A stretch of 64,000 nucleotides of DNA, taken from Erythrobacter sp. AP23. GTDB lineage: Bacteria; Pseudomonadota; Alphaproteobacteria; Sphingomonadales; Sphingomonadaceae. Each line of letters starts with the position of its first letter. The first letter of the stretch is position 1. The DNA lies in contig NZ_LNBY01000001.1 in assembly GCF_001542855.1 (NCBI RefSeq), positions 620,001 through 684,000 on the forward strand, read 5' to 3'. Below are positions 1-64,000 of this stretch, one piece after another. A program made the position numbers and the translations under genes. Under the pieces are notes generated by a model. The model searched no databases. It was not told where the DNA came from and was given only the letters and a program-made list of their open reading frames with translations.

Positions 1-436
1 GGTGGCCGCGCGGATTGACGAGCCCGCGGTCGTCGTGCTGGCCATGGAGTTCTACGAGATACCCTGCCATTTCGCGCAGCAGGCCGACGCTAACCGACTG
101 GTCGTTGACGAAGGCCTTGCTCTTGCCGTCGGCCTTCAATTGCCGCCGCACGATCAGCGGCTCGCCCTCCTCGATCGCGATATCGGCATCGTCGAGCAGA
201 TCGGCCAGGCCGCGCGGCAAATGGTTGAATTCGAAGGTCGCGGTGACGCTGGCCTTGTCCTCGCCGTTGCGCACCAGCCCGCTGTCGGCACGGTTGCCGA
301 GGACGAGGCCGAGCGCGTCGAGCAGGATCGACTTGCCCGCACCTGTTTCGCCCGTGAGCACGCCGAGCCCGCGCCCGAAGGCAAGGTCGAGCGCCTCGAT
401 CAGCACGATGTTGCGGATGGATAGCCGGGTCAGCAT
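1..436 (-). CDS. recN: DNA repair protein RecN, N-terminal part (runs off the window)
   Basis: The minus strand encodes about 145 residues starting MLTRLSIRNIVLIEALDLAF, the usual RecN start, followed by a Walker A loop GETGAGKS near residue 31. The frame later contains VELHGQHDDRGL, the RecN signature at the end of the N-terminal ATPase half. RecN is an SMC-like ATPase that acts in recombinational repair of double-strand breaks. The rest of the coiled coil and the C-terminal half lie before position 1. It points the same way as bamD, with which it is commonly linked in sphingomonads, but here a GGDEF gene on the other strand lies between them. Confidence 0.95.
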   Translation of the reverse strand, partial: MLTRLSIRNIVLIEALDLAFGRGLGVLTGETGAGKSILLDALGLVLGNRADSGLVRNGEDKASVTATFEFNHLPRGLADLLDDADIAIEEGEPLIVRRQLKADGKSKAFVNDQSVSVGLLREMAGYLVELHGQHDDRGLVNPRGH

Positions 437-566
437 GCCGCTGCTTCCTAGCCAATGCCGCACCTCAAGTCAGCATGTCGCGAACGGCAATCGACAAGCT
501 TGGTTGCCGAACAATCTTCTGCGCGCATAAACGTCGAATTAGCATTTGGCGCAATAGGACCGTCAG

Positions 567-1724
567 GTGAGCTTGGGACGCACTATCGTCGGCCTGCTTG
601 GGCCGGACATCCCCGCGCATCTGCGCGAGGATTTCACCATGCTCACGGCGCATCACATGCGCGGCCAGGCGCGGCTGCTGTTCGCCGGTTTCATTCTCAG
701 CCTGCCGATGGCGGTCTACGGGGCGAGCCCGGGTGCCGGCCCACTGGTCGCCTATGGCCTGCCGCTGGTCATTTTCGCGCTGTGTACGCTCGGCCTCGTC
801 GTGCTCCACGATCCCGCCCGATACGAAGAAAGCAACGCGGATGCGCGCAAGGCCATCGGTCTGGTGTGGCAATTGTGCCTGGCAACCGCGACCATCGGCA
901 GCATCTGGTGCATCGCCAGCTGGGCAAGCGCGCCGGTCGAGACGCGCATCTATTATCCCGCGATCATGTCGCTGGGCGCCCTTACGCTGGGCTATTGTCT
1001 GACCGCAGCCCGCGGTGTCGGCCTGTCGGTGCTGCTGGTGACGCTAGGCCCTGCGGCCGTCGTGCTGGCCTCGACCGGCGAGCCGATGAACCTCGTCCTC
1101 GGAATTTCGATGGTGCTGGCGATCGGGTTCCAGGTAACGATGATGAAACGGCATCAGAGCCTCCTGTTGAACCTCGTCGAGGAGCGCTACAATTCCGCTC
1201 GCCTGGCACGCCGCGATCCGCTTACCGGCCTGTCCAATCGCCGCGCGCTGATGGAGCGGTTCGAAGATCTTGCCGCGCGGGAGCGAAGAGTACGCCTGAT
1301 GGTGGTCGACATCGATCGCTTCAAAGCGATCAACGACCGCTACGGCCACGATGTCGGCGACGAAGTGCTGCGCGCCTTTGCCCAACTCGTGCAGATCCAT
1401 GCACGCGGCGGAATCTGTGCCGCAAGACTGGGAGGCGAGGAATTCGCGCTGCTGGCCCCGGTCGAGGCGCTGGATTCGGCGATCGCGCTGCAATTGCTCG
1501 TCGAAATTCGCGGAGCCTACATGCCGCATGGCGAGCCGATCACCGCGAGTATCGGCGTGGCCGAGGGCGACATCGCCGGCGCGGCGGATTGGACCGCGCT
1601 TTACGGCCGTGCGGACCGGGCCCTCTATCGCGCGAAAAACGAAGGACGGAACCGGGTCATGGCGTCAGGCGAAACACAGCAGCCGCCGGAGCAATGCGGC
1701 GAACTGGAGGCCATGCGCGCCTGA
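567..1724 (+). CDS. Membrane-anchored diguanylate cyclase (GGDEF)
   Basis: A 385-residue protein starting at GTG. The N-terminal 190 residues contain about six hydrophobic segments, with a short cytoplasmic linker after them. A GGDEF domain begins near RRDPLTGLSNRRAL (about residue 212) and has the active-site variant GGEEF near residue 289, which is competent for c-di-GMP synthesis in known enzymes. The substrate-binding DIDRFKAINDRYGHDVGD stretch is intact. The membrane part matches no sensor domain I can name. The gene is wedged between recN and bamD in the opposite orientation, so it must have its own promoter. The start is uncertain, since ATG codons follow within the first 25 residues. 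Confidence 0.88.
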   Translation: MSLGRTIVGLLGPDIPAHLREDFTMLTAHHMRGQARLLFAGFILSLPMAVYGASPGAGPLVAYGLPLVIFALCTLGLVVLHDPARYEESNADARKAIGLVWQLCLATATIGSIWCIASWASAPVETRIYYPAIMSLGALTLGYCLTAARGVGLSVLLVTLGPAAVVLASTGEPMNLVLGISMVLAIGFQVTMMKRHQSLLLNLVEERYNSARLARRDPLTGLSNRRALMERFEDLAARERRVRLMVVDIDRFKAINDRYGHDVGDEVLRAFAQLVQIHARGGICAARLGGEEFALLAPVEALDSAIALQLLVEIRGAYMPHGEPITASIGVAEGDIAGAADWTALYGRADRALYRAKNEGRNRVMASGETQQPPEQCGELEAMRA

Positions 1725-1732
1725 CGCGGCGA

Positions 1733-2536
1733 TCAGCTCGGGCTCACGCCCGCAGCGTGATCCTGCACCAGCTCATACGCCTTGTCGTACCATTCATTGC
1801 CCGGATAGTTCGCGCCGAGCACGGCGGCATATTTCACCGCCTCCTCGGGAATGCCGAGCGCGAGGCTGGTCTCGGTCAGGCGGTAGAGCGCTTCGGGCGC
1901 GTGGCTGGTGGTCTCGTAATTGTCGACCACGTTCTGGAAGCGGATCTGCGCCGCGATCCATTTGCCCGAACGTTCGTAATGGCGGCCGATTTCCATTTCC
2001 TTGCCCGCGAGGTGGTCGCGCACGAGGTCGATCTTGAGCCGCGCATCGGCGGCATAATCGGTGTTGGGAAAGCGGCGGTTGATCTCGTTCAGCGCCGTCA
2101 GGGCCTGGTCGGTGATCTTCTGGTCGCGCTGCACGTCGCTGATCTGCTCGTAATAGCTGAGCGCGATCAGGTAGAAGGCATAGGGCGCGTCCTTGTTGCC
2201 GGGGTGGATCTGCAGGAAGCGCTGGGCTGCCTGGATCGCCTTGTTGTAATCCTTGGCGACGTAATAGCTGAAAGAGCTCATCAGCTGGGCGCGGCGGGCC
2301 CAGGGCGAATAGGGGTGCTGACGCTCGACCTCGTCGAACAGGGCGGCCGCGATTTGCGCCTGCCCCCGGTCGAGGCGGCGCTTGGCCTCCCAATAAAGCG
2401 TTTCCACATCGCGCGCGACATAGGCGGTATCCTGGGGGCCATTGTCGCGGCCCGCACATCCGGCGGTGAGAAGCGTCGCACCCGCGAGCGCGGCGCCGAG
2501 GATGAGCTTGATCGGGGAACGGGTCTGGATCGTCAT
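1733..2536 (-). CDS. bamD: Outer membrane protein assembly factor BamD (lipoprotein)
   Basis: A 267-residue protein with a lipoprotein signal peptide and lipobox LTAGC (Cys about residue 26), followed by tetratricopeptide-like helices. AKRRLDRGQAQIAAALFDEVERQHPYSPWARRAQL is the BamD/ComL opening TPR, and the characteristic DPYAFYLIALSYYEQI-like segment follows. BamD is the essential lipoprotein partner of BamA in inserting beta-barrel proteins into the outer membrane, acting from the periplasmic face. The length is normal for alphaproteobacteria (the family is 240-290 residues). It ends 8 bp from the GGDEF gene, which converges on it. Confidence 0.95.
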   Translation of the reverse strand: MTIQTRSPIKLILGAALAGATLLTAGCAGRDNGPQDTAYVARDVETLYWEAKRRLDRGQAQIAAALFDEVERQHPYSPWARRAQLMSSFSYYVAKDYNKAIQAAQRFLQIHPGNKDAPYAFYLIALSYYEQISDVQRDQKITDQALTALNEINRRFPNTDYAADARLKIDLVRDHLAGKEMEIGRHYERSGKWIAAQIRFQNVVDNYETTSHAPEALYRLTETSLALGIPEEAVKYAAVLGANYPGNEWYDKAYELVQDHAAGVSPS

Positions 2537-2617
2537 GGGAAGCAGCCTATAGCCAGCGTCCCCATGAACGCCAAGTGAAGTTCGCGCCGCTGTCCCCCGG
2601 CAGCGGCAAGCAAGACC

Positions 2618-3787
2618 CTAGGCCGTTGCGGATCGCCCCATTTCGCCGCCCACGATTTCCTCGGGCGCATCCCACAGCAGGTGGCGATTATCCAGCATGA
2701 CGAGGTTGGCGCTGCGGATCACCTCGCCCTTGGTGCGATAGCCGAGCAGCTTTTCCGCCTGCGTATCGGGGTTGCTGATCAGCACGCGCAGTTCTTCGGA
2801 GGTGAAGTCGCTCAGGCCGCGCGCCCGCTCGATCCCCTTGCTGTCATAGATATGCAGCACATCGCCGCGCGTGAAATCGCCGGTCATCGAGATAATGTCT
2901 TCGCGGCGGATCGGACGGTCGCCGCTGAGCGCCGCCGCAGTGGTGTCCGAAATCACGATGCTACCCGCCATCTGCAAGCGATTGGCGATCCAGCTGTCCC
3001 AGCCCGACAGCGGATTGGGATGCGGCAGGATCTTGGTCGCGCGGCGCGTCCCGTCGAGCACGTTGGAAACCGGCCGGTCGACCTCGCCCTGCGCGATCCA
3101 GGTGGTCACGCCCGCTTCCTGCGCCATGTTGGCGGCCTGCAGCTTGGTACCCATTCCGCCGGTGCCCAGCGTGCTCTTGCCCTTGGTAGCGTCCATATAC
3201 ATGCCGACGTCTTCCACCTCGGGCACGAATTGCGCCTCGGGATCGTCGGGATTGCGGTCGTAAAGGCCGTCGACGCCGGTAAGGATGACGAAATCGTCCG
3301 CGCCGACCATCTGCGCGACCTTGGCCGCCAGCCGATCGTTGTCGCCGACGCGAATCTCCTCGGTGGTGATCGTGTCGTTCTCGTTGACGATCGGGACGAC
3401 GTCGGATTCGAGCAGCCGGTGCACCGTGTTGCGCGTGTTCAGGAAGCGGCGGTGATCCTCGAAATCGCCCAGCGTCAGCAGGACCTGCGCGATTTCGAAT
3501 CCGAACTCATGCCCCACCTGCTTGTAGGCATTGAGCAGCAACGGCATTCCGCAGGCGGCAGCGGCCTGCTTGTCGGAAACTCCGGCGCTTTCGGGCGTTT
3601 CCCCGATGATGCGCAGGCCCAGAGCGACCGAACCGGAGGAACACAATATGACGTTGGAGCCCTCCGCGCGCAGCTGGGCAATGTCTTCCAGCAGCCGCTG
3701 AAGGAAACCGTAGCGGGGCGTGAGGAGGTCCTGGTTGGCGAGGAGCGCAGAACCGATTTTGACGACGATGTTTCGCTTTTGGGTCAT
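2618..3787 (-). CDS. proB: Glutamate 5-kinase ProB
   Basis: A 389-residue amino-acid kinase with a C-terminal PUA domain, the usual ProB architecture. The start MTQKRNIVVKIGSALLANQD gives the canonical N-terminus, although the frame stays open 93 bp further upstream. Motifs include IVNENDTITTEEIRVGDNDRLAA (substrate and ATP binding) and TGGMGTKLQAA. It phosphorylates glutamate to gamma-glutamyl phosphate, the first step of proline synthesis, and feeds ProA. It is divergent from proC-proA across a 232-bp AT-rich intergenic region containing a strong palindrome, so all three proline genes are grouped but split between two transcripts. No clear Shine-Dalgarno is seen. Confidence 0.96.
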   Translation of the reverse strand: MTQKRNIVVKIGSALLANQDLLTPRYGFLQRLLEDIAQLRAEGSNVILCSSGSVALGLRIIGETPESAGVSDKQAAAACGMPLLLNAYKQVGHEFGFEIAQVLLTLGDFEDHRRFLNTRNTVHRLLESDVVPIVNENDTITTEEIRVGDNDRLAAKVAQMVGADDFVILTGVDGLYDRNPDDPEAQFVPEVEDVGMYMDATKGKSTLGTGGMGTKLQAANMAQEAGVTTWIAQGEVDRPVSNVLDGTRRATKILPHPNPLSGWDSWIANRLQMAGSIVISDTTAAALSGDRPIRREDIISMTGDFTRGDVLHIYDSKGIERARGLSDFTSEELRVLISNPDTQAEKLLGYRTKGEVIRSANLVMLDNRHLLWDAPEEIVGGEMGRSATA

Positions 3788-3839
3788 GATTTTCGAATGT
3801 TGCTTAGGCTTGAAATTTCTTGCGTGCAATATAGATAGA

Positions 3840-3858
3840 GGTTGTGCACTGCACAACC
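3840..3858. promoter_or_regulatory. 19-bp near-perfect palindrome between divergent proB and proC
   Basis: The sequence GGTTGTGCACTGCACAACC has 9-bp arms around a single central base. It lies in the AT-rich divergent intergenic region, 53 bp upstream of proB and about 160 bp upstream of proC. There is no T-run on either side, so a terminator is unlikely. The symmetry fits a dimeric regulator site. The regulator is unknown. Confidence 0.45.
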
Positions 3859-4019
3859 GGATTTTCAAGAATATCGGCATTCATTCGAAAGGACCGATAC
3901 ATATAGAAGAGGATTGTATTCGATATAGTTAAGGGAAATAACTACGTCGATCTCAACTCCATATTCAAGAACAGGCAAGATACAACAAGAGCTGCTGCGC
4001 TCGGAAACGGATTTTAGTC

Positions 4020-4805
4020 ATTACGAAAACTGCTTGCATTGTCGGATGCGGAAAAATGGGGTCCGCATTACTTTCGCAATGGGTCGAAGGGCCCGAAACC
4101 ATCACCGTCGTCGATCCGGCCGGCAGCGACGTTCCCGAGGGTGTAGAGCTGGTCGCAGACCGGGCCGATGTTGCCGACCGGCGCTTCGACCTGATCATCG
4201 CGGCCGTAAAGCCGCAGCTGATCGACGACATCCTCGCCGACTATGCAGAGCTGCTCGCGCCCGGAGGCTACGTGCTTTCGATCGCAGCGGGCTATTCGGC
4301 CGAGCGCTTGTCGCAATTGATGGGCGGCGCGCCCGTGATCCGCACCATGCCCAACCTGCCCGCCGCCATCGGTCGCGGGGTCAGCGGCATCTGCCCCGGC
4401 CCGCATGCGACGACGGATCACACAGCGCATGCAGAAGGCTTCATGCGCCGCGCCGGATCCACCATCACCGTCGATAGCGAAGAGAAGCTCGACCGCGTGA
4501 CCGCGGTCGCCGGTTCCGGCCCGGGCTACGTCTTCGAGATCGCCCGCGCCTATGCCGAGGCCGCGATGGCACAGGGATTCGACGAGGACGAAGCACGCGA
4601 CATGGTGCTCGGCACCATCGGCGGCGCGATCGCCATGGCCAGCGAGCCGGGTGCGCCAAGCCTCGAGGACCTCCGCAATTCGGTGACCAGCAAAGGCGGC
4701 ACTACCGCTGCGGGCCTGAACGCGCTCAACGGCGACGGTGGCCTATCGACCCGCCTGCATGATACATTGCAGGCGGCTTACGACCGGGCGGTCGAGCTGC
4801 GCTGA
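4020..4805 (+). CDS. proC: Pyrroline-5-carboxylate reductase ProC (probable ATT start)
   Basis: The NADPH-dependent last step of proline synthesis. The frame reads [20 protein letters not shown], which is the Rossmann GxGxMG motif at the right distance from a ProC N-terminus. The C-terminal dimerisation domain follows, with [20 protein letters not shown] and [18 protein letters not shown]. The first ATG, at 4056, would delete the strand and most of the glycine motif. Upstream there is no in-frame ATG, GTG or TTG back past 3960. An ATT at 4020, with a weak GGA 8 bases before it, puts the start where the family starts and gives 261 residues (the family is about 260-275). The C-terminal two thirds is unremarkable. 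proA follows 44 bp later on the same strand. Confidence 0.9.
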
Positions 4806-4849
4806 TCGCAGCGCCTCCCGCCCCCGCACGAAACAGAAGAGAAGAGACC

Positions 4850-6115
4850 ATGACCGACCAAGCACTCGACCCGCAAATCCATATCCACGACCTCGGCCAG
4901 CGCGCTCGCCAGGCTGCGCGCGGCCTGCTCGCCGCCAGCACGGAGGCGAAGAACACCGCATTGCGCGAAGCGGCCAAGGCCCTGCGCGAGCGGACGGCCG
5001 AACTGCTCGCAGCCAATGCCGAAGATGTCGAAAGCGTACGCGGCACCAAGCCCGACAGCTTCATCGACCGTCTCGCTTTGAGCGAGGACCGTGTCGAGGG
5101 CATGGCGGGCGCGCTCGAGGAAATCGCCGAGTTGCCCGATCCCGTCGGTCGCAAGCTGGCGACGTTCGAGCGGCCCAACGGCCTTACCATCGAACGCGTC
5201 GCCGTGCCGATCGGCGTGATCGGGATGATCTACGAATCGCGCCCCAATGTCGGCGCCGATGCCAGCGCTCTGTGCCTCAAGAGCGGCAATGCCGTGATCC
5301 TGCGCGGTGGCAGCGAGAGCCGCCATTCGACCCGCGTGATCGTCGAATGCATGCGCGCCGGGCTAAAGGCCGCGGGCCTGCCCGAAGATGCGGTGCAGAC
5401 CGTCCAGACCACCGATCGCGGCGCTGTCGCCGCACTGCTCAAGGCCGATGAATTCGTCGACCTCGTGATCCCGCGTGGCGGGCGCGGCCTGGTCGAGCTG
5501 GTGCGCGACCAGGCGAGCGTTCCCACGCTCCTCCACCTCGACGGCAATTGTCACAGCTATGTCCACTCCGCAGCCGATATCGACAAGGCGGTCAGGGTCA
5601 TTCGCAACGCAAAGCTGCGCCGTACGGGCGTGTGCGGGGCGACCGAAAGCGTGGTGGTCGACCGCTCTGCGGCCGAGGCCTTCATTCCCAAATTCGCCGA
5701 TGCGATGGCCGGCGATTGCGAGCTGCGCGGCGATGCCGACGCGGTCGCGATCGACGACCGGTTGAAGCCCGCCAGCGAGGACGACTGGGGTACCGAATAT
5801 CTCGATCCGATCGCTTCGGTTAAGATCGTTGACGGACTTGAAGAAGGCATCGCCTGGGTCGACGAGCATTCGAGTCATCATACCGATGCGATCATCACCG
5901 AGGACGACGATGCAGCGCGCCGGTTCATGACCGCGATCGACAGCGCGATCGTGATGCACAATGCCAGCACCCAGTTTGCCGATGGCGGCGAATTCGGCAT
6001 GGGCGCCGAAATCGGGATCGCCACGGGCAAGATGCACGCGCGCGGACCCGTCGGTCTCGAACAGCTGTGCAGCTTCAAATATCTCGTCCACGGCGAGGGT
6101 CAGACACGCCCGTAA
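4850..6115 (+). CDS. proA: Gamma-glutamyl phosphate reductase ProA
   Basis: A 421-residue aldehyde-dehydrogenase-superfamily enzyme that reduces gamma-glutamyl phosphate to glutamate semialdehyde with NADPH. Visible hallmarks are [56 protein letters not shown], and the nucleophile region [11 protein letters not shown] with the catalytic Cys. The C-terminus [22 protein letters not shown] is highly typical. The length is normal (417-425). The start is supported by AGAGA upstream (positions 4839-4846). It forms a two-gene unit with proC. Confidence 0.97.
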
Positions 6116-6208
6116 ACCTGCCAGTCGCGCGCGCGACTGGAGAAATCGCCGAATTTCCTTTATCTTCCTCCCTGGTCGCATCATGCGTTTTCCGGGGAGG
6201 AACACGTT

Positions 6209-6586
6209 ATGACACCCAAGGAAATCATGGGCGCCATGCTGCTGGCAGGTGCCACCTGCCTGCCGTCGGCAGCGCTACAGGCCGAGACGCTGGCCGAGCT
6301 CGACGCCCTGTCCGATGCCGCGCAGGACGAGCGCGGCGGGATCGAGGCCGCGCAGGCACTCGCCCGGCAAGGCGCCTATCTCGAGGCGCTGGCGACGCTG
6401 GAACGCATGCTGGCGGTCAATCCCAAATCCGCCGAAGGGCGGCTGCTGCATGCACTCTACCTGTGCCGGATCGACGATATCCGCGGCGGGCTGGTCGAGA
6501 TCGACAAGCTGAAAGAGCGCGAATTCGGTCGCGAAACGCTCGCCGATGCCCGCAGCGCCTGCGAAGCCGGTGGAGAGGTGCAGTGA
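6209..6586 (+). CDS. Secreted TPR-like protein upstream of FecR
   Basis: A 125-residue protein with an N-terminal signal peptide (MTPKEIMGAMLLAGATCLPSAALQAETL), then a TPR-like helical hairpin around LARQGAYLEALATLERMLAVNPKSAEGRLLHALYLCRIDDIRGGLVEIDKL. A strong Shine-Dalgarno GGGGAGG lies 8-14 bases upstream. The stop TGA overlaps the ATG of the FecR-domain gene by one base, so the two are probably translationally coupled. A periplasmic adaptor role for the FecR protein and the neighbouring CHASE2 cyclase is inference from context only. Confidence 0.8.
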   Translation: MTPKEIMGAMLLAGATCLPSAALQAETLAELDALSDAAQDERGGIEAAQALARQGAYLEALATLERMLAVNPKSAEGRLLHALYLCRIDDIRGGLVEIDKLKEREFGRETLADARSACEAGGEVQ

Positions 6587-7479
6587 TGGGCGCACCGTTG
6601 AAAATCACCGCCATGCTCGTCGCGGGCGGCATGCTTGCCACGCCACTTTCCGCGCAGCAGCGGGTCGAGGTGGGCAATGCCTCCACCGTCGTCGGGGACG
6701 TGCGGATGAGCAATGCGCAAATCCGCAAACCCGCGAAGATCCAGCGCAAGCAGCGCATCGCCTGGGGCGATCTGATCGACACGGCCCGAAAATCGCAATT
6801 GCAGATCCTCCTGCTCGACCGCTCCAGCTTCGGCATCGGCGCGAGTTCGCGCGTGCGGATCGATCGCTTCGTCTACGACCCGAACGAAGGGCGCAGCTTC
6901 TTCGCCACCTTCGTCAAGGGCGCGCTGCGCTTCTTCTCGGGCAGCGCGGAAGGCGACAACAGCGGCGAAATCCAGACACCCTCGGGGCGGATCGGCATTC
7001 GCGGCACCGCGCTCGACATGCTGGTCGGCGAGGAAGCCGAAGATATCGCCGAGGACGAGGAGTTCGTCGGCAATGTCGACAGCGACAGGGACGAGGCGAC
7101 GCTGGTCGTGCTGCGCGGGCCGGGTGCGGGAACCGCGGGCGGCCTCACCGTCGGGCAGGCCGAAGTCAGCGCTGCGGGCAAGACCGTGCTGCTCGACCAG
7201 CCGGGCCTCGCCGCCTACATCCCGCGCGACGGCGCCCAGCCGATCGGGCCGTTCTTCATCTCGAGCCCCGGCCTGGCGCAAGTGCAGGACCAGCTCCAGC
7301 CAGAGGTTGCCCGCGCGGCGAGCGGTGGCGGCGGCTTGCTGCGCGCGCTGCTCCCGATTGCGGGAGCCATTGCGGTCGGCGCGCTGCTCAGCGGCAGCAA
7401 CGGGGACGACGATGAAGAGCCCGACGACCGGACGCAGGACCACAATCGCAACCAGTCGAACAATTATCGCAATCGGTAG
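6586..7479 (+). CDS. FecR-domain periplasmic protein
   Basis: A 297-residue protein with a signal peptide ending near LSAQQ, then a FecR fold at about residues 45-150 (IAWGDLIDTARKSQLQILLLDRSSFGIGASSRVRIDRFVYD... and IQTPSGRIGIRGTALDMLV). The region after residue 165 is low in motif content. A C-terminal hydrophobic stretch (LLRALLPIAGAIAVGALLSGS) could be a membrane anchor and is followed by an Asp/Asn/Arg-rich tail. This is the stand-alone type of FecR domain, not the FecI-linked anti-sigma type, because no sigma factor gene is adjacent. It shares a transcript with the TPR gene and converges on the CHASE2-cyclase gene. Confidence 0.85.
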   Translation: MGAPLKITAMLVAGGMLATPLSAQQRVEVGNASTVVGDVRMSNAQIRKPAKIQRKQRIAWGDLIDTARKSQLQILLLDRSSFGIGASSRVRIDRFVYDPNEGRSFFATFVKGALRFFSGSAEGDNSGEIQTPSGRIGIRGTALDMLVGEEAEDIAEDEEFVGNVDSDRDEATLVVLRGPGAGTAGGLTVGQAEVSAAGKTVLLDQPGLAAYIPRDGAQPIGPFFISSPGLAQVQDQLQPEVARAASGGGGLLRALLPIAGAIAVGALLSGSNGDDDEEPDDRTQDHNRNQSNNYRNR

Positions 7480-7493
7480 GCGCGCCGCGCCTA
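7477..7493. terminator. Hairpin between convergent FecR and CHASE2-cyclase genes
   Basis: TAGGCGC and GCGCCTA form a 7-bp stem with a GCC loop; the FecR stop codon is its first three bases. No T-run follows, so this is only a candidate shared terminator or barrier in a 21-bp convergent gap. Confidence 0.35.
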
Positions 7494-7500
7494 CGTAGAG

Positions 7501-9717
7501 CTATTTGCTGGTGGCCTGGTAGACCCCGTCCCATTCGGGTGGCGGCGAGTCGCTGCGCAGCGCTTCGATCCGCTCGCGTATGAGGGCGCACAGTTTCGGA
7601 ATGCCCAGCGCCGCATAATGGTCCTCCGCCTTGGCCAGGATCGCATCGGCCAGGTCCCAATCCTGCGCGCGATAAGCTACGAGCATGTCGTGATGGGCGG
7701 CGGACAATCGTGCGAAATCGGCTTCGCTCGAACGCGCCTCATCGCCCAGCAGCGCGAAGATCGTCTCCGGCGCATCGCGACCTACGACGCGCACGCGATC
7801 CAGCTCGATCAGCGCGAAACCCGGCAGTTCTTTCGCTAGCGCGCTTCCGGTAACGATCGGCACGCCATATTGCTTGGTCAGCCCTTCCATGCGCGAGGCC
7901 ATGTTCACCGTATCGCCGATCAGCGAATAGGACAGCCGCTGGCGCGAGCCCATGTTGCCGACGCAGCACAATCCCGAATTGAGCCCGATCCCGATCCCGA
8001 CCTCGCCCGGCCAGACCACGCCCTTGCGGGTCGGCATGGTCCGGTTGAGCTCTTCGACCATCGCAACCATTTCGAGCGCGGCGCGCGCGGCGTTGCGGTG
8101 GTGGTCGGGATCGTCGAGCGGGGCATTCCAGAAGGCCAGGATGGCATCGCCGATATATTTGTCGAGCGTGGCTTTCCGCGCGAGCAGGATCTCGCTCATC
8201 GGGGTGAGGAATTCGATCAGGAAGTCGATTACCTCGCGCGGGGAATAGCGCTCCGACATGCGGCTGAAACCGCGGATGTCGCACATCAGCACGCTCATGT
8301 CGCGTTCCTCGCCGCCCAGTTCGAGCTGGTCGGGATCGGCGGCGATACGGCGGACCATCTCGGGCGAGAGATAACGGTCGAATGCCGAATGGATATAGGC
8401 GCGCTGACGCTCCTCTCGGTAGAAGACGGCGACCGTCTGCACCGCATAGACCGCGACCAGCGCCAGCACCGGCCAGGTCGGGTCAAGTAGATATTGCGCG
8501 CGGGTGAAGGCCAGCCAGCTTCCCCCGGCGACGAGCGCGATCCCCGCGATGACCGCCACCGCACCCAGCGTCGCGCCCAGGCGGGGGAGCAGCAATGCCA
8601 GCACTCCACCCAGCCCCAGCACGAGCACGAGTTCGAGTCCGAAGGCCCAGTCGGGCCGCTCGAGGAAATGGCCGGCCAGCATTTGCTCGACCCCGGCGGC
8701 ATGGACGGTCACGCCCGCGACCCGCTCGGCCACCGGGGTCGAGACGAGATCCTGCAGCCCCGCAGCGCTCCCGCCGATGAAGACGATCCGCCCGCGCACC
8801 GCTTCGGCCAGCGCGGCATCGTCGATAGCCCCATCGATGATCTGCCAGGCCGGCAGCGACGCCCGCTCGGTGGCGGGGAAATGCACCCACATCTCGCCGG
8901 CATCGGTGACCGGGATTTCGCGCCCCGCCAGCCGCACGGCCACCGCCGCCCCGCCCGCCCCCTGCGTTTCCCCGCTGCCATCGCTGGCGAGGAGATTGGG
9001 CGAACCGGCTCCTTCGGCGACCCGCACCGCCTCGAGGCCCAGCGAAGGCACCAATACGCCGCGATGGATCGCGACCAGCGGTATCCGGCGAACGATCCCG
9101 TCGGCATCGCTTTCCAGACTGACGAAACCGCTGCCCCGGGCGGCCCCTTCCAGGACCGCGAGCGGTTGGATCGCACCCGCATAGCCGGGCACGTCGCGCG
9201 ATGGCAGCGAACCGTGCAGCGTGAAGCTCGCTTTCGGCTCGATCGCACCGCCGCGCGGCTCGCGGTCGAGGAAATAGGCGGTGACCACGGGTCTTGCGGA
9301 AAAGCTCTGCGCCAGCAGCGCATCGTGCGACGGCAGGTCCGCAAGCCTCTCGCCGAGGTCGAGCGAGGCGGTCAGTTGCTCGGGCGAAGTGCGGTCGGGT
9401 TCGGAAAAGACGATGTCGTAGACCACCGCCGCGGCGCCCGCATCCGTCAGCCGCTCGGTAAGCGTGACCAGCTCGGTGCGCGGCCAGGGCCACTGACCGA
9501 GCCGCGCGATGGAGGCTTCGTCCACATCGACCACCGCCACCCGCTCCTCGCCGGGCAGGTCGCGGGGAGCGGCGCGCTGGTAGGCATCGAACACTGCCAG
9601 CCCCACGCGTCCCAACGCCCCCGGCTGCGCCAGCTGGAGCACCACCACCAGCGCCAGCGCGATCAGCCCCGCAAGGATCGCAGGCGCATCGCGCAGGCCG
9701 CGCAGGCGTTCGAGCAT
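7501..9717 (-). CDS. CHASE2-domain class III adenylate/guanylate cyclase
   Basis: A 738-residue membrane receptor. An N-terminal transmembrane helix (AILAGLIALALVVVLQL) leads into an extracytoplasmic CHASE2 domain (about residues 35-340, with VAVVDVDEASIARLGQWPWPR). Three more membrane helices follow around 345-430, then a class III nucleotidyl cyclase domain from about 445. Metal-binding aspartates are visible in LMCDIRGFSRMSERYSP, and catalytic-core residues in DKYIGDAILAFWNAP and SLIGDTVNMASRMEGLTKQYG. It should make cAMP (or cGMP) in response to a periplasmic cue. CHASE2 cyclases and FecR proteins are often neighbours, which fits the convergent TPR-FecR pair. The sensed ligand is unknown. 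Confidence 0.93.
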   Translation of the reverse strand: MLERLRGLRDAPAILAGLIALALVVVLQLAQPGALGRVGLAVFDAYQRAAPRDLPGEERVAVVDVDEASIARLGQWPWPRTELVTLTERLTDAGAAAVVYDIVFSEPDRTSPEQLTASLDLGERLADLPSHDALLAQSFSARPVVTAYFLDREPRGGAIEPKASFTLHGSLPSRDVPGYAGAIQPLAVLEGAARGSGFVSLESDADGIVRRIPLVAIHRGVLVPSLGLEAVRVAEGAGSPNLLASDGSGETQGAGGAAVAVRLAGREIPVTDAGEMWVHFPATERASLPAWQIIDGAIDDAALAEAVRGRIVFIGGSAAGLQDLVSTPVAERVAGVTVHAAGVEQMLAGHFLERPDWAFGLELVLVLGLGGVLALLLPRLGATLGAVAVIAGIALVAGGSWLAFTRAQYLLDPTWPVLALVAVYAVQTVAVFYREERQRAYIHSAFDRYLSPEMVRRIAADPDQLELGGEERDMSVLMCDIRGFSRMSERYSPREVIDFLIEFLTPMSEILLARKATLDKYIGDAILAFWNAPLDDPDHHRNAARAALEMVAMVEELNRTMPTRKGVVWPGEVGIGIGLNSGLCCVGNMGSRQRLSYSLIGDTVNMASRMEGLTKQYGVPIVTGSALAKELPGFALIELDRVRVVGRDAPETIFALLGDEARSSEADFARLSAAHHDMLVAYRAQDWDLADAILAKAEDHYAALGIPKLCALIRERIEALRSDSPPPEWDGVYQATSK

Positions 9718-9800
9718 CGTCGGGCCTCCCTCCCCCCAATCCTATTGCGCTTTTTCGCCGGGGCAAGAGAGCTTGGTTTTCGAACCGGGTGGGTTTTTGG

Positions 9801-9922
9801 TTTGCCAACCGACCTCCGTCGGTTCGTCCTCGCTAGACGTGCAGCAAGCTGCACCCGCAGGGGCCCGTAGCGAAGCGGAGGGACAGCCCCGAGGACGAAC
9901 CCGCGGAGGCGGGTACGCAAAA
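9801..9922 (+). repeat. Dispersed palindromic repeat, copy 1 (short form)
   Basis: The outer ends form inverted GGTTCGTCCTCG / CGAGGACGAACC, with further internal hairpins such as GTGCAGCAAGCTGCAC. The same arrangement recurs in reverse orientation at 61561-61765, where the inner part is about 80 bp longer. It occupies most of the 270-bp gap between the CHASE2 gene and the next gene. It contains no coding signal. It looks like a REP/MITE-class element. Confidence 0.7.
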
Positions 9923-9987
9923 CAAGAACTCTCTCCCCTCCCTCCCCCGATTTTCCTACTCGCGCCGAATCTGCTTCATCCTGCGCA

Positions 9988-10860
9988 ATGAGCAACGACC
10001 CGAAATCCCCTTCCACCCTCCCCAGCTTCACCCCGGTCCCGCGCAAGAAGGACCGTTCGAACGGATGGAAGCCGCATGTCCAGCGCGCCTTCATCGAGGC
10101 GCTGGCCGATACCGGCTCGGTCGCTGCCGCCTGCCGGATGGTCCGCCGCAGCACGGTCGGCGCCTACCATTTGCGCCGCCAGCCCGGCGCCGAGGAATTC
10201 GCCGCCGCATGGGAAGCCGCGCTCGATCTCGGCATGCGGCGGATCGAGGACACCGCGATGGACCGCGCGCTCAACGGGGTGGAGGTGCCCGTCTACAGCT
10301 ACGGCAAGCTCGTCGGCACGCGCACCGTCCACAACGACCGCCTGCTGATGTTCATGCTGCGAAACCGCGCGCCCGAGCGCTTTGCGGAAGGCCGCCCCAA
10401 GGCCCTCAACGCGGTCGGCCGGATGGAGGAGGAGCGGCTGAAGAAAAAGTGGCGCGCCGAATGGGAGGCCGAGCAGCGCCGCGTCTCCCCCTCCGAGGTG
10501 CGCGCCAGCATCGAGCGCAAGGTCGAGGCCTTCCGCCGCCAGCAGGAGATGACGCTGAGCCCCCGCACCCTCGCCGCCCGCGCCGAATTCGAACGCCTGC
10601 GCGACGAAGACGCCGCCCGCGGCTACCGGCCAGTGAGGACCCCGAGCACCCGATGTATGTCGACCGCGAGCACGCCTCCCGCGAACCCGACCCGATGCCC
10701 CTACCCCCGCCCGATTGGGCTAAGCGCGAGGCGGAGGAGGAGCCGGAGGCCCCGGAGAACCCGCGCCGACGCTCGCTCAAGGATGAGGGGTGGGAGTGAA
10801 ACCCCGCGCCTGGCACAGGCGATTGCACCAGTAATCGCGAAACGGCGCGTGGCGGCCTAG
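9988..10860 (+). CDS. Terminase-small-subunit-like DNA-binding protein, 3' end apparently frameshifted
   Basis: Residues 1-215 form a basic helical protein (VQRAFIEALADTGSVAAACR... then a HTH-like turn) resembling phage terminase small subunits or related host proteins. After about position 10630 the open frame turns into Arg/Pro/Thr-rich sequence with poor codon choice. The frame shifted by two bases reads EDPEHPMYVDREHASREPDP... and ends SLKDEGWE at 10797-10799, with ordinary GAG/GCC/CCC codons. The simplest reading is an indel near 10629-10637 that replaced the natural C-terminus with an out-of-frame tail ending at 10860. No other phage genes are adjacent, so the gene is a solitary remnant or a domesticated regulator. 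The function is not established. Confidence 0.6.
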   Translation: MSNDPKSPSTLPSFTPVPRKKDRSNGWKPHVQRAFIEALADTGSVAAACRMVRRSTVGAYHLRRQPGAEEFAAAWEAALDLGMRRIEDTAMDRALNGVEVPVYSYGKLVGTRTVHNDRLLMFMLRNRAPERFAEGRPKALNAVGRMEEERLKKKWRAEWEAEQRRVSPSEVRASIERKVEAFRRQQEMTLSPRTLAARAEFERLRDEDAARGYRPVRTPSTRCMSTASTPPANPTRCPYPRPIGLSARRRRSRRPRRTRADARSRMRGGSETPRLAQAIAPVIAKRRVAA

Positions 10861-10893
10861 ATGAAAACGCCGCAGGCGAAATGCCGAACAGGC

Positions 10894-11019
10894 CTAGAAC
10901 AGCCACGCCCATAGCCAGACCAACCCTGGCCCAAATGCCGCCACGCCGATCAGACACGCCTCCAGGTTCACCCAGAGGGTCGATCCTCTCCGCTCTTCTT
11001 TCTCGCTGGGTTGGTCCAT
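10894..11019 (-). CDS. 41-residue single-pass membrane peptide
   Basis: This short frame reads MDQPSEKEERRGSTLWVNLE followed by a hydrophobic segment of about 20 residues rich in Ala, Gly, Leu and Trp, ending WLWAWLF and a TAG stop. The charged N-terminus plus one C-terminal transmembrane helix is typical of small membrane proteins. A good Shine-Dalgarno region (GAGGCGGAG) lies 5-14 bases upstream. It is preceded by a structured leader at 11027-11118. I do not recognise a named family. The gene is antisense to nothing and sits in otherwise empty sequence, which supports it being real. Confidence 0.6.
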   Translation of the reverse strand: MDQPSEKEERRGSTLWVNLEACLIGVAAFGPGLVWLWAWLF

Positions 11020-11026
11020 TGGCTCC

Positions 11027-11118
11027 GCCTCTTTGTTTCAAGAGGCTGGACCGGTCCGCAAAGCCGGGTGTTCGTAACCCCGCACGTACGTCGGAGCGCC
11101 GCCACCTTTAGGCGGACC
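11027..11118 (-). promoter_or_regulatory. Structured 5' leader RNA of the 41-aa peptide gene
   Basis: Two folded parts can be drawn. Positions 11053-11063 (GGTCCGC plus AAAG) pair with 11106-11118 (CTTT plus GCGGACC) with a two-base bulge, enclosing a stem GGG-T-GTT / AAC-CCC at 11066-11081. Nearer the gene, 11027-11033 and 11040-11046 form a 7-bp hairpin (GCCTCTT / AAGAGGC). On the minus-strand RNA this hairpin buries the GAGG of the ribosome binding site. The arrangement resembles a cis-acting regulatory RNA, but I cannot match it to a known riboswitch class. Confidence 0.4.
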
Positions 11119-11128
11119 CTGGACATGC

Positions 11129-11313
11129 GTGACGGCCACCCGGCCGAAATTTGTTCGACCGGTGTACGTATTGGGAGGTTACGACGCCTCACAGCGGGAA
11201 TTGGCCCGCTGCACGACCGGCATTAGCGCGCAGGCACAGCTTGGGCAATCGGGCTGGCCGATGCCATTGCCTATGCCGAAGGCGATACGACCAAGGGTCG
11301 CATCACCGCTGGA
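11129..11313 (+). pseudogene. Possible gene remnants at the left edge of the restriction island
   Basis: Short protein-like pieces appear in different frames: MTATRPKFVRPVYVLGGY at the left (resembling the N-terminus of some thiolase-type proteins) and AWAIGLADAIAYAEGDTTKG in another frame at about 11245-11310. Neither continues. They may be scars of genes truncated when the island arrived, or chance. Nothing else is seen between 11120 and 11317. Confidence 0.2.
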
Positions 11314-11317
11314 CCTT

Positions 11318-11339
11318 CCTGTCCCCGCGCAGGCGGGGA
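11318..11339 (+). repeat. 22-bp palindromic repeat, left flank of restriction island
   Basis: This holds GTCCCCGC and GCGGGGA arms around CGCAG. A 20-of-22 match lies in inverted orientation at 14179-14200, on the other side of the vsr-methyltransferase-endonuclease island. Confidence 0.6.
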
Positions 11340-11392
11340 TCGAAGCCATCCGCGCCAAGACGTGAATTTTGTTGTGACCACACTATCTTCGT

Positions 11393-11824
11393 ATGATGGT
11401 GGATAACCGCACGAAAGAGAGCCGCAGCAGGTTGATGTCGCGGATCGGCTCAAAGCATACCAAGCCCGAGCTCGCTGTCCGCTCTATGCTTCACAGCATG
11501 GGATATCGCTTTAGGCTTCATCGAAAGGAGCTTCCGGGCAAACCGGACATCGTTTTCATCGGCCGCAAGAAAGCGATCTTTGTGCACGGATGTTACTGGC
11601 ATGGTCACGGTTGTAAGATTGGTAAGCCACCAAAATCGAATCTGGAATTCTGGCTGCCAAAAATCGCGCGGAATCGTGAGCGTGACGCTCAGAAAAGGTC
11701 CGAATTGGAGCAGATTGGCTGGCAGGTCGAAGAAGTTTGGCAATGTGAAATCAAGGATTTCCAAGTGCTTGCGGAGCGTTTGCAAACCTTCCTCGGACCC
11801 AAGAAAGCGATCGACATCCGCTAA
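11393..11824 (+). CDS. vsr: Very short patch repair endonuclease Vsr
   Basis: A 143-residue protein with the full Vsr signature: DNRTKESRSRLMSRIGSKHTKPE, then FRLHRKELPGKPDIVFIGRKKAIFVHGCYWHGHGC, and a C-terminal GWQVEEVWQCEI. Vsr nicks next to the T of T:G mismatches that arise when 5-methylcytosine deaminates, protecting methylated sites from mutation. The catalytic Asp is in GKPDIVF, and the zinc and active-site residues of the HGCYWHGHGC stretch are present. Two ATGs (11393, 11396) compete as start. It sits 45 bp upstream of the cytosine-5 methyltransferase, its expected partner. Base composition is lower in GC than the surroundings. Confidence 0.95.
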   Translation: MMVDNRTKESRSRLMSRIGSKHTKPELAVRSMLHSMGYRFRLHRKELPGKPDIVFIGRKKAIFVHGCYWHGHGCKIGKPPKSNLEFWLPKIARNRERDAQKRSELEQIGWQVEEVWQCEIKDFQVLAERLQTFLGPKKAIDIR

Positions 11825-11869
11825 ATGTTCTGCTAACGTTCCAGCGTTAGTCAGGCAGAGGAGTTGATT

Positions 11870-13198
11870 ATGCGTCCCATAGGAGTCGACCTTTTTGCTG
11901 GTGCAGGTGGAATGAGCCTAGGCTTCGAGCAGGCAGGATTCGACATCAAAGCCGCAGTCGAAATCGACCCTGTTCATTGTGCTACGCACAAGTTTAATTT
12001 TCCAAAATGCGCTGTGATCCCTCGTTCGGTCGAGGGCTTGAAGGGTAGCGAAATTCGCGTGGCGGCAGGTCTCGGCAACCGCACTGTGGATGTGGTTTTC
12101 GGCGGGGCGCCTTGCCAAGGCTTCTCGATGATCGGGCAGCGTGTTCTTGACGATCCTCGCAATCGACTAGTGCGCGACTTTTTACGCATCGTCTCGGAGC
12201 TAGATGCCACTTATTTCGTATTCGAGAACGTGAAAGGGTTGACTGTCGGGAAACATCGAAAGTTTCTCGACGAATTCATCGAATATGCTGATGACCTTGG
12301 CTATCAGGTCCGCCAGCCATGGCAGGTTCTTGATGCTGCAAACTATGCCGTGCCCCAACATCGCGAACGCCTAATTCTTCTCGGTGCGAAGAAAGGTGAA
12401 ACGCTTCCAAAATATCCAATGCCTTGGACCAATCCTGCCGACGGGAAGCGGAGAACTTATGAAGGTCTACCGCTCGGTCCCTCGGTAGCAGACGCGCTAA
12501 GCGACGTTCCAGATGCCGAAAAATTCGAAGAGTTGCGGAATACCGACGAAGTGACCATTGACGACTGGGTTGAAGGCTCGACCTATGCGCTCGAAATGCG
12601 TTGCAGAACAAATTCGGCTTGGCACCTCGGAGAGATCCGTGATTGGGATCGCAAACTGCTCACCTCGAGCGCAAGAACAGAACACACGGAAATCTCTCGC
12701 CGGCGCTTTTCGAAAACAGCCGGTGGAGAAACAGAGCCAATTTCACGGTTTTACAAGCTTCATCCCAAGGGTCTCAGTAACACCCTTCGGGCCGGTACAG
12801 ACGGCGCCCGAGGTGCCTTCACTAGTCCTCGCCCAATCCACCCCAAGTACAACCGATGCGTCACCGTTAGAGAAATGGCGCGGCTACATGGCTACCCCGA
12901 TTGGTTCCGTTTCAACGAAACTAAATGGCACGGCGCGAGGCAAATCGGCAATTCAGTCCCGCCGCCGCTCGCGCGCGCCATTGGTCATCAAGTCATCAAA
13001 GCTATGGAAGTGTTGATCGGTGAACCAGAAGAAACGATCCACCTTGGAGATGACGCCCTTCTCAGGTTCACCGTCGGACAGGCTGCCGAATTCTTCGGCA
13101 TCGATGCACCGCCCTCGAAGCGCACTCATAAAAGCGGCGCTAAAAAGCGAAAGCAGGAAGAAATCGAAGCTCAAATGCTTAAGCGAATGAATGGATAG
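11870..13198 (+). CDS. DNA (cytosine-5) methyltransferase of a type II restriction system
   Basis: A 442-residue C5 methyltransferase with conserved blocks in order: motif I DLFAGAGG (residues 7-14), motif IV GGAPCQGFS with catalytic Cys82, motif VI ENV (119-121), motif VIII QHRER (163-167), and motif X IGNSVPPPLARAIG near residue 365. The target-recognition region lies between about 190 and 340; the recognition sequence cannot be read from it. ATG at 11870 is chosen because GAGG precedes it by 9 bases; an in-frame TTG lies two codons earlier. The basic C-terminal tail ends close to the endonuclease gene (5 bp). It should protect host DNA from the neighbouring nuclease. Confidence 0.95.
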   Translation: MRPIGVDLFAGAGGMSLGFEQAGFDIKAAVEIDPVHCATHKFNFPKCAVIPRSVEGLKGSEIRVAAGLGNRTVDVVFGGAPCQGFSMIGQRVLDDPRNRLVRDFLRIVSELDATYFVFENVKGLTVGKHRKFLDEFIEYADDLGYQVRQPWQVLDAANYAVPQHRERLILLGAKKGETLPKYPMPWTNPADGKRRTYEGLPLGPSVADALSDVPDAEKFEELRNTDEVTIDDWVEGSTYALEMRCRTNSAWHLGEIRDWDRKLLTSSARTEHTEISRRRFSKTAGGETEPISRFYKLHPKGLSNTLRAGTDGARGAFTSPRPIHPKYNRCVTVREMARLHGYPDWFRFNETKWHGARQIGNSVPPPLARAIGHQVIKAMEVLIGEPEETIHLGDDALLRFTVGQAAEFFGIDAPPSKRTHKSGAKKRKQEEIEAQMLKRMNG

Positions 13199-13203
13199 AG
13201 ACC

Positions 13204-14121
13204 ATGGCGTCTGCTAAGACCGAGGTTATAGAATATCTCGGAAAGAAATATCTTGCCGATCCAAATAAATTTTCAGTCGTGACAAATGATGACATTGCAA
13301 ACGCAATCGACCACCTCGGCGCAGATTTAAGCAAGAGAAACCCCGCCAATTTTCTTAAGGACATAATTCGTAACAAACGGGCCAATGAGAATTGGCCAAA
13401 ATTTTTGAAAGACAAGCAGATCACGGCTCGTCAGCGCTATGGTCAGAAGCGCGTGCTCCAATTTTATCCGTATGACGCCGGCCAAACTGTGCCCTTCCCG
13501 GATGAGTTTGGTCCTGACGGAGACACAAATGATTACCTTATACAAACAGCATCTCTGCCGTTCATATCCAGGCAACTCGGGCGGACCGAAGAAACTTGGC
13601 TAACACAAATAGCCGTGAACTTGCGATTAGTCGAAACACAATTGTCGATCTTCACTAAAGACCCAAACATTGCGGATTTGCGAGATGTATCGTTTCTTCA
13701 GACTGGGATCAAAACACAGCCCGAGATCGATGCCGGCTATGTGGCAAGCGCGTCCGATGGTGAGGGGCAAGAGTTTGCGTTCTATGTGACCTGTGAGGTC
13801 AAGCAACGAGTAGAAAGAATTCTGCTTGATCAGATTCGCGAGCAGGTAATGAAAGCGTTTCAAATAACAAAAAATCTAACTGAGCCAACGATCAAGGCAG
13901 TGAAACCATTTGCCATGCAATCGCTCGCCGCTTCAGATGTTAGCGGCCTCGAAGAAACTGAGATTGGGTTCTATGTTATTGAATTTGAGAATGTTTTGCG
14001 CGAAGAGTTTGAAGGTCAGGTCTTAAACTCAACTGACGATGAAGCACTATACTCACTGGAACTGAAGAGGTGCTCGAGTACATTGTATCGTTGCCGACCG
14101 CCCATTACCGCGTTGAGGTAG
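13204..14121 (+). CDS. Probable type II restriction endonuclease (PD-(D/E)xK)
   Basis: A 305-residue protein directly after the methyltransferase. No named family is recognised, but the nuclease core is visible: Asp176 in TQPEIDAGYV, then EFAFYVTCEVKQ with Glu198 and Lys200, a D-x(n)-ExK pattern, followed by the helix DQIREQVMKAF. The N-terminal half (KTEVIEYLGKKY, NDDIANAIDHLG) is probably DNA-binding. It is AT-rich compared with the flanks. The last about 25 residues are odd: from about 14068 the frame shifted by one base reads EVLEYIVSLPTAHYRVEVAP, which is also protein-like, so a C-terminal frameshift is possible. Confidence 0.75.
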   Translation: MASAKTEVIEYLGKKYLADPNKFSVVTNDDIANAIDHLGADLSKRNPANFLKDIIRNKRANENWPKFLKDKQITARQRYGQKRVLQFYPYDAGQTVPFPDEFGPDGDTNDYLIQTASLPFISRQLGRTEETWLTQIAVNLRLVETQLSIFTKDPNIADLRDVSFLQTGIKTQPEIDAGYVASASDGEGQEFAFYVTCEVKQRVERILLDQIREQVMKAFQITKNLTEPTIKAVKPFAMQSLAASDVSGLEETEIGFYVIEFENVLREEFEGQVLNSTDDEALYSLELKRCSSTLYRCRPPITALR

Positions 14122-14143
14122 CTCCAGTTCCACGACTTTCTTG

Positions 14144-14165
14144 CCCGCAGGATGCCTCCTGCGGG
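14144..14165. terminator. Stem-loop after the restriction endonuclease gene
   Basis: A perfect 9-bp stem (CCCGCAGGA / TCCTGCGGG) with a TGCC loop lies 23 bp after the endonuclease stop. There is no clear T-run, so it is a transcription-end or mRNA-stabilising hairpin candidate. Confidence 0.45.
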
Positions 14166-14178
14166 ATGCTCACATTCC

Positions 14179-14200
14179 TCCACGCCTACGCGGGGACAGG
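14179..14200 (-). repeat. 22-bp palindromic repeat, right flank of restriction island
   Basis: Reverse complement of the repeat at 11318-11339 with two mismatches. Together they bracket the AT-richer island in inverted orientation; composition returns to the high-GC chromosomal norm just outside. Confidence 0.55.
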
Positions 14201-14237
14201 CCGCCATTCGGGCGCGCCCGCATCCTCAGAATGAGGG

Positions 14238-16073
14238 CTACTCTTCACCCATGCGTAGCGCGGCGATGAAGGCTTCCTGAGGGATCGACACGTTGCCGTA
14301 CTCCCTCATCCGGGCCTTCCCCTTTTTCTGCTTTTCCAACAGCTTTTTCTTGCGCGTGATGTCGCCGCCATAGCATTTCGCCGTCACGTCCTTGCGCAGC
14401 GCGGCGATGGTTTCGCGGGCGATGATCTTGCCGCCGATCGCGGCCTGGATCGGGATCTTGAACAGGTGGCGCGGGATGAGGTCTTTCAGCCGCTCGCACA
14501 TGCCGCGGCCGCGCTCTTCCGCCACGCTGCGGTGGACGATCAGCGATAGCGCGTCGACCGGCTCGTTGTTGACGAGGATGTTCATCTTCACGAGGTCGCC
14601 TTCGCGCAGGCCGATCTGTTCGTAATCGAAGCTGGCATAGCCGCGGCTGATCGATTTGAGGCGGTCGTAGAAGTCGAACACCACCTCGTTCAGCGGCAGC
14701 TCGTAGCTCACCTGCGCGCGGCCGCCGACATAGGTGAGGTCGGTCTGGATGCCGCGGCGGTCCTGGCACAGCTTGAGGATGGCGCCGAGATATTCGTCGG
14801 GCGTGTAGATCACCGCCTTGATCCACGGTTCCTCCACCGCCTCGATCCGGTTGACGTCGGGCCAGTCGGCGGGGTTGTGGATGTCGATGACCTTGGCGTC
14901 CTCGGTCTTGGTGTGGGCGAGGTGGACGCGGTAGACCACGGACGGGGCCGTGGTGATGAGGTCGAGGTCGTATTCGCGGGAGAGGCGTTCCTGGATGATT
15001 TCCAGGTGCAGCAGGCCGAGGAAACCGGCGCGAAAGCCGAAGCCCAATGCGGCGCTGCTTTCCATCTCGTAGCTGAAGCTGGCATCGTTGAGGCGCAGCT
15101 TGCCGATGCTCTCGCGCAGTTTCTCGAAATCGGCGGCGTCGACCGGGAACAGGCCGCAGAAGACCACGGGCTGGACTTCCTTGTAGCCCGGCAGCGCCGT
15201 GTCCGCCCCGCCCTTCACCGTGGTGATGGTGTCGCCCACGCGGGCCTGTTCGACTTCCTTGATCTGCGCGGTGATGAAGCCGATTTCGCCGGGGCCGAGC
15301 TCGGGCAAATCGGTGCGCTTGGGGGTGAAGCAGCCGACGCGGTCGATCAAATGCTGCGTGCCGCCCTGCATGAACCTGACCTGCTGGCCCTTGGTGATGA
15401 CGCCGTCCATCACGCGCACGAGGATGACGACGCCGAGATAGGGATCGTACCACGAATCGACGAGCATGGCCTTGAGCGGTGCGTCGCGGTCGCCCTTGGG
15501 GGGCGGGATGCGTTTGACCAGCGCCTCGAGCGTTTCCTCGATGCCGATGCCGGATTTTGCCGAGGTGAGGACGGCGCCGCCTTCCTCCCACGGGCCGGTG
15601 GCCTCGATGCCGACGATCTCCTCGATCTCCTCGGCCACGCGCTCTGGCTCGGCGGCGGGGAGATCGATCTTGTTGATGACGGGGACGATCTCGTGGTCGT
15701 GCTCGATCGACTGGTAGACATTGGCGAGCGTCTGGGCCTCCACGCCCTGCGCGGCGTCGACGACGAGGAGCGCGCCTTCGCATGCGGCGAGGCTGCGGGA
15801 AACCTCATAGGCGAAGTCGACATGGCCGGGCGTGTCCATGAGGTTGAGCTCATAGGTCTCGCCATCGCGCGCGGTGTAGTCGAGGCGCACGGTCTGCGCC
15901 TTGATGGTGATGCCGCGCTCCTTCTCGATGTCCATGTTATCAAGGACTTGCTCGGACATCTCGCGGTCGGTCAGCCCGCCGCAGTGCTGGATCAGCCGAT
16001 CGGCCAGCGTGGACTTGCCATGGTCGATATGCGCGATAATCGAAAAATTGCGGATCTTGGAAAGGTCAGTCAT
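14238..16073 (-). CDS. lepA: Elongation factor 4 (LepA)
   Basis: A 611-residue translational GTPase starting [27 protein letters not shown], the P-loop of Lep[25 protein letters not shown] (G3) and [13 protein letters not shown] (G4) follow, then the LepA-specific C-terminal domain with [22 protein letters not shown]. It promotes back-translocation or ribosome remodelling under ionic stress. The length matches the family (about 600). It is a single-gene unit next to the restriction island; its 3' end is only about 115 bp from the endonuclease gene. Confidence 0.98.
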
Positions 16074-16229
16074 TGCGAGCGCCCTTTAGCCGCACAGAAA
16101 CCCCCTGTCAGCTAGCAAAGCGCGCGTAGCAACTTCCCTGCCGCCCAGGTGGTTTTCGACCGAGCAACGCGGGCCAATCCGCTAAGGCCCATGCCACGCG
16201 ACGCACGCGCTTGCCTAGTCGCGAACGGA

Positions 16230-18455
16230 TTACGATCCGCGGCTGGCGCCGGGTTTGGGTGTGCCGACTTCGACCTCGACGAATTTCTTAGGCGCGCCGG
16301 CGCCCATCCGCTCGGCCATGATAAGCGAATAGGGATCGTGCGGCAGCGCGGCCAAGGGGCGACCGGCTGCCTCTATTTGATAAGGCGAAACCCGATGGCG
16401 GGTGCACAGGCCATCCGCGCCGTCGCTGATCAGCGGGGTTTCGAACTTTACTCCCTGCACCGATCCCTTGGACCGACGCACCGTCGCAACGGCCAGCTGG
16501 CCACCGCCGAGATCGAGCACCACCTGCGTCCCCAAGGGCACTTCCAGCAGACCTTCGATCATCGCCCCCGTTTTCGAGAGGTTGCGCATCACCACCTTGT
16601 AGCGACTGTCTTCGTGGATCAGCCCGATCCGACGGAACACCTTCTTGCGATCGGCGCGGTACTTCGCCGGCCCCCTGGGTTCGTATTTGATCTTTCCTTC
16701 CTGCAGGCGGCCGAGGAAATCGTCATTGGTCAGGGCACGGGAGAAAATCTGCCCCTGGATCAGAGTCGCTCCGCGTTCGGTGACAAGATCCAGCTCGTCC
16801 TTTGCCTGAACCCCTTCGGCCACCGTTTCCATGTTGAGAGCTCCGGCGAGGCTGACGATCGCGCTGAGGATGGCAGCGTTGTTATTGCCTTCTTCGGTCG
16901 CGCCGCGAACGAAGCTCTGGTCGATCTTGATCTTGTCGAATGGCGCGGTGCGCAAATAGCTGAGCGAGCTATAACCCGTTCCGAAATCGTCGAGTGCAAG
17001 TTTGACGCCCAGCGCCTTGAGCTTGCCAAAGATGATCTCCGCACGGCCCGCATCGCCGAGAAACACGCTCTCGGTAATTTCGAGTTCGAGGCGCTCAGGC
17101 TCGAAATCGGTATTGTCCAAGGCGTTGCTGACGACCTGCGGAAAATCGTCATCCGCAAATTGCACGGCCGAAACATTGACCGCTACGCGCAGGTCGACGG
17201 GCCATTGTTTCGCCTGGCGGCAAACCTCGTTCAAGGCCCACTCGCCCATTTCCTTGATGATTCCGACCTCTTCGGCGACAGGAATGAACTCCGCGGGAGA
17301 GATTTCACCGCGATCGGGATGTTCCCAGCGCATCAACGCTTCGCAACACCGGACCTCATGCGTTTTGGCGCAGACCAGCGGCTGGTAATGCATCGAAAGT
17401 TGACCGTTCTCGATCGCGTCGCGCAGGTCTTCTTCGATCCGGCGGCGGTTCTTTGCGCCGTCCTTGAGGTCGCTTGAGTAGAAGCGATACTGGCCACGGC
17501 CCCCACCCTTGGCAGCATGTAGAGCAAGATCGGAAGCCGCAGTGAGTTCCTCGGCTTCGAGGCCGTCATAAGGAGCAATGGCAATACCGGCCGACGTCCC
17601 GACGATCGCACGCGTGCCGTTGAGCGAATAGGGCTGCGAGACCATCTGGATCAGGCGTTGAACCAGTTCGCCGAGTGCGCCGCGATCATCCATATCGGGC
17701 AGAATGATCTGGAACTCGTCACCCCCCGGTCGGCCGATTTCGCCCTTGTTGTCGACGATGCGCCCGAGCCTCGTGGCGACCTGTTTGAGCAATTCGTCGC
17801 CAGCCTGGTGCCCGAGCGTTTCGTTTACTTGCTTGAACCGGTCCAGGTCGAGCATCACCAGCGCACAGGTGCGCTTCGAATTGCGGTAGGCCTTGAGCGT
17901 CTCGGTCAATCGCCTGGTAATCCGATGTCGATTGGCAAGGCCCGTCAGCGGATCATATTGCGCAAGACGTGCGGCATCGCGCTGGCTCTCCCGCGTGGCA
18001 GTAATGTCCTTTGCGCTGCCGCGGTAGCCGGTGAAGCGCTGCTTGTCGTCGAATTGCGGTTTGCCGGCAATTTCCCACCAGACTTCCTGCCCCTCGACAG
18101 CCAGTCGAACATTGAGCCCGCTGATCGAGTTGCGCGCGCCCAAGAGGAAGGCAAGCGGACGTTCGGCCTTGTCCGGATCTCCGGCTCGTTCGGGAATGAA
18201 CAGCTCGCCGAGCGGCTTCCCGATCGCCTCGCCATCGGTCCAGCCGAGCATTCGGGCGGCATTGTCGGATAGATAGATGAGCCGTCCCTGGGCGTCGGTT
18301 GCCCAGAACCGGCCGAGGCCGGCAGCCTCGAAGCTGTCGAGGAGTTCGACCCGGCGAACGGCGTCGGATGCGACAATCGGGTTTACCGGCGCATTCTCCG
18401 GCGCGAAATCTCCATCGGCAACTGCCCGTGCCGATCGTGAGAAGAACCCTCCCAT
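16230..18455 (-). CDS. PAS-GGDEF-EAL-PilZ c-di-GMP signalling protein
   Basis: A 741-residue protein with a PAS domain at about 35-155 (FWATDAQGRLIYLSDNAARMLGW), GGDEF at about 165-330 (DPLTGLANRHRITRRL; active site RPGGDEF near 241), and EAL at about 345-595. The EAL domain has intact EALMRW, NVSAVQF, ELEITESVF and DDFGTGYSSL motifs. A C-terminal PilZ-like domain (RRIGLIHEDSRYKVVMRNLSKTGAMIEG) starts near 620. There is no transmembrane segment, so it is cytoplasmic. Both catalytic centres look intact, so it could make or degrade c-di-GMP, with the PAS and PilZ modules as input or feedback. It is divergent from the ferredoxin reductase gene across 186 bp. Confidence 0.95.
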   Translation of the reverse strand: MGGFFSRSARAVADGDFAPENAPVNPIVASDAVRRVELLDSFEAAGLGRFWATDAQGRLIYLSDNAARMLGWTDGEAIGKPLGELFIPERAGDPDKAERPLAFLLGARNSISGLNVRLAVEGQEVWWEIAGKPQFDDKQRFTGYRGSAKDITATRESQRDAARLAQYDPLTGLANRHRITRRLTETLKAYRNSKRTCALVMLDLDRFKQVNETLGHQAGDELLKQVATRLGRIVDNKGEIGRPGGDEFQIILPDMDDRGALGELVQRLIQMVSQPYSLNGTRAIVGTSAGIAIAPYDGLEAEELTAASDLALHAAKGGGRGQYRFYSSDLKDGAKNRRRIEEDLRDAIENGQLSMHYQPLVCAKTHEVRCCEALMRWEHPDRGEISPAEFIPVAEEVGIIKEMGEWALNEVCRQAKQWPVDLRVAVNVSAVQFADDDFPQVVSNALDNTDFEPERLELEITESVFLGDAGRAEIIFGKLKALGVKLALDDFGTGYSSLSYLRTAPFDKIKIDQSFVRGATEEGNNNAAILSAIVSLAGALNMETVAEGVQAKDELDLVTERGATLIQGQIFSRALTNDDFLGRLQEGKIKYEPRGPAKYRADRKKVFRRIGLIHEDSRYKVVMRNLSKTGAMIEGLLEVPLGTQVVLDLGGGQLAVATVRRSKGSVQGVKFETPLISDGADGLCTRHRVSPYQIEAAGRPLAALPHDPYSLIMAERMGAGAPKKFVEVEVGTPKPGASRGS

Positions 18456-18641
18456 CTGCTATCGAACTCCCAACTGAAAACTCTCGGGTCTCGTCTCTGA
18501 CGCCTTGCGCCAATCGTCATCTATAGAGACGATATCTTTCCAAACGGATAACCATGTCTGCACTGACCTTCTGCGAGATTGCGTTATCTTGCCAGTCATG
18601 CGGCACATGTGCATTGAGTGCTGGTCTTGTGGGAGAGGGGC

Positions 18642-19952
18642 ATGCGTCACATCGCTATCGTGGGTTCGGGACCGGCGGGCTATTACACGGCGGAAGCGGC
18701 GGTGAAGAAATGGGGCGAAAACGCGCGCATCGACGTATTCGACAGACTGCCGGTGCCTTTCGGCCTGATCCGGACCGGTGTCGCCCCCGATCACCAGTCG
18801 ATCAAGGCCGTTGCGCGGCGATACGAAAAAACTGCGGTAGGCGACACGGTGCGTTTCGCTGGCAATGTTACCGTCGGCAAAGACATTTCGATCGCCGAGC
18901 TTCGAGAGCTCTACGATGCCGTCGTGCTGGCTACCGGCGCGCCAAGTGACCGACCGCTGAATATCGAAGGGGCGGACGCGAAAAACGTCGTCGGCAGCGC
19001 AGCCTTCGTCGGGTGGTACAATGGCCATCCCGAATTTGCCGCGCTCGACCCGGATCTCTCGGGGCGGCACGCCGTGGTGATCGGCATGGGCAACGTCGCA
19101 CTCGATGTCGCGCGCATACTGTCCAAGACCGAGGCTGAATTCGCCGGTTCGGACATAGTCGCCCATGCCCTCGCCGCGTTACAAGCGAGCAAGATCGAAA
19201 CGGTAACGATTCTCGGTCGGCGCGGTCCGCACCAAATCATGATGACGCCCAAGGAATTGGGAGAATTGCTGCATTTGGAGCGCGCCAGCCCGCGTGTCGA
19301 TCCGGCCGACCTGCCGCCGGTGGAAGACGATGCGATTCTCGAGCCCGGATTGCGCAAGTCGGTTACGCTGCTCCGCGAATTCGCAGCGATCCCGGAAAGC
19401 ATCCATGGCGAGAAGCCGCTTTCCCTGAACTTCGACTTCTTCGCCAACCCCAATGCGATCGTCAGCGAGGGAGGAAAGGTCACCGCGATCGAGGTGGAGC
19501 GGACCACGGTGGAAGCCGGGCGTGCGGTCGGCACGGGAGAAGTCTATCGCCTCCCCGCCGATCTGGTGGTGACTTGTATCGGGTATCAGACGAACACCAT
19601 CGAAGGTGTCCCCTTCGAAGAACGCGCGGGGAGGTTCGCCAATGACGATGGGCGGATCCTGCCCGGCCTCTATTGCGTCGGCTGGGCCAAGCGTGGGCCA
19701 AGCGGGACGATCGGGACCAACCGGCCCGACGGCTACGCGGTAATCGATCTCGTCGATCAGGATTTTGCGTCCTCCTCGCGAAAGCGCGGACGCGAAGGCT
19801 TCGACGAGCTGGCCGAGGCGCGCGGGCTCGACGTGGTTTCTTTCCGCGACTGGCAGAAGATCGAGGAAGCCGAAATCGCCGCCGCGCGAGAAGGCGCTCC
19901 GCGCGAGAAATTCGTCGATGTCGAAAGCATGATTGCCGCGCGCAGCGGATAG
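18642..19952 (+). CDS. FprA/adrenodoxin-reductase-type ferredoxin-NADP reductase
   Basis: A 436-residue flavoprotein that starts MRHIAIVGSGPAGYYTAEAA, the FAD-binding GxGxxG motif. VPFGLIRTGVAPDHQSIKAV is a hallmark of the adrenodoxin/FprA reductases. The NADP domain has GMGNVALDVARIL and GRRGP, and the C-terminal GWAKRGPSGTIGTNRPDG is also family-typical. It transfers electrons between NADPH and ferredoxin, often for cytochromes P450. The start is set by a strong GGGAGAGGGG just upstream. No P450 or ferredoxin gene is adjacent. Confidence 0.95.
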   Translation: MRHIAIVGSGPAGYYTAEAAVKKWGENARIDVFDRLPVPFGLIRTGVAPDHQSIKAVARRYEKTAVGDTVRFAGNVTVGKDISIAELRELYDAVVLATGAPSDRPLNIEGADAKNVVGSAAFVGWYNGHPEFAALDPDLSGRHAVVIGMGNVALDVARILSKTEAEFAGSDIVAHALAALQASKIETVTILGRRGPHQIMMTPKELGELLHLERASPRVDPADLPPVEDDAILEPGLRKSVTLLREFAAIPESIHGEKPLSLNFDFFANPNAIVSEGGKVTAIEVERTTVEAGRAVGTGEVYRLPADLVVTCIGYQTNTIEGVPFEERAGRFANDDGRILPGLYCVGWAKRGPSGTIGTNRPDGYAVIDLVDQDFASSSRKRGREGFDELAEARGLDVVSFRDWQKIEEAEIAAAREGAPREKFVDVESMIAARSG

Positions 19953-20043
19953 GGCTCGCTTGCATTGCTCGTCCGTACGCCGCATGACCCGTGGGACAAG
20001 CCGCTGCAGAACGGCGCGAAGCAGGATGGAGAACAACTCGAAT

Positions 20044-21732
20044 ATGGCCAAGCTCGAAGACGAAGCCGCCCAGTCCACCAGCGCCCTTGGACCACTGGTC
20101 GGATTGACCCGCGAGGATATCTTCGGCGCAGTCGCGGTCATGCTGCGCGAAACGGCTTCGGACCCCCAACGCCTGGTCAAGCACAGCCAGGCGATGGGCG
20201 AGGACATGATCAAGATCATGACCGGCCAGAGCGATCTCGCCCCTCACCCCAAGGACAAGCGTTTCCAGGATCCCGCCTGGCAGTACAACCCGTTCATGCG
20301 CGCCGGGATGCAATATTACCTCGCGGTGCAGAAGGGCGCCTCGAAATGGCTCGAGGATCTCGAACTGGACGAACTCGAGCGCGACCGCGCGCGGTTCATC
20401 TCGAACATCATCATCGACGGCCTTGCGCCCACGAATACGCTGGTCGGCAATCCCAGCGCGCAGAAAATGGCGATCACCAGTGGCGGTCTGAGCCTGATCA
20501 AGGGCCTCAAGAACGCCTATGACGACATGGTCTACAACAAGGGCATGGTCAGCCAGGTGGACAAGAAGCCCTTCAAACTGGGCGAGAATGTTGCGACGTC
20601 GAAAGGCTCGGTCGTCCTGCGCACCGAGATGATGGAATTGATCCAGTATGCCCCGACCACCGACGAGGTCTACGAGATCCCGCAGCTCACCATCCCGCCG
20701 CAGATCAACAAGATGTACATCAACGATCTCTCGCCGGAGAAATCGGTGGTGAAGTACCAGCTCGACAACGGCATCCAGACCTTCGTCATCAGCTGGAAGA
20801 ACCCGAGCAAGGAACAGGGCGTGTGGGACATGGCCGATTATGTCCGTTCCTGCCGCGAGGCGATGGAGGCGGTGAGCACAATCACCGGTTCGAAGAAGGT
20901 CAATGTCTCGGCCGGATGCTCGGGCGGGCAGACCGCCGCGATGCTTGCGTCCAAGATGGCCGCGGACGGGGACGATCTGCTGGGCGCGCTCACCCTGATG
21001 GTCTGTGTGCTGCATCCCAAGCAGAACGATATCGAGGCCGGTTCGCTGGTCAGCGAAAACGGTCTGAAACTCGCCCGCCGCCGGGCGGAGAAGAAGGGCG
21101 TCATCAAGGGCGACGACCTCGCGCGCGGGTTCGCCTGGCTGCGGCCGAACGATCTCATCTGGAACTACGTCATCAACAACTACCTGCTCGGCCAGGACCC
21201 GCCCGCTTTCGACGTGTTGTTCTGGAATGCCGATGCGACCAATCTTTCGGCCAGCCTGATGGGAGACTTCCTGACCATCTTCGAAACGCTCGCCTTCACC
21301 AGGCAGGGCGAAGTCGAAATGGTCGACCACAAGATCGACCTGTCGAAGGTCACCAGCGACCTGTTCATCCTCGGCGGGGTCACCGACCACATCACCCCGT
21401 GGAAAGCGACTTATCGCTCGACCCGCCTGTTCGGGTCGAAAGACGTGACCTACGTCCTCAGCCATTCGGGGCACATGCAGGCGATCCTCAACCCGCCGGG
21501 CAATCCCAAGGCGAAGTATTACGTCCAGAAGGACCCGAAGAAGAAGCTGCCCGACACGGCGGACGAATGGCTCAAGGGCACCGAGGAGGTCGCCGGGAGT
21601 TGGTGGCCGTTCTGGATGGAATGGGTGCAGACGCGCGCGGGCGAGAAGAAGAAAGCGCCCGCTAAGCTGGGGAACAAGGACTACACGCCGCTGGACCCGG
21701 CCCCGGGTCTCTACGTTATGGAACCCTGCTGA
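20044..21732 (+). CDS. phaC: Polyhydroxyalkanoate synthase PhaC
   Basis: A 562-residue alpha/beta-hydrolase-fold polymerase. The nucleophile is in the PhaC lipase-like box GCSGG (Cys at about residue 292). The other catalytic residues are visible in GGVTDHITPW (Asp) and SHSGHMQAILNPPGNPKAKY (His). LITISWKNPS-like and MWLNYVINNYLLGQ-like regions match class I/II synthases. It polymerises 3-hydroxyacyl-CoA into storage granules. ATG 20044 is chosen; ATG 20026 (MENNSN) is also possible. It is followed 23 bp later by a PHA depolymerase-like hydrolase. No phaR or phasin gene is seen nearby. Confidence 0.93.
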   Translation: MAKLEDEAAQSTSALGPLVGLTREDIFGAVAVMLRETASDPQRLVKHSQAMGEDMIKIMTGQSDLAPHPKDKRFQDPAWQYNPFMRAGMQYYLAVQKGASKWLEDLELDELERDRARFISNIIIDGLAPTNTLVGNPSAQKMAITSGGLSLIKGLKNAYDDMVYNKGMVSQVDKKPFKLGENVATSKGSVVLRTEMMELIQYAPTTDEVYEIPQLTIPPQINKMYINDLSPEKSVVKYQLDNGIQTFVISWKNPSKEQGVWDMADYVRSCREAMEAVSTITGSKKVNVSAGCSGGQTAAMLASKMAADGDDLLGALTLMVCVLHPKQNDIEAGSLVSENGLKLARRRAEKKGVIKGDDLARGFAWLRPNDLIWNYVINNYLLGQDPPAFDVLFWNADATNLSASLMGDFLTIFETLAFTRQGEVEMVDHKIDLSKVTSDLFILGGVTDHITPWKATYRSTRLFGSKDVTYVLSHSGHMQAILNPPGNPKAKYYVQKDPKKKLPDTADEWLKGTEEVAGSWWPFWMEWVQTRAGEKKKAPAKLGNKDYTPLDPAPGLYVMEPC

Positions 21733-21755
21733 GCAGCCGCACAAAGGACGCGCGA

Positions 21756-22634
21756 GTGACCGCAAGCAAGTACGAGCCCCAAGAATCCTCTGGGACCGCG
21801 AACATCCAGATGATGGAGGCGGGTGGTCGGACATTACGCGTCGCTTACTGGCGGCTGGAGGAGCCATCGGACCATCCGCCGATTCTGTTCTTCAACGGTA
21901 TCGGCGCCAATATCGAGGCGGTCGCACCGCTCGCAGAGATGTTGACCGAGCGTGCCTTCGTCATGTTCGACATGCCGGGCACGGGCGAGAGCCCCGATCC
22001 CACTCTGCCTTACAACCCCTTCACCATGAGCTGGACGGCGAGCCTTATCCTCGACCAGCTCGGCGTGGACGAAGTCGATGTGATGGGAGTGAGCTGGGGC
22101 GGCGCAATGGCGCAGCATTTTGCCCTGCAATACCCCAAGCGCACGCGCCGCCTGGTGCTCGCCGCGACCACGGCAGGCATGTTGATGGTGCCGGGTAATC
22201 CCAAGGCGCTGACCAAGATGGCCAATCCGCGCCGCTACATCGATCCGAAATTCATGAACGAGCATTTTCAGACGCTTTATGGCGGGATCGATCCCGATGG
22301 ACAGGCACACCAGAAGGACAGCCATATCGGCCGTCTCAAGCCGCCCTCGCCCCGCGGCTATTTCTATCAGCTCATCGCCATGCTCGGCTGGACGAGCCTA
22401 CCCGCCCTGCCCTTCCTGAGCAAAGAGGTGCTGGTGATGATGGGCGACGACGACCAGATCGTCCCGCTCGTCAATGGCCGCATCCTTGCTATGGCAATAC
22501 CCAATGCCCAGCTCGACGTGATCGAGGGCGGCGGGCACCTGTTTCTGCTGACCCATGCCGACGACAGCGTGGCCAAGCTACGCACTTTCCTCGATGCGCC
22601 GGCCACCGAAGCGGAGATGGCCCGGGCTGCCTGA
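21756..22634 (+). CDS. phaZ: Alpha/beta hydrolase resembling intracellular PHA depolymerase
   Basis: A 292-residue hydrolase with the oxyanion region FFNGIGANIEAVAPLAE, nucleophile elbow GVSWGG (Ser about 112), a DDQIVP Asp and a GGGHLFL His. These resemble the Pseudomonas medium-chain-length PHA depolymerase family, and position directly after phaC supports that reading. It would release 3-hydroxyacids from granules for reuse. The start is GTG, with AAAGGA 7-12 bases upstream. A generic esterase is the alternative. It is in an apparent operon with phaC and the transporter downstream. Confidence 0.75.
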   Translation: MTASKYEPQESSGTANIQMMEAGGRTLRVAYWRLEEPSDHPPILFFNGIGANIEAVAPLAEMLTERAFVMFDMPGTGESPDPTLPYNPFTMSWTASLILDQLGVDEVDVMGVSWGGAMAQHFALQYPKRTRRLVLAATTAGMLMVPGNPKALTKMANPRRYIDPKFMNEHFQTLYGGIDPDGQAHQKDSHIGRLKPPSPRGYFYQLIAMLGWTSLPALPFLSKEVLVMMGDDDQIVPLVNGRILAMAIPNAQLDVIEGGGHLFLLTHADDSVAKLRTFLDAPATEAEMARAA

Positions 22635-22668
22635 CTGGGCTTGCAGCGGGATCGGACAGGGACAAGCG

Positions 22669-24156
22669 ATGGCCACCGATCCAGCCCTTTCCGCCAACCC
22701 GCTCGCTAACCAGCCCGTCAGACAGACGACCGGTGAAGGCGGGGCGCTGGGCAGGACAGGCTTTGCCTGGGCGATCTTCGAGTGGGCCCGCAACCCCTAC
22801 TACATCCTGATCGTCATCTACATCTTCGCGCCCTATTTCGCGCGCGACATCATCGGGGCCGACCTGCTGACGAGCGGCGCGCTCGACGATCTGTCGCAAG
22901 AAGATGCGCGAGCAGCCGCAAATGCACAGGGTCAGGCGACCATTGCCTCGGTTACCAAATGGGCAGGTTTCATCGCCGCGCTGACCGCCCCCTTTCTCGG
23001 GGCCGCGCTCGATCGGGGCGGAAGGCTCAAACCGATCCTTGCCGTCTTCCTGGGCTCGATAACGATCTGCTCTGCATTGCTGTGGTTTGCGATGCCGGGC
23101 GGACAGGGCCTGCCCGTATCGGCGATCATGGCGCTGCTGGTGATCGCCTATGTCAGCTACACCTATTCCGAGGTGACGCACAACGCGATGCTGAGCGTGT
23201 CGGGCGAGCCCAGGCGGCTCGCTATGATTTCGGGCCTGGGGCTTGGTCTCGGCAACGGCGCGGCAACGCTCATATTCCTTGCCATCGCGCTGCTCTTTGT
23301 CCTGCCCGCCATGGTCGGCTGGCCCTTCGCCGTCCCGCAATTCGGTGTCGACCTGTCGAAATTCGAGCACGCCCGTCTCGCCGGCCCCATCTGCGCGGTC
23401 TGGCTCGCGCTTTTTTCGATCCCCTTCTTCACCAACGCCAAGGATCCCGGTGTTCCCGGAGCAAGCTGGATCGCAGCATTTCGCGAAGGTGCGCTCAGTG
23501 TCTGGCGCACGGTGCGCGAGGCGACCAAATACCGCGAGCTGCTCAAATTTCTCATAGCGCGGATGTTTTATGCGGATGGCATGGCAGCATTGCTTGCGCT
23601 GGGTGCCGTCTATGTCGCACTGTTCCTCGGTTGGAACTTCCTCGAAATGCTCTGCTACGCGATTTTCGCCAGCGCCTGCGCATTTGGCGGCGGAATTTTC
23701 GGCGGTTGGCTGGAAGGCAAGGTCGGCGTCAAACGCGCGCTCGCGCTCGAGATATTCGGCATGGTGCTGGTCGGCCTGTTCCAGCTTACGATCACCCGCG
23801 AAAGCCTGTTTCTCGGGCTCGTCGACAATTTCGTGGTGTGGGACGGCCTCGTTTTCCGGACGCTTTCCGACCTCGTCTACCTCGGGTCGATCAGCATCAT
23901 CGCGGTGACTGCAACCGCGAGCATCTCTTCCAGCCGTACGATGCTCGTCACGCTCGCCCCGCCGGGGCGCAGTGGCGAGTTCTTCGGGCTTTATGCCATC
24001 GCCGGCACAATCACTGTCTGGATGGGACCGTTGCTGGTCGAACAATTCACGCTCTGGTCGGGCGATCAGCGGATCGGCATGACTTCGATCCACCTGCTAT
24101 TCGTCATCGGTCTTGGCGTCCTGCTCGCGGTCCGAATGCCCGCACGCACTACCTAA
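22669..24156 (+). CDS. UMF1-family (Atg22-like) MFS transporter
   Basis: A 495-residue integral membrane protein with about 12 hydrophobic helices. The N-terminal FAWAIFEWARNPYYILIVIYIFAPYFA is the UMF1/Atg22 signature. A further long loop region lies around residue 215. In eukaryotes Atg22 exports amino acids from vacuoles; substrates of bacterial UMF1 proteins are poorly known. Its place between phaZ and an amidohydrolase that releases amino acids or acyl groups suggests uptake or export of those products, as inference. The start has AGGGA upstream. Confidence 0.85.
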   Translation: MATDPALSANPLANQPVRQTTGEGGALGRTGFAWAIFEWARNPYYILIVIYIFAPYFARDIIGADLLTSGALDDLSQEDARAAANAQGQATIASVTKWAGFIAALTAPFLGAALDRGGRLKPILAVFLGSITICSALLWFAMPGGQGLPVSAIMALLVIAYVSYTYSEVTHNAMLSVSGEPRRLAMISGLGLGLGNGAATLIFLAIALLFVLPAMVGWPFAVPQFGVDLSKFEHARLAGPICAVWLALFSIPFFTNAKDPGVPGASWIAAFREGALSVWRTVREATKYRELLKFLIARMFYADGMAALLALGAVYVALFLGWNFLEMLCYAIFASACAFGGGIFGGWLEGKVGVKRALALEIFGMVLVGLFQLTITRESLFLGLVDNFVVWDGLVFRTLSDLVYLGSISIIAVTATASISSSRTMLVTLAPPGRSGEFFGLYAIAGTITVWMGPLLVEQFTLWSGDQRIGMTSIHLLFVIGLGVLLAVRMPARTT

Positions 24157-24219
24157 ACACCGCTGGACTCATCGGTTGCAATGTGGAACCTTCCTCCGTG
24201 GAGAGAGGAGCACGCAATC

Positions 24220-25971
24220 ATGCCCGTATTCGACCTGATCATTCGCAACGGCACAATCGTCGATGGCACCGGCCAGGACCGCTTTTCCGGCGATATAGCA
24301 ATCAAGGATGGACTGATCGCCCAGGTCGGCGAAGTCAGCGGCGATGCGAAAGAGGAAATCGATGCGGGCGGCCACCTGGTCACCCCTGGGTTTGTCGACA
24401 TTCACACGCATTACGACGGGCAGGCTACCTGGGACCAGGAAATGGCCCCGTCGAGCTGGCACGGCGTGACTACGGTCGTGATGGGCAATTGCGGTGTCGG
24501 CTTCGCCCCCGCCAAGCCCGACAAGCACGAATGGCTGATCGGCCTGATGGAAGGAGTCGAGGATATCCCCGGCACCGCGCTCGCCGAAGGGATGAGTTGG
24601 GACTGGGAGACCTTCCCCGAATATCTCGACGCTCTCGAGAAGATGCCGCGCACGGTCGATGTCGGTACGCATGTGCCCCACGGTTCGGTGCGCGCCTATG
24701 TGCTGGGTGATCGCGAGCGCCCCGGCGCCGTGCCGACCGAGGACGACATCGCCCAGATGAGCCAGATCGTCGAAGAAGGCGTTCGCGCAGGCGCTCTGGG
24801 CTTCTCCACCTCGCGTACCGTGCTCCACCGAGACATCGACGGCGAAGTCGTCCCGGGCACCACCGCCACCGCCGAGGAACTGGTAGAGATCGGCCGCGCG
24901 ATGGGCCGTGCGGGTCACGGCGTCTTCGAAATGGCATCCGACATGATGCGCGAATGGGATGAGTTCGGCTGGATGGGCAAGATGAGCCGCGAGACCGGCC
25001 TGCCCGTCACATTCGCCGCGCTCCAGTCGATCGCCAAGGAGCTTCCGCTCGAAGAGCAGATCGAGAGCATGCGCGCCGAGAATGACAACGGCGCCAATAT
25101 CGTCGCGCAGATCGCCCTGCGCGGGAACGGCATCGTGATGGCCTGGCAGGGCACCGTCCACCCCTTCCGTCTCAAGCCGAGCTGGAAGGACATCGAGGAC
25201 CTGCCGTGGGAAGAGCAGAAGGCCAAGCTGTTCGATCCCGAATTCAAGGCAAAGCTGCTGGCCGAACATCACGACTTCTCTGAGGTCAATCAGGATATCA
25301 TCGGCCTGATCATGGTGGTCTGCGGCGGGTGGAACATGCAGTTCGAGATGGACCCCGATTTCAACTACGAGCCGACCGCGGCCGAGAGCATCCTCGAACG
25401 CGCCAAGGCCGCTGGCAAGTCGGGCGATGAATATGCCTACGATCTGCTGTGCAGCGACGATGGCAAGGGCTTCATCTACCTGCCCATCCTCAATTACGCG
25501 GATGGCAATCTCGACTTCCTGATGGACCTCCAGCAGTCGGACGACACGGTGAATTCGCTGTCCGACGGCGGCGCGCATTGCGGGACGATCTGCGATGCAG
25601 CCTCGCCCACATTCATGCTGCAGCACTGGGTACGCGACCGCGAGCGCGGCACGATCACGCTCGAAAATGCGATCAAGCGCCAGTGTAACGACACCGCGCG
25701 CCTCTACGGCCTCGAAGATCGCGGCATCATCGCGCCGGGCTATCTCGCCGATCTCAACATCATCGACATGGACCGGCTGAAGCTCGGCAAGCCGTGGCTC
25801 GCCTTCGACCTGCCCGCCGGTGGCAAGCGCTTGCTGCAGAAGGCCGAAGGCTATGTCGCGACGATCAAGAACGGCAAGGTCACTTTCCGCGAGGGAGAAT
25901 GGACCGGCGAAACCCCCGGCGGCCTGATTCGTGGGCCGCAGCGCGTCGAGATGCTGGAGGCTGCGGAATAA
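24220..25971 (+). CDS. N-acyl-D-amino-acid deacylase-like amidohydrolase
   Basis: A 583-residue amidohydrolase. [14 protein letters not shown] holds the metal-binding HxH motif, and the fold opens with [14 protein letters not shown] as in D-aminoacylases and dihydropyrimidinase relatives. [34 protein letters not shown] and [20 protein letters not shown] are typical of the D-aminoacylase branch (AMDH/COG3653). It should hydrolyse N-acyl amino acids or related amides, perhaps D-amino acid derivatives. ATG 24220 is chosen on GAGAGGAG upstream. It is followed by an enoyl-CoA hydratase after only 4 bp, indicating one operon. Confidence 0.9.
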
Positions 25972-25975
25972 GCGC

Positions 25976-26758
25976 ATGACGGTCGGATACCGGTGCGAAG
26001 GACCGGTCGCGATCGTCTCGATCGAGCGGCCGGAACGCCGCAATGCCGTCGATCGCCCGACGGCAGAAGCGCTCGTGCAGGCGTTCACCAGATTCGATGC
26101 CGACGCCGAGGCGAATGTCGCGATCCTGACCGGCGCGGGAGGCACGTTCTGCGCCGGGGCCGATTTGCACGCGATCGCCGAGGGCGGCGGCAATCGTCTG
26201 GCGCTCGATGGCGATGCACCGATGGGCCCGAGCCGGATGCAGCTGTCCAAGCCGGTGATCGCGGCAATCGAAGGCCATGCGGTCGCCGGCGGGCTCGAAC
26301 TGGCGCTGTGGTGCGACCTGCGTGTCATGGCGGAAGATGCCGTGCTCGGTGTGTTCTGTCGCCGCTTCGGCGTGCCGCTGATCGACATGGGTACAATCCG
26401 ACTTCCCCGGCTCATCGGCCACTCGCGCGCCATGGACCTGATCCTGACGGGCCGGCCGGTCGATGCACAAGAAGCCGAATCCATCGGGCTGACCAACCGG
26501 GTGTCTCCCAGCGGGGGTGCCCTCGAACATGCCCTTGCGCTGGCCAACCAGATCGCCAGCTTTCCGCAAGCCTGCATGCGCAGCGACCGGCGTTCCGCCA
26601 TCGAGCAATGGTCGCTCGAAGAGGACGATGCCATCCGCAATGAAATGCAGCTCGGCATGGCCATAGTCGAAAGTGGCGAGACGCAATCGGGGGCAGCGCG
26701 TTTCGCCGCCGGGACCGGACGTCACGGGGAATTCAAAAATTCGGAGAGTTCGCAATGA
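25976..26758 (+). CDS. Enoyl-CoA hydratase/isomerase (crotonase) family
   Basis: A 260-residue crotonase fold with the oxyanion-hole segments LTGAGGTFCAGADLHAIAEGG and IEGHAVAGGLELALWCDLRV. The two catalytic glutamates of true hydratases are only partly evident: the second region reads GVPLIDMGTIRLPRL. It may therefore act as an isomerase or hydratase of uncertain specificity. It is translationally linked on both sides: 4 bp after the amidohydrolase and an ATGA overlap with the following MDR gene. Confidence 0.88.
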   Translation: MTVGYRCEGPVAIVSIERPERRNAVDRPTAEALVQAFTRFDADAEANVAILTGAGGTFCAGADLHAIAEGGGNRLALDGDAPMGPSRMQLSKPVIAAIEGHAVAGGLELALWCDLRVMAEDAVLGVFCRRFGVPLIDMGTIRLPRLIGHSRAMDLILTGRPVDAQEAESIGLTNRVSPSGGALEHALALANQIASFPQACMRSDRRSAIEQWSLEEDDAIRNEMQLGMAIVESGETQSGAARFAAGTGRHGEFKNSESSQ

Positions 26759-27765
26759 AAGCCATCCGCACCGGCGCCAGCCCCTCGACACTCGAAGCGC
26801 TCGACTATTGCGAGATCGACGATGCACCTGCCCCGGGACCGGGAGAGGTCACAGTCGGGCTGAAGGCGAGCTCGCTCAATTATCACGACTATGCCGTGGT
26901 CAAAGGCATGATCCCGACCCAGCAGGGCCGCATCCCAATGTCGGACGGTGCGGGAGAAGTTACCGCTATCGGCGAAGGCGTTACCGAGTTCGCCGTCGGC
27001 GACCATGTCGTCAGCACCTTCTTTCCCGACTGGCTCGACGGAGAACCGCCCGCCACCGCCTTCACCCGCGTTCCGGGCGATGGGATCGATGGCTATGCGC
27101 GCGAGGCGATCACCGCGCCGACGCACTGGTTCACGCGGGCCCCGGAGGGCTTCAGCCACGCCGAGGCGGCGACGCTGACCTGCGCGGGGCTGACCGCCTG
27201 GCGTGCGCTGTTCGTCGACTATTCGCTGAAGCCCGGCGATACCGTTCTGGTGCAGGGCACAGGCGGCGTATCGATCTTCGCGCTGCAATTCGCAAAAGCG
27301 GCGGGTGCGACGGTGATCGCCACCAGCTCCTCGGACGAGAAGCTGGAACGCGTCCGCAAACTGGGCGCGGACCATCTCATCAATTACAAGGAAGTGCAGG
27401 CCTGGGGTCCGAAAGCGCTCGAGATCACCGGCGGGCGCGGCGTTGATTGCGTGGTCGAAATCGGCGGTGCCGGAACGCTTGACCAGTCGATGCTGGCAAC
27501 GCGCGTCGGGGGACATATCGCGCTGATCGGCGTGCTCGCAGGCTTCGCCGGACCGGTCCAGACCGCGCTGCTGTTCTCGAAAAACCTCAAGGTGCAGGGC
27601 CTGACCGTGGGCAGCCGCACGATGCAGCAGGAAATGATCGCCGCGATCGACGCGAATGGGATCAAACCCCAGATCAGCGACAGCTTTGCGCTGAAAAACC
27701 TCGCCGATGCATTCCGCCACCAGGAAAGCGGCAGCCACTTCGGCAAGATTGCGGTGGAAATCTAG
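26755..27765 (+). CDS. Zinc-less MDR-family NAD(P)-dependent oxidoreductase
   Basis: A 336-residue medium-chain dehydrogenase/reductase. MKAIRTGASPSTLEALDYCEIDDAPAPGPGEV and SSLNYHDYAVVKG start the GroES-like domain. AATLTCAGLTAWRALF and GTGGVSIFALQFAKAAGATVIATSSSDEK form the coenzyme domain with the GxGGVS motif. Catalytic zinc ligands are not evident, so quinone-oxidoreductase-like or enoyl reductase activity is more likely than zinc alcohol dehydrogenase activity. It overlaps the enoyl-CoA hydratase gene by 4 bases and its stop overlaps the stop of the convergent DUF2855 gene. Confidence 0.9.
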   Translation: MKAIRTGASPSTLEALDYCEIDDAPAPGPGEVTVGLKASSLNYHDYAVVKGMIPTQQGRIPMSDGAGEVTAIGEGVTEFAVGDHVVSTFFPDWLDGEPPATAFTRVPGDGIDGYAREAITAPTHWFTRAPEGFSHAEAATLTCAGLTAWRALFVDYSLKPGDTVLVQGTGGVSIFALQFAKAAGATVIATSSSDEKLERVRKLGADHLINYKEVQAWGPKALEITGGRGVDCVVEIGGAGTLDQSMLATRVGGHIALIGVLAGFAGPVQTALLFSKNLKVQGLTVGSRTMQQEMIAAIDANGIKPQISDSFALKNLADAFRHQESGSHFGKIAVEI

Positions 27766-28835
27766 GGCTCGATTACGATCCCCTTCGCGGGATCGACCGT
27801 CCCCCCAACCATTTCGACAAAGACGTCGCGTGCGGCGGCAAGCCCTTGGCGGCGCTCGATCGTCACGCTGTCTCCCGCATCGGCGAGGAAGGCGTGCCAG
27901 CTCTCCGCCAGCATCTTGCCAGCCTCTTCCGGCCCAACATTCTTGAACAGCGCCACCGCATGGTCCGGCGCAAAGAACAGCGTCGGCGTGGGTCCCGGAA
28001 TGTCCTCGGTCCCGCCGGCACGCTCGTCGATATGCGTCACGCCAACGAGGCAGGAGTATTTGAGCGCCTCGCCGAGATGCGTGTGCATCGACTTGAGTAG
28101 ACCCGAATTGCCGGCGAAATCGACCGATACGCTGGGTGAGGCTGCGATGGAGCCGACATCGTCATAGGCCAGCACCTCGTCGTAAAGACCACTTTCCTTC
28201 ACGAAGTCCACATTGCCCGCGGAAGTCAGCCCGATCCGCCTTACCTGCGGCGAGCGATGCTTGGCCACACTCGCCAGGCCCATGGCGGTCTTGGACGAGG
28301 CGCTGGTGAGGATGACCTGCGATGCGCCGAACCAGTCTTCCGAACGCATGAAATACTCGATCAGGAAGCCGGTCTTGAACAGCGGCCCGAAGATCATCCG
28401 TTCGCCCTCGCGTGCAGGATCGTGCTCGGGATCGGCTGCAAGGCGTGAATACTGATTGTAGATCGGGCTCATCGGCTGGCGATGCTCGGCCATGTCGGTA
28501 AAGCCGCCGGTCGAGACCTTGCCCGGCAGCACGTCGAGATGGCTCGCCATCGGAAGGTAGCCATAGACCCGTTCGCCAACGGCGATGTCGGGGTGGTTGC
28601 TCTCGACGACCCGGGCGTGCCCCCACATCGGCACGATGCCCTTGCCGTCCGGCGCGGGGAAGAAGTTCCAGTAACCGAAACCGTCGCCGACCACCGCGTA
28701 GGTCACGTTGTTGGCGGTGACCGAGAAACTCTCGATCGCGAGCCGTACAGCACTGTCGGCAAGCGTTTCCGTGGCCAATTCCGCAAGCTCGGCCTTGCCG
28801 ATATCCGACTTGTTGACATGAACCTGCGTGACCAT
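27762..28835 (-). CDS. DUF2855 family protein
   Basis: A 357-residue protein of the DUF2855 family, recognisable by SDIGKAELAELATE, VGDGFGYWNFFPAP, PMWGHARVV and YLPMASHLDVLPGKV. DUF2855 proteins are related to the coenzyme-binding MDR fold but have no assigned reaction. It faces the operon ending in an MDR oxidoreductase, with their stop codons overlapping by 3 bases. A role in acyl or PHA metabolism is only a context suggestion. Confidence 0.9.
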   Translation of the reverse strand: MVTQVHVNKSDIGKAELAELATETLADSAVRLAIESFSVTANNVTYAVVGDGFGYWNFFPAPDGKGIVPMWGHARVVESNHPDIAVGERVYGYLPMASHLDVLPGKVSTGGFTDMAEHRQPMSPIYNQYSRLAADPEHDPAREGERMIFGPLFKTGFLIEYFMRSEDWFGASQVILTSASSKTAMGLASVAKHRSPQVRRIGLTSAGNVDFVKESGLYDEVLAYDDVGSIAASPSVSVDFAGNSGLLKSMHTHLGEALKYSCLVGVTHIDERAGGTEDIPGPTPTLFFAPDHAVALFKNVGPEEAGKMLAESWHAFLADAGDSVTIERRQGLAAARDVFVEMVGGTVDPAKGIVIEP

Positions 28836-28933
28836 CGTGAATTCTCCTTCAATGTCACGCTAGCGTGCGGAAAAGGTTCTGGCGATAGGTCACCGACAAG
28901 CCTTCCTTAATCATGTTGGACTAGCGCGGAACA

Positions 28934-29923
28934 ATGGGCAGGAGCACCCCAGCAGACGGCCGTTTCGCAACCATGGATGCGATACGCGGTGTGGCAGCCG
29001 TCTGTGTCATGCTCTTCCATGCCGAGGCCAGCTTTGCTCTGCATATGACCGGCGGCTTTCTCGCCGTTGACCTGTTCTTCTGTCTCAGCGGTTTTGTCAT
29101 CGCTCATGCCTACGAACAGCGATTGAGGAACGGGTTCTCGACGCGCGAATTCCTGCTTCGGCGAGCTGTCAGGCTTTGGCCGATGCTCGCACTGGGCGCG
29201 GTGCTGGGCATGATGCTGCATGGAGGACATGCAGGTATGCTGTTCCTCCTTCCCAATTGGAAATCACCCACCCTGCTGTTTCCCGCGAACCCGCCGCTGT
29301 GGTCGCTCATGTTCGAAATGCTCGCCTATTTCGCTTTCGCCCTGCTGCTCTACCGCTTGAAAGCAATAATGCTCCTCGCGATCATGGCTGTGAGCGCCCT
29401 TGTATTGATCAACATGGCATTTTCACCGGGAAGGTTTGCGGACTTCGGAGCCGACTGGCCATCGATCGTGGGCGGTCTCGCACGAGTTGGCTACGGCTTT
29501 ACTGCGGGCGTGTTGATCTATCGCAGGCAAGGCATCGACCGGCGGCACACTGGCAATGGCGCCTGGCTTCCCATCGGCCTGGCTGTGGTCGGCTTCCTCA
29601 CAATCGGTACGGCAGACAACAATGCGGCCGTCGTCGCAGCCCTGATCGGCGTCCCGCTTATCGTCGCATGGACGGCGCGGATCGAACTGCCCCAGCGCCG
29701 GTCAGCGGCCGTACTGGGCGACCTCTCTTACCCGCTATATTGCGTCCACGTACCACTGATCGCATTGGCAGCCGGAGGCGGCAATCTCGTGATTGCAAGC
29801 GCATGCGCTGCGATAGCGGCGCTATCGCTGGCACTCGACCGGTTTTGCGACAGGCCTGCGCGTGTATGGCTCATTGCGCGCGTGCAGCAAGCCCGGCCCC
29901 GAGCCGCCGTTCCCGCCGCCTGA
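28934..29923 (+). CDS. Acyltransferase family 3 membrane protein
   Basis: A 329-residue protein with about ten transmembrane helices and the acyltransferase-3 opening TMDAIRGVAAVCVMLFHA, with His and Arg as in OafA/NodX-like enzymes. GFLAVDLFFCLSGFVIAHAY and RRAVRLWPMLALG are the next family blocks. Such proteins O-acylate cell-surface sugars. It is a lone gene beside dnaN, which converges on it with a 10-bp gap. The substrate is unknown. Confidence 0.9.
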   Translation: MGRSTPADGRFATMDAIRGVAAVCVMLFHAEASFALHMTGGFLAVDLFFCLSGFVIAHAYEQRLRNGFSTREFLLRRAVRLWPMLALGAVLGMMLHGGHAGMLFLLPNWKSPTLLFPANPPLWSLMFEMLAYFAFALLLYRLKAIMLLAIMAVSALVLINMAFSPGRFADFGADWPSIVGGLARVGYGFTAGVLIYRRQGIDRRHTGNGAWLPIGLAVVGFLTIGTADNNAAVVAALIGVPLIVAWTARIELPQRRSAAVLGDLSYPLYCVHVPLIALAAGGGNLVIASACAAIAALSLALDRFCDRPARVWLIARVQQARPRAAVPAA

Positions 29924-29933
29924 AGAAAGCCGG

Positions 29934-31058
29934 TCAGACCCGCATCGGCATGAGGACGTAAAGGGCAGGCGAGTTCTCGTCCTTGCGGATGAGGGTCGGC
30001 GCGCCGGCATCGGCGAGGTGGATCTCGACATTGTCGCTGTCGATCTGACCGAGGATATCCTTGAGATAGGCTGCATTGAAGCCGATCTCGAAGCCGTCCG
30101 AGGCATATTCGGCGGGCACTTCCTCGGTCGCCGTGCCGTTGTCAGGGCTGGTGACGGTCAGCGTGACCTTGTCCTTGTCGAGGCCCATCTTAACCGCGCG
30201 CGTTTTCTCGGTGGCGATGGTCGCCACACGGTCGACACCTTCGTGAAAGCTCTTCGGATCGAGCTTGAGGAGCTTGTCGTTACCCGTTGGAATCACGCGC
30301 GAATAATCGGGGAAAGTGCCATCGATCAGCTTGCTGGTCAGGACTACGCCGCCCTCGCCGCCGAGAGTGAAGCGAATCTTGCTGGCCGACAGGTCGATCT
30401 GGACATTCCCGTCCATCGCTTCCTCGAGCAGTTTGCGCAGTTCGGCCACGGCTTTGCGCGGCACGATCACATCTGGCATGCCTTCGGCGCCATCCGGGCG
30501 CGGCAGCGTGAAGCGTGCGAGACGGTGGCCGTCGGTCGCGGCAGCCTTGAGCACCGGGTCGGCATCGTCCGATACGTGGAAGAAGATCCCGTTGAGGTAA
30601 TAGCGCGTTTCCTCGGTCGAGATGGCGAAGCGCGTGCGGTCGATCAGTTCGGCCAGCGTCTTCGCGGGCAGTTCGAAGCTGGTGGGCAGGTCGCCCTCGA
30701 CGATCACCGGGAAATCGTCGCGCGGCAGGGTCGGCAGCGAGAAGCGGCTGCGGCCCGCCTTGATCGCCATACGGTTCTCCGCCGCTTCCAGGCTCACCTG
30801 CGAACCCTCTGGCAGCTTGCGCGCGATATCGAACAGCAGATGCGCGGAAACGGTGATGGAACCAGCGCTTTCGACGCTCGCGTCCATATGCTCGACAACC
30901 TGCAAGTCGAGGTCGGTCGCCATCACCTTAAGCGAATTGTCACCTTCGGCCTCGATCAGCACATTCGAGAGGATGGGGATGGTGTTGCGGCGTTCTACGA
31001 CCGACTGGACGTGGCTGAGACAACGCAACAGCGTCGCGCGTTCGATGGTGGCCTTCAT
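29934..31058 (-). CDS. dnaN: DNA polymerase III beta clamp DnaN
   Basis: A 374-residue sliding clamp with the family start MKATIERATLLRCLSHVQSVVERRNTIPILSNVLIEA and the C-terminal DEN SPALYVLMPMRV-type end. Three clamp domains are evident by length and motifs (GRSRFSLPTLPRDDFP and ETRYYLNGIFF). It holds polymerase III on DNA and recruits other factors. The usual dnaA neighbour is absent. The start is set by the conserved MKATIERA; the frame extends nine codons upstream. Confidence 0.98.
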   Translation of the reverse strand: MKATIERATLLRCLSHVQSVVERRNTIPILSNVLIEAEGDNSLKVMATDLDLQVVEHMDASVESAGSITVSAHLLFDIARKLPEGSQVSLEAAENRMAIKAGRSRFSLPTLPRDDFPVIVEGDLPTSFELPAKTLAELIDRTRFAISTEETRYYLNGIFFHVSDDADPVLKAAATDGHRLARFTLPRPDGAEGMPDVIVPRKAVAELRKLLEEAMDGNVQIDLSASKIRFTLGGEGGVVLTSKLIDGTFPDYSRVIPTGNDKLLKLDPKSFHEGVDRVATIATEKTRAVKMGLDKDKVTLTVTSPDNGTATEEVPAEYASDGFEIGFNAAYLKDILGQIDSDNVEIHLADAGAPTLIRKDENSPALYVLMPMRV

Positions 31059-31302
31059 GGTCCTACTTTCGTCCCTTTTGGGCACTGGGCAGGCCGGAAT
31101 CGCCCCACCAGCGCCGGAATACGGATAGTCACCCTAGCGGGGCCGACATGTGGAGCAAGGCTGGACGCCGCTGAGGAGTGATTCCTTGGGGAAAAGTAGG
31201 GGTTTTTGTCGTGTGCGCGGAGCGCCTCCGCGCTTCACTTCACTGTTCCAGCGACTGACGCAGTCAGACGCAGAAAGACGCCACCAAACTCTTCCCTATT
31301 CC
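31059..31302. other. Gap upstream of dnaN and downstream of fabG
   Basis: This 244-bp gap holds a GCGCGGA-GCGCC-TCCGCGC hairpin at 31215-31233 without a T-run, and no open frame I would call. It should carry the dnaN promoter; no clear -35/-10 pair stands out. Confidence 0.3.
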
Positions 31303-32055
31303 CTACCCCATCATCGCCATGCCGCCGTTCACATGCAGCGTCTGGCCGGTAATATAGGCTGCTTCGTCGCTGGCGAGATAGGTCACGGCTGCGCCGATCT
31401 CCTCGCCCTCGCCCATCCGGCCCATCGGGATGCGGTCATTGATCGCGGCCTTCTGCTCGTCGGTCAGCGCATCGGTCATCGCGGTGCGGATAAAGCCCGG
31501 GGCGACACAGTTGACGGTGATGTTGCGGCTGGCGAGCTCCTGCGCGAGGCTCTTCGACATGGCAGTCAGTCCGCCCTTCGCCGCGGTGTAGTTCATCTGC
31601 CCCGGATTACCCGTGTGACCGACCACGCTGGTGATCGAGATGATCCGGCCGCCTTTTGCCCTCATCATAGGGCGTGCGCTCGCGCGCATCAGGCGAAAGC
31701 TGGCTTCGAGGTTGATGCGGATCACATCGTCCCATTCCTCATCCTTCATCCGCATGGCGAGATTGTCGCGCGTGATGCCGGCATTGTTGACCAGGATGTT
31801 CATGCTGCCGAGCGTGTCGACCGTGGCGGGGATCAGCTCCTCGACCTGTGTCGAATTCGACAGATCACAGGTGATCTCGACATGATCGTGGCCGAATTCG
31901 TCGTTCAACTGCTCGCGAAAGGCGCGCAGCTTGTCTCCGTTGGAACCCGATAGCGCGAGCCGTGCGCCCTGCTTGGCCAGCGCATAGGCGATCGAGGAGC
32001 CGATCCCGCCGCTGGCACCGGTAACGAGGGCGGTCTTGCCTTCAAGTGAGAACAT
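31303..32055 (-). CDS. fabG: 3-oxoacyl-ACP reductase FabG
   Basis: A 250-residue SDR. KTALVTGASGGIGSSIAYALAKQGA is the NADP-binding motif, NNAGITRDNLAMRM the NNAG block, and the active-site Ser, YTAAKGG Tyr-x-x-x-Lys and QTLHVNGGMAM are all as in FabG. It reduces 3-oxoacyl-ACP in fatty acid synthesis, or may supply (R)-3-hydroxyacyl precursors. A strong AGGAGG lies 5 bp upstream (32056-32064). It lies downstream of fabD, separated by the GxxExxY cassette. Confidence 0.96.
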   Translation of the reverse strand: MFSLEGKTALVTGASGGIGSSIAYALAKQGARLALSGSNGDKLRAFREQLNDEFGHDHVEITCDLSNSTQVEELIPATVDTLGSMNILVNNAGITRDNLAMRMKDEEWDDVIRINLEASFRLMRASARPMMRAKGGRIISITSVVGHTGNPGQMNYTAAKGGLTAMSKSLAQELASRNITVNCVAPGFIRTAMTDALTDEQKAAINDRIPMGRMGEGEEIGAAVTYLASDEAAYITGQTLHVNGGMAMMG

Positions 32056-32070
32056 ATTTCCTCCTCAATG

Positions 32071-32518
32071 CGCTCACAGAGGCGCAGGGGCGCAGAGGGG
32101 ATGCACCCTAGTCGTTGATGACGCGGCGAATTCCCTCTTTCATGGTTTCGCCGGAAAAATTCAGCAGCAGCCCCAATCGGCTGTCGGTGAGCCGCAGATA
32201 GGTCAGCAACTGCTTGGCGTGCAAGTTAGACAGCTTCTCTACCGATTTGATTTCGAGGAGCAGCACGCCGTCGATCCGCAGGTCGACGCGGAACGCCTTC
32301 GAAAAGGTCAGCCCGTCATAGTGGATGTCGACCGGCACTTGCCGGTCGACCTTGAATCCGCGGCGCTGAAGGCTACCGGCAAGAACCGTTTCGTAAACGG
32401 ATTCGAGCAGGCCAGGGCCAAGTTCGCGGTGGATGCGAATGCACTCCTCGATCACGGCGCCGGTCAAGCGATTGAGGTCGATCTCCATGGCCTCTGCGCC
32501 TCAGCGCCTCCGTGAGCG
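32071..32518 (-). mobile_element. GxxExxY gene cassette bounded by 28-bp imperfect inverted repeats
   Basis: Positions 32071-32098 and 32491-32518 are inverted repeats with 25 of 28 matches. They read GAGGCGC...GCGCAGAGG inward and start CGCTCAC at the outer ends. They enclose exactly one gene. The right repeat ends one base before the fabD stop codon, and the left ends a few bases from the fabG Shine-Dalgarno. The right arm also carries the GAGG ribosome binding site of the enclosed gene. No transposase gene or target duplication is evident. This looks like a gene-sized insertion unit. Confidence 0.6.
32108..32488 (-). CDS. GxxExxY family protein (PD-(D/E)xK-like)
   Basis: A 126-residue protein with the namesake motif GPGLLESVYE (G-x-x-E-x-x-Y). 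RVDLRIDGVLLLEIKSVEKLSNLHAKQLLTYLRL has a nuclease-like D-x(n)-ExK core. The family is widespread in bacteria, archaea and metagenomes, often singly placed between unrelated genes, and has no established function. Here it lies between fabD and fabG, in the same orientation, inside 28-bp inverted repeats. Its start codon is 3 bp from the right repeat. Confidence 0.92.
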   Translation of the reverse strand: MEIDLNRLTGAVIEECIRIHRELGPGLLESVYETVLAGSLQRRGFKVDRQVPVDIHYDGLTFSKAFRVDLRIDGVLLLEIKSVEKLSNLHAKQLLTYLRLTDSRLGLLLNFSGETMKEGIRRVIND

Positions 32519-32519
32519 T

Positions 32520-33455
32520 TCAAATTTCCTTCGCGAAGTTTTCCAGGTCTTCCATGGTGACGAGGTTGACCGTGGTCGCCTCCTTATCGATGCGGCCGAC
32601 CATCGGGCCGAGCACTTTCCCGCCCAGTTCGACGAAGCGCTCCACCCCCGCCTCGCGCATCGTGAGGACGCTCTCGCGCCAGCGCACGCGACCGGTAATC
32701 TGTTCGACCAGCAGACCCTGTTCTTCCGCCGGGTCGGTGACGCGCGCGGCGGTGACATTGGCGAACAACGGGACGGTGAAGGCCTGAGGGGGTGTCTCTT
32801 CCAGCGCGTTCTTCATGCGCAGGGCAGCGGGACCCATCAGCGAACAGTGGAAGGGCGCCGAAACGGGCAGTTTGATGCCGCGCTTGACGCCGTGATCCTT
32901 GGCCATTTCTATGGCGCGCTCGATCGCCTCGGCATGGCCGGAAATCACGACCTGCGTGGGATCGTTGTCGTTGGCGACTTCGCACACCTGACCCTGTGCG
33001 GCAGCTTCGGCAAGGGCGGTCGCCTTGTCGATATCGGCGCCGAGCAGGGCGGCCATCGCGCCGACGCCGATCGGGACGGCATCCTGCATGGCGATACCGC
33101 GAAGGCGCAGCAGCTTGGCGGTATCGGTCAGAGAGAAGGCTCCGGCAGCGCACAGCGCGCTGTATTCGCCCAGCGAGTGGCCTGCGACGCAATCGGCCGC
33201 ATCGGCGAGCGCAACGCCGAATTCCTTCTCCAGCACGCGCGCCGTGGCGACCGAATTGGCCATGATCACCGGCTGCGCGTTGGCCGTCATGGTGAGCTCG
33301 CTCTCGGGCCCGTCCTTCATCAGCGCGGAAAGCTTCTGCTTCAAAGCCTCGTCGACTTCTTCGAACACCTCGCGCGCATGCGCGCTGGCATCGGCGAGTG
33401 CGGCACCCATGCCGACCTTCTGGCTGCCCTGTCCGGGAAAGATGAATGCAGTCAT
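32520..33455 (-). CDS. fabD: Malonyl-CoA:ACP transacylase FabD
   Basis: A 311-residue transacylase starting MTAFIFPGQGSQKVGMG. The nucleophile is in GHSLGEYSAL (Ser), with the Arg and His of the family in the SAPFHCSLM region. It loads malonate on ACP for fatty acid synthesis. The start is set by the conserved FPGQGSQ; the frame extends upstream. Its stop abuts the inverted repeat of the GxxExxY cassette, so read-through into fabG would have to cross that cassette. Confidence 0.97.
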   Translation of the reverse strand: MTAFIFPGQGSQKVGMGAALADASAHAREVFEEVDEALKQKLSALMKDGPESELTMTANAQPVIMANSVATARVLEKEFGVALADAADCVAGHSLGEYSALCAAGAFSLTDTAKLLRLRGIAMQDAVPIGVGAMAALLGADIDKATALAEAAAQGQVCEVANDNDPTQVVISGHAEAIERAIEMAKDHGVKRGIKLPVSAPFHCSLMGPAALRMKNALEETPPQAFTVPLFANVTAARVTDPAEEQGLLVEQITGRVRWRESVLTMREAGVERFVELGGKVLGPMVGRIDKEATTVNLVTMEDLENFAKEI

Positions 33456-33477
33456 GAAAATCTCCTCGCGAGCGCGC

Positions 33478-34302
33478 CTAGGCTCGTGTGCGGCGCGCCT
33501 CAAGCCCGAAGGGAACAATTGTGTTGGCTGCATCGTGACCGATGTCGGCGCGCCCGAGGAACGGGATACCGCTGCGCGTGCACCAATCCTGCGCGATGGC
33601 GAGTTCGTCGCTGCCGAACGGCCGGTCGTTTTCGGGCACTTCGCTAACCCGCCCGAGTCGCAAGCCCGCTATGCCGGACAGGTGCTGTGTCACATGGAAG
33701 AACATCCGGTCGACTGCATAGAGATGCTCGGCCACTTCCTCGACCATGACGACATGATCCGAAAGGTCGGGCGCCAGTTCGGTCCCGACCAGCATTGCGA
33801 GCGTGGTCAGGTTGAATGCGGCGGCGGGCCGTTGGTCGAGATGCGGTTCCAGTCCCTGCGAACCGCCCTTGAGCCAATCGAGCGCGCGCTCGATCGCCGC
33901 CTCGCCGCCATCGCGCCTGATATCGCCCGCCAGCGGCCCATGCGCCACGCGCCCGATGCCATGCCGGTAAAGCGCGCCTAGCAAAAATCCCGTGTCCGAA
34001 TAGCCGAGATAGGATTTGCCGCGCGCCGCATTGTTCATCTGCGCGACCGCCCGCGCTGCGATGCGGTTCGACCCGTAGCCGCCCATAGCGAACCATACCG
34101 CATCGAAATCCGTATCGTTGGCGCATTCGAGCAAGGCCGCGAGCCGTACTTCGTCGCTCCCGGCGAAATGACCGTCCTCGAGAAAGCACTGCTCGTGAAA
34201 GTGCAGCGAAACATCGTCGCGCCGCGCGACCAACGCTTCGAGAGCCTCGGCCCGCTCGCGCTTCAACCGTTTTCCGGGGGCGCAGATCGCAATTCTGACC
34301 AT
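33478..34302 (-). CDS. LD-carboxypeptidase (peptidase S66, LdcA type)
   Basis: A 274-residue serine peptidase of the S66 family. The nucleophile is Ser in LGYSDTGFLL, and the fold opens with RIAICAPGKRLKRE as in LdcA/MccF. It removes the terminal D-Ala from muropeptide tetrapeptides, giving tripeptides for recycling in the cytoplasm. It is 22 bp upstream of fabD and divergent from a Mpl/MurC-like ligase that would reuse the tripeptide. Catalytic Glu and His were not positioned with certainty. Confidence 0.85.
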   Translation of the reverse strand: MVRIAICAPGKRLKRERAEALEALVARRDDVSLHFHEQCFLEDGHFAGSDEVRLAALLECANDTDFDAVWFAMGGYGSNRIAARAVAQMNNAARGKSYLGYSDTGFLLGALYRHGIGRVAHGPLAGDIRRDGGEAAIERALDWLKGGSQGLEPHLDQRPAAAFNLTTLAMLVGTELAPDLSDHVVMVEEVAEHLYAVDRMFFHVTQHLSGIAGLRLGRVSEVPENDRPFGSDELAIAQDWCTRSGIPFLGRADIGHDAANTIVPFGLEARRTRA

Positions 34303-34356
34303 CTGCGTCTGCTAGCGCGCTTGTATCGGGCGGCACAACTCAATAGCTGCACGCGG

Positions 34357-35784
34357 ATGAGCGATATGCCCACTCCAGACGAACTCTTCGCCCGTCCCTT
34401 CTTCTTCTGCGGGATCGGCGGATCGGGAATGCTGCCGTTGGCACAGATCCTGGCAGGGCGCGGCTGCACGGTCGAAGGCTCGGACCGAAGCCGCGACCAG
34501 GGCCGTACGCCCGAGAAATTCGGCGCGCTCGAGCGGCAGGGTTTCGCGCTGCATCCGCAGGACGGCAGCGGTATGGTTTCGAAGGAGCAGATCCTGGTTG
34601 CAAGCGCAGCGGTCGAGGACAGCGTGCCCGAAGTGCAACGGGCGAAGGAGCTTGGCTGCCTGCGTCTCAGCCGCGCGGAGCTCAATTCGATCCTGTTCAA
34701 TACCAGCGGCGCCGGGATCGCGGTGGCCGGCACCAGCGGCAAGTCGACCGTTACCGGAATGCTCGGCTGGATCCTACACGCCTGCGGGCGCGAGCCGACG
34801 ATCATGAATGGCGCGGTGATGAAAAATTTCGTCGCTCCCGAACGTCCCTATGCGAGCGCAGTGGTCGGCGGGCAGACCCTTTACGTTAGCGAGGTCGACG
34901 AAAGCGACGGTTCGATCGCGCTCTACCGCCCGGCAGTGGGCGTGCTGCTCAACGTCAGCCTCGACCACAAGAGCATGGAGGAACTGCGCCAGCTTTTCGG
35001 CGAATATCTCGCGCGTAGCCGCATCTCGGTGATCAATGCCGACGATGCCGAAGCGCTTGCGTTGCTGCCGCATGCCAAGGAAACGATTACCTTCGGCATC
35101 GAGCAAGAAAAGGCGCAAATCGGCATCGTGCCAGGTTCGATTGCCGAGGGTCCGATGCGCCAGGCGGCGATGGTGATCGACCGGCACGATGGCAGCGAGC
35201 ACGCGCTTATGCTCAATCTGCCCGGGCGGCACAATCTGTCGAACGCACTCGCTGCGATTGCCGGTGCGGCTGCGGCGGGCATCCCGGTGGCCAGGGCGGT
35301 CGAGGCGCTCGCTGCATTCGAGGGGTTGGCACGCCGCTTCGACGTGGTCGGAACCAGTACCTCGGCCATCACGGTGATCGACGATTTCGGGCACAATCCG
35401 GAGAAATGCGCCGCCACGCTGCGCACGCTCAAGGCGCATCCGGGCCGCGTGCTCGCATTCTTCCAGCCGCATGGCTACGGCCCGCTTGTCCAGATGGGCG
35501 AAGAGCTGGCAGAAACCTTCGCCCAGGAACTCGACGAAGATGATCGTGTGATCCTGTGCGATCCGGTCTATTTCGGGGGGACGGTCGATCGCAGCCAGGG
35601 TAGCGAGCGGATCGTGCGGCTGATCGAGGATGCTGGCGGCGATGCCGAATACGTCCCTTCGCGCGAGGAGGTAGGCGAAAGGCTGGCGAGTATCGCGCGG
35701 CCCGGCGATCGCATCGTCATCATGGGCGCGCGGGACGATACGCTGAGCGCCTTCGCGCGCGATCTCTTCGGCAGGTTGAACTAG
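34357..35784 (+). CDS. Mur ligase family protein (Mpl/MurC-like)
   Basis: A 475-residue Mur ligase. The MurC-type N-terminal domain opens FFCGIGGSGMLPLAQILAGRGCTVEGSDRS, ATP binding is GTSGKSTVTGMLG, and the central and C-terminal domains follow with NLPGRHNLSNALAAIAGA. MurC and Mpl share this fold. The nearby LD-carboxypeptidase suggests Mpl, which joins recycled tripeptide to UDP-MurNAc, but a MurC-related role cannot be excluded. Its stop overlaps the stop of the GGDEF gene that follows on the other strand. Confidence 0.85.
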   Translation: MSDMPTPDELFARPFFFCGIGGSGMLPLAQILAGRGCTVEGSDRSRDQGRTPEKFGALERQGFALHPQDGSGMVSKEQILVASAAVEDSVPEVQRAKELGCLRLSRAELNSILFNTSGAGIAVAGTSGKSTVTGMLGWILHACGREPTIMNGAVMKNFVAPERPYASAVVGGQTLYVSEVDESDGSIALYRPAVGVLLNVSLDHKSMEELRQLFGEYLARSRISVINADDAEALALLPHAKETITFGIEQEKAQIGIVPGSIAEGPMRQAAMVIDRHDGSEHALMLNLPGRHNLSNALAAIAGAAAAGIPVARAVEALAAFEGLARRFDVVGTSTSAITVIDDFGHNPEKCAATLRTLKAHPGRVLAFFQPHGYGPLVQMGEELAETFAQELDEDDRVILCDPVYFGGTVDRSQGSERIVRLIEDAGGDAEYVPSREEVGERLASIARPGDRIVIMGARDDTLSAFARDLFGRLN

Positions 35785-37499
35785 CCTCCGCCGAGACGCT
35801 CGAAACGCATCTCGCGGCGTCGCTCTTGATCCTGATCGTAGGGGAAGATCACCGTTCGGTTGCGGCCGGTTTCCTTTGCGCGATAGAGCGCCGCATCGGC
35901 ATTGCCGAACGCTTCGTGGATCAACTGGCCCTGGCCCAGCACGCCGCCGATACTGACCGTGACGGGCGGCAGGTCGAGGTTCTTGGTCATTTCGTCCGAA
36001 CCGTCCGCACGGTTCCGCAGATCTTCGGCCAAGTCTCTCAGGGCCTCCCTGGCGCCGACCTTGGCGATGACCGCGAACTCCTCCCCTCCTAGACGAAAAA
36101 CGCGCGCACCGGGTCGATCCTCGAGAGCCGCGCGCAGCACGCTGGCGAGCTGGCATAAGACCGCATCGCCGACCTGATGCCCGTGACTGTCGTTGACCTG
36201 CTTGAAGCGATCGACGTCGATGACCAGCAGCCCGTATCCTTTGCTCAGACGCCCCATCATGTCGAAAGCGCGGCGGTTGGCGAGGCCTGTAAGCCCGTCG
36301 GTATTGGCCACCTGGCGCAGCCGGATCGCCTGATCGCGCGCAAAATCGCGGTCCCGGCGCAGGCTCAGGAACCTGTCGCCCACCCCAAAGGTCGTGAAGA
36401 CCGACAGCCCCACCATCGCCGCAAAGATCATATCCGCCACCGGGAAAGGCAGAAAATATAGATCGAGCCCCTTAAGCAGCCGCATCGCGCCGACGATGAT
36501 CAGCCCGCCAAGACCCAGCATCGCCCAGACTGCGCCGCGGCTGCCTTTGGCGAGGGCAATCAACAAGACCGCCAGCACCATGAGTGCCGAAGGGATGAAG
36601 CCGAGCAATTGCAGCTGATTCGATACTATTCGCAATTGGTCGACCCCGACGAATGAGACGACCAGCAACGCAAGAGGAATGATGGCTGCAATGTTCATGG
36701 TCACGAGCATGCGTCGCGTCATGCAGCGGCGCTCGATGAGTCCGCGAACCAGAAAGATCGCAGAAGAGACCGAGAAGACGAAGCTGGAGACCATACCCCA
36801 CCACCGGGCTCCGAGGCCCAGGTTCGGGATGACGACGTAGATAAGGCCCGAATGTAAGAGGGTATAGGCCGCCATGCTGCCGACCGTGACCAGATGCCAG
36901 ATTATGAAACTCTGCCGCAGGATGCGAAAAAACAGCAGGTCGTAGAAAACCGGCAGGATCAAGAGCCCGAGCACCAGTGCGTAGACCAGAGATCGCCCGA
37001 AGTTATCCTGCTCCACATGGTCCTGCGCCATGAGGCGCGGACTCCGGATGGTCATTCGCGAATGCGGTTCTTCTATAACCGTGTCGACCGCCACCAATTG
37101 CTCCGGATAGGACGGGACCGGAACGTTGAAGCGATTTCCCGCAAACCAGTCGCGTGCAGGCAGTTGGTGGTCCACGTCGACGATCCGTTGGGTCCCGTCC
37201 GCATAGGTAAATCGAATGAGCATCGACTCGAAATTCGATGCAACCGGCTGCCACATCATCTCGGAGATTTGAGGGAGAAAGAGATCCTCCAATTGCACCG
37301 AAGTGCGCACGAACCTGTCTTGGAGATCGAAACGGTTACCGGAACATTGGAGGCCTTGGGTGGGAAGGTCCAATGCGGCTTCCACGCTGTCGGCGCCGCC
37401 GGTACACACCCTGTCTTCGAGATCGATTGCGTGGGCGGCAGCAGGTGCGGCCGTTATCAGGCCAAAGCATCCTGCCATGATTGCACAAAACCGCCGCAC
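35781..37499 (-). CDS. 7TMR-DISM-type GGDEF diguanylate cyclase
   Basis: A 572-residue protein. A signal peptide leads a periplasmic domain (about 25-165), then seven transmembrane helices (about 170-370). A GGDEF domain follows from NTDGLTGLANRRAFD (near 400), with active-site variant GGEEF near 470. It probably makes c-di-GMP in response to an extracytoplasmic ligand; the 7TMR-DISM fold often binds carbohydrates, though the ligand here is unknown. The first ATG could also be 21 bp in. It converges on the Mur ligase gene. Confidence 0.88.
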   Translation of the reverse strand: MRRFCAIMAGCFGLITAAPAAAHAIDLEDRVCTGGADSVEAALDLPTQGLQCSGNRFDLQDRFVRTSVQLEDLFLPQISEMMWQPVASNFESMLIRFTYADGTQRIVDVDHQLPARDWFAGNRFNVPVPSYPEQLVAVDTVIEEPHSRMTIRSPRLMAQDHVEQDNFGRSLVYALVLGLLILPVFYDLLFFRILRQSFIIWHLVTVGSMAAYTLLHSGLIYVVIPNLGLGARWWGMVSSFVFSVSSAIFLVRGLIERRCMTRRMLVTMNIAAIIPLALLVVSFVGVDQLRIVSNQLQLLGFIPSALMVLAVLLIALAKGSRGAVWAMLGLGGLIIVGAMRLLKGLDLYFLPFPVADMIFAAMVGLSVFTTFGVGDRFLSLRRDRDFARDQAIRLRQVANTDGLTGLANRRAFDMMGRLSKGYGLLVIDVDRFKQVNDSHGHQVGDAVLCQLASVLRAALEDRPGARVFRLGGEEFAVIAKVGAREALRDLAEDLRNRADGSDEMTKNLDLPPVTVSIGGVLGQGQLIHEAFGNADAALYRAKETGRNRTVIFPYDQDQERRREMRFERLGGG

Positions 37500-37646
37500 C
37501 CTTGCCCTATCTTCCGCCCTATCTTCGTTATTCGTTAGCGCACCAGCCTATCAATCCGCGAAACTCCCGCCTGCACCGGAATCCATGGTGTGCCGAAAAG
37601 GGAAAACAGGCGCGAAGGGATTCGCCGGCGCCTGGAAAATACGATC

Positions 37647-38597
37647 TCAATGCGCCTTCTCCGCGGTACCCACGCCCAAGACATTGTGCAGCAGGATCGC
37701 GATGACGAAACCGAGCGCGAGGCCTGCCAGCGCCGACAGGCCTGCATACGTCGTCCAGCCGAGAATGCCGGACATCTCCCCGGTCGCCGCCTCGACCGTG
37801 TGTTGCAAGCCATGCGCCCAGTCTGAAGGTCCGTGGATACCCAGTTCGTGGAGGCCGTGGAGGATGATCCCGCCGCCTACCCACAGCATGGCGATGGTCC
37901 CGATGAAGGAGAGGAAGGTCAGCAGGTAAGGAACCGAGTTCACGAGGAAGCGGCCGAACGCCTGCGCAAATTGTGAGGATTTCTCCCTGAGATGCAGGCC
38001 GATATCGTCGAGCTTCACGATCAGGGCAACCGAACCATAGACCACCACCGTTACCGCAATCCCGACGATCGCCAGCACGCCGGCGCGCACCACGAAATCT
38101 TCCGATGCGACCTCGTTCAGCGTAATCGCCATGATCTCCGCCGACAGGATCAGGTCGGTCCGGATCGCACCGTTTATGCGCTTCATTTCGAACGCCACCG
38201 GATCGTCGATCACATCGTCGACCGTTTGGCCGTGCTTTTGCCCGCCGAGCTTTTCCATCACCTTCTCGGCGCCCTCGTAGGACAAATACGCCCCGCCCAG
38301 CATGAGGATGAAGATGATCGCGCTCGGCAGCAGCCAGCTCAGCAATAGAGCGCCGGGCAGCAGGATGATGAGCTTGTTCTTGAAGCTACCCTTGGTGATG
38401 CTCCAAATGATCGGCAACTCTCGCGCCGGGCTGAGGCCCGTCACGTAGCTCGGTGTCACCGCCGCATCGTCGATCACCACTCCGGCCGTCTTCGAACCTG
38501 CCTTGCCGGCCGCAACGGTGATATCGTCGACCGAGGCCGCCGCTGCACGCGCAATGATCGATACGTCGTCGAGCAGGGCTACAAGTCCACCGGGCAC
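37647..38597 (-). CDS. DUF808 (YedI-like) inner membrane protein
   Basis: A 316-residue membrane protein of the DUF808/YedI family, with SALLDDVSIIARAAAASVDDI-like and KRINGAIRTDLILSAEIMAITL segments and about six helices. It starts at GTG. The function is unknown; E. coli YedI is an inner-membrane protein of unknown role. It lies 51 bp downstream of a secreted protein gene and about 150 bp from the 7TM GGDEF gene on the same strand. Confidence 0.9.
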   Translation of the reverse strand: MPGGLVALLDDVSIIARAAAASVDDITVAAGKAGSKTAGVVIDDAAVTPSYVTGLSPARELPIIWSITKGSFKNKLIILLPGALLLSWLLPSAIIFILMLGGAYLSYEGAEKVMEKLGGQKHGQTVDDVIDDPVAFEMKRINGAIRTDLILSAEIMAITLNEVASEDFVVRAGVLAIVGIAVTVVVYGSVALIVKLDDIGLHLREKSSQFAQAFGRFLVNSVPYLLTFLSFIGTIAMLWVGGGIILHGLHELGIHGPSDWAHGLQHTVEAATGEMSGILGWTTYAGLSALAGLALGFVIAILLHNVLGVGTAEKAH

Positions 38598-38648
38598 GCG
38601 TTACTCCTCCAGCTAAAGCGAGCGCATTGCCCGCGAGCGGCAGCCAAT

Positions 38649-39812
38649 TCAAGCTGGTTGAATTTTGCAGGAAGATTCACCTTGCATCGATGCACCCAGG
38701 CCGGATGAGACCAATCCAGAGCGTGCCACCGATGCAGCGACGATTGTGCCGTCCGTGAAATTGAACCCGAGGCCTTGAATCGCATCGCGTATCTTGTTGC
38801 AGAATTTGCCGAAATCCTTTTCCTGATTGTTGCCGTCTTCGAGGCTGGAAACGGTCTCGGTCCACCAATCTCTGGCTTGCAGATATGCCGCAACGTCGCC
38901 TTGGTCGCCTATCTGATCGACAAGCTTGAACTGCAGGACGTTCGACGGATTGGCCGTGGCACCCTCGAATGCGCCGGCCCAGTCGCAAGAAGAACTGCAG
39001 TCGGATTCCACGAACATCGATGCCCGGGGCTGAGCGACCGAAAGGGTCCAGCGGCCCACCGTTCGATCATATTCCATCTCGTTCAGTTCCCGATATGGCG
39101 CGTAAACCGTAATCCTGTATGAGTTTGTCGTTCTCATATTGAGGTCGAAGGTCTTTCCCTCGGCCATCGACGTTCCGAAAAGCTTGTTGACCTGCCCGTC
39201 GATCTTATCGGCCACCGACCGGCTGGAATCTGCGGTCAGTGTAGTGACGACGCTGGACGATGGGGCGACTGCCTTGAGGAGATTTCGTACGACGCCGAGC
39301 GTATTGGCTGAAATCTCCGTACTGGTGGTCTCGGTCATGTTCGCATCGAACACGAAGCTTACGATGCCGGCGGATGCTTCGCTACCAACCAGAAAGTACG
39401 GGAAGGCCAGAATGTCGCCGCTGACCTTTCGTTCGAAACTCTCCCCGATTTTGCGCGAGCTCTCATAATCACGCCCATAGATCGGAATCGTATCCGAAAA
39501 TCGCCCCGTTTGTGCCTTGAGGACGGCCGCATAACTGTATTTCTTGCCGGCTGCCAAACGCCAGAATGCCGAACGCTTACCGTATCCGAGCGTTTTCAGC
39601 GCCTCGGGGTCCGCCTCGATTACGAGACGAGTGTACGCGTTGTCGGGTATAGACTGACCGCCAGTTGCCAGCTTTTCGATACGGAAACTATCGGTGGATT
39701 GGACGATGGTCGTCCCATCCTGCGCTTCCGGTGGCGTCTGGGCGACAGCGGAATGAGCGAACAAGACCGCGAAACTGCCGAATACTGCCGACCATGAGTG
39801 AAACTTTTTCAT
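38649..39812 (-). CDS. Secreted protein of unknown family
   Basis: A 387-residue protein with a clear signal peptide (MKKFHSWSAVFGSFAVLFAHSAVAQ) and no domain I recognise. It has a Cys pair (SDCSSSCDW) in the middle and a Cys near the C-terminus, with many Ser/Thr residues. A beta-rich periplasmic or surface protein is plausible. ATG 39812 has GGGGGTAGAGG upstream. It precedes the DUF808 gene on the same strand, with rpsF divergent. Confidence 0.7.
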   Translation of the reverse strand: MKKFHSWSAVFGSFAVLFAHSAVAQTPPEAQDGTTIVQSTDSFRIEKLATGGQSIPDNAYTRLVIEADPEALKTLGYGKRSAFWRLAAGKKYSYAAVLKAQTGRFSDTIPIYGRDYESSRKIGESFERKVSGDILAFPYFLVGSEASAGIVSFVFDANMTETTSTEISANTLGVVRNLLKAVAPSSSVVTTLTADSSRSVADKIDGQVNKLFGTSMAEGKTFDLNMRTTNSYRITVYAPYRELNEMEYDRTVGRWTLSVAQPRASMFVESDCSSSCDWAGAFEGATANPSNVLQFKLVDQIGDQGDVAAYLQARDWWTETVSSLEDGNNQEKDFGKFCNKIRDAIQGLGFNFTDGTIVAASVARSGLVSSGLGASMQGESSCKIQPA

Positions 39813-39896
39813 ACCCCCTACCTCCACCCCCTTCATCATCAACGATAAGTGCGATTGATTGTATGTTTCGGTCACCTCGCGACCCAATGCAGAGGC

Positions 39897-39924
39897 TTGC
39901 ATTCCGCGCCAATCCCGCTATGTG
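39897..39924 (+). promoter_or_regulatory. Candidate promoter for rpsF-rpsR-rplI
   Basis: TTGCAT and TATGTG are separated by 16 bp. This is upstream of a GC-rich leader of about 100 bp before rpsF. Neither element is perfect, so this is a candidate only. Confidence 0.3.
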
Positions 39925-40028
39925 CGCGCATCCCTCGGGTCCGCCCCGGGGGATTCGAAGAAAGCCGGAGGGGCCCCGCAATCCCGCGGATCAGCCAGCG
40001 ATCGGCCGCTAAGTGAAAGGACAAGGGC

Positions 40029-40394
40029 ATGGCTCTCTACGAGCATGTTTTCTTGGCGCGACAGGACCTGAGCCAGGCTCAGGTCGACCAGCTCGCCGCC
40101 ACCGCCACCGAGATCGTCGAGAAGAATGAAGGCAAGGTCACCAAGACGGAGACCTGGGGCCTCAAGAACCTCGCCTACAAGATCGACCGCAACCGCAAGG
40201 CGCATTTCGTCATGCTCAACATCGAGGGCCCCGGTGCCGTCGTGGAAGAGCTCGAGCGCCAGACGCGCATCAACGAAGACGTCATCCGCTACATGACCAT
40301 CCGTGTCGAAGAACACGAAGAAGGCCCCAGCGTGATGATGCGCAAGAACGAGCGCGATGCGAAGAAGCGCCGCGACCGTGAGGAGCGTAACTGA
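40029..40394 (+). CDS. rpsF: 30S ribosomal protein S6
   Basis: A 121-residue S6 starting [21 protein letters not shown], with conserved [29 protein letters not shown]. The C-terminal tail is charged ([10 protein letters not shown]). The start has AAGGAC 9 bases upstream. Its stop overlaps the rpsR ATG by one base (TGATG), so S6 and S18 are likely coupled. S6 is a substrate of RimK in enterobacteria; a rimK gene is 3.7 kb downstream here. Confidence 0.98.
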
Positions 40395-40618
40395 TGGCCC
40401 GCCCGTTTTTCCGCCGCCGCAAGTCCTGCCCGTTCTCGGGCAAGAACGCCCCCAAGATCGACTACAAGGACGTCCGCCTCCTCCAGGGCTTCATGTCCGA
40501 ACGTGGCAAGATCGTCCCCAGCCGCATCACCGCCGTCAGCGCGAAAAAGCAGCGCGAACTGGCCAAGGCCATCAAGCGTGCGCGCCACATCGGCCTGCTG
40601 CCGTACATCGTGAAGTAA
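40394..40618 (+). CDS. rpsR: 30S ribosomal protein S18
   Basis: A 74-residue S18 with [34 protein letters not shown] and [29 protein letters not shown]. The single Cys at FRRRKSCPF is typical. It is 11 bp before rplI. It binds S6 in the platform of the small subunit. Confidence 0.98.
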
Positions 40619-40629
40619 GGGGAAAATCC

Positions 40630-41298
40630 ATGGATATCATTCTCCTTCAGAGGATCGAAAAGCTCGGCTCGATCGGTGACGTCGTCACCGTGAAGGACGG
40701 CTATGCCCGCAACTTCCTGCTCCCGCAGAAGAAGGCCCTGCGCGCCAACGAAGCCAACAAGAAGGTCTTCGAAGCGAACCGCGAGCGCCTGGAAAAGGAA
40801 AACGCCGAGCGCCGCAGCGAAGCCGAAAAGGCCGGCGAGAAGGTCAATGGCGAAGAGATCGTCCTGATCCGCGCCTCGTCGAACACCGGCCAGCTCTACG
40901 GCTCGGTGAACGTGCGCGACATCGCCGCCTCGCTCAACGACAAGGGCCACGACATCGACAAGAAGCAGGTCATCATGGGTGACCCGATCAAGACGATCGG
41001 CATGCATGAAGTCCGCATCGACCTCCACCCCGAGGTTTCGGTGTCGATCAAGGCAAACGTCGCTCGCTCGGACGACGAAGCCGAACTGCAGAGCCAGGGC
41101 ATCGACGTGATGGCGCAGATGTTCGAAGACGAACAGCGCGAGATCGAAGAGCAGGCCGAAGCCAACCGCGTCGACCCGACGCTCGAGCCCGGCGAAATTC
41201 CCGCCGACATGCTCGAAGACGGCGTCAGCACGCCCGAAGGTGTGAGCGAAACCGAAGCCAAGATCGAAGCGACCGCGCCCGACGGCGACGACGCCTGA
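40630..41298 (+). CDS. rplI: 50S ribosomal protein L9 with long acidic tail
   Basis: A 222-residue L9. The N-terminal [33 protein letters not shown] is conserved. The C-terminal 75 residues are an acidic extension ([34 protein letters not shown]) that is longer than in most bacteria (about 150). Long acidic tails on L9 occur in alphaproteobacteria. A strong terminator follows at 41321-41353. Confidence 0.97.
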
Positions 41299-41320
41299 CC
41301 TTCGGCGACGAGAACATTCA

Positions 41321-41353
41321 GGGCGCGGCGGCTTCGGCCCCCGCGCCCTTTTT
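41321..41353 (+). terminator. Rho-independent terminator after rplI
   Basis: GGGCGCGG and CCGCGCCC form an 8-bp stem with a GC-rich loop (CGGCTTCGGCCC), followed by TTTTT. A textbook intrinsic terminator 22 bp after the rplI stop. Confidence 0.85.
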
Positions 41354-41427
41354 GTAAGAGACGCCCGCAATCCCTATCTGCGGGCGAGACGCAAAAGCGA
41401 AAACAACAAGAGGCAGGAGAAGCGCCC

Positions 41428-42867
41428 ATGGAATCGATCGAACAGACGCTCGACCGAATCGAGACGATTTACGACGCGGCGGTGGAGCGGCTGCGCGAGG
41501 ACGTCATCGCTTTCGGGCGCGAGCGCGAACTGCCCGCGCCCGAACGCCGCAGCGACGGAAGCTACGCCTATCCCGAATTGCGCCTGCGCTTTCGCGGCGG
41601 CGACCAGCCCGAGGATCGCAATCGTGCCTTCGGTCGGCTGAACGCGGCGGGTCTCTACACCACCACGGTCACGCGCCCTGCGCTGTTCCGCGATTACCTG
41701 CGCGAGCAGCTCGAACTGATTTCCGAAAATTACGAGGTCGAGTTCGAAGTGGGCTCCTCGCGGCAGGAGATCCCCTTTCCCTATGTCCTCGATGGAGAAG
41801 CGGGCGCCGAACTGGTCGGGGTCGATCCCAACCTGATCGCGCGGCATTTTCCCTCGACCGAGCTCGCCGATATCGGCGACGAATTGGCCGACGGCATCGT
41901 GCTTGAAGGTCCCGACGATGCGATCCCGCTGTCGCTTTTCGACGGCCTGCGCACCGATTTCAGCCTCGCGCGCCTGGCGCATTATACCGGCACGAGCACC
42001 GAGCATTTCCAGCGCTTCGTCCTTTTCACCAACTATCACCGCTACGTCGACGAATTCGTCGACTGGGCGGGTTCGCAGCTGGGATCGAACGGTTACACCG
42101 CACTCGCCGGCGCGGGCGGGCTTATGCTGACCGAGAAAACCGACAATGCGCGCGAGCAATTGTCCGACACGGCATGGCGGCGGCATCAGATGCCGGCCTA
42201 CCATCTCGTCGGCCCCAACAAGGAAGGCATCACGCTGGTCAATATCGGCGTCGGCCCGTCCAACGCCAAGACCATCTGCGACCATCTTGCGGTACTGCGT
42301 CCCGAAGCCTGGTTGATGATCGGACATTGCGGCGGTCTGCGGCCAAGCCAGAAGATCGGCGATTACGTGCTCGCCCACGCCTATCTGCGCGACGACCATG
42401 TGCTCGACCCGGTCCTTCCGCCCGAAATCCCCCTTCCCGCCATCGCAGAAGTGCAGCAGGCACTGGCCGGTGCGGCGGAAGAGGTATCGGGCGAACACGG
42501 CGCGGACCTCAAGAAACGCATGCGCACCGGCACCGTGGTCACCACCGACGATCGCAACTGGGAGCTGCGTTATACCAATTCCGCACACCGCATGAGCCTC
42601 AGCCGTGCGGTCGGGGTGGACATGGAAAGCGCCACCATCGCCGGTCAGGGTTTCCGCTTCCGCGTGCCTTACGGCACGCTGCTGTGCGTTTCGGACAAGC
42701 CGCTGCATGGCGAGATCAAGCTGCCCGGCCAGGCCAACGCCTTTTACGAGCAGGCGATTGCCGCGCATCTCCAGATCGGTGTCACCGCCTGCCGCAGGCT
42801 GAAAGAGGAAGGCCCGCGCCTCCACAGCCGCAAGCTGCGCGCTTTCAACGAGCCGCCGTTCAGGTAA
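41428..42867 (+). CDS. amn: AMP nucleosidase
   Basis: A 479-residue enzyme with an AMN N-terminal domain (about 1-170) and a C-terminal nucleoside-phosphorylase fold. GPNKEGITLVNIGVGPSNAKT and GHCGGLRPSQKIGDYVLAHAYLRDDH carry the ribose and base contacts, and MESATIAGQGFRFRVPYGTLLCVSDKPLHG is the family end. It splits AMP into adenine and ribose 5-phosphate, affecting purine balance and, in some species, NADP levels. The start is set by AGGAG upstream. A single-gene unit behind the rpsF operon. Confidence 0.95.
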   Translation: MESIEQTLDRIETIYDAAVERLREDVIAFGRERELPAPERRSDGSYAYPELRLRFRGGDQPEDRNRAFGRLNAAGLYTTTVTRPALFRDYLREQLELISENYEVEFEVGSSRQEIPFPYVLDGEAGAELVGVDPNLIARHFPSTELADIGDELADGIVLEGPDDAIPLSLFDGLRTDFSLARLAHYTGTSTEHFQRFVLFTNYHRYVDEFVDWAGSQLGSNGYTALAGAGGLMLTEKTDNAREQLSDTAWRRHQMPAYHLVGPNKEGITLVNIGVGPSNAKTICDHLAVLRPEAWLMIGHCGGLRPSQKIGDYVLAHAYLRDDHVLDPVLPPEIPLPAIAEVQQALAGAAEEVSGEHGADLKKRMRTGTVVTTDDRNWELRYTNSAHRMSLSRAVGVDMESATIAGQGFRFRVPYGTLLCVSDKPLHGEIKLPGQANAFYEQAIAAHLQIGVTACRRLKEEGPRLHSRKLRAFNEPPFR

Positions 42868-43002
42868 GCTAGTCCGTGACCGCGGCGAAGAACCCGTACC
42901 CTGACGTGTCGCGATTGCTTTGAGCGCAAGAAACGGGACGTCTGCCGACCCAATGCCTGACAATGCTGTTCGGACTGTCTGTGCGAACGGAGCAACCCGC
43001 AT

Positions 43003-43971
43003 ATGGAGCGTGCCAACAATCATTCCATGTCGGGCGCGGAATGGGCCCTGCTCGTTGGCCTTTCGGTGCTATGGGGCGGTTCGTTCTTTTTCATCGAAGT
43101 CGCGGTAAATGAGCTCCCGCCACTAACGATCGTCACTGCCAGGCTTGCCATCGCGGCGGCAACCCTGCTCGCGATCATGGCGTTTCGCGGGAATAAATTG
43201 CCATTACAACGCGAAGTCTGGCTGGCATTTCTCGCGATGGGCCTGCTCAACAACGTCGTTCCCTTCAGCCTGATCGTCTGGGGTCAGACCCATATTGCCA
43301 GTGGCGTGGCATCGATCCTGAACGCGACGACCCCACTCTTCACTGTGGTCCTGGCACATTTCCTGACCGCCGACGAAAGGCTGACCAGAGCCAGATTCAT
43401 CGGGGTTTCGCTCGGATTTTGCGGCGTTGCCATCATGATCGGCATAGCGGTGTTCCGTTCGATCCAGATGGATGCGCTCGCCCAACTGGCTGTACTCGCC
43501 GCAGCGCTTTCCTACGCGCTGGCAGGCATATTCGGCCGGCGGTTCAAGGAAATGGGCGTCCAGCCCATGGCCACGGCAACCGGCCAGGTTACGATGTCCA
43601 CGATCATACTGATGCCCGTTGCAATGATCGTCGATCGACCCTGGACTCTGGCCGTTCCATCCCCGTCCACAATCGCATCGCTTCTGGGCTTGGCTATCCT
43701 GTCGACGGCGATCGCCTATATTCTCTATTTCCGGATTCTCTCGACGGCGGGTGCCACCAACCTGCTATTGGTCACCTTCCTGATCCCGATCAGCGCGATC
43801 ATACTCGGAGTGGTGGTGCTCGGCGAAACATTGGCCGCGAAGCATGTCGCGGGCATGGTTCTCGTCGGCCTCGGACTCGCGGCAATCGACGGCAGACCGA
43901 TCGCCGCAATCCGCAGACGATTCAAGCGCCGGCGCTATCGCGATGGCAGCTTGCATGGAGGTGGAGGCTGA
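43003..43971 (+). CDS. EamA-family (DMT) transporter
   Basis: A 322-residue membrane protein with ten hydrophobic segments in two EamA repeats. LVGLSVLWGGSFFFIEVAVNELPP and VARLAIAAATL-like blocks are typical of the drug/metabolite transporter superfamily. The C-terminus is basic and cytoplasmic (RRFKRRRYRDGS). The start may be 43003 or 43027. The substrate is unknown. A 78-codon frame begins inside its 3' end. Confidence 0.9.
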   Translation: MERANNHSMSGAEWALLVGLSVLWGGSFFFIEVAVNELPPLTIVTARLAIAAATLLAIMAFRGNKLPLQREVWLAFLAMGLLNNVVPFSLIVWGQTHIASGVASILNATTPLFTVVLAHFLTADERLTRARFIGVSLGFCGVAIMIGIAVFRSIQMDALAQLAVLAAALSYALAGIFGRRFKEMGVQPMATATGQVTMSTIILMPVAMIVDRPWTLAVPSPSTIASLLGLAILSTAIAYILYFRILSTAGATNLLLVTFLIPISAIILGVVVLGETLAAKHVAGMVLVGLGLAAIDGRPIAAIRRRFKRRRYRDGSLHGGGG

Positions 43972-44138
43972 CGAGACCGTCTCTCGAGCCGTAATCGCTT
44001 TCGCACGGCGGTCCGGCCCGCCCCAACTGCCCTCAGGGATGGCCGAACCGTGGCCGCGCGATAACGCCAACGGCATCCCTCATTGGATCGAATTCGACGC
44101 GCATCAGGGCGATCTGCGCATCGCGGTCAATCCCGATC

Positions 44139-45044
<906 letters not shown>

Positions 45045-45054
45045 GGTGTTCTCC

Positions 45055-45519
45055 TCAGGGCTTGTGCCCTTTCGTGGTCTTGCGTTCGGGCGTCTGCAGC
45101 CAGGAATAGCCGCTGTCGACTACGAATCGACGGCGCAGCGAGGATCGGCCGATCAGCATGGGAAAGCGCATGTCCCGGCGATCCGCGAGGCTGATTTCCG
45201 CGCGGAATTCGACGTCCCCGATCCTGAGCGGAGTCTTGATCACATAGCGTCGCTGCGTTTCCCCATTCGAGCTGGTGATACCGCGAATGTCGACATGCAC
45301 CGCCTCGCAAACCTGGCGCACGTGCTGCTGTTCGAAATCCACCGCGAAGCGGACGAATTGCTCGCCATCGCGTTCGAATTCCTCGATCACCGTGCCATGA
45401 AGCGAAGACGTCCGCGCGCCGGTGTCGATCTTCGCCGGGACGTCGTGCAATCCCAGTTCGGGAAGGTGCACCAGCTCGCGCCAGCCGACCACCGGCAGAT
45501 CCCTGCGTTGGGCGCTCAT
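45055..45519 (-). CDS. RimK-associated retropepsin-like aspartic protease (RimB/DUF785 type)
   Basis: A 154-residue protein with the retropepsin active-site loop [12 protein letters not shown] and the family block [29 protein letters not shown] and [23 protein letters not shown]. This family is found next to rimK in many proteobacteria and in E. coli modulates RimK output. Here it is immediately upstream of rimK on the same strand, and its start overlaps the propeller gene end by 4 bp. Confidence 0.9.
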
Positions 45520-46532
45520 TCGATGATTGCAATCCCGTCGCCGCCACCGGTCCCCGGCAGGCGGCGCAGAACCTCACCGGTGTCGAAATCGACTTCGGCG
45601 ATCGTATCGTTGCGCGTTTCGGCGACATAAATGCGTTCGCCATCGGGCGAGAAGAGGATCGTCACCTGCGCGCGCGCCGCGGCCTCCGACGGGCTCGACA
45701 CGGCGATGCTGCGCACGACCTTGCCGGTGGCCGTGTCGATCACGGTCAAGCCGCCATCGGCGAGGTCGGATGTGACCGCATAGTCGCCCTGCGGGCGCAG
45801 CGTGATGCGCAGAGGGAACGCGCCGGTTTCGATCCTCTGGCGCACTTCGAGCGATTGCGGGTCGAGCATGAAAGCGGCGTTCGAACCGCGCGCCGACACC
45901 CAAAGGGTTTCGCCATCCTGCGACAGCCAGATGCCTTCGGGTTCTTCCCCGACCTCGACCGATTGCGGTGACCGGCGGGTCTTGAGGTCGATCAGCGTGA
46001 CGGTGCGCGATCCTAGATCGGTGGTCCAGGCGTGCGTGCCGTCGGGAGCAACCGCGAGCATATGCGTCCCGCGTTGGCCCGATCCGTATTCGAAGGTCTC
46101 TGCCGCGCCCAGCGGGTCGCGGATCCAGAAGATCGATTGGCGCCCTTCGGCAGTCGCATAGAGATCGCCATTCGCATGCCACACGATGCCGTGCGGCCGC
46201 GCGTTCTCGCCGAGGTCGACGCTAGCAACCTTCGAAAGATCGGCAGTTTTGAAGATGTCGACGCTCGTGCCGCCGTAGCAGGCCAGCGCGACGTGGCTGT
46301 CATCGGGTGAAGTCGCCAATTCGTGTGGATTGGCACAGCTGTCGACGCTGACGACCTGCTGGCCCGTAGCAAGATCGACCTTCGACAGCGTGTTGCCGAA
46401 CTTGCCCGCGACGAACAGGGCGCCCTCGACATCGCTCGCAATAGGCTGGGAGGCGGCATCCCCTTCCCCCGCCACGGGCGCACAGGCGACCGCGAGCGGA
46501 AGGACCAGGAGCGAGGCGAAGCGACTTACCAC
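45516..46532 (-). CDS. YncE-like beta-propeller lipoprotein
   Basis: A 338-residue protein with a lipoprotein signal (LPLAVACAPVAG) and repeated propeller-type blades (VAGKFGNTLSKVDLATGQ, SPDDSHVALACYGGTSVDIFK, DGTHAWTTDLGSRTVTLIDLKT). YncE proteins are DNA-binding or redox-linked periplasmic propellers in some species; the role here is unknown. The start is GTG at 46532. It overlaps the M2 peptidase gene by 7 bp and the next gene by 4, so it is part of one operon. Confidence 0.85.
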   Translation of the reverse strand: MVSRFASLLVLPLAVACAPVAGEGDAASQPIASDVEGALFVAGKFGNTLSKVDLATGQQVVSVDSCANPHELATSPDDSHVALACYGGTSVDIFKTADLSKVASVDLGENARPHGIVWHANGDLYATAEGRQSIFWIRDPLGAAETFEYGSGQRGTHMLAVAPDGTHAWTTDLGSRTVTLIDLKTRRSPQSVEVGEEPEGIWLSQDGETLWVSARGSNAAFMLDPQSLEVRQRIETGAFPLRITLRPQGDYAVTSDLADGGLTVIDTATGKVVRSIAVSSPSEAAARAQVTILFSPDGERIYVAETRNDTIAEVDFDTGEVLRRLPGTGGGDGIAIIE

Positions 46533-48370
46533 CCTTCCGTCTTACCCGCGTTTTGTTCATCGAGCCATGCCTTCAGCGGGGCGAAGTATTCGGCCATCGC
46601 CTTGCCGCTCATCTGACGCTCGCCGGTGAAGGCTTCGAGCGCGTCGGGCCAAGGTTTGCTGGCGCCCATTTCGAGCATCGCATTGAGGTTCTTGCCGACC
46701 TCTTCGTTGCCGTAGAACGAGCAGCGGTGCAGCGGGCCTTCCCAGCCGGCCTGGTCGCACGCGGCCTTGAAGAACTGGAACTGCAGGATGCGTGCGAGGA
46801 AATAGCGCGTGTAGGGCACGTTGCCCGGGATGTGGTACTTCGCGCCCGCATCGAATTTGGTCTCGTCGCGCTCGACCGGCGGCACGATGCCCTGGTATTC
46901 GAGGCGCAGGTCGTTCCAGCCCTTGTTCAAACCCTCTGCGGGAATGGTGCCGTCGAAGAGCTGCCAGCGATAGCGATCGACCATCAGGCCGAAGGGTAGG
47001 AATGCGACCTTGTCCATCGCTTCGCGCAGCAGCAGGCCGATGTCCTTGTCGGCGCTGGGCACTTGGGCCCGGTCGAGCATGTCGATCTGGACGAGGTACT
47101 CGGGGGTGATCGACAGCGAGATCATGTCGCCGATAGCCTCATGGAAGCCGTCGTTTGCGCCGTTGAGGTGCAGATAGTCCTGCTGGTTGTAGGCGCGCTG
47201 GTAGTAGTTGTGGCCGAGCTCGTGGTGGATGACCTTGAAGTCGTCCGCATTGCGCTTGATGCACATCTTGATGCGCAGGTCGTCGACATTGTCGACGTCC
47301 CAGGCGCTGGCATGGCAGACCACTTCGCGGTCGGCGGGCTTCACGAACTGGCTGCGCTGCCAGAACGTCTCGGGCAGCGGTTCGAATCCCAGCGAGGAGA
47401 AGAACTGCTCGCCCACGCGGACCATCTCGACCTCGTCGAGGTCCTTCTGCTCGATCAGTTCGGTGAGGTCGTAGCCGATATCGCCGGCACCCGCAGGCGC
47501 GACCAGCGGATAAATATTGCCCCATTCCTGCGCCCACATATTGCCGAGCAAATCGGCGCGGATCGGGCCGGTGGCGGCCTGCACCTCGTCGCCGTACTTC
47601 TCGTTGAGCTTGCCACGCACATAGGTGTGCAGCGCCATGTAGAGCGGCTTCACTTCCTGCCACATGCGCTCGGTCTCGGCGGCGAACTGGTAGGGCGACA
47701 TGTCGTAATTCGAGCGCCACATCGCGCCCAGATCGTCGAAGCCCAGCTCCTTCGCGCCCTCGCCGGCGATGGCGATCATGCGCTGGTAATCCTCGCGCAT
47801 CGGCGCGCCGACATTGTCGTGCCAGCTGGTCCACATTTCGGCTTTCTCGGCAGGCGTGCGGTCGAGGTTGCCCATTTCGGCCTCGATATCGCTGCCGTTG
47901 ATCTCCTCGCCGTTGAGCGTGCCCTTGCCCTTGCCGTAGGCCGAGCCGAGCCGTGTGGCGATTTCGTTGAGCTCGGTCGCCGCACCATCGCGGACCGGCG
48001 CGGGCATGACGATGCCGTTGCGCAGGATGTCGAGCTTGCGCGCGACTTCTGGATCGAGCCCTGCAACCTGCGCATACTTCGCTGCTTCATTGGCGTATTT
48101 GACCGACTTCTCGGTCGCCTCGGCACCGTATTTGGCGGCGAGCTGGTCGCTATCGTGGATGATGTAAGTCGAATTGATCCACAGCACCCGGCCATATTCG
48201 ACCGAGAAATCGAACATGTCCTTTTCGACCATCGCCACCCAGTCGGCCGCACCCTGCGGGGTCAACGGGTAGGCGCTGGCCATGTCAGTATCGGCAGCGT
48301 GATGATCGGCGAGCGCGGGCGTCGCGAGCGAAATTGCGAGCGCGGAAAGGGCGACGGATGCGAGTTTCAT
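46526..48370 (-). CDS. M2-family peptidyl-dipeptidase (ACE-like)
   Basis: A 614-residue zinc peptidase with a signal peptide ([22 protein letters not shown]). The zinc site is [24 protein letters not shown] followed by [12 protein letters not shown], the HExxH and downstream Glu of M2 (ACE). Chloride and substrate residues are in the [10 protein letters not shown] and CHASAWD region. It releases dipeptides from peptide C-termini in the periplasm. The start is set by the signal peptide; the frame extends 13 codons up. It precedes the propeller and rimK genes in one run. Confidence 0.95.
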
Positions 48371-48442
48371 GGTTGTCCTCTCAGGGATTATTCTTGCGTG
48401 TAGTTTCACGTGCTACCGGATTGCACCTGCCGAGACGCTTAA

Positions 48443-48961
48443 TCAAGCGGCAGGCGCGCCAAATCGACGAATGGCGAGCGCCATCAGCACCCCGCCGAAG
48501 GTCGCGATCCAGGCGAGAATCTTCACCGGGCGGACCGTGGCAGCGACTGCTGCCATCCAGTCCGAACCCTGTTCGCTGAGAAGCTGGACCACCTGAAGAA
48601 TGGTTTCGGTGTAGTCTGTGACGAGAAAGATGATCGCCGAAATGGCGATCAATATGCCGAGCATCCTTGCCGAACCCCGCATCGCCATGAAGCTGCGGCC
48701 GGCGAGCCAGCTGCCCCAGCCATAGATGCCGATGAAAACCAGATCGCCGAGCATCGCAATAATGGCGAGCGTGCGTACGCCCCCTTCGCGCCACTGGTCC
48801 TGTATTTCGTCCACCCGCGCCGCGCTGCCCGCCGCCTGGTGTTTGGCAATGCCCAGCGTCACGCTTTCGGGATGCGTAACCGCCATGCTCAGCGGAATGA
48901 CGATCACGAATGCCAGCAGGCCCCACAGCCACCAGCGCAGGTTCGGTTTCGGTTCTCTCAT
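48443..48961 (-). CDS. Four-helix membrane protein of unknown function
   Basis: A 172-residue protein with four hydrophobic segments (WLWGLLAFVIVIPLSMAV, LAIIAMLGDLVFIGIYGW, ILIAISAIIFLVTDY, ILAWIATFGGVLMALAI). No family recognised. Its start overlaps the hydrolase stop by ATGA, so it is the last gene of a four-gene overlapping operon. Confidence 0.7.
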   Translation of the reverse strand: MREPKPNLRWWLWGLLAFVIVIPLSMAVTHPESVTLGIAKHQAAGSAARVDEIQDQWREGGVRTLAIIAMLGDLVFIGIYGWGSWLAGRSFMAMRGSARMLGILIAISAIIFLVTDYTETILQVVQLLSEQGSDWMAAVAATVRPVKILAWIATFGGVLMALAIRRFGAPAA

Positions 48962-49722
48962 GTTTGCCCCCCAAGCCAACGTGCGATCGCCTGCCCCAGA
49001 TCGGGCTTGGTCACGCTGCCCATATGCGTGCCGGGAACCTCGACGAAATCGGCGTTCGGCAGCAGGTCGGCGAGCTCCTCGGGCGAGCCATTGTCGCGAT
49101 CCTCGTCGCCGCAGACCACCAGAGTGGGCATGGTGACGGCATCGAGCAGCGCAAGGTCGAGATCGGGCATGGTGTCGAGAAGCAGCCGCGCGGCAACCCG
49201 ATCGACTCCCTGCGACTTGAGGAACTGCATCGAGAAATAGTCCGGATCGCCACGCGGGATCGCATCGAACTCGTCGATCACGCGCCGGAACTTGGCCGCA
49301 CGGCGATGCCATTCGCCCAGCCCTGCAGTCCCCATCCCGCCCACGATCAGCCGCCGTGGCTCGAGCACGCCATGCGCGGTCGCATGAAGCGAAGTGCGCG
49401 CGCCTAGCGAAAAGCCGCCGAGATCGTATTCGTCGAGCCCGTAGTGATCCACCAGCGCTGCCACATCGCGTACCAGGACATTGGTGGGATATCTCTCAGG
49501 CTGGTGCGGAGCCTCGCTCTCGCCATGCACGCGAAAGTCGAGCATCAGTACCTCGAAGCCCTGCGCCGCGATCGCTTCGTGGTGGCCCCACTTGATCCAG
49601 TTCATCTGCGCGCTGGAGAATAGACCATGCAGCAAGACGAGCGTTCGCCCTTCGCCGTGCCGATGGACGGCGAGTTTCGTCCCGTCGAAACTCTCGAATT
49701 TTTCGGTCACCGGTCCGTTCAT
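48958..49722 (-). CDS. Alpha/beta hydrolase
   Basis: A 254-residue hydrolase with LVLLHGLFSSAQMNW (oxyanion region), nucleophile GFSLGA, and a GTHMGS His near the end; the Asp is in CGDEDRDN. The substrate cannot be read; esterase or lactonase is likely. It overlaps the GFA-family gene and the membrane protein gene by 4 bases on each side. Confidence 0.85.
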   Translation of the reverse strand: MNGPVTEKFESFDGTKLAVHRHGEGRTLVLLHGLFSSAQMNWIKWGHHEAIAAQGFEVLMLDFRVHGESEAPHQPERYPTNVLVRDVAALVDHYGLDEYDLGGFSLGARTSLHATAHGVLEPRRLIVGGMGTAGLGEWHRRAAKFRRVIDEFDAIPRGDPDYFSMQFLKSQGVDRVAARLLLDTMPDLDLALLDAVTMPTLVVCGDEDRDNGSPEELADLLPNADFVEVPGTHMGSVTKPDLGQAIARWLGGQT

Positions 49723-50168
49723 GCCATCCCCACGAATTCGATCCACTCCTCGGTGGTGTGCGGCTGTCCGTCCATGACCTTCGCATCCGCGGGCAGGCCG
49801 ATCCACGGCTGTTTGCTCTTCACCCACAGATGCGCCGCGGGAACCAGCGACGCGCTGTCGTCGAGCGTGCCGCAGCGCAGGCTGGCGAAGCCCTCGCGAG
49901 CGTCGTTCACCGCATAGACTCGCGCCTTGCATGTCACACAGCCGAGGATGCGCGAATGGGCTCCGCTGGGCTGATCGTACTCGCCGGTGTCGAGTTCGCC
50001 CGAGATTTCGAGATCGGCGAGTGCAAAGAGCATATGCTCGCTGAAGGCCGTACCGGTTCGGCTCTGGCAGTCGGTGCAGTGGCAGGCATAGGGTTTGAGG
50101 CGAAAGCCCTCGTGCAAGGTATAGCGCACGGCGCCGCACAGGCAGCCGCCGGTCAGCTCGCCTTTCAC
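49719..50168 (-). CDS. GFA-family (glutathione-dependent formaldehyde-activating type) protein
   Basis: A 149-residue Zn-binding protein: GGCLCGAVRY, CHCTDCQ and GCVTCKARVY supply the GFA cysteines. Most GFA proteins are now thought to bind zinc but lack proven formaldehyde activity. The GTG at 50168 makes a GTGA overlap with the upstream gene, matching the 4-base overlaps of this operon; a longer form from ATG 50201 is possible. Thiol chemistry fits the HCCA-isomerase neighbour. Confidence 0.85.
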   Translation of the reverse strand: MKGELTGGCLCGAVRYTLHEGFRLKPYACHCTDCQSRTGTAFSEHMLFALADLEISGELDTGEYDQPSGAHSRILGCVTCKARVYAVNDAREGFASLRCGTLDDSASLVPAAHLWVKSKQPWIGLPADAKVMDGQPHTTEEWIEFVGMA

Positions 50169-50812
50169 CGCCTGGCGAGCCCGTTTTGCTCCATTCGCCA
50201 TTGCGCCATCTCGATCCGATCCTGGCCGAAGAAGGGTTCGCCTTCGAATACCAGCGTGGGCACGCCCCAATGCCCGGCGGCTTCGAGCGCATCCTGGTTG
50301 GCCGCAATCTCGGCGTCGAGTTCCTTCCCCTGCGCCTCCACCTCGCCAACGACTTTCGCCGCATCGAGCCCGGCGGTAGTCAAAGCGTCCTCAAGATGGT
50401 CGCCCTCGTGCCAGTTCTCCTGTCCACCCCAGATGAGCCTGCCCGCCTCATGCGCGAAGACAAGGCCCTTGCCGCGCCTAGCAGCGGCCTGCCCCATGCG
50501 GGTGACGCGCCGGATATAGGGCTGTTCATCGGCAATCGCGCGGGTATCGGGGTCTTGCACGATCGGGTCGGGGCGCGGCGGACCGAAGGCGATCGAGTGG
50601 TATTGTGCCACGCGCATCATGTCGCGGATCGTATAGGCCATCCAGTTCGGATGGTTACGCTCGAAAAAATCGGGCTGGCGGATTGCGAGCGGATAGACGG
50701 GCCTTAGTGCGATATCGACATCGTATTCTTCGGCCAGCGCGCGGTAGCGCCCGACCGAAAGGAAGCTGTAAGGTGAGCGGAAGCTGAAATAGAGGTCTGC
50801 GGACAGGGTCAT
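50165..50812 (-). CDS. 2-hydroxychromene-2-carboxylate isomerase/DsbA-like (kappa GST fold)
   Basis: A 215-residue thioredoxin-fold protein. LYFSFRSPYSFLSVGRYRAL and GVPTLVFEGEPFFGQDRIEM match the DsbA/HCCA isomerase family. The usual active-site Ser replaces Cys (FRSPYS). It uses glutathione for isomerisation in polyaromatic degradation in some sphingomonads; here no aromatic-degradation genes are close, so the substrate is open. It begins the four-gene overlapping operon. Confidence 0.9.
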   Translation of the reverse strand: MTLSADLYFSFRSPYSFLSVGRYRALAEEYDVDIALRPVYPLAIRQPDFFERNHPNWMAYTIRDMMRVAQYHSIAFGPPRPDPIVQDPDTRAIADEQPYIRRVTRMGQAAARRGKGLVFAHEAGRLIWGGQENWHEGDHLEDALTTAGLDAAKVVGEVEAQGKELDAEIAANQDALEAAGHWGVPTLVFEGEPFFGQDRIEMAQWRMEQNGLARR

Positions 50813-50837
50813 GCGGCCCTTATACGCGCGCAGCGCC

Positions 50838-51383
50838 TTAGCGGAAGAAGCAGCTTATCCCGGCCTGCAGCGCGGTCACACTCTCGCCATCTTCGGCAAA
50901 GCCGGTGATCGTCCCGTAATCGGCAGTCGTATACTCGAATTCGCCCTCCAGCGTGGTGTCAAGTTCGCGCACCCGCTTTTCGAGCTTGAGCCCTTCGAAC
51001 GTGGTCGTACCGGGTTGCACGCCGTCGGAGGTCGCCACGCCCTCGCCTTCGCGCAGGAACCAGCCGCGAAGTTCGCCATCCATATAGGCGATCTGAAGCG
51101 GGCCGAACTGGCTGAAATCCATCGGACCCGCACCGCATTCCTCGTTGCGCGATTGTCCCGGCGCGATGGCGAGCGCTTCGCTGATGGCCGCGTCGACATC
51201 CGCGCGCGCCGCACCGAAACGGAAGGGCGCCGCTCCCGCCGGCCCCAGGCCATTGGCATCGACCAACACCTTTGCCTCCTCCACCGTATCTGCCGATGTT
51301 TCGATCGGCTCGGGTTCGGTCCGGGCTTCGCCGCAGGCGGCAAGAGCCAGCGGGAGGACGACGAGAAGGCTTTGTCGGATCAT
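50838..51383 (-). CDS. Small lipoprotein, unknown function
   Basis: A 181-residue lipoprotein with lipobox LALAAC. The mature part begins acidic (EARTEPEPIETSADTVEEA) and contains GAAPFRFGAARADVDAAISEAL. No family recognised. Its start overlaps the asd stop by 4 bases. Confidence 0.75.
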   Translation of the reverse strand: MIRQSLLVVLPLALAACGEARTEPEPIETSADTVEEAKVLVDANGLGPAGAAPFRFGAARADVDAAISEALAIAPGQSRNEECGAGPMDFSQFGPLQIAYMDGELRGWFLREGEGVATSDGVQPGTTTFEGLKLEKRVRELDTTLEGEFEYTTADYGTITGFAEDGESVTALQAGISCFFR

Positions 51384-52405
51384 CCCTTCTTAAGGCACTC
51401 GCGCCCAAGCAGTTCCGCGATCTGCACCGCGTTGAGCGCCGCGCCCTTGCGCAAGTTGTCGCTGACGCACCACAGGGCAATGCCATTGTCGACCGTCGGG
51501 TCGTCGCGCACGCGGCTGATATAGGTCGCGCTGTCGCCCGCGCTTTCGACCGGGGTGACGTATCCCTCGTCCTCACGCTTGTCGATCAGCATGATGCCGG
51601 GCGCCTCGCGCAGGATTTCCTGCGCCTGCTCGGCCGACAGCTCGTTCTCGAACTCGATATTCACCGCTTCGGAATGGCCGACGAAGACCGGCACACGCAC
51701 ACAAGTGGCATTGAGCTTGATCTTGGGGTCGAGGATCTTCTTCGTCTCGACCACCATCTTCCACTCTTCCTTGGTCGAGCCGTCATCCATGAAGACATCG
51801 ATATGCGGGATGACATTGAAGGCGATCTGCTTGGTGAACTTCACCGGCTCGATCGGGTCGCCGACGAAGATCGCGCGGCTCTGCTGAAACAGCTCGTCCA
51901 TGCCCGCCTTCCCTGCGCCGGAGACCGACTGGTAGGTCGAAACCACCACGCGCTTGATGGTTGCCGCCTTGTGCAATGGCGCGAGTGCGACGACCAATTG
52001 CGCGGTCGAGCAGTTGGGATTGGCGATGATGTTGCGCTTGGCATAATCGTGGATTGCATCCGGGTTCACCTCGGGCACGATCAGCGGCACGTCGGGGTCC
52101 ATGCGATAGAGCGAGCTGTTGTCGATCACCACGCAGCCGGCGGCCGCGGCCTTGGGCGCATACTCCTTCGCCGGGCCGCTGCCCGCTGCGAACAGCGCAA
52201 TGTCCCAGCCCGACCAGTCGAAATGCTCGATATTCTTGCATTTGAGCATCTTGCCGGTGTCGCCGAATTCGACCTCGGTGCCATGCGAACGGCTGCTGGC
52301 AACCGCCGCCACCTCGTCGCAGGGAAACCCGCGCTCGGCGAGCACCTGCATCATTTCACGACCGACATTCCCGGTCGCGCCGACAACGGCAACACGATAA
52401 CCCAA
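51380..52405 (-). CDS. asd: Aspartate-semialdehyde dehydrogenase
   Basis: A 341-residue enzyme with GYRVAVVGATGNVGREMMQVL (NADP site) and the active-site Cys in IANPNCSTAQLVVALAPL. The C-terminal VPVFVGHSEAVNIEFE is as in Asd. It makes aspartate semialdehyde for lysine, threonine, methionine and diaminopimelate. Length normal. Confidence 0.97.
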   Translation of the reverse strand: MGYRVAVVGATGNVGREMMQVLAERGFPCDEVAAVASSRSHGTEVEFGDTGKMLKCKNIEHFDWSGWDIALFAAGSGPAKEYAPKAAAAGCVVIDNSSLYRMDPDVPLIVPEVNPDAIHDYAKRNIIANPNCSTAQLVVALAPLHKAATIKRVVVSTYQSVSGAGKAGMDELFQQSRAIFVGDPIEPVKFTKQIAFNVIPHIDVFMDDGSTKEEWKMVVETKKILDPKIKLNATCVRVPVFVGHSEAVNIEFENELSAEQAQEILREAPGIMLIDKREDEGYVTPVESAGDSATYISRVRDDPTVDNGIALWCVSDNLRKGAALNAVQIAELLGRECLKKG

Positions 52406-52491
52406 TTCACCATCTCCACTTTGCGTGCGCGGCCGAGATAGCGATTACCCCCGCCCCCGCAAGCGCACATTCGATTGCGCGGCCTAAAGCG

Positions 52492-54753
52492 CTATTCGGG
52501 CGGCGTTACGCCGTGGGCCTCGAGAAAGCGGAAAACCGTGTTGTAGCGATGCGGCGAAATCTGCTCGCCCGAGACGCGGTGCGTATATCCGGGATAGAGC
52601 ATCATCTCGAACGGCACATTGGCCTCCTGCATCGCCGAGATCACTTCGGTCGCATTCTCGAACACCACATTGTCGTCGGCCATGCCGTGAATGATCAGCA
52701 GCGGATCTGAGATTTTAGCGGCATCCGGAATGGCGGAGGCCTTCTCATACGCCTCTGCATTCTCTTGCGGTTTGCCCATGTAACGCTCGGTGTAATGGGT
52801 GTCGTACAGCTCCCACTTGGTTACCGGCGCACCGCTGATCCCGGCGGCGTAAAGGCCCGGATCGGCCTGCAGCTGCTTCAGGGTGATGTACCCGCCATAG
52901 GACCAGCCATCGATCGCGATCTTGTCGGGATCGACGAAGTCGAGCGTCTTGAGGAACTCGGCCCCCGTTTTCTGGTCGCGCACCTCGACCCCGCCCATGG
53001 CGCGGTAGAGCGGTTGCTCGAAGGCGACGCCGCGATTGGCGCTGCCGCGATTGTCGAGCGCGAACCAGATATAGCCCTTGTCGACGATCGCCTGCCGCAG
53101 CGCGCCGTTCCAGCCCTTGTTGACGACCTGCGGCCCCGGCCCGCTGTAGTGGTAGTAATAGACCGGGTAGCGCTTGCTCGGCTCCATCTCGGGCGTGACC
53201 ATCTCCCAATAGAGCGGCGTGCCGTCCTCGGCAGGGATCGTCCCGTATTGCGTGGGCCGGTGGCTGGCCAGGAACGGCGCGTAAGGATGGTCCGCATCGA
53301 GCGCGTTTTCCTCGATCCAGGCCAGACGATTGCCCTGCTGGTCGGCGATATAGCTGTGCGGCGGGGTATCGTCGTTGGAGCGGGTGACGACGAGTGTCTG
53401 GCCCTTCGCATCCATCGTCGCGCTGTTGACGTAGTCCGTATCGGTCAGCCGCGTGATCGTACCCGGATCGGCCAGGTCGAGCGAATAGACCTGCTGCGCC
53501 AGCACATCGTCCTTCGTCCCCTGGAAGAACACCCGGCCCGCCTGCTGGTCGATGCCGACCAGCTTGGTCACCACCCACTCGCCACTGGTCAGCTGGGTCC
53601 AATTGCCCTCGGAATAGCGATAGAGATGGCCGAAGCCATCGCGCTCCGACCACCAGATCAGGCTGCCATCGTCGAGCCATTTGTAGTCGTCGCCGAGGTT
53701 GATCCAGTAATCGTCCATCGCGGCGCGTTCGGTGAACAGCACCTCGCTCTCGCCGGTGACAGGATCGACCTTGAGCATGTCGAGCACGGTCTGCTCGCGG
53801 TTCTGGCGCTGGACATAGAGCGCGCTGCCATCGGGCGCCCAGTCGACGCGGGCGAGGTAGATGTCGGTCTCCTCGCCGAGATCGACCTTCACGCGGTTCT
53901 CGCCATCGGGGTCCATCACAAACAGCTCGACCACCGCATTGGCGCTGCCCGCGACCGGATAACGCTGGTCGAAAACCTTGGTGCCGGTCGCGCCGATCGC
54001 GGCGCGAGTGACGATACCGACCATGCTCTCGTCGAAACGCTGAACGGCAATGCGCTGGTCGTTCGGCCCCCACCAGTATCCTGTAAGCCTTGCCATTTCC
54101 TCTTGGGCTACGAATTCGGCCTCGCCCCAACGGATCGCCTCGCCCTCCTTCGGCGTGATCGGCTGCGCCTCGCCACCGACTTCGCCGACCCACAGCTGGC
54201 GGTCGCGCACGAAGGAAACATAGCCGCCCTTGCTGCTCAGGGCCGGATTGAGTTCGCTCTCCTCGGTATCGGTGAGGCGCAGGACCTCGCCGCCCAATCG
54301 CGCGAGATAGAGATCGCCGTCGAGCGGGACGAGCACGCCGCTGCCATCCTCGGTCCACTGGTAATCGATGATACCCTTCAGGCTGCCGACGCGCGCGCGT
54401 TCGCGCTGCATCTTTTCGTCCTCCGACAATTCCCGGCCCGTACCCAGCGCTTCGCTGTCGACCAGCATCGTCCACTCGCTCGCCTCGCGGTCGTAGGCCC
54501 ACAGATCGTACCGCTCGCGGTCGTCCTCGCGGTTGCGCAGCAAGGTGAGATAGCGACCGTCGGGCGACAGCTTGACTTTGCGCGGGGCAGGCCCGGTAAG
54601 GTCGGGCGAGGCGAATACGCGCTCGAAAGTCAGCTCCATGGGCGCGTTCTCCGTTTCCTGCGTGGGGTCTTGTGCGGCAAGCGGGGCGGCAAGGCATGTG
54701 CCGAGGACCAGTGCGGTCGCGAAAGTCAGGTGGCGCAACGATCTCTCCTTCAT
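52492..54753 (-). CDS. S9 family prolyl oligopeptidase (DPP IV-like)
   Basis: A 753-residue periplasmic peptidase with a signal peptide (MKERSLRHLTFATALVLGTCLAAPLAAQ), an N-terminal beta-propeller, and a C-terminal hydrolase with the nucleophile GWSYGG, Asp in HGMADDNVVF and His in YPGYTHRV. The DPP IV double-Glu type motif region and QRIAVQRFDES are present. It removes X-Pro dipeptides. Start from the signal peptide; the frame extends 26 codons up. Confidence 0.95.
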   Translation of the reverse strand: MKERSLRHLTFATALVLGTCLAAPLAAQDPTQETENAPMELTFERVFASPDLTGPAPRKVKLSPDGRYLTLLRNREDDRERYDLWAYDREASEWTMLVDSEALGTGRELSEDEKMQRERARVGSLKGIIDYQWTEDGSGVLVPLDGDLYLARLGGEVLRLTDTEESELNPALSSKGGYVSFVRDRQLWVGEVGGEAQPITPKEGEAIRWGEAEFVAQEEMARLTGYWWGPNDQRIAVQRFDESMVGIVTRAAIGATGTKVFDQRYPVAGSANAVVELFVMDPDGENRVKVDLGEETDIYLARVDWAPDGSALYVQRQNREQTVLDMLKVDPVTGESEVLFTERAAMDDYWINLGDDYKWLDDGSLIWWSERDGFGHLYRYSEGNWTQLTSGEWVVTKLVGIDQQAGRVFFQGTKDDVLAQQVYSLDLADPGTITRLTDTDYVNSATMDAKGQTLVVTRSNDDTPPHSYIADQQGNRLAWIEENALDADHPYAPFLASHRPTQYGTIPAEDGTPLYWEMVTPEMEPSKRYPVYYYHYSGPGPQVVNKGWNGALRQAIVDKGYIWFALDNRGSANRGVAFEQPLYRAMGGVEVRDQKTGAEFLKTLDFVDPDKIAIDGWSYGGYITLKQLQADPGLYAAGISGAPVTKWELYDTHYTERYMGKPQENAEAYEKASAIPDAAKISDPLLIIHGMADDNVVFENATEVISAMQEANVPFEMMLYPGYTHRVSGEQISPHRYNTVFRFLEAHGVTPPE

Positions 54754-54945
54754 CGATGTGGTGGGTGATGGAGAAATGGGCGGGAGCGTGCAAGCCGCTG
54801 CATGGCTGCTTTGGGCAGATTCGCATTGCACGCACGTGTCGGGAATCCCGTCAACCTATCCACGCGCCTTTCCATGGCCTGATACGCAGCGACGGAGCGG
54901 GGCAGCGGGCGACACCGATTGCGGTCTTCACATGCGATACCCACG

Positions 54946-54978
54946 AAAAAGGGCGGCTTCCCGTTCGGGAGGCCGCCC
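54946..54978 (-). terminator. Rho-independent terminator after rplS
   Basis: On the minus strand GGGCGGC pairs with GCCGCCC around a TCCCGAACGGGA inner hairpin, then TTTTT follows at 54946-54950. A strong terminator 34 bp after the rplS stop. Confidence 0.88.
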
Positions 54979-55011
54979 TTCATTCTCCAGTGACGAGAAA
55001 ACGGGTCTGGC

Positions 55012-55380
55012 TTACGCCTTGGGCGCGTTCTCGCGGCGCTCGGCGATGCGGGCGCGCTTACCGGTGCGGCCGCGCAGGTAGTAGAGCTTGGCGCGACGCA
55101 CCACGCCGCGGCGGACCACGGTGATGCTGTCGACGATCGGCGAGTAAAGCGGGAACACGCGTTCCACGCCTTCACCGAAGGAGATTTTGCGCACGGTGAA
55201 GTTGCTGCCCATGCCGCGGTTCGAGCGGGCAATGACGACGCCTTCGAAATTCTGGACGCGTTCGCGGCTGCCTTCGACAACGCGGACGCCGACGCGCACG
55301 GTGTCACCGGCGCGGAATTCGGGAACGTCCTTCCCGAGGTTCTCGATAGCTTCTGCTTCGAGCTGCTGAATGAGGTTCAT
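55012..55380 (-). CDS. rplS: 50S ribosomal protein L19
   Basis: A 122-residue L19 with [37 protein letters not shown] and [43 protein letters not shown]. It ends with a short charged tail. It is downstream of trmD with a 12-bp gap and is followed by a strong terminator. Confidence 0.98.
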
Positions 55381-55392
55381 CGAACCATATCC

Positions 55393-56241
55393 TTAGTCTT
55401 TTCGCCGCGCGCCAGAGGCAGACTGGTCCCGAGCGTCACTGTAACGCTCCCAAAGGTCCGGCCTGCGTAACCGTGTGTCTTCCTCGCTCCTTGCCTTGCG
55501 CCAAGCAGCGATCTTCGCATGATCCCCCGATCGCAGCACTTCAGGGATCGTGCGCCCTTCCCATTCGGCAGGTCGGGTATATTGCGGATATTCGATGAGG
55601 CCATTTTCGTAGCTCTCTTCGACTCCGCTATCGGGCGCGCCCATTACTCCGGGAAGCAGGCGAATGCAAGCGTCGAGAATCGCCAGCGCGGCGGGCTCTC
55701 CGCCAGACAGGACGATGTCGGCCAGGCTGACCTGCTCGATCTGCGGGTAGGCCTCGAAAATGCGCTCGTCGAAGCCCTCGAACCGGCCGCACAGAATGGC
55801 GACGCCGGGCCCCTGTGCGATTTCGCGGATACGCGCCTGCGTGATCGGTTTCCCGCGCGGTGTCATCGCGAGGATGGGAATAGCCTCCCCCACCGGGGGA
55901 GGGGAACCATCCGCAGGATGGTGGAGGGGCACGGTCGGCTGCTCGGAACCGTTCTGATCAGGGGATAGTGCCTCTCCACCAGCTTCGCTGGTCCCCCTCC
56001 CCGTTCCGGGGAGGATGCTATCGAGCGCCCGCCCGAGCACATCGGGCTTAAGCACCATGCCCGCACCGCCGCCGGCCGGCGTATCGTCGACCGTGCGGTG
56101 CTTGTCCTTGGCGAAGTCGCGGATCTGGACCGTTTCGCACGACCAGTCCCCTCGCTCGAGCGCCCTACCTGCAAGCGAAACGCCAAGCGGCCCGGGAAAC
56201 ATCTCGGGATAGAGAGTTAGGATCGTAGCGGCGAAGGTCAT
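55393..56241 (-). CDS. trmD: tRNA (guanine-N1)-methyltransferase TrmD with an in-frame insertion
   Basis: A 282-residue SPOUT methyltransferase. [29 protein letters not shown] and [22 protein letters not shown] start it, with the knot region [18 protein letters not shown] and [21 protein letters not shown]. It methylates G37 of tRNAs to prevent frameshifting. About 43 residues (78-120, [17 protein letters not shown]... to PVGEA) intrude between two conserved blocks where relatives have a short linker. That DNA (55882-56010) is a hairpin-rich repeat. The frame is kept, so the enzyme may still function. Confidence 0.95.
55882..56010 (-). repeat. Palindromic element inserted in frame within trmD
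   Basis: Four hairpins: CCTCCCCC-ACC-GGGGGAGG, ACCATCC-GCA-GGATGGT, ACCAGC-TTC-GCTGGT, and CCTCCCC-GTTCC-GGGGAGG. TGGAGGGGCAC and GTGCCTCTCCA near the middle are inverse copies, so the unit is an inverted pair. It adds about 43 codons to TrmD without a stop. Confidence 0.6.
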
Positions 56242-56289
56242 CGGCCGCGCCCTTAGCGGGTCGGCGAGCGCAATTCCATCCCGGCGCGA

Positions 56290-56589
56290 TCAGCGCGAAG
56301 TCAGGCGCTTCTCGCCGGTCTGCTGGCTCGGCACGAATTTCCCGACCACACTCGAGGTAAGAACCCCGAAAACGACCAATCCGCCCGCGGCAAACAGGTC
56401 CATCCCCTGCAAGGTCACGCTGTCCGCGCCTTCGAGACGCGCAGCGAGCACCGCGGCAAGCGGGGCTGCGCCCGAGAACAGGTGGCGCAGCTTCGGGCCG
56501 ATGCTCGGCGAAACCTTCGCAACCGTGGCGCTGAGCCCCGCGGTCATCGCGCCATAGGCCGCGATCAGGAAAACTGCATTATCGATCAT
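56290..56589 (-). CDS. Small two-helix membrane protein
   Basis: A 99-residue protein starting [25 protein letters not shown], with two or three hydrophobic segments (also APLAAVLAARL and LFAAGGLVVFGVLTSS). The start overlaps the end of the nitrilase gene by 11 bp, with GGAG upstream, so the two are co-translated. No family recognised. Its 3' end is 49 bp from trmD. Confidence 0.65.
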   Translation of the reverse strand: MIDNAVFLIAAYGAMTAGLSATVAKVSPSIGPKLRHLFSGAAPLAAVLAARLEGADSVTLQGMDLFAAGGLVVFGVLTSSVVGKFVPSQQTGEKRLTSR

Positions 56590-57541
56590 TCCACTCCACC
56601 CCATCCTTGGCCCGCGTGTCGACACGCAGCTCGAATACATCGGGTCGCGAGTAATGACCGTCGGTGTCGAGCGATGCCAAGCCTTCGTCTATCTCGGTAA
56701 GATCGAGCTCTGCGAACAGCGTTTCCTCGCCCTCGCCCGCCTCAGCGAGGATGCGCGCGTCGGGGGCGATAATGAGCGAGCCGCCGCGATTGAGGGTTTC
56801 CGCTTCGATGGCTTCCAGCAGTTCGCGCGCGGCAGCGTTGTCGCCCCCTCCGGCCCGCTCCAGCCCGTCGAAGAGGTCGTTCTTCGCCTGCACTAGTCCT
56901 GCTGCCAGCACGAAGCAGCGGCCCTCCATCGCATAGTGCCGCGAGGCGAGCGCGTATTCCTGACGCACGGTGGGCCAGGCGGCGACGTGCACGCTCTCGC
57001 CGAGGTTGTGCATTGCCGCGCGCGCCAGGGGCATCCAGTGTTCCCAGCAGATCAGCGAGCCGACCTTGCCCCATTCGGCCTGGTGGACGCCCAGCGTCGA
57101 GCCGTCGCCGCGCATCCAGACGAGCCGCTCGCCATGCGTGGGCACCAGCTTGCGGTGGTCGAGCACCGGCAGGCCGGGCCGGAAAGTCATCTGGTTGTTG
57201 TAGAGGCTCTGCCGCATCCGCTCATGCGCGCCGATGCTAATGACCGCGCCGCTTTCGTCGGCGAGTTCCTGCAGCGGCAGCAGCCGCTCGTCGTCCGCGA
57301 CCACCGCCTGTTGAAGCAGGATGCGGTGCAGCGCCTTTGTGCCGGGGTGGTCCCACAAGGCCGCGCCGGGTGCCTCGTCGAGCCACAATGGATAGCCGCC
57401 GAGGAAGGTCTCGCCGAATGCGACGAGCTTTGCCCCGCCCTCCACCGCTTCGCGTGCCAAACGAACCGCCTTCTCGATCCCTTCGCCGATGGCGAGCGGA
57501 ATGGGAGCGGCCTGCACGATGGCGACGGGAAGCTTGGTCAT
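56579..57541 (-). CDS. Nitrilase (carbon-nitrogen hydrolase family)
   Basis: A 320-residue CN hydrolase. The catalytic Glu is in [16 protein letters not shown], Lys in [15 protein letters not shown], and Cys in [16 protein letters not shown]. These fit the aliphatic/aromatic nitrilase branch, which turns nitriles into acids and ammonia. Substrate unknown. It is divergent from a FAD oxidoreductase, 55 bp away, and together with the small protein interrupts the usual rimM-trmD link. Confidence 0.9.
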
Positions 57542-57596
57542 GGCCCGCTTGCTAACCCGGTGGGCACCGTATGGCCATCCCGCGCGTATCCCTGCC

Positions 57597-58511
57597 ATGG
57601 ATGTCGACGATTGCATCATCGTGGGCGCTGGCCCTGCCGGACTGACCGCCGCGATCTACCTTGCGCGCTACCATCTCGACATTCGCCTGTTCGATTGCGG
57701 GACCAGCCGGGCAAGCTGGATCCCGAAGAGCCACAACCACGCCGGGTTTCCCGATGGCATCAACGGCAACGAACTGCTCGAACGCATGCGCGAACAGGCG
57801 GCGAAATATGGCGCTCTGCGCGAGCCGAAACGCGTTACGGACCTCAGGCGCGACGGCGAGTCTTTCACGGTCTGCTGCGACAGGGAGGAATATCGGGCCC
57901 GCTCGGTCCTTCTGGCCACCGGCGTGGTCAACAACCGGCCCGAGGGTATCGAGGACCAGCTTCACGACGAGGCGGTAAGCCGAGGGCTGATCCGCTATTG
58001 CCCGATCTGCGACGGCTACGAAGTGACCGACAAGCGCGTGGCGGTCATCGGCACGGGCGAGCACGGCACGGCAGAGGCGCAATTCATCCGTGCCTATACG
58101 AAGGACCTGACGCTGGTCTCACCAGGCGGCGATCACGATTTGTCGGAAGAATGTTCGACTGTGCTCGGCGACGCGGGAATTGCCCGCGTGGCGGGGCCCT
58201 GCGGCGGCTATGCAATCGAGAACGGGCAGATTGCGTTCGACACTGCCGAGGGACGTCTGGCGTTCGACAGCGTCTATCCCGCGCTGGGGTCGGTGGTGCG
58301 CTCGGGACTGGCCGTAAAATGCGGCGCCAAGGTGAGCGAGAAGGACTGCATCATCGTCGACGACCATCTCGAGACCAGCGTCCCCGGCCTATTCGCCGCG
58401 GGCGACGTCGTGCTCGGGCTCGACCAGATCAGCCATGCGATGGGCCAGGCGGGCGTGGCGGCGACGACCATCCGCAACCACCTGTCGGAAAAGGCACCCC
58501 TTCGGCGCTAA
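57597..58511 (+). CDS. Thioredoxin-reductase-like FAD/NAD(P) oxidoreductase
   Basis: A 304-residue flavoprotein of the TrxR fold. [22 protein letters not shown] is the FAD motif, [24 protein letters not shown] has the redox CPIC pair and NADP motif, and [11 protein letters not shown] is the family end. The CxxC suggests thiol-disulfide exchange, but no thioredoxin gene is adjacent. Its stop overlaps the rimM stop by 4 bp. Confidence 0.88.
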
Positions 58512-58993
58512 TCCACGAAATCGGCACTGACGATCAGGCGCGTGTCATCCCATTCGGGAACGGCCTGACTGGTCAACGGCACCATGAATTTCCTGCCGTC
58601 GGGCTTTTCGATTTCGACGATGTCGGTCGCCCCGAAATTCTCGATCGCGCAAACCCGACCGACCGTGTCGCCCTTGTCGGTGACCACCGCGAGATCGACA
58701 AGGTCTGAGAAGTAGAATTCGCCCTCGTCCAGCGCGGGCAAGGCGTCGCGCGAGACGGAAAGGGCGGTGCCGCGCAGCAGCTCGGCCGCGGTGCGATCGG
58801 TCACCTCGGCAAAGCGCGCGATGGCACCGCCCTTGTTGTCGCTGCGGATTTTTGTGAGGGTCAGCGCACCCTCGTTGAAGCTTTTATGCGGCTTGAGCGC
58901 GTCGACGCCCTCGCCGAACAGCTTCAGCCGAACCTCGCCCGTCACGCCATGCGCGCCGGTGACGGCAGCCAGCGTGACGGGTTTGTCCGACAT
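58508..58993 (-). CDS. rimM: Ribosome maturation factor RimM
   Basis: A 161-residue RimM with [20 protein letters not shown] at the start and the PRC-barrel part with [38 protein letters not shown]. It helps 30S head maturation around S19. It is 8 bp from rpsP; trmD is separated by the inserted genes. Confidence 0.95.
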
Positions 58994-59001
58994 GGGCGCG
59001 A

Positions 59002-59472
59002 TTACTCGCCCTTGTCTTCCGAAGCGTCTTCCGAAGCGGTTTCGGCGGCTTCTTCAGCCGGAGCCTCTTCAGAAGCAGCTTCTTCCGCCGGAGCCTTGGC
59101 TTCTTCCTCGGCAGCCTTCTTGGCTTCCTCGGCTTCAGCGATCTTGGCGGCCTTCTCCTCGGCGCGTTCCTTGGCGGCTTCACCCGGCTCGCCCTTCTTC
59201 GGGTTGTTCTTCGGCGCGCGCTCGAGGATGCCGGCGGCATCGAGGAAGCGGTGGACGCGGTCCGACGGCGTTGCGCCGACCGACAGCCAATGACGCGCGC
59301 GGTCTTCGTTGAGCTTCACGCGCTCACCCGAATCCTTCGGCAGCATCGGGTTGTAGGTGCCGATCTGCTCGAGATACTTGCCGTCGCGCGCAGCGCGCGA
59401 GTCGGCGACGACGATGCGGTAGTATGGGCGCTTCTTGGCACCACCACGGGAAAGACGGATTGCAACTGCCAT
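59002..59472 (-). CDS. rpsP: 30S ribosomal protein S16 with long Ala/Glu tail
   Basis: A 156-residue S16. The N-terminal core [38 protein letters not shown] is standard. From about residue 85 a low-complexity Lys/Ala/Glu tail ([20 protein letters not shown]...) extends it well beyond the usual 80-90 residues. Such tails are common in sphingomonads. It is 34 bp after ffh. Confidence 0.97.
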
Positions 59473-59506
59473 TTGGTATTACCTTTCGAATGTAAACGTC
59501 TGAAAT

Positions 59507-61003
<1,497 letters not shown>

Positions 61004-61390
61004 GACTGCCTAAACTCCTTATCGAACCATGACCGGCCCGAGCTCTTGTTTGGTCGCTTCCCGAACCGAAAAAGTGGGAGCCACTTTTTCTGGGAAACTC
61101 CCGGAAACGCAAAAATCGCCGGCGGACGAGAACTCGTCGGCCAGCGTGGGGAATTCCCCGATGAAACCCAAACTCATGCCCGGGTGTGGTGGAAGCAAGC
61201 CGCAGCCGTCGCCACGACCTGCTACCATCAAATCCGGTCTGCGGACTTGCCGGATGTCGGTTCAGGCCGGAAGCGAAAATGATGGATCGGGAGAACCGGA
61301 GCGCAGCGGACTAAAGGTCCGTGAGCACCGGAAGCGCACCGAGCCGTCATTTGCAGCCCGGTCTGGGCCGTCAGACGGTAAGTCCGGAAA
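61004..61390. other. 387-bp gap between ffh and tRNA-Ala
   Basis: This holds the ffh promoter region and a 10-bp AAAAAGTGG/CCACTTTTT hairpin at 61068-61090. The rest shows several inverted GC stretches but no open frame or RNA I would call. Confidence 0.4.
61068..61090. terminator. A/T-flanked hairpin upstream of ffh
   Basis: GAAAAAGTGG-GAG-CCACTTTTTC: a perfect 10-bp stem with A- and T-runs at its ends, so it could end transcription from either side, for example from tRNA-Ala on the minus strand. Confidence 0.5.
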
Positions 61391-61466
<76 letters not shown>

Positions 61467-61519
61467 GAGCCATTTCCTGCGACGCGTCCTGGGAGGCGCG
61501 TCACCCTTGCGGGAGGCGC

Positions 61520-61548
61520 CCAATATAAGGGGCCTCCATTCTTTGCAA
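61520..61548 (-). promoter_or_regulatory. Candidate promoter for tRNA-Ala
   Basis: On the minus strand TTGCAA (61543-61548) is followed, 17 bp later, by TATTGG, or 15 bp later by TATATT. This is 54 bp before the tRNA 5' end. Confidence 0.4.
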
Positions 61549-61560
61549 GAATGTTTTTCA

Positions 61561-61765
61561 GTTTTTCGCACCCACATCCGTGGGCGCGTCCTCGGCGCTA
61601 TCCCTCCGCTACGCTACGGGCGCCTGCGGGCGGGCGGTCGCCCTTGCCGGGCCTCCGCCGGCCCGGTTCCTGGTCACGGCAGTCAAAGGCCAACCGGCCG
61701 CCCGTAGCGTGCGCAGCTATGCTGCGCGTCTAGCGAGGACGAACCCGCGGAGGCGGGTTCGCAAA
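61561..61765 (-). repeat. Dispersed palindromic repeat, copy 2 (long form)
   Basis: Reverse complement of the 9801-9922 repeat at both ends: TTTGCGAACCCGCCTCCGCG and TTCGTCCTCGCTAGACG at one side, GTAGCG-AGCGGAGGGA-type and CGAGGACG at the other. About 80 bp of extra GC-rich palindromic sequence lies inside. One end touches the stop codon of the FYDLN gene. Confidence 0.7.
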
Positions 61766-62110
61766 TCAGGACTCATCGGCGTCGTCGTCGTCGCCCTTCG
61801 ATTTCGTCTCGACGCCGAGGTCGTCGTCGCCGCCCAGATCGACTTCATTGTCGGGCGAATCGTCGTCCTCGTCGATGTCGATGTCCAGATCGTCATCGTC
61901 GTCGTCGCCGCCCAGATCGCTGTCGGCTTCGCCCTTCTTGTCCTTCTTCTCTTCCTCGGCGAGGATCGGCTGTTTCGACTTGAGCACGGGTTCCGGCGTC
62001 CATTCTTCGCCGCATTCGATGCAGGTGACGGGATCGTCCTTGTTCAGATCGTAGAAGCGGGTGCCGCAGTTCGGGCAGGTCCGCTTGGTGCCCCATTCAG
62101 GTTTGACCAT
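61766..62110 (-). CDS. FYDLN acid domain (TIGR02300) protein
   Basis: A 114-residue protein: MVKPEWGTKRTCPNCGTRFYDLNKDDPVTCIECGEEW, with two CxxC pairs likely binding zinc, followed by a run of Asp/Glu. This alphaproteobacterial family has no known function. Its stop is at the edge of the repeat at 61561-61765. It is divergent from aroA, as often seen. Confidence 0.93.
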   Translation of the reverse strand: MVKPEWGTKRTCPNCGTRFYDLNKDDPVTCIECGEEWTPEPVLKSKQPILAEEEKKDKKGEADSDLGGDDDDDDLDIDIDEDDDSPDNEVDLGGDDDLGVETKSKGDDDDADES

Positions 62111-62281
62111 GTGTAATCCTTAGAGTCTGCCGCCCCCGGCGTAGCGCCGCGGGGTCGTGAATTCGTAATTGTCTTGATGGGTTCCCGCTGGGCAGGAATC
62201 AACAGCGCGCGCGCCTTGCCAGAACGTATGTGCGCTGTCAAAGCGCCGCATCCCTATCCATGCCATCACCGGGACGCCCGA

Positions 62282-63589
62282 TTGACCGCTCACCGCTTCA
62301 TGCCCGCAGGACCGCTGACCGGACGCATCCGTGTACCGGGCGACAAATCGATCAGCCATCGTTCGCTCATGTTCGGCGCGCTGGCCGTGGGCCGCAGCCG
62401 CATTTCGGGCCTGCTCGAGGGCGAGGACGTTCTCGCGACCGCAGCGGCCCTGCGCACCATGGGCGCGCGGATCGAGCGCGACGGTGACGACTGGGTGGTC
62501 GACGGCGTGGGTGTCGGAGGATTGCTCCAGCCCGATCAGGCGCTCGATATGGGCAATTCGGGCACTTCCACCCGGCTGCTCATGGGCCTCGTCGCAAGCC
62601 ACAGCATCACCGCGGCCTTTACCGGCGATGCGAGCCTGTCGAAGCGACCGATGGGCCGGGTGATCGATCCCCTTTCGACCATGGGCACAAGCTTCACCCC
62701 CTCGCCCGGCGGTACGCTGCCGCTGATGATGGAAGGCATGCAACCGGCCGTGCCGATCGAATACCGCCTGCCGGTGGCGAGCGCGCAGGTAAAGAGCGCG
62801 GTGCTGCTCGCCGGTCTCAACACCCCCGGCATCACCACGGTGATCGAACCGGTGCCGACGCGCGATCATACCGAGCGCATGCTGCGCGGTTTCGGTGCCG
62901 AACTGACGGTCGAGGAGAACCAGGGCGAGCGCGTGATCCGCATTCATGGCCCCGCCGACCTCAAGCCTTGCGACATCACCGTGCCGGGCGACCCCTCCTC
63001 CGCCGCTTTCTTCGCGGTAGCGGCAAGCGTGGTGCCGGGCAGCGATCTCGTGATCGAGAACGTCGGGCTCAATCCCACACGCGACGGCATCTTCCGCGTG
63101 CTGGAGCTGATGGGCGCCGACATCGAGGACGTCGATGCGCGCGAAGTCGGCGGCGAGCCGGTTGCCGACCTGCGCGTGCGCCATGCGGCGCTGAAAGGCA
63201 TCGAGGTCGACCCCGGCATCGCACCGAGCATGATCGACGAATTTCCCGTCCTGTTCGTCGCCGCTGCGCTGGCCGAAGGGACGACCATCACCAGCGGGCT
63301 TGAGGAACTGCGCGTCAAGGAAAGCGACCGTCTGTCGGCCATGGCCGAGGCGCTCAGCCTCGCTGGTGCGAATGTCGAGGAGAATGACGATGGCCTGGTT
63401 ATCGAGGGGACCGGGGGTAAGCCCCTTGCCGGAGGTGGCCCCATCGCCACTCACCTCGATCACCGCATCGCCATGAGCATGGCAATCGCCGGACTGGTCA
63501 GCCGCGACGGCGTCGAAATCGACAGCATCGAACCGATCGCGACGAGTTTCCCGAATTTCACCGCCCTGCTGGACGAGGCGGCCGAGTGA
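62282..63589 (+). CDS. aroA: 3-phosphoshikimate 1-carboxyvinyltransferase (EPSP synthase)
   Basis: A 435-residue enzyme of the shikimate pathway. [24 protein letters not shown] and [18 protein letters not shown] are the substrate and phosphate binding blocks, and [16 protein letters not shown] and [13 protein letters not shown] close it. A TTG at 62282 (LTAHRF) with GGGA upstream fits the family start; ATG 62300 is the alternative. A frame further upstream looks non-coding. It is followed by a small membrane gene and cmk. Confidence 0.95.
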
Positions 63590-63846
63590 CCGACCAGCTC
63601 GACATCTATACGCTCATCGGCTTCGTCGGGATGGCCTGCATCATTGCCGCCTATGCCTATCTCACCTGGAAGGAAGACCCGAACCCCTTCGTCCTGCACG
63701 GCACCAATCTCACCGGCGCGGCGCTACTGACCGTCTCGCTGCTGGTGCACACCAACTGGCCCAGCCTCGTGCTCGAAGGATTCTGGGCAGCGATTGCCAT
63801 CTGGGGCTTGGCGAAAGCGGTGCGGGCGCGCAGGACGGGCGTATGA
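63586..63846 (+). CDS. Small CBU_0592-like membrane protein
   Basis: An 86-residue protein with three hydrophobic segments ([53 protein letters not shown]) resembling the CBU_0592 membrane family. GTG start at 63586 makes a GTGA overlap with aroA; its stop overlaps the cmk ATG by ATGA. Function unknown. Confidence 0.75.
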
Positions 63847-64000
63847 TTATCGCCGTCGACGGACCCACTGCCAGCGGGAAAGGCACGATTGCCAAGGCGC
63901 TGGCCGCGCACTTCGGCCTGCCGCATCTCGATACCGGGCTGCTCTACCGCGCGGTCGGGAGGCAGGTCTCGCTGAATGGCGGCAATCCCGACGATGCCGA
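63843..64000 (+). CDS. cmk: Cytidylate kinase, N-terminal part (runs off the window)
   Basis: The first 52 codons: [20 protein letters not shown] holds the P-loop (GPxASGKGT) and [13 protein letters not shown] the CMP-binding start. It phosphorylates CMP and dCMP. The remainder lies beyond position 64000. It overlaps the preceding gene by ATGA. Confidence 0.95.

Follow-up and report, generated by a model that had tools for sequence, protein, structure and literature searches.

Inverted arms around a GxxExxY gene between fabD and fabG hint at a hitherto undescribed type of very small mobile element

The window analysed here, a stretch of 64,000 nt from Erythrobacter sp. AP23 (NZ_LNBY01000001.1, positions 620,001–684,000, forward strand; coordinates are window-based unless another locus is named), holds a 448-bp unit (32071–32518) that consists of a 126-aa GxxExxY gene between inverted arms and is inserted between fabD and fabG. 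Reading along the minus strand, fabD (32520–33455) ends with its stop codon 1 bp from the unit and is followed by the upstream arm (32491–32518, minus strand), which comprises three ~9-bp units (CGCTCACGGAGGCGCTGAGGCGCAGAGG in gene orientation) and has its outer end next to fabD. Then come the GxxExxY gene itself (32108–32488, minus strand), the downstream arm (32071–32098, plus strand), an inverted copy that shares 25 of 28 bases with the upstream arm, and a 15-bp stretch (32056–32070, minus strand) that leads to the fabG ATG and contains a GAGGAGG that could serve fabG, the downstream neighbour (31303–32055, minus strand). A sequence-only reading of the locus had described both repeats, with 25 of 28 bases matching, and a single base between the outer repeat end and the fabD stop. 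Alignment confirmed the repeats, whose match can be extended to 33 nt at 85%, and base 32519 alone lies between unit and stop codon. The same reading took a GAGG in the right arm for the gene's own ribosome binding site; the motif is present, but it ends just 2 nt before the ATG and is therefore unconvincing in that role. A second GxxExxY gene, 59% identical to the first, occurs in the window's own genome at another position, referred to below as site 2 (L002, G000:C12). Its arms (1441–1481 and 1884–1924 of that locus) form an inverted repeat of 41 nt at 85%, immediately past the upstream stop codon.

The window protein was assigned to PF13366 (Pfam; E 2e-37, 128.6 bits vs. a curated cut-off of 22) and TIGR04256 GxxExxY (NCBIfam; E 9.4e-37, 125.9 bits vs. 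35). An HUH tyrosine transposase domain was absent from the Pfam scan, which to E 10 returned PF13366 alone, while the NCBIfam scan gave TIGR04256 plus one chance match at 0.098. Among 199 aligned rows, Y97 (window protein numbering) is invariant, and D69, E79, K81 and Q93 are each conserved in 198; together they form a D...ExK...QxxxY arrangement that we take to be the RecB/Cas4-type active-site motif. When an AF2 model of the protein (pLDDT 93) was compared with the PDB, nuclease folds headed the list, the nearest structure being Cas4 SSO0001 (Z 9.4, rmsd 4.3 over 101 residues; next Z 8.4); Foldseek against the PDB placed Cas4 SSO0001 at E 3e-3, with no match below 0.001. The nearest viral models were those of an unnamed protein (E 4e-8) and of a Halogranum virus nuclease (E 2e-6). 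By residue conservation and modelled fold, GxxExxY is thus a predicted PD-(D/E)XK nuclease that shares the D...ExK...QxxxY residues and the fold with Cas4 and RecB-like nucleases. Cas4 has an iron–sulphur cluster, whereas the 126-aa GxxExxY protein possesses, by eye, a single cysteine, which excludes a cluster of the Cas4 type. Further searches with the protein returned no match among the sequences of solved structures, just a weak RT-associated PDDEXK match in PADLOC (E 9e-4), none in PHROGs at E <0.1 and none in a phage search; six candidate stretches in viral contigs yielded no confirmed case.

With arm pairs defined by an inverted alignment score of at least 30, in windows that reach into the end of the ORF, 171 of 198 GxxExxY gene rows were found to carry them; the rows are mostly from Sphingomonadales, and a few are fragments of one broken gene. 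The share was 87 of 91 at fabD–fabG, 61 of 70 at other Sphingomonadales sites and 23 of 37 in other taxa, leaving 14 of the latter rows with no pair. A gene at the fabD–fabG site lacking repeats had been named in the sequence-only reading as evidence against a link between the two; such cases are rare, a detectable pair being absent from 4 of 91 rows. In slightly narrower windows, 158 of 198 observed rows reached the score, as compared with 1 of 194 at a distance of 500 bp and 0 of 594 in a shuffle control. Pairing the upstream arm of one gene with the downstream arm of another still produced a scoring match in 228 of 1500 cases, so the arms share a family design, namely about three units of 8–10 bp (CRCNRAG) spaced ~9 bp apart, and they were seen in at least three phyla. 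At four loci from another family of the same phylum (L217, L219, L221, L234), a 10-bp unit type, CCACAGATGAACACAGAT, replaces the ~9-bp unit; it resembles a common environmental intergenic repeat.

The appearance that many fabD–fabG genes are armless was rejected as an artefact of too narrow a downstream window, because the 3′ end of the ORF includes the downstream arm in many Sphingomonadales. At L024, L060, L074 and similar fabD–fabG loci, this arm is read as part of the C-terminus of GxxExxY, and the repeat therefore encodes a protein tail.

Since the arms enclose the coding region beside the upstream stop and near the start, they might pair across the gene in the mRNA and thereby control translation or excise the gene from operon transcripts. 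We consider such an RNA device very improbable, given that mismatches between arms show no G–U preference (111 G–U-compatible vs. 101 A–C-type transitions) and that doublets of arms exist with no gene between them, as described below.

A covariation test on arms picked by their mutual match is circular, and was discarded in favour of arms detected by profile. In the 115 units with both arms so detected, a unit's own two arms agreed at 0.925, compared to 0.863 with the arm of the nearest protein relative and 0.723 overall; own-arm agreement was higher than that with the nearest relative in 59 units, equal in 41 and lower in 15. Arm version also tracked protein relatedness (Mantel r 0.64 for the 115 units and 0.53 for fabD–fabG alone, with 0 of 1000 permutations as high in either case).

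The gene itself is sporadic, being present in 68 of 298 genomes of the window's family and in 65 of 398 in a draw from the phylum, and 72 of its 80 best relatives in named genomes adjoin fabD and/or fabG. A fabD match was found in 37 same-genus genomes, and examination of the 30 best loci revealed 25 to be empty, with fabD and fabG directly joined, four to contain a GxxExxY unit, and one to have no fabG found nearby. The four filled loci (the window, G026, G036 and G002) differ in their arm versions. In the absence of a unit, the stop codon of fabD and the start codon of fabG overlap, and most such alleles encode a FabD C-terminus of FAKENA or FAKENG, vs. FAKEI in the window. Altogether, 10 of 41 genus genomes bear the gene, in 14 units (15 rows, as one gene is in two pieces), and all 14 units found sit at just three junctions: fabD (4), site 2 (8) and site 3 (2). 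One of the eight site-2 units (in G005) is placed ~0.4 kb beyond the upstream gene, after an apparent extra small reading frame; at the third junction, a unit is also present in G205, a further genome of the genus.

Measured to the upstream co-directional stop codon, the arm start lies at a median distance of 5 bp, with 114 of 151 units within –10 to +20 (naive ORF rule). These GC-rich genomes have open antisense frames, which makes counts of neighbour orientation untrustworthy, so that this neighbour analysis uses the stop-codon distance only. At site 2, two types of protein are found in different species, and their arms differ as well. The genus fabD–fabG units were rejected as one clade in an AU test of four rows (p=1.7e-5), a group named after a quick tree had been seen, while a three-row version gave p 0.0505; L018 and L092 almost certainly represent one locus (both contigs 589373 bases, tree distance 0), so that the two tests in effect compare three units and two units, respectively. 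It follows from the rejection that units arrived at the fabD–fabG junction, whether by filling it or by replacing an occupant, on at least two occasions. Broken GxxExxY copies are likewise found in place with arms still recognisable, one with an in-frame stop (L313, G026), one with an internal deletion (L314, G002) and one with a split reading frame (L310, G008). On plasmids, where seven records contain GxxExxY, the six examined, which come from other phyla, showed arms in Bacteroides, Bernardetia and Gemmatirosa, and none in Fusobacteria, Prevotella and Treponema.

These site data bring in the chief rival explanation, a homing-type selfish gene whose nuclease cuts a conserved target near the 3′ end of fabD and of a few other genes, and which is copied into gene-free alleles by repair, the arms being secondary and serving as binding sites or expression signals. 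Homing aimed at junctions would account for the confinement of the 14 genus units found in 41 genomes to three junctions, for arm starts so close to the upstream stop, for the sporadic presence of empty, intact and broken alleles, and for at least two arrivals at one site. PD-(D/E)XK homing endonucleases exist, in the same catalytic superfamily as that predicted for GxxExxY, and have in common with the unit a site-specific, sporadic allelic presence, gene-free alleles and degraded copies. To our knowledge, however, no homing genes lie between inverted tandem arrays that have gene-less doublets at other places. Doublets of the same arm design occur away from the junctions, which is unexpected from homing alone, and we regard this explanation as rather unlikely.

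Comparing junctions with and without the gene, as proposed in the sequence-only reading, defined empty and filled alleles but brought to light no target duplication: by eye, none was clean at fabD–fabG or at sites 2 and 3, and none was evident at one gene-less site set against an empty allele at 96% flank identity, but divergence blurs the edges in these comparisons. Two units of one genome align over 468 bp, comprising the gene plus 27–41 bp on each side, at 76% identity, and this unit-sized homology stops at the arms. Among 209 rows, no full-length units at different sites exceeded 76% DNA identity, the exception being a partial copy at L213. At that locus (1–187 and 338–710; G596:C274), a full GxxExxY gene adjoins an identical partial copy at the contig end, and behind each copy the next gene begins in a similar way, as could result from tandem duplication or an assembly effect.

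Inverted ends and homology that ends at the arms (468 bp, 76%, in one genome) would also fit a ~450-bp transposon of the classical terminal-inverted-repeat type that encodes a PD-(D/E)XK transposase. With no target duplication seen by eye, no near-identical full-length copies at different sites and a strong site preference, this reading appears highly doubtful. The proposal that gene and repeats travel together is well supported by the arms at 171 of 198 rows, by arm versions that follow the protein and by different clades at the same junction; that the nuclease itself moves the arms is what we infer.

The main new result concerns gene-less arms. A profile (R1) built from 50 arms, which matches the window's upstream arm at E 2.4e-5 and its downstream arm at E 0.011, finds strong arm matches away from genes in genus genomes. 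We examined 29 gene-less genus loci, part of those listed (26 in gene-bearing genomes and 3 in the gene-free G029), and observed inward-facing pairs at 20, outward-facing pairs at none and nested arrangements, with one pair within another's spacer, at 5. Across the family, and assuming that the gene census and the arm census cover the same 298 genomes, 52 of the 68 genomes with the gene have arms, as do 27 of the 230 without it. Even when only arms beyond two per gene are counted, 36 of 68 gene-bearing genomes possess them, as compared with 27 of 230 gene-free genomes with any arm (odds ratio 8.5, p 9.7e-12, among the matches listed per genome and with kinship ignored). A repeat widespread in the absence of the gene was the other observation named in the sequence-only reading as breaking the link, and in part it is made. 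Gene-less arms do exist, in the inspected loci mostly as structured doublets; they cluster in genomes that bear the gene, which would suit non-autonomous passengers, but 27 of 230 gene-free genomes contain them too.

For the genus alone, gene-less arms were found in 5 of 10 gene-bearing vs. 1 of 31 gene-free genomes (p 0.0018), at an E threshold of 0.001 that was chosen once the list had been seen. Apart from G029, 14 genus genomes that lack the gene gave weaker matches (E 0.0058 to 0.086), which are left uncounted; three such places inspected by eye lie apparently in coding sequence. The most extreme case, a genome with eight GxxExxY matches, has at least 139 arm matches (150 candidates scored), many of them, judging from 20 places inspected, as ~74-bp hairpins with the same arm. 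Seven further gene-bearing genomes have 4 to 92 arm matches, and eight gene-free genomes have 6, 2 and, for the rest, none. The window's own genome yielded no arm pair lacking a gene, an absence that weighs little because R1 likewise failed to detect the arms of the second unit there. To date, gene-less doublets have been seen in one family.

At one intergenic locus, doublets that differ in arm version are found in two close species (L408 in G735, L409 in G008); the element is missing from a third species, whose flank is 96% identical, and G026 contains a further doublet within this intergenic region. The spacers of L408 and L409 match only in opposite orientation (16.5 vs. –0.5; best of 500 shuffles 12), and it looks as if the inverted arms allow flipping. 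In six gene-free genomes, 20 arm loci comprised 11 inward and 6 outward pairs, with no gene remnant at any of the 20. Arm pairs facing outward, with their outer ends adjacent in reversal of the usual doublet, were noted at L379, L387, L458, L460, L471, L472 and L476, in some other genomes. At L438–L450 (G167), many gene-less doublets lie between two copies of a palindrome, GGCCCCGCGCAGGCGGGGCC, and form a composite repeat with it.

Gene-less arms match the arms of the resident gene weakly (combined p 0.024 over 13 genomes; significant alone in 1 of the 13, and in 5 no better than the arms of other genomes). This weak match, the persistence of arms in 27 of 230 gene-free genomes and the proximity of doublets to other palindrome families would suit host-dispersed repeats that are moved by an unrelated enzyme, e.g. 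a RAYT, with GxxExxY genes riding in doublets by ordinary recombination. The presence of arms at 171 of 198 gene rows, spanning three phyla or more, arm versions tied to protein relatedness, and the enrichment of arms beyond those of the genes in gene-bearing genomes (odds ratio 8.5) argue against it, and we deem this origin of the arms unlikely.

We instead favour, as a reading whose chances we put at about even, that the 448-bp unit belongs to a widespread family of tiny mobile or horizontally exchanged nuclease elements, with the gene-less doublets as non-autonomous companions. In each element, one PD-(D/E)XK nuclease gene would be enclosed by a pair of inverted arms built from short tandem units. 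The nuclease probably recognises the arms, perhaps as hairpins or cruciforms exposed in replication, and cuts there; in the ensuing repair, a unit or doublet would be copied to a site that is new or empty, with both arms of a unit kept alike, and gene units would have given rise to the doublets. Somewhat more tentatively, GxxExxY could represent a second, HUH-independent class of enzyme that spreads REPIN-like elements, recognising, homogenising and dispersing its arms, the ~450-bp unit and the doublets.

Known systems offer partial parallels. In the portions of the papers available to us, REPINs are described as inverted doublets of which RAYT-bearing genomes hold more (PMC8049555), RAYTs as HUH tyrosine enzymes acting on single-stranded REP (PMC8266576), and RAYT genes as flanked by REPs or long inverted repeats (PMC3733652). 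The GxxExxY unit thus shares with the REPtron (RAYT/TnpAREP plus REP/REPIN) a gene flanked by inverted repeat copies, gene-less inverted doublets with a short spacer elsewhere (here in relatives of the window genome) and a greater abundance of doublets in gene-bearing genomes (for REPINs, PMC8049555). It is nevertheless not a REPtron, because RAYTs are HUH enzymes (PMC8266576) and GxxExxY is a predicted PD-(D/E)XK nuclease; moreover, no GTAG tag was seen in GxxExxY arms, and REP is palindromic while the GxxExxY arm is a tandem array of ~9-bp units. By analogy, the gene-less doublets resemble REPINs in how they stand to the GxxExxY unit as REPINs stand to RAYTs. TIRtrons, as far as the available part of their description goes, likewise have a RAYT-like gene between long inverted repeats, with relatives of the repeat occurring singly, as dimers and in groups, but their TIRYT proteins keep the HUH domain and the catalytic tyrosine (PMC3733652), whereas GxxExxY belongs to another family. 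MITEs, in the same source (PMC3733652), are short gene-less elements with inverted ends and no coding capacity, as are the doublets; MITEs, however, resemble degenerated insertion sequences, whereas the only gene linked to the doublets is that of a predicted nuclease, and no target duplication was seen by eye.

In the literature searched, which included few subscription journals, we found no description of a GxxExxY unit/doublet system: GxxExxY was named in two papers, in passing only, and the arm repeat strings appeared only in a paper on fish eDNA. Arms, gene and gene-less doublets together suggest a tiny mobile DNA system of a hitherto undescribed kind. Measured against the sizes of insertion sequences, a ~450-bp unit would rank among the smallest gene-carrying mobile elements. 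If GxxExxY proteins do spread REPIN-like elements, this would provide the first function for the curated GxxExxY family and an origin for intergenic interspersed repeats of the CRCNRAG type, and REPIN-like dispersal would have evolved with an unrelated nuclease. The tie of GxxExxY to its own arms and to gene-less doublets gives the family a directly testable role.
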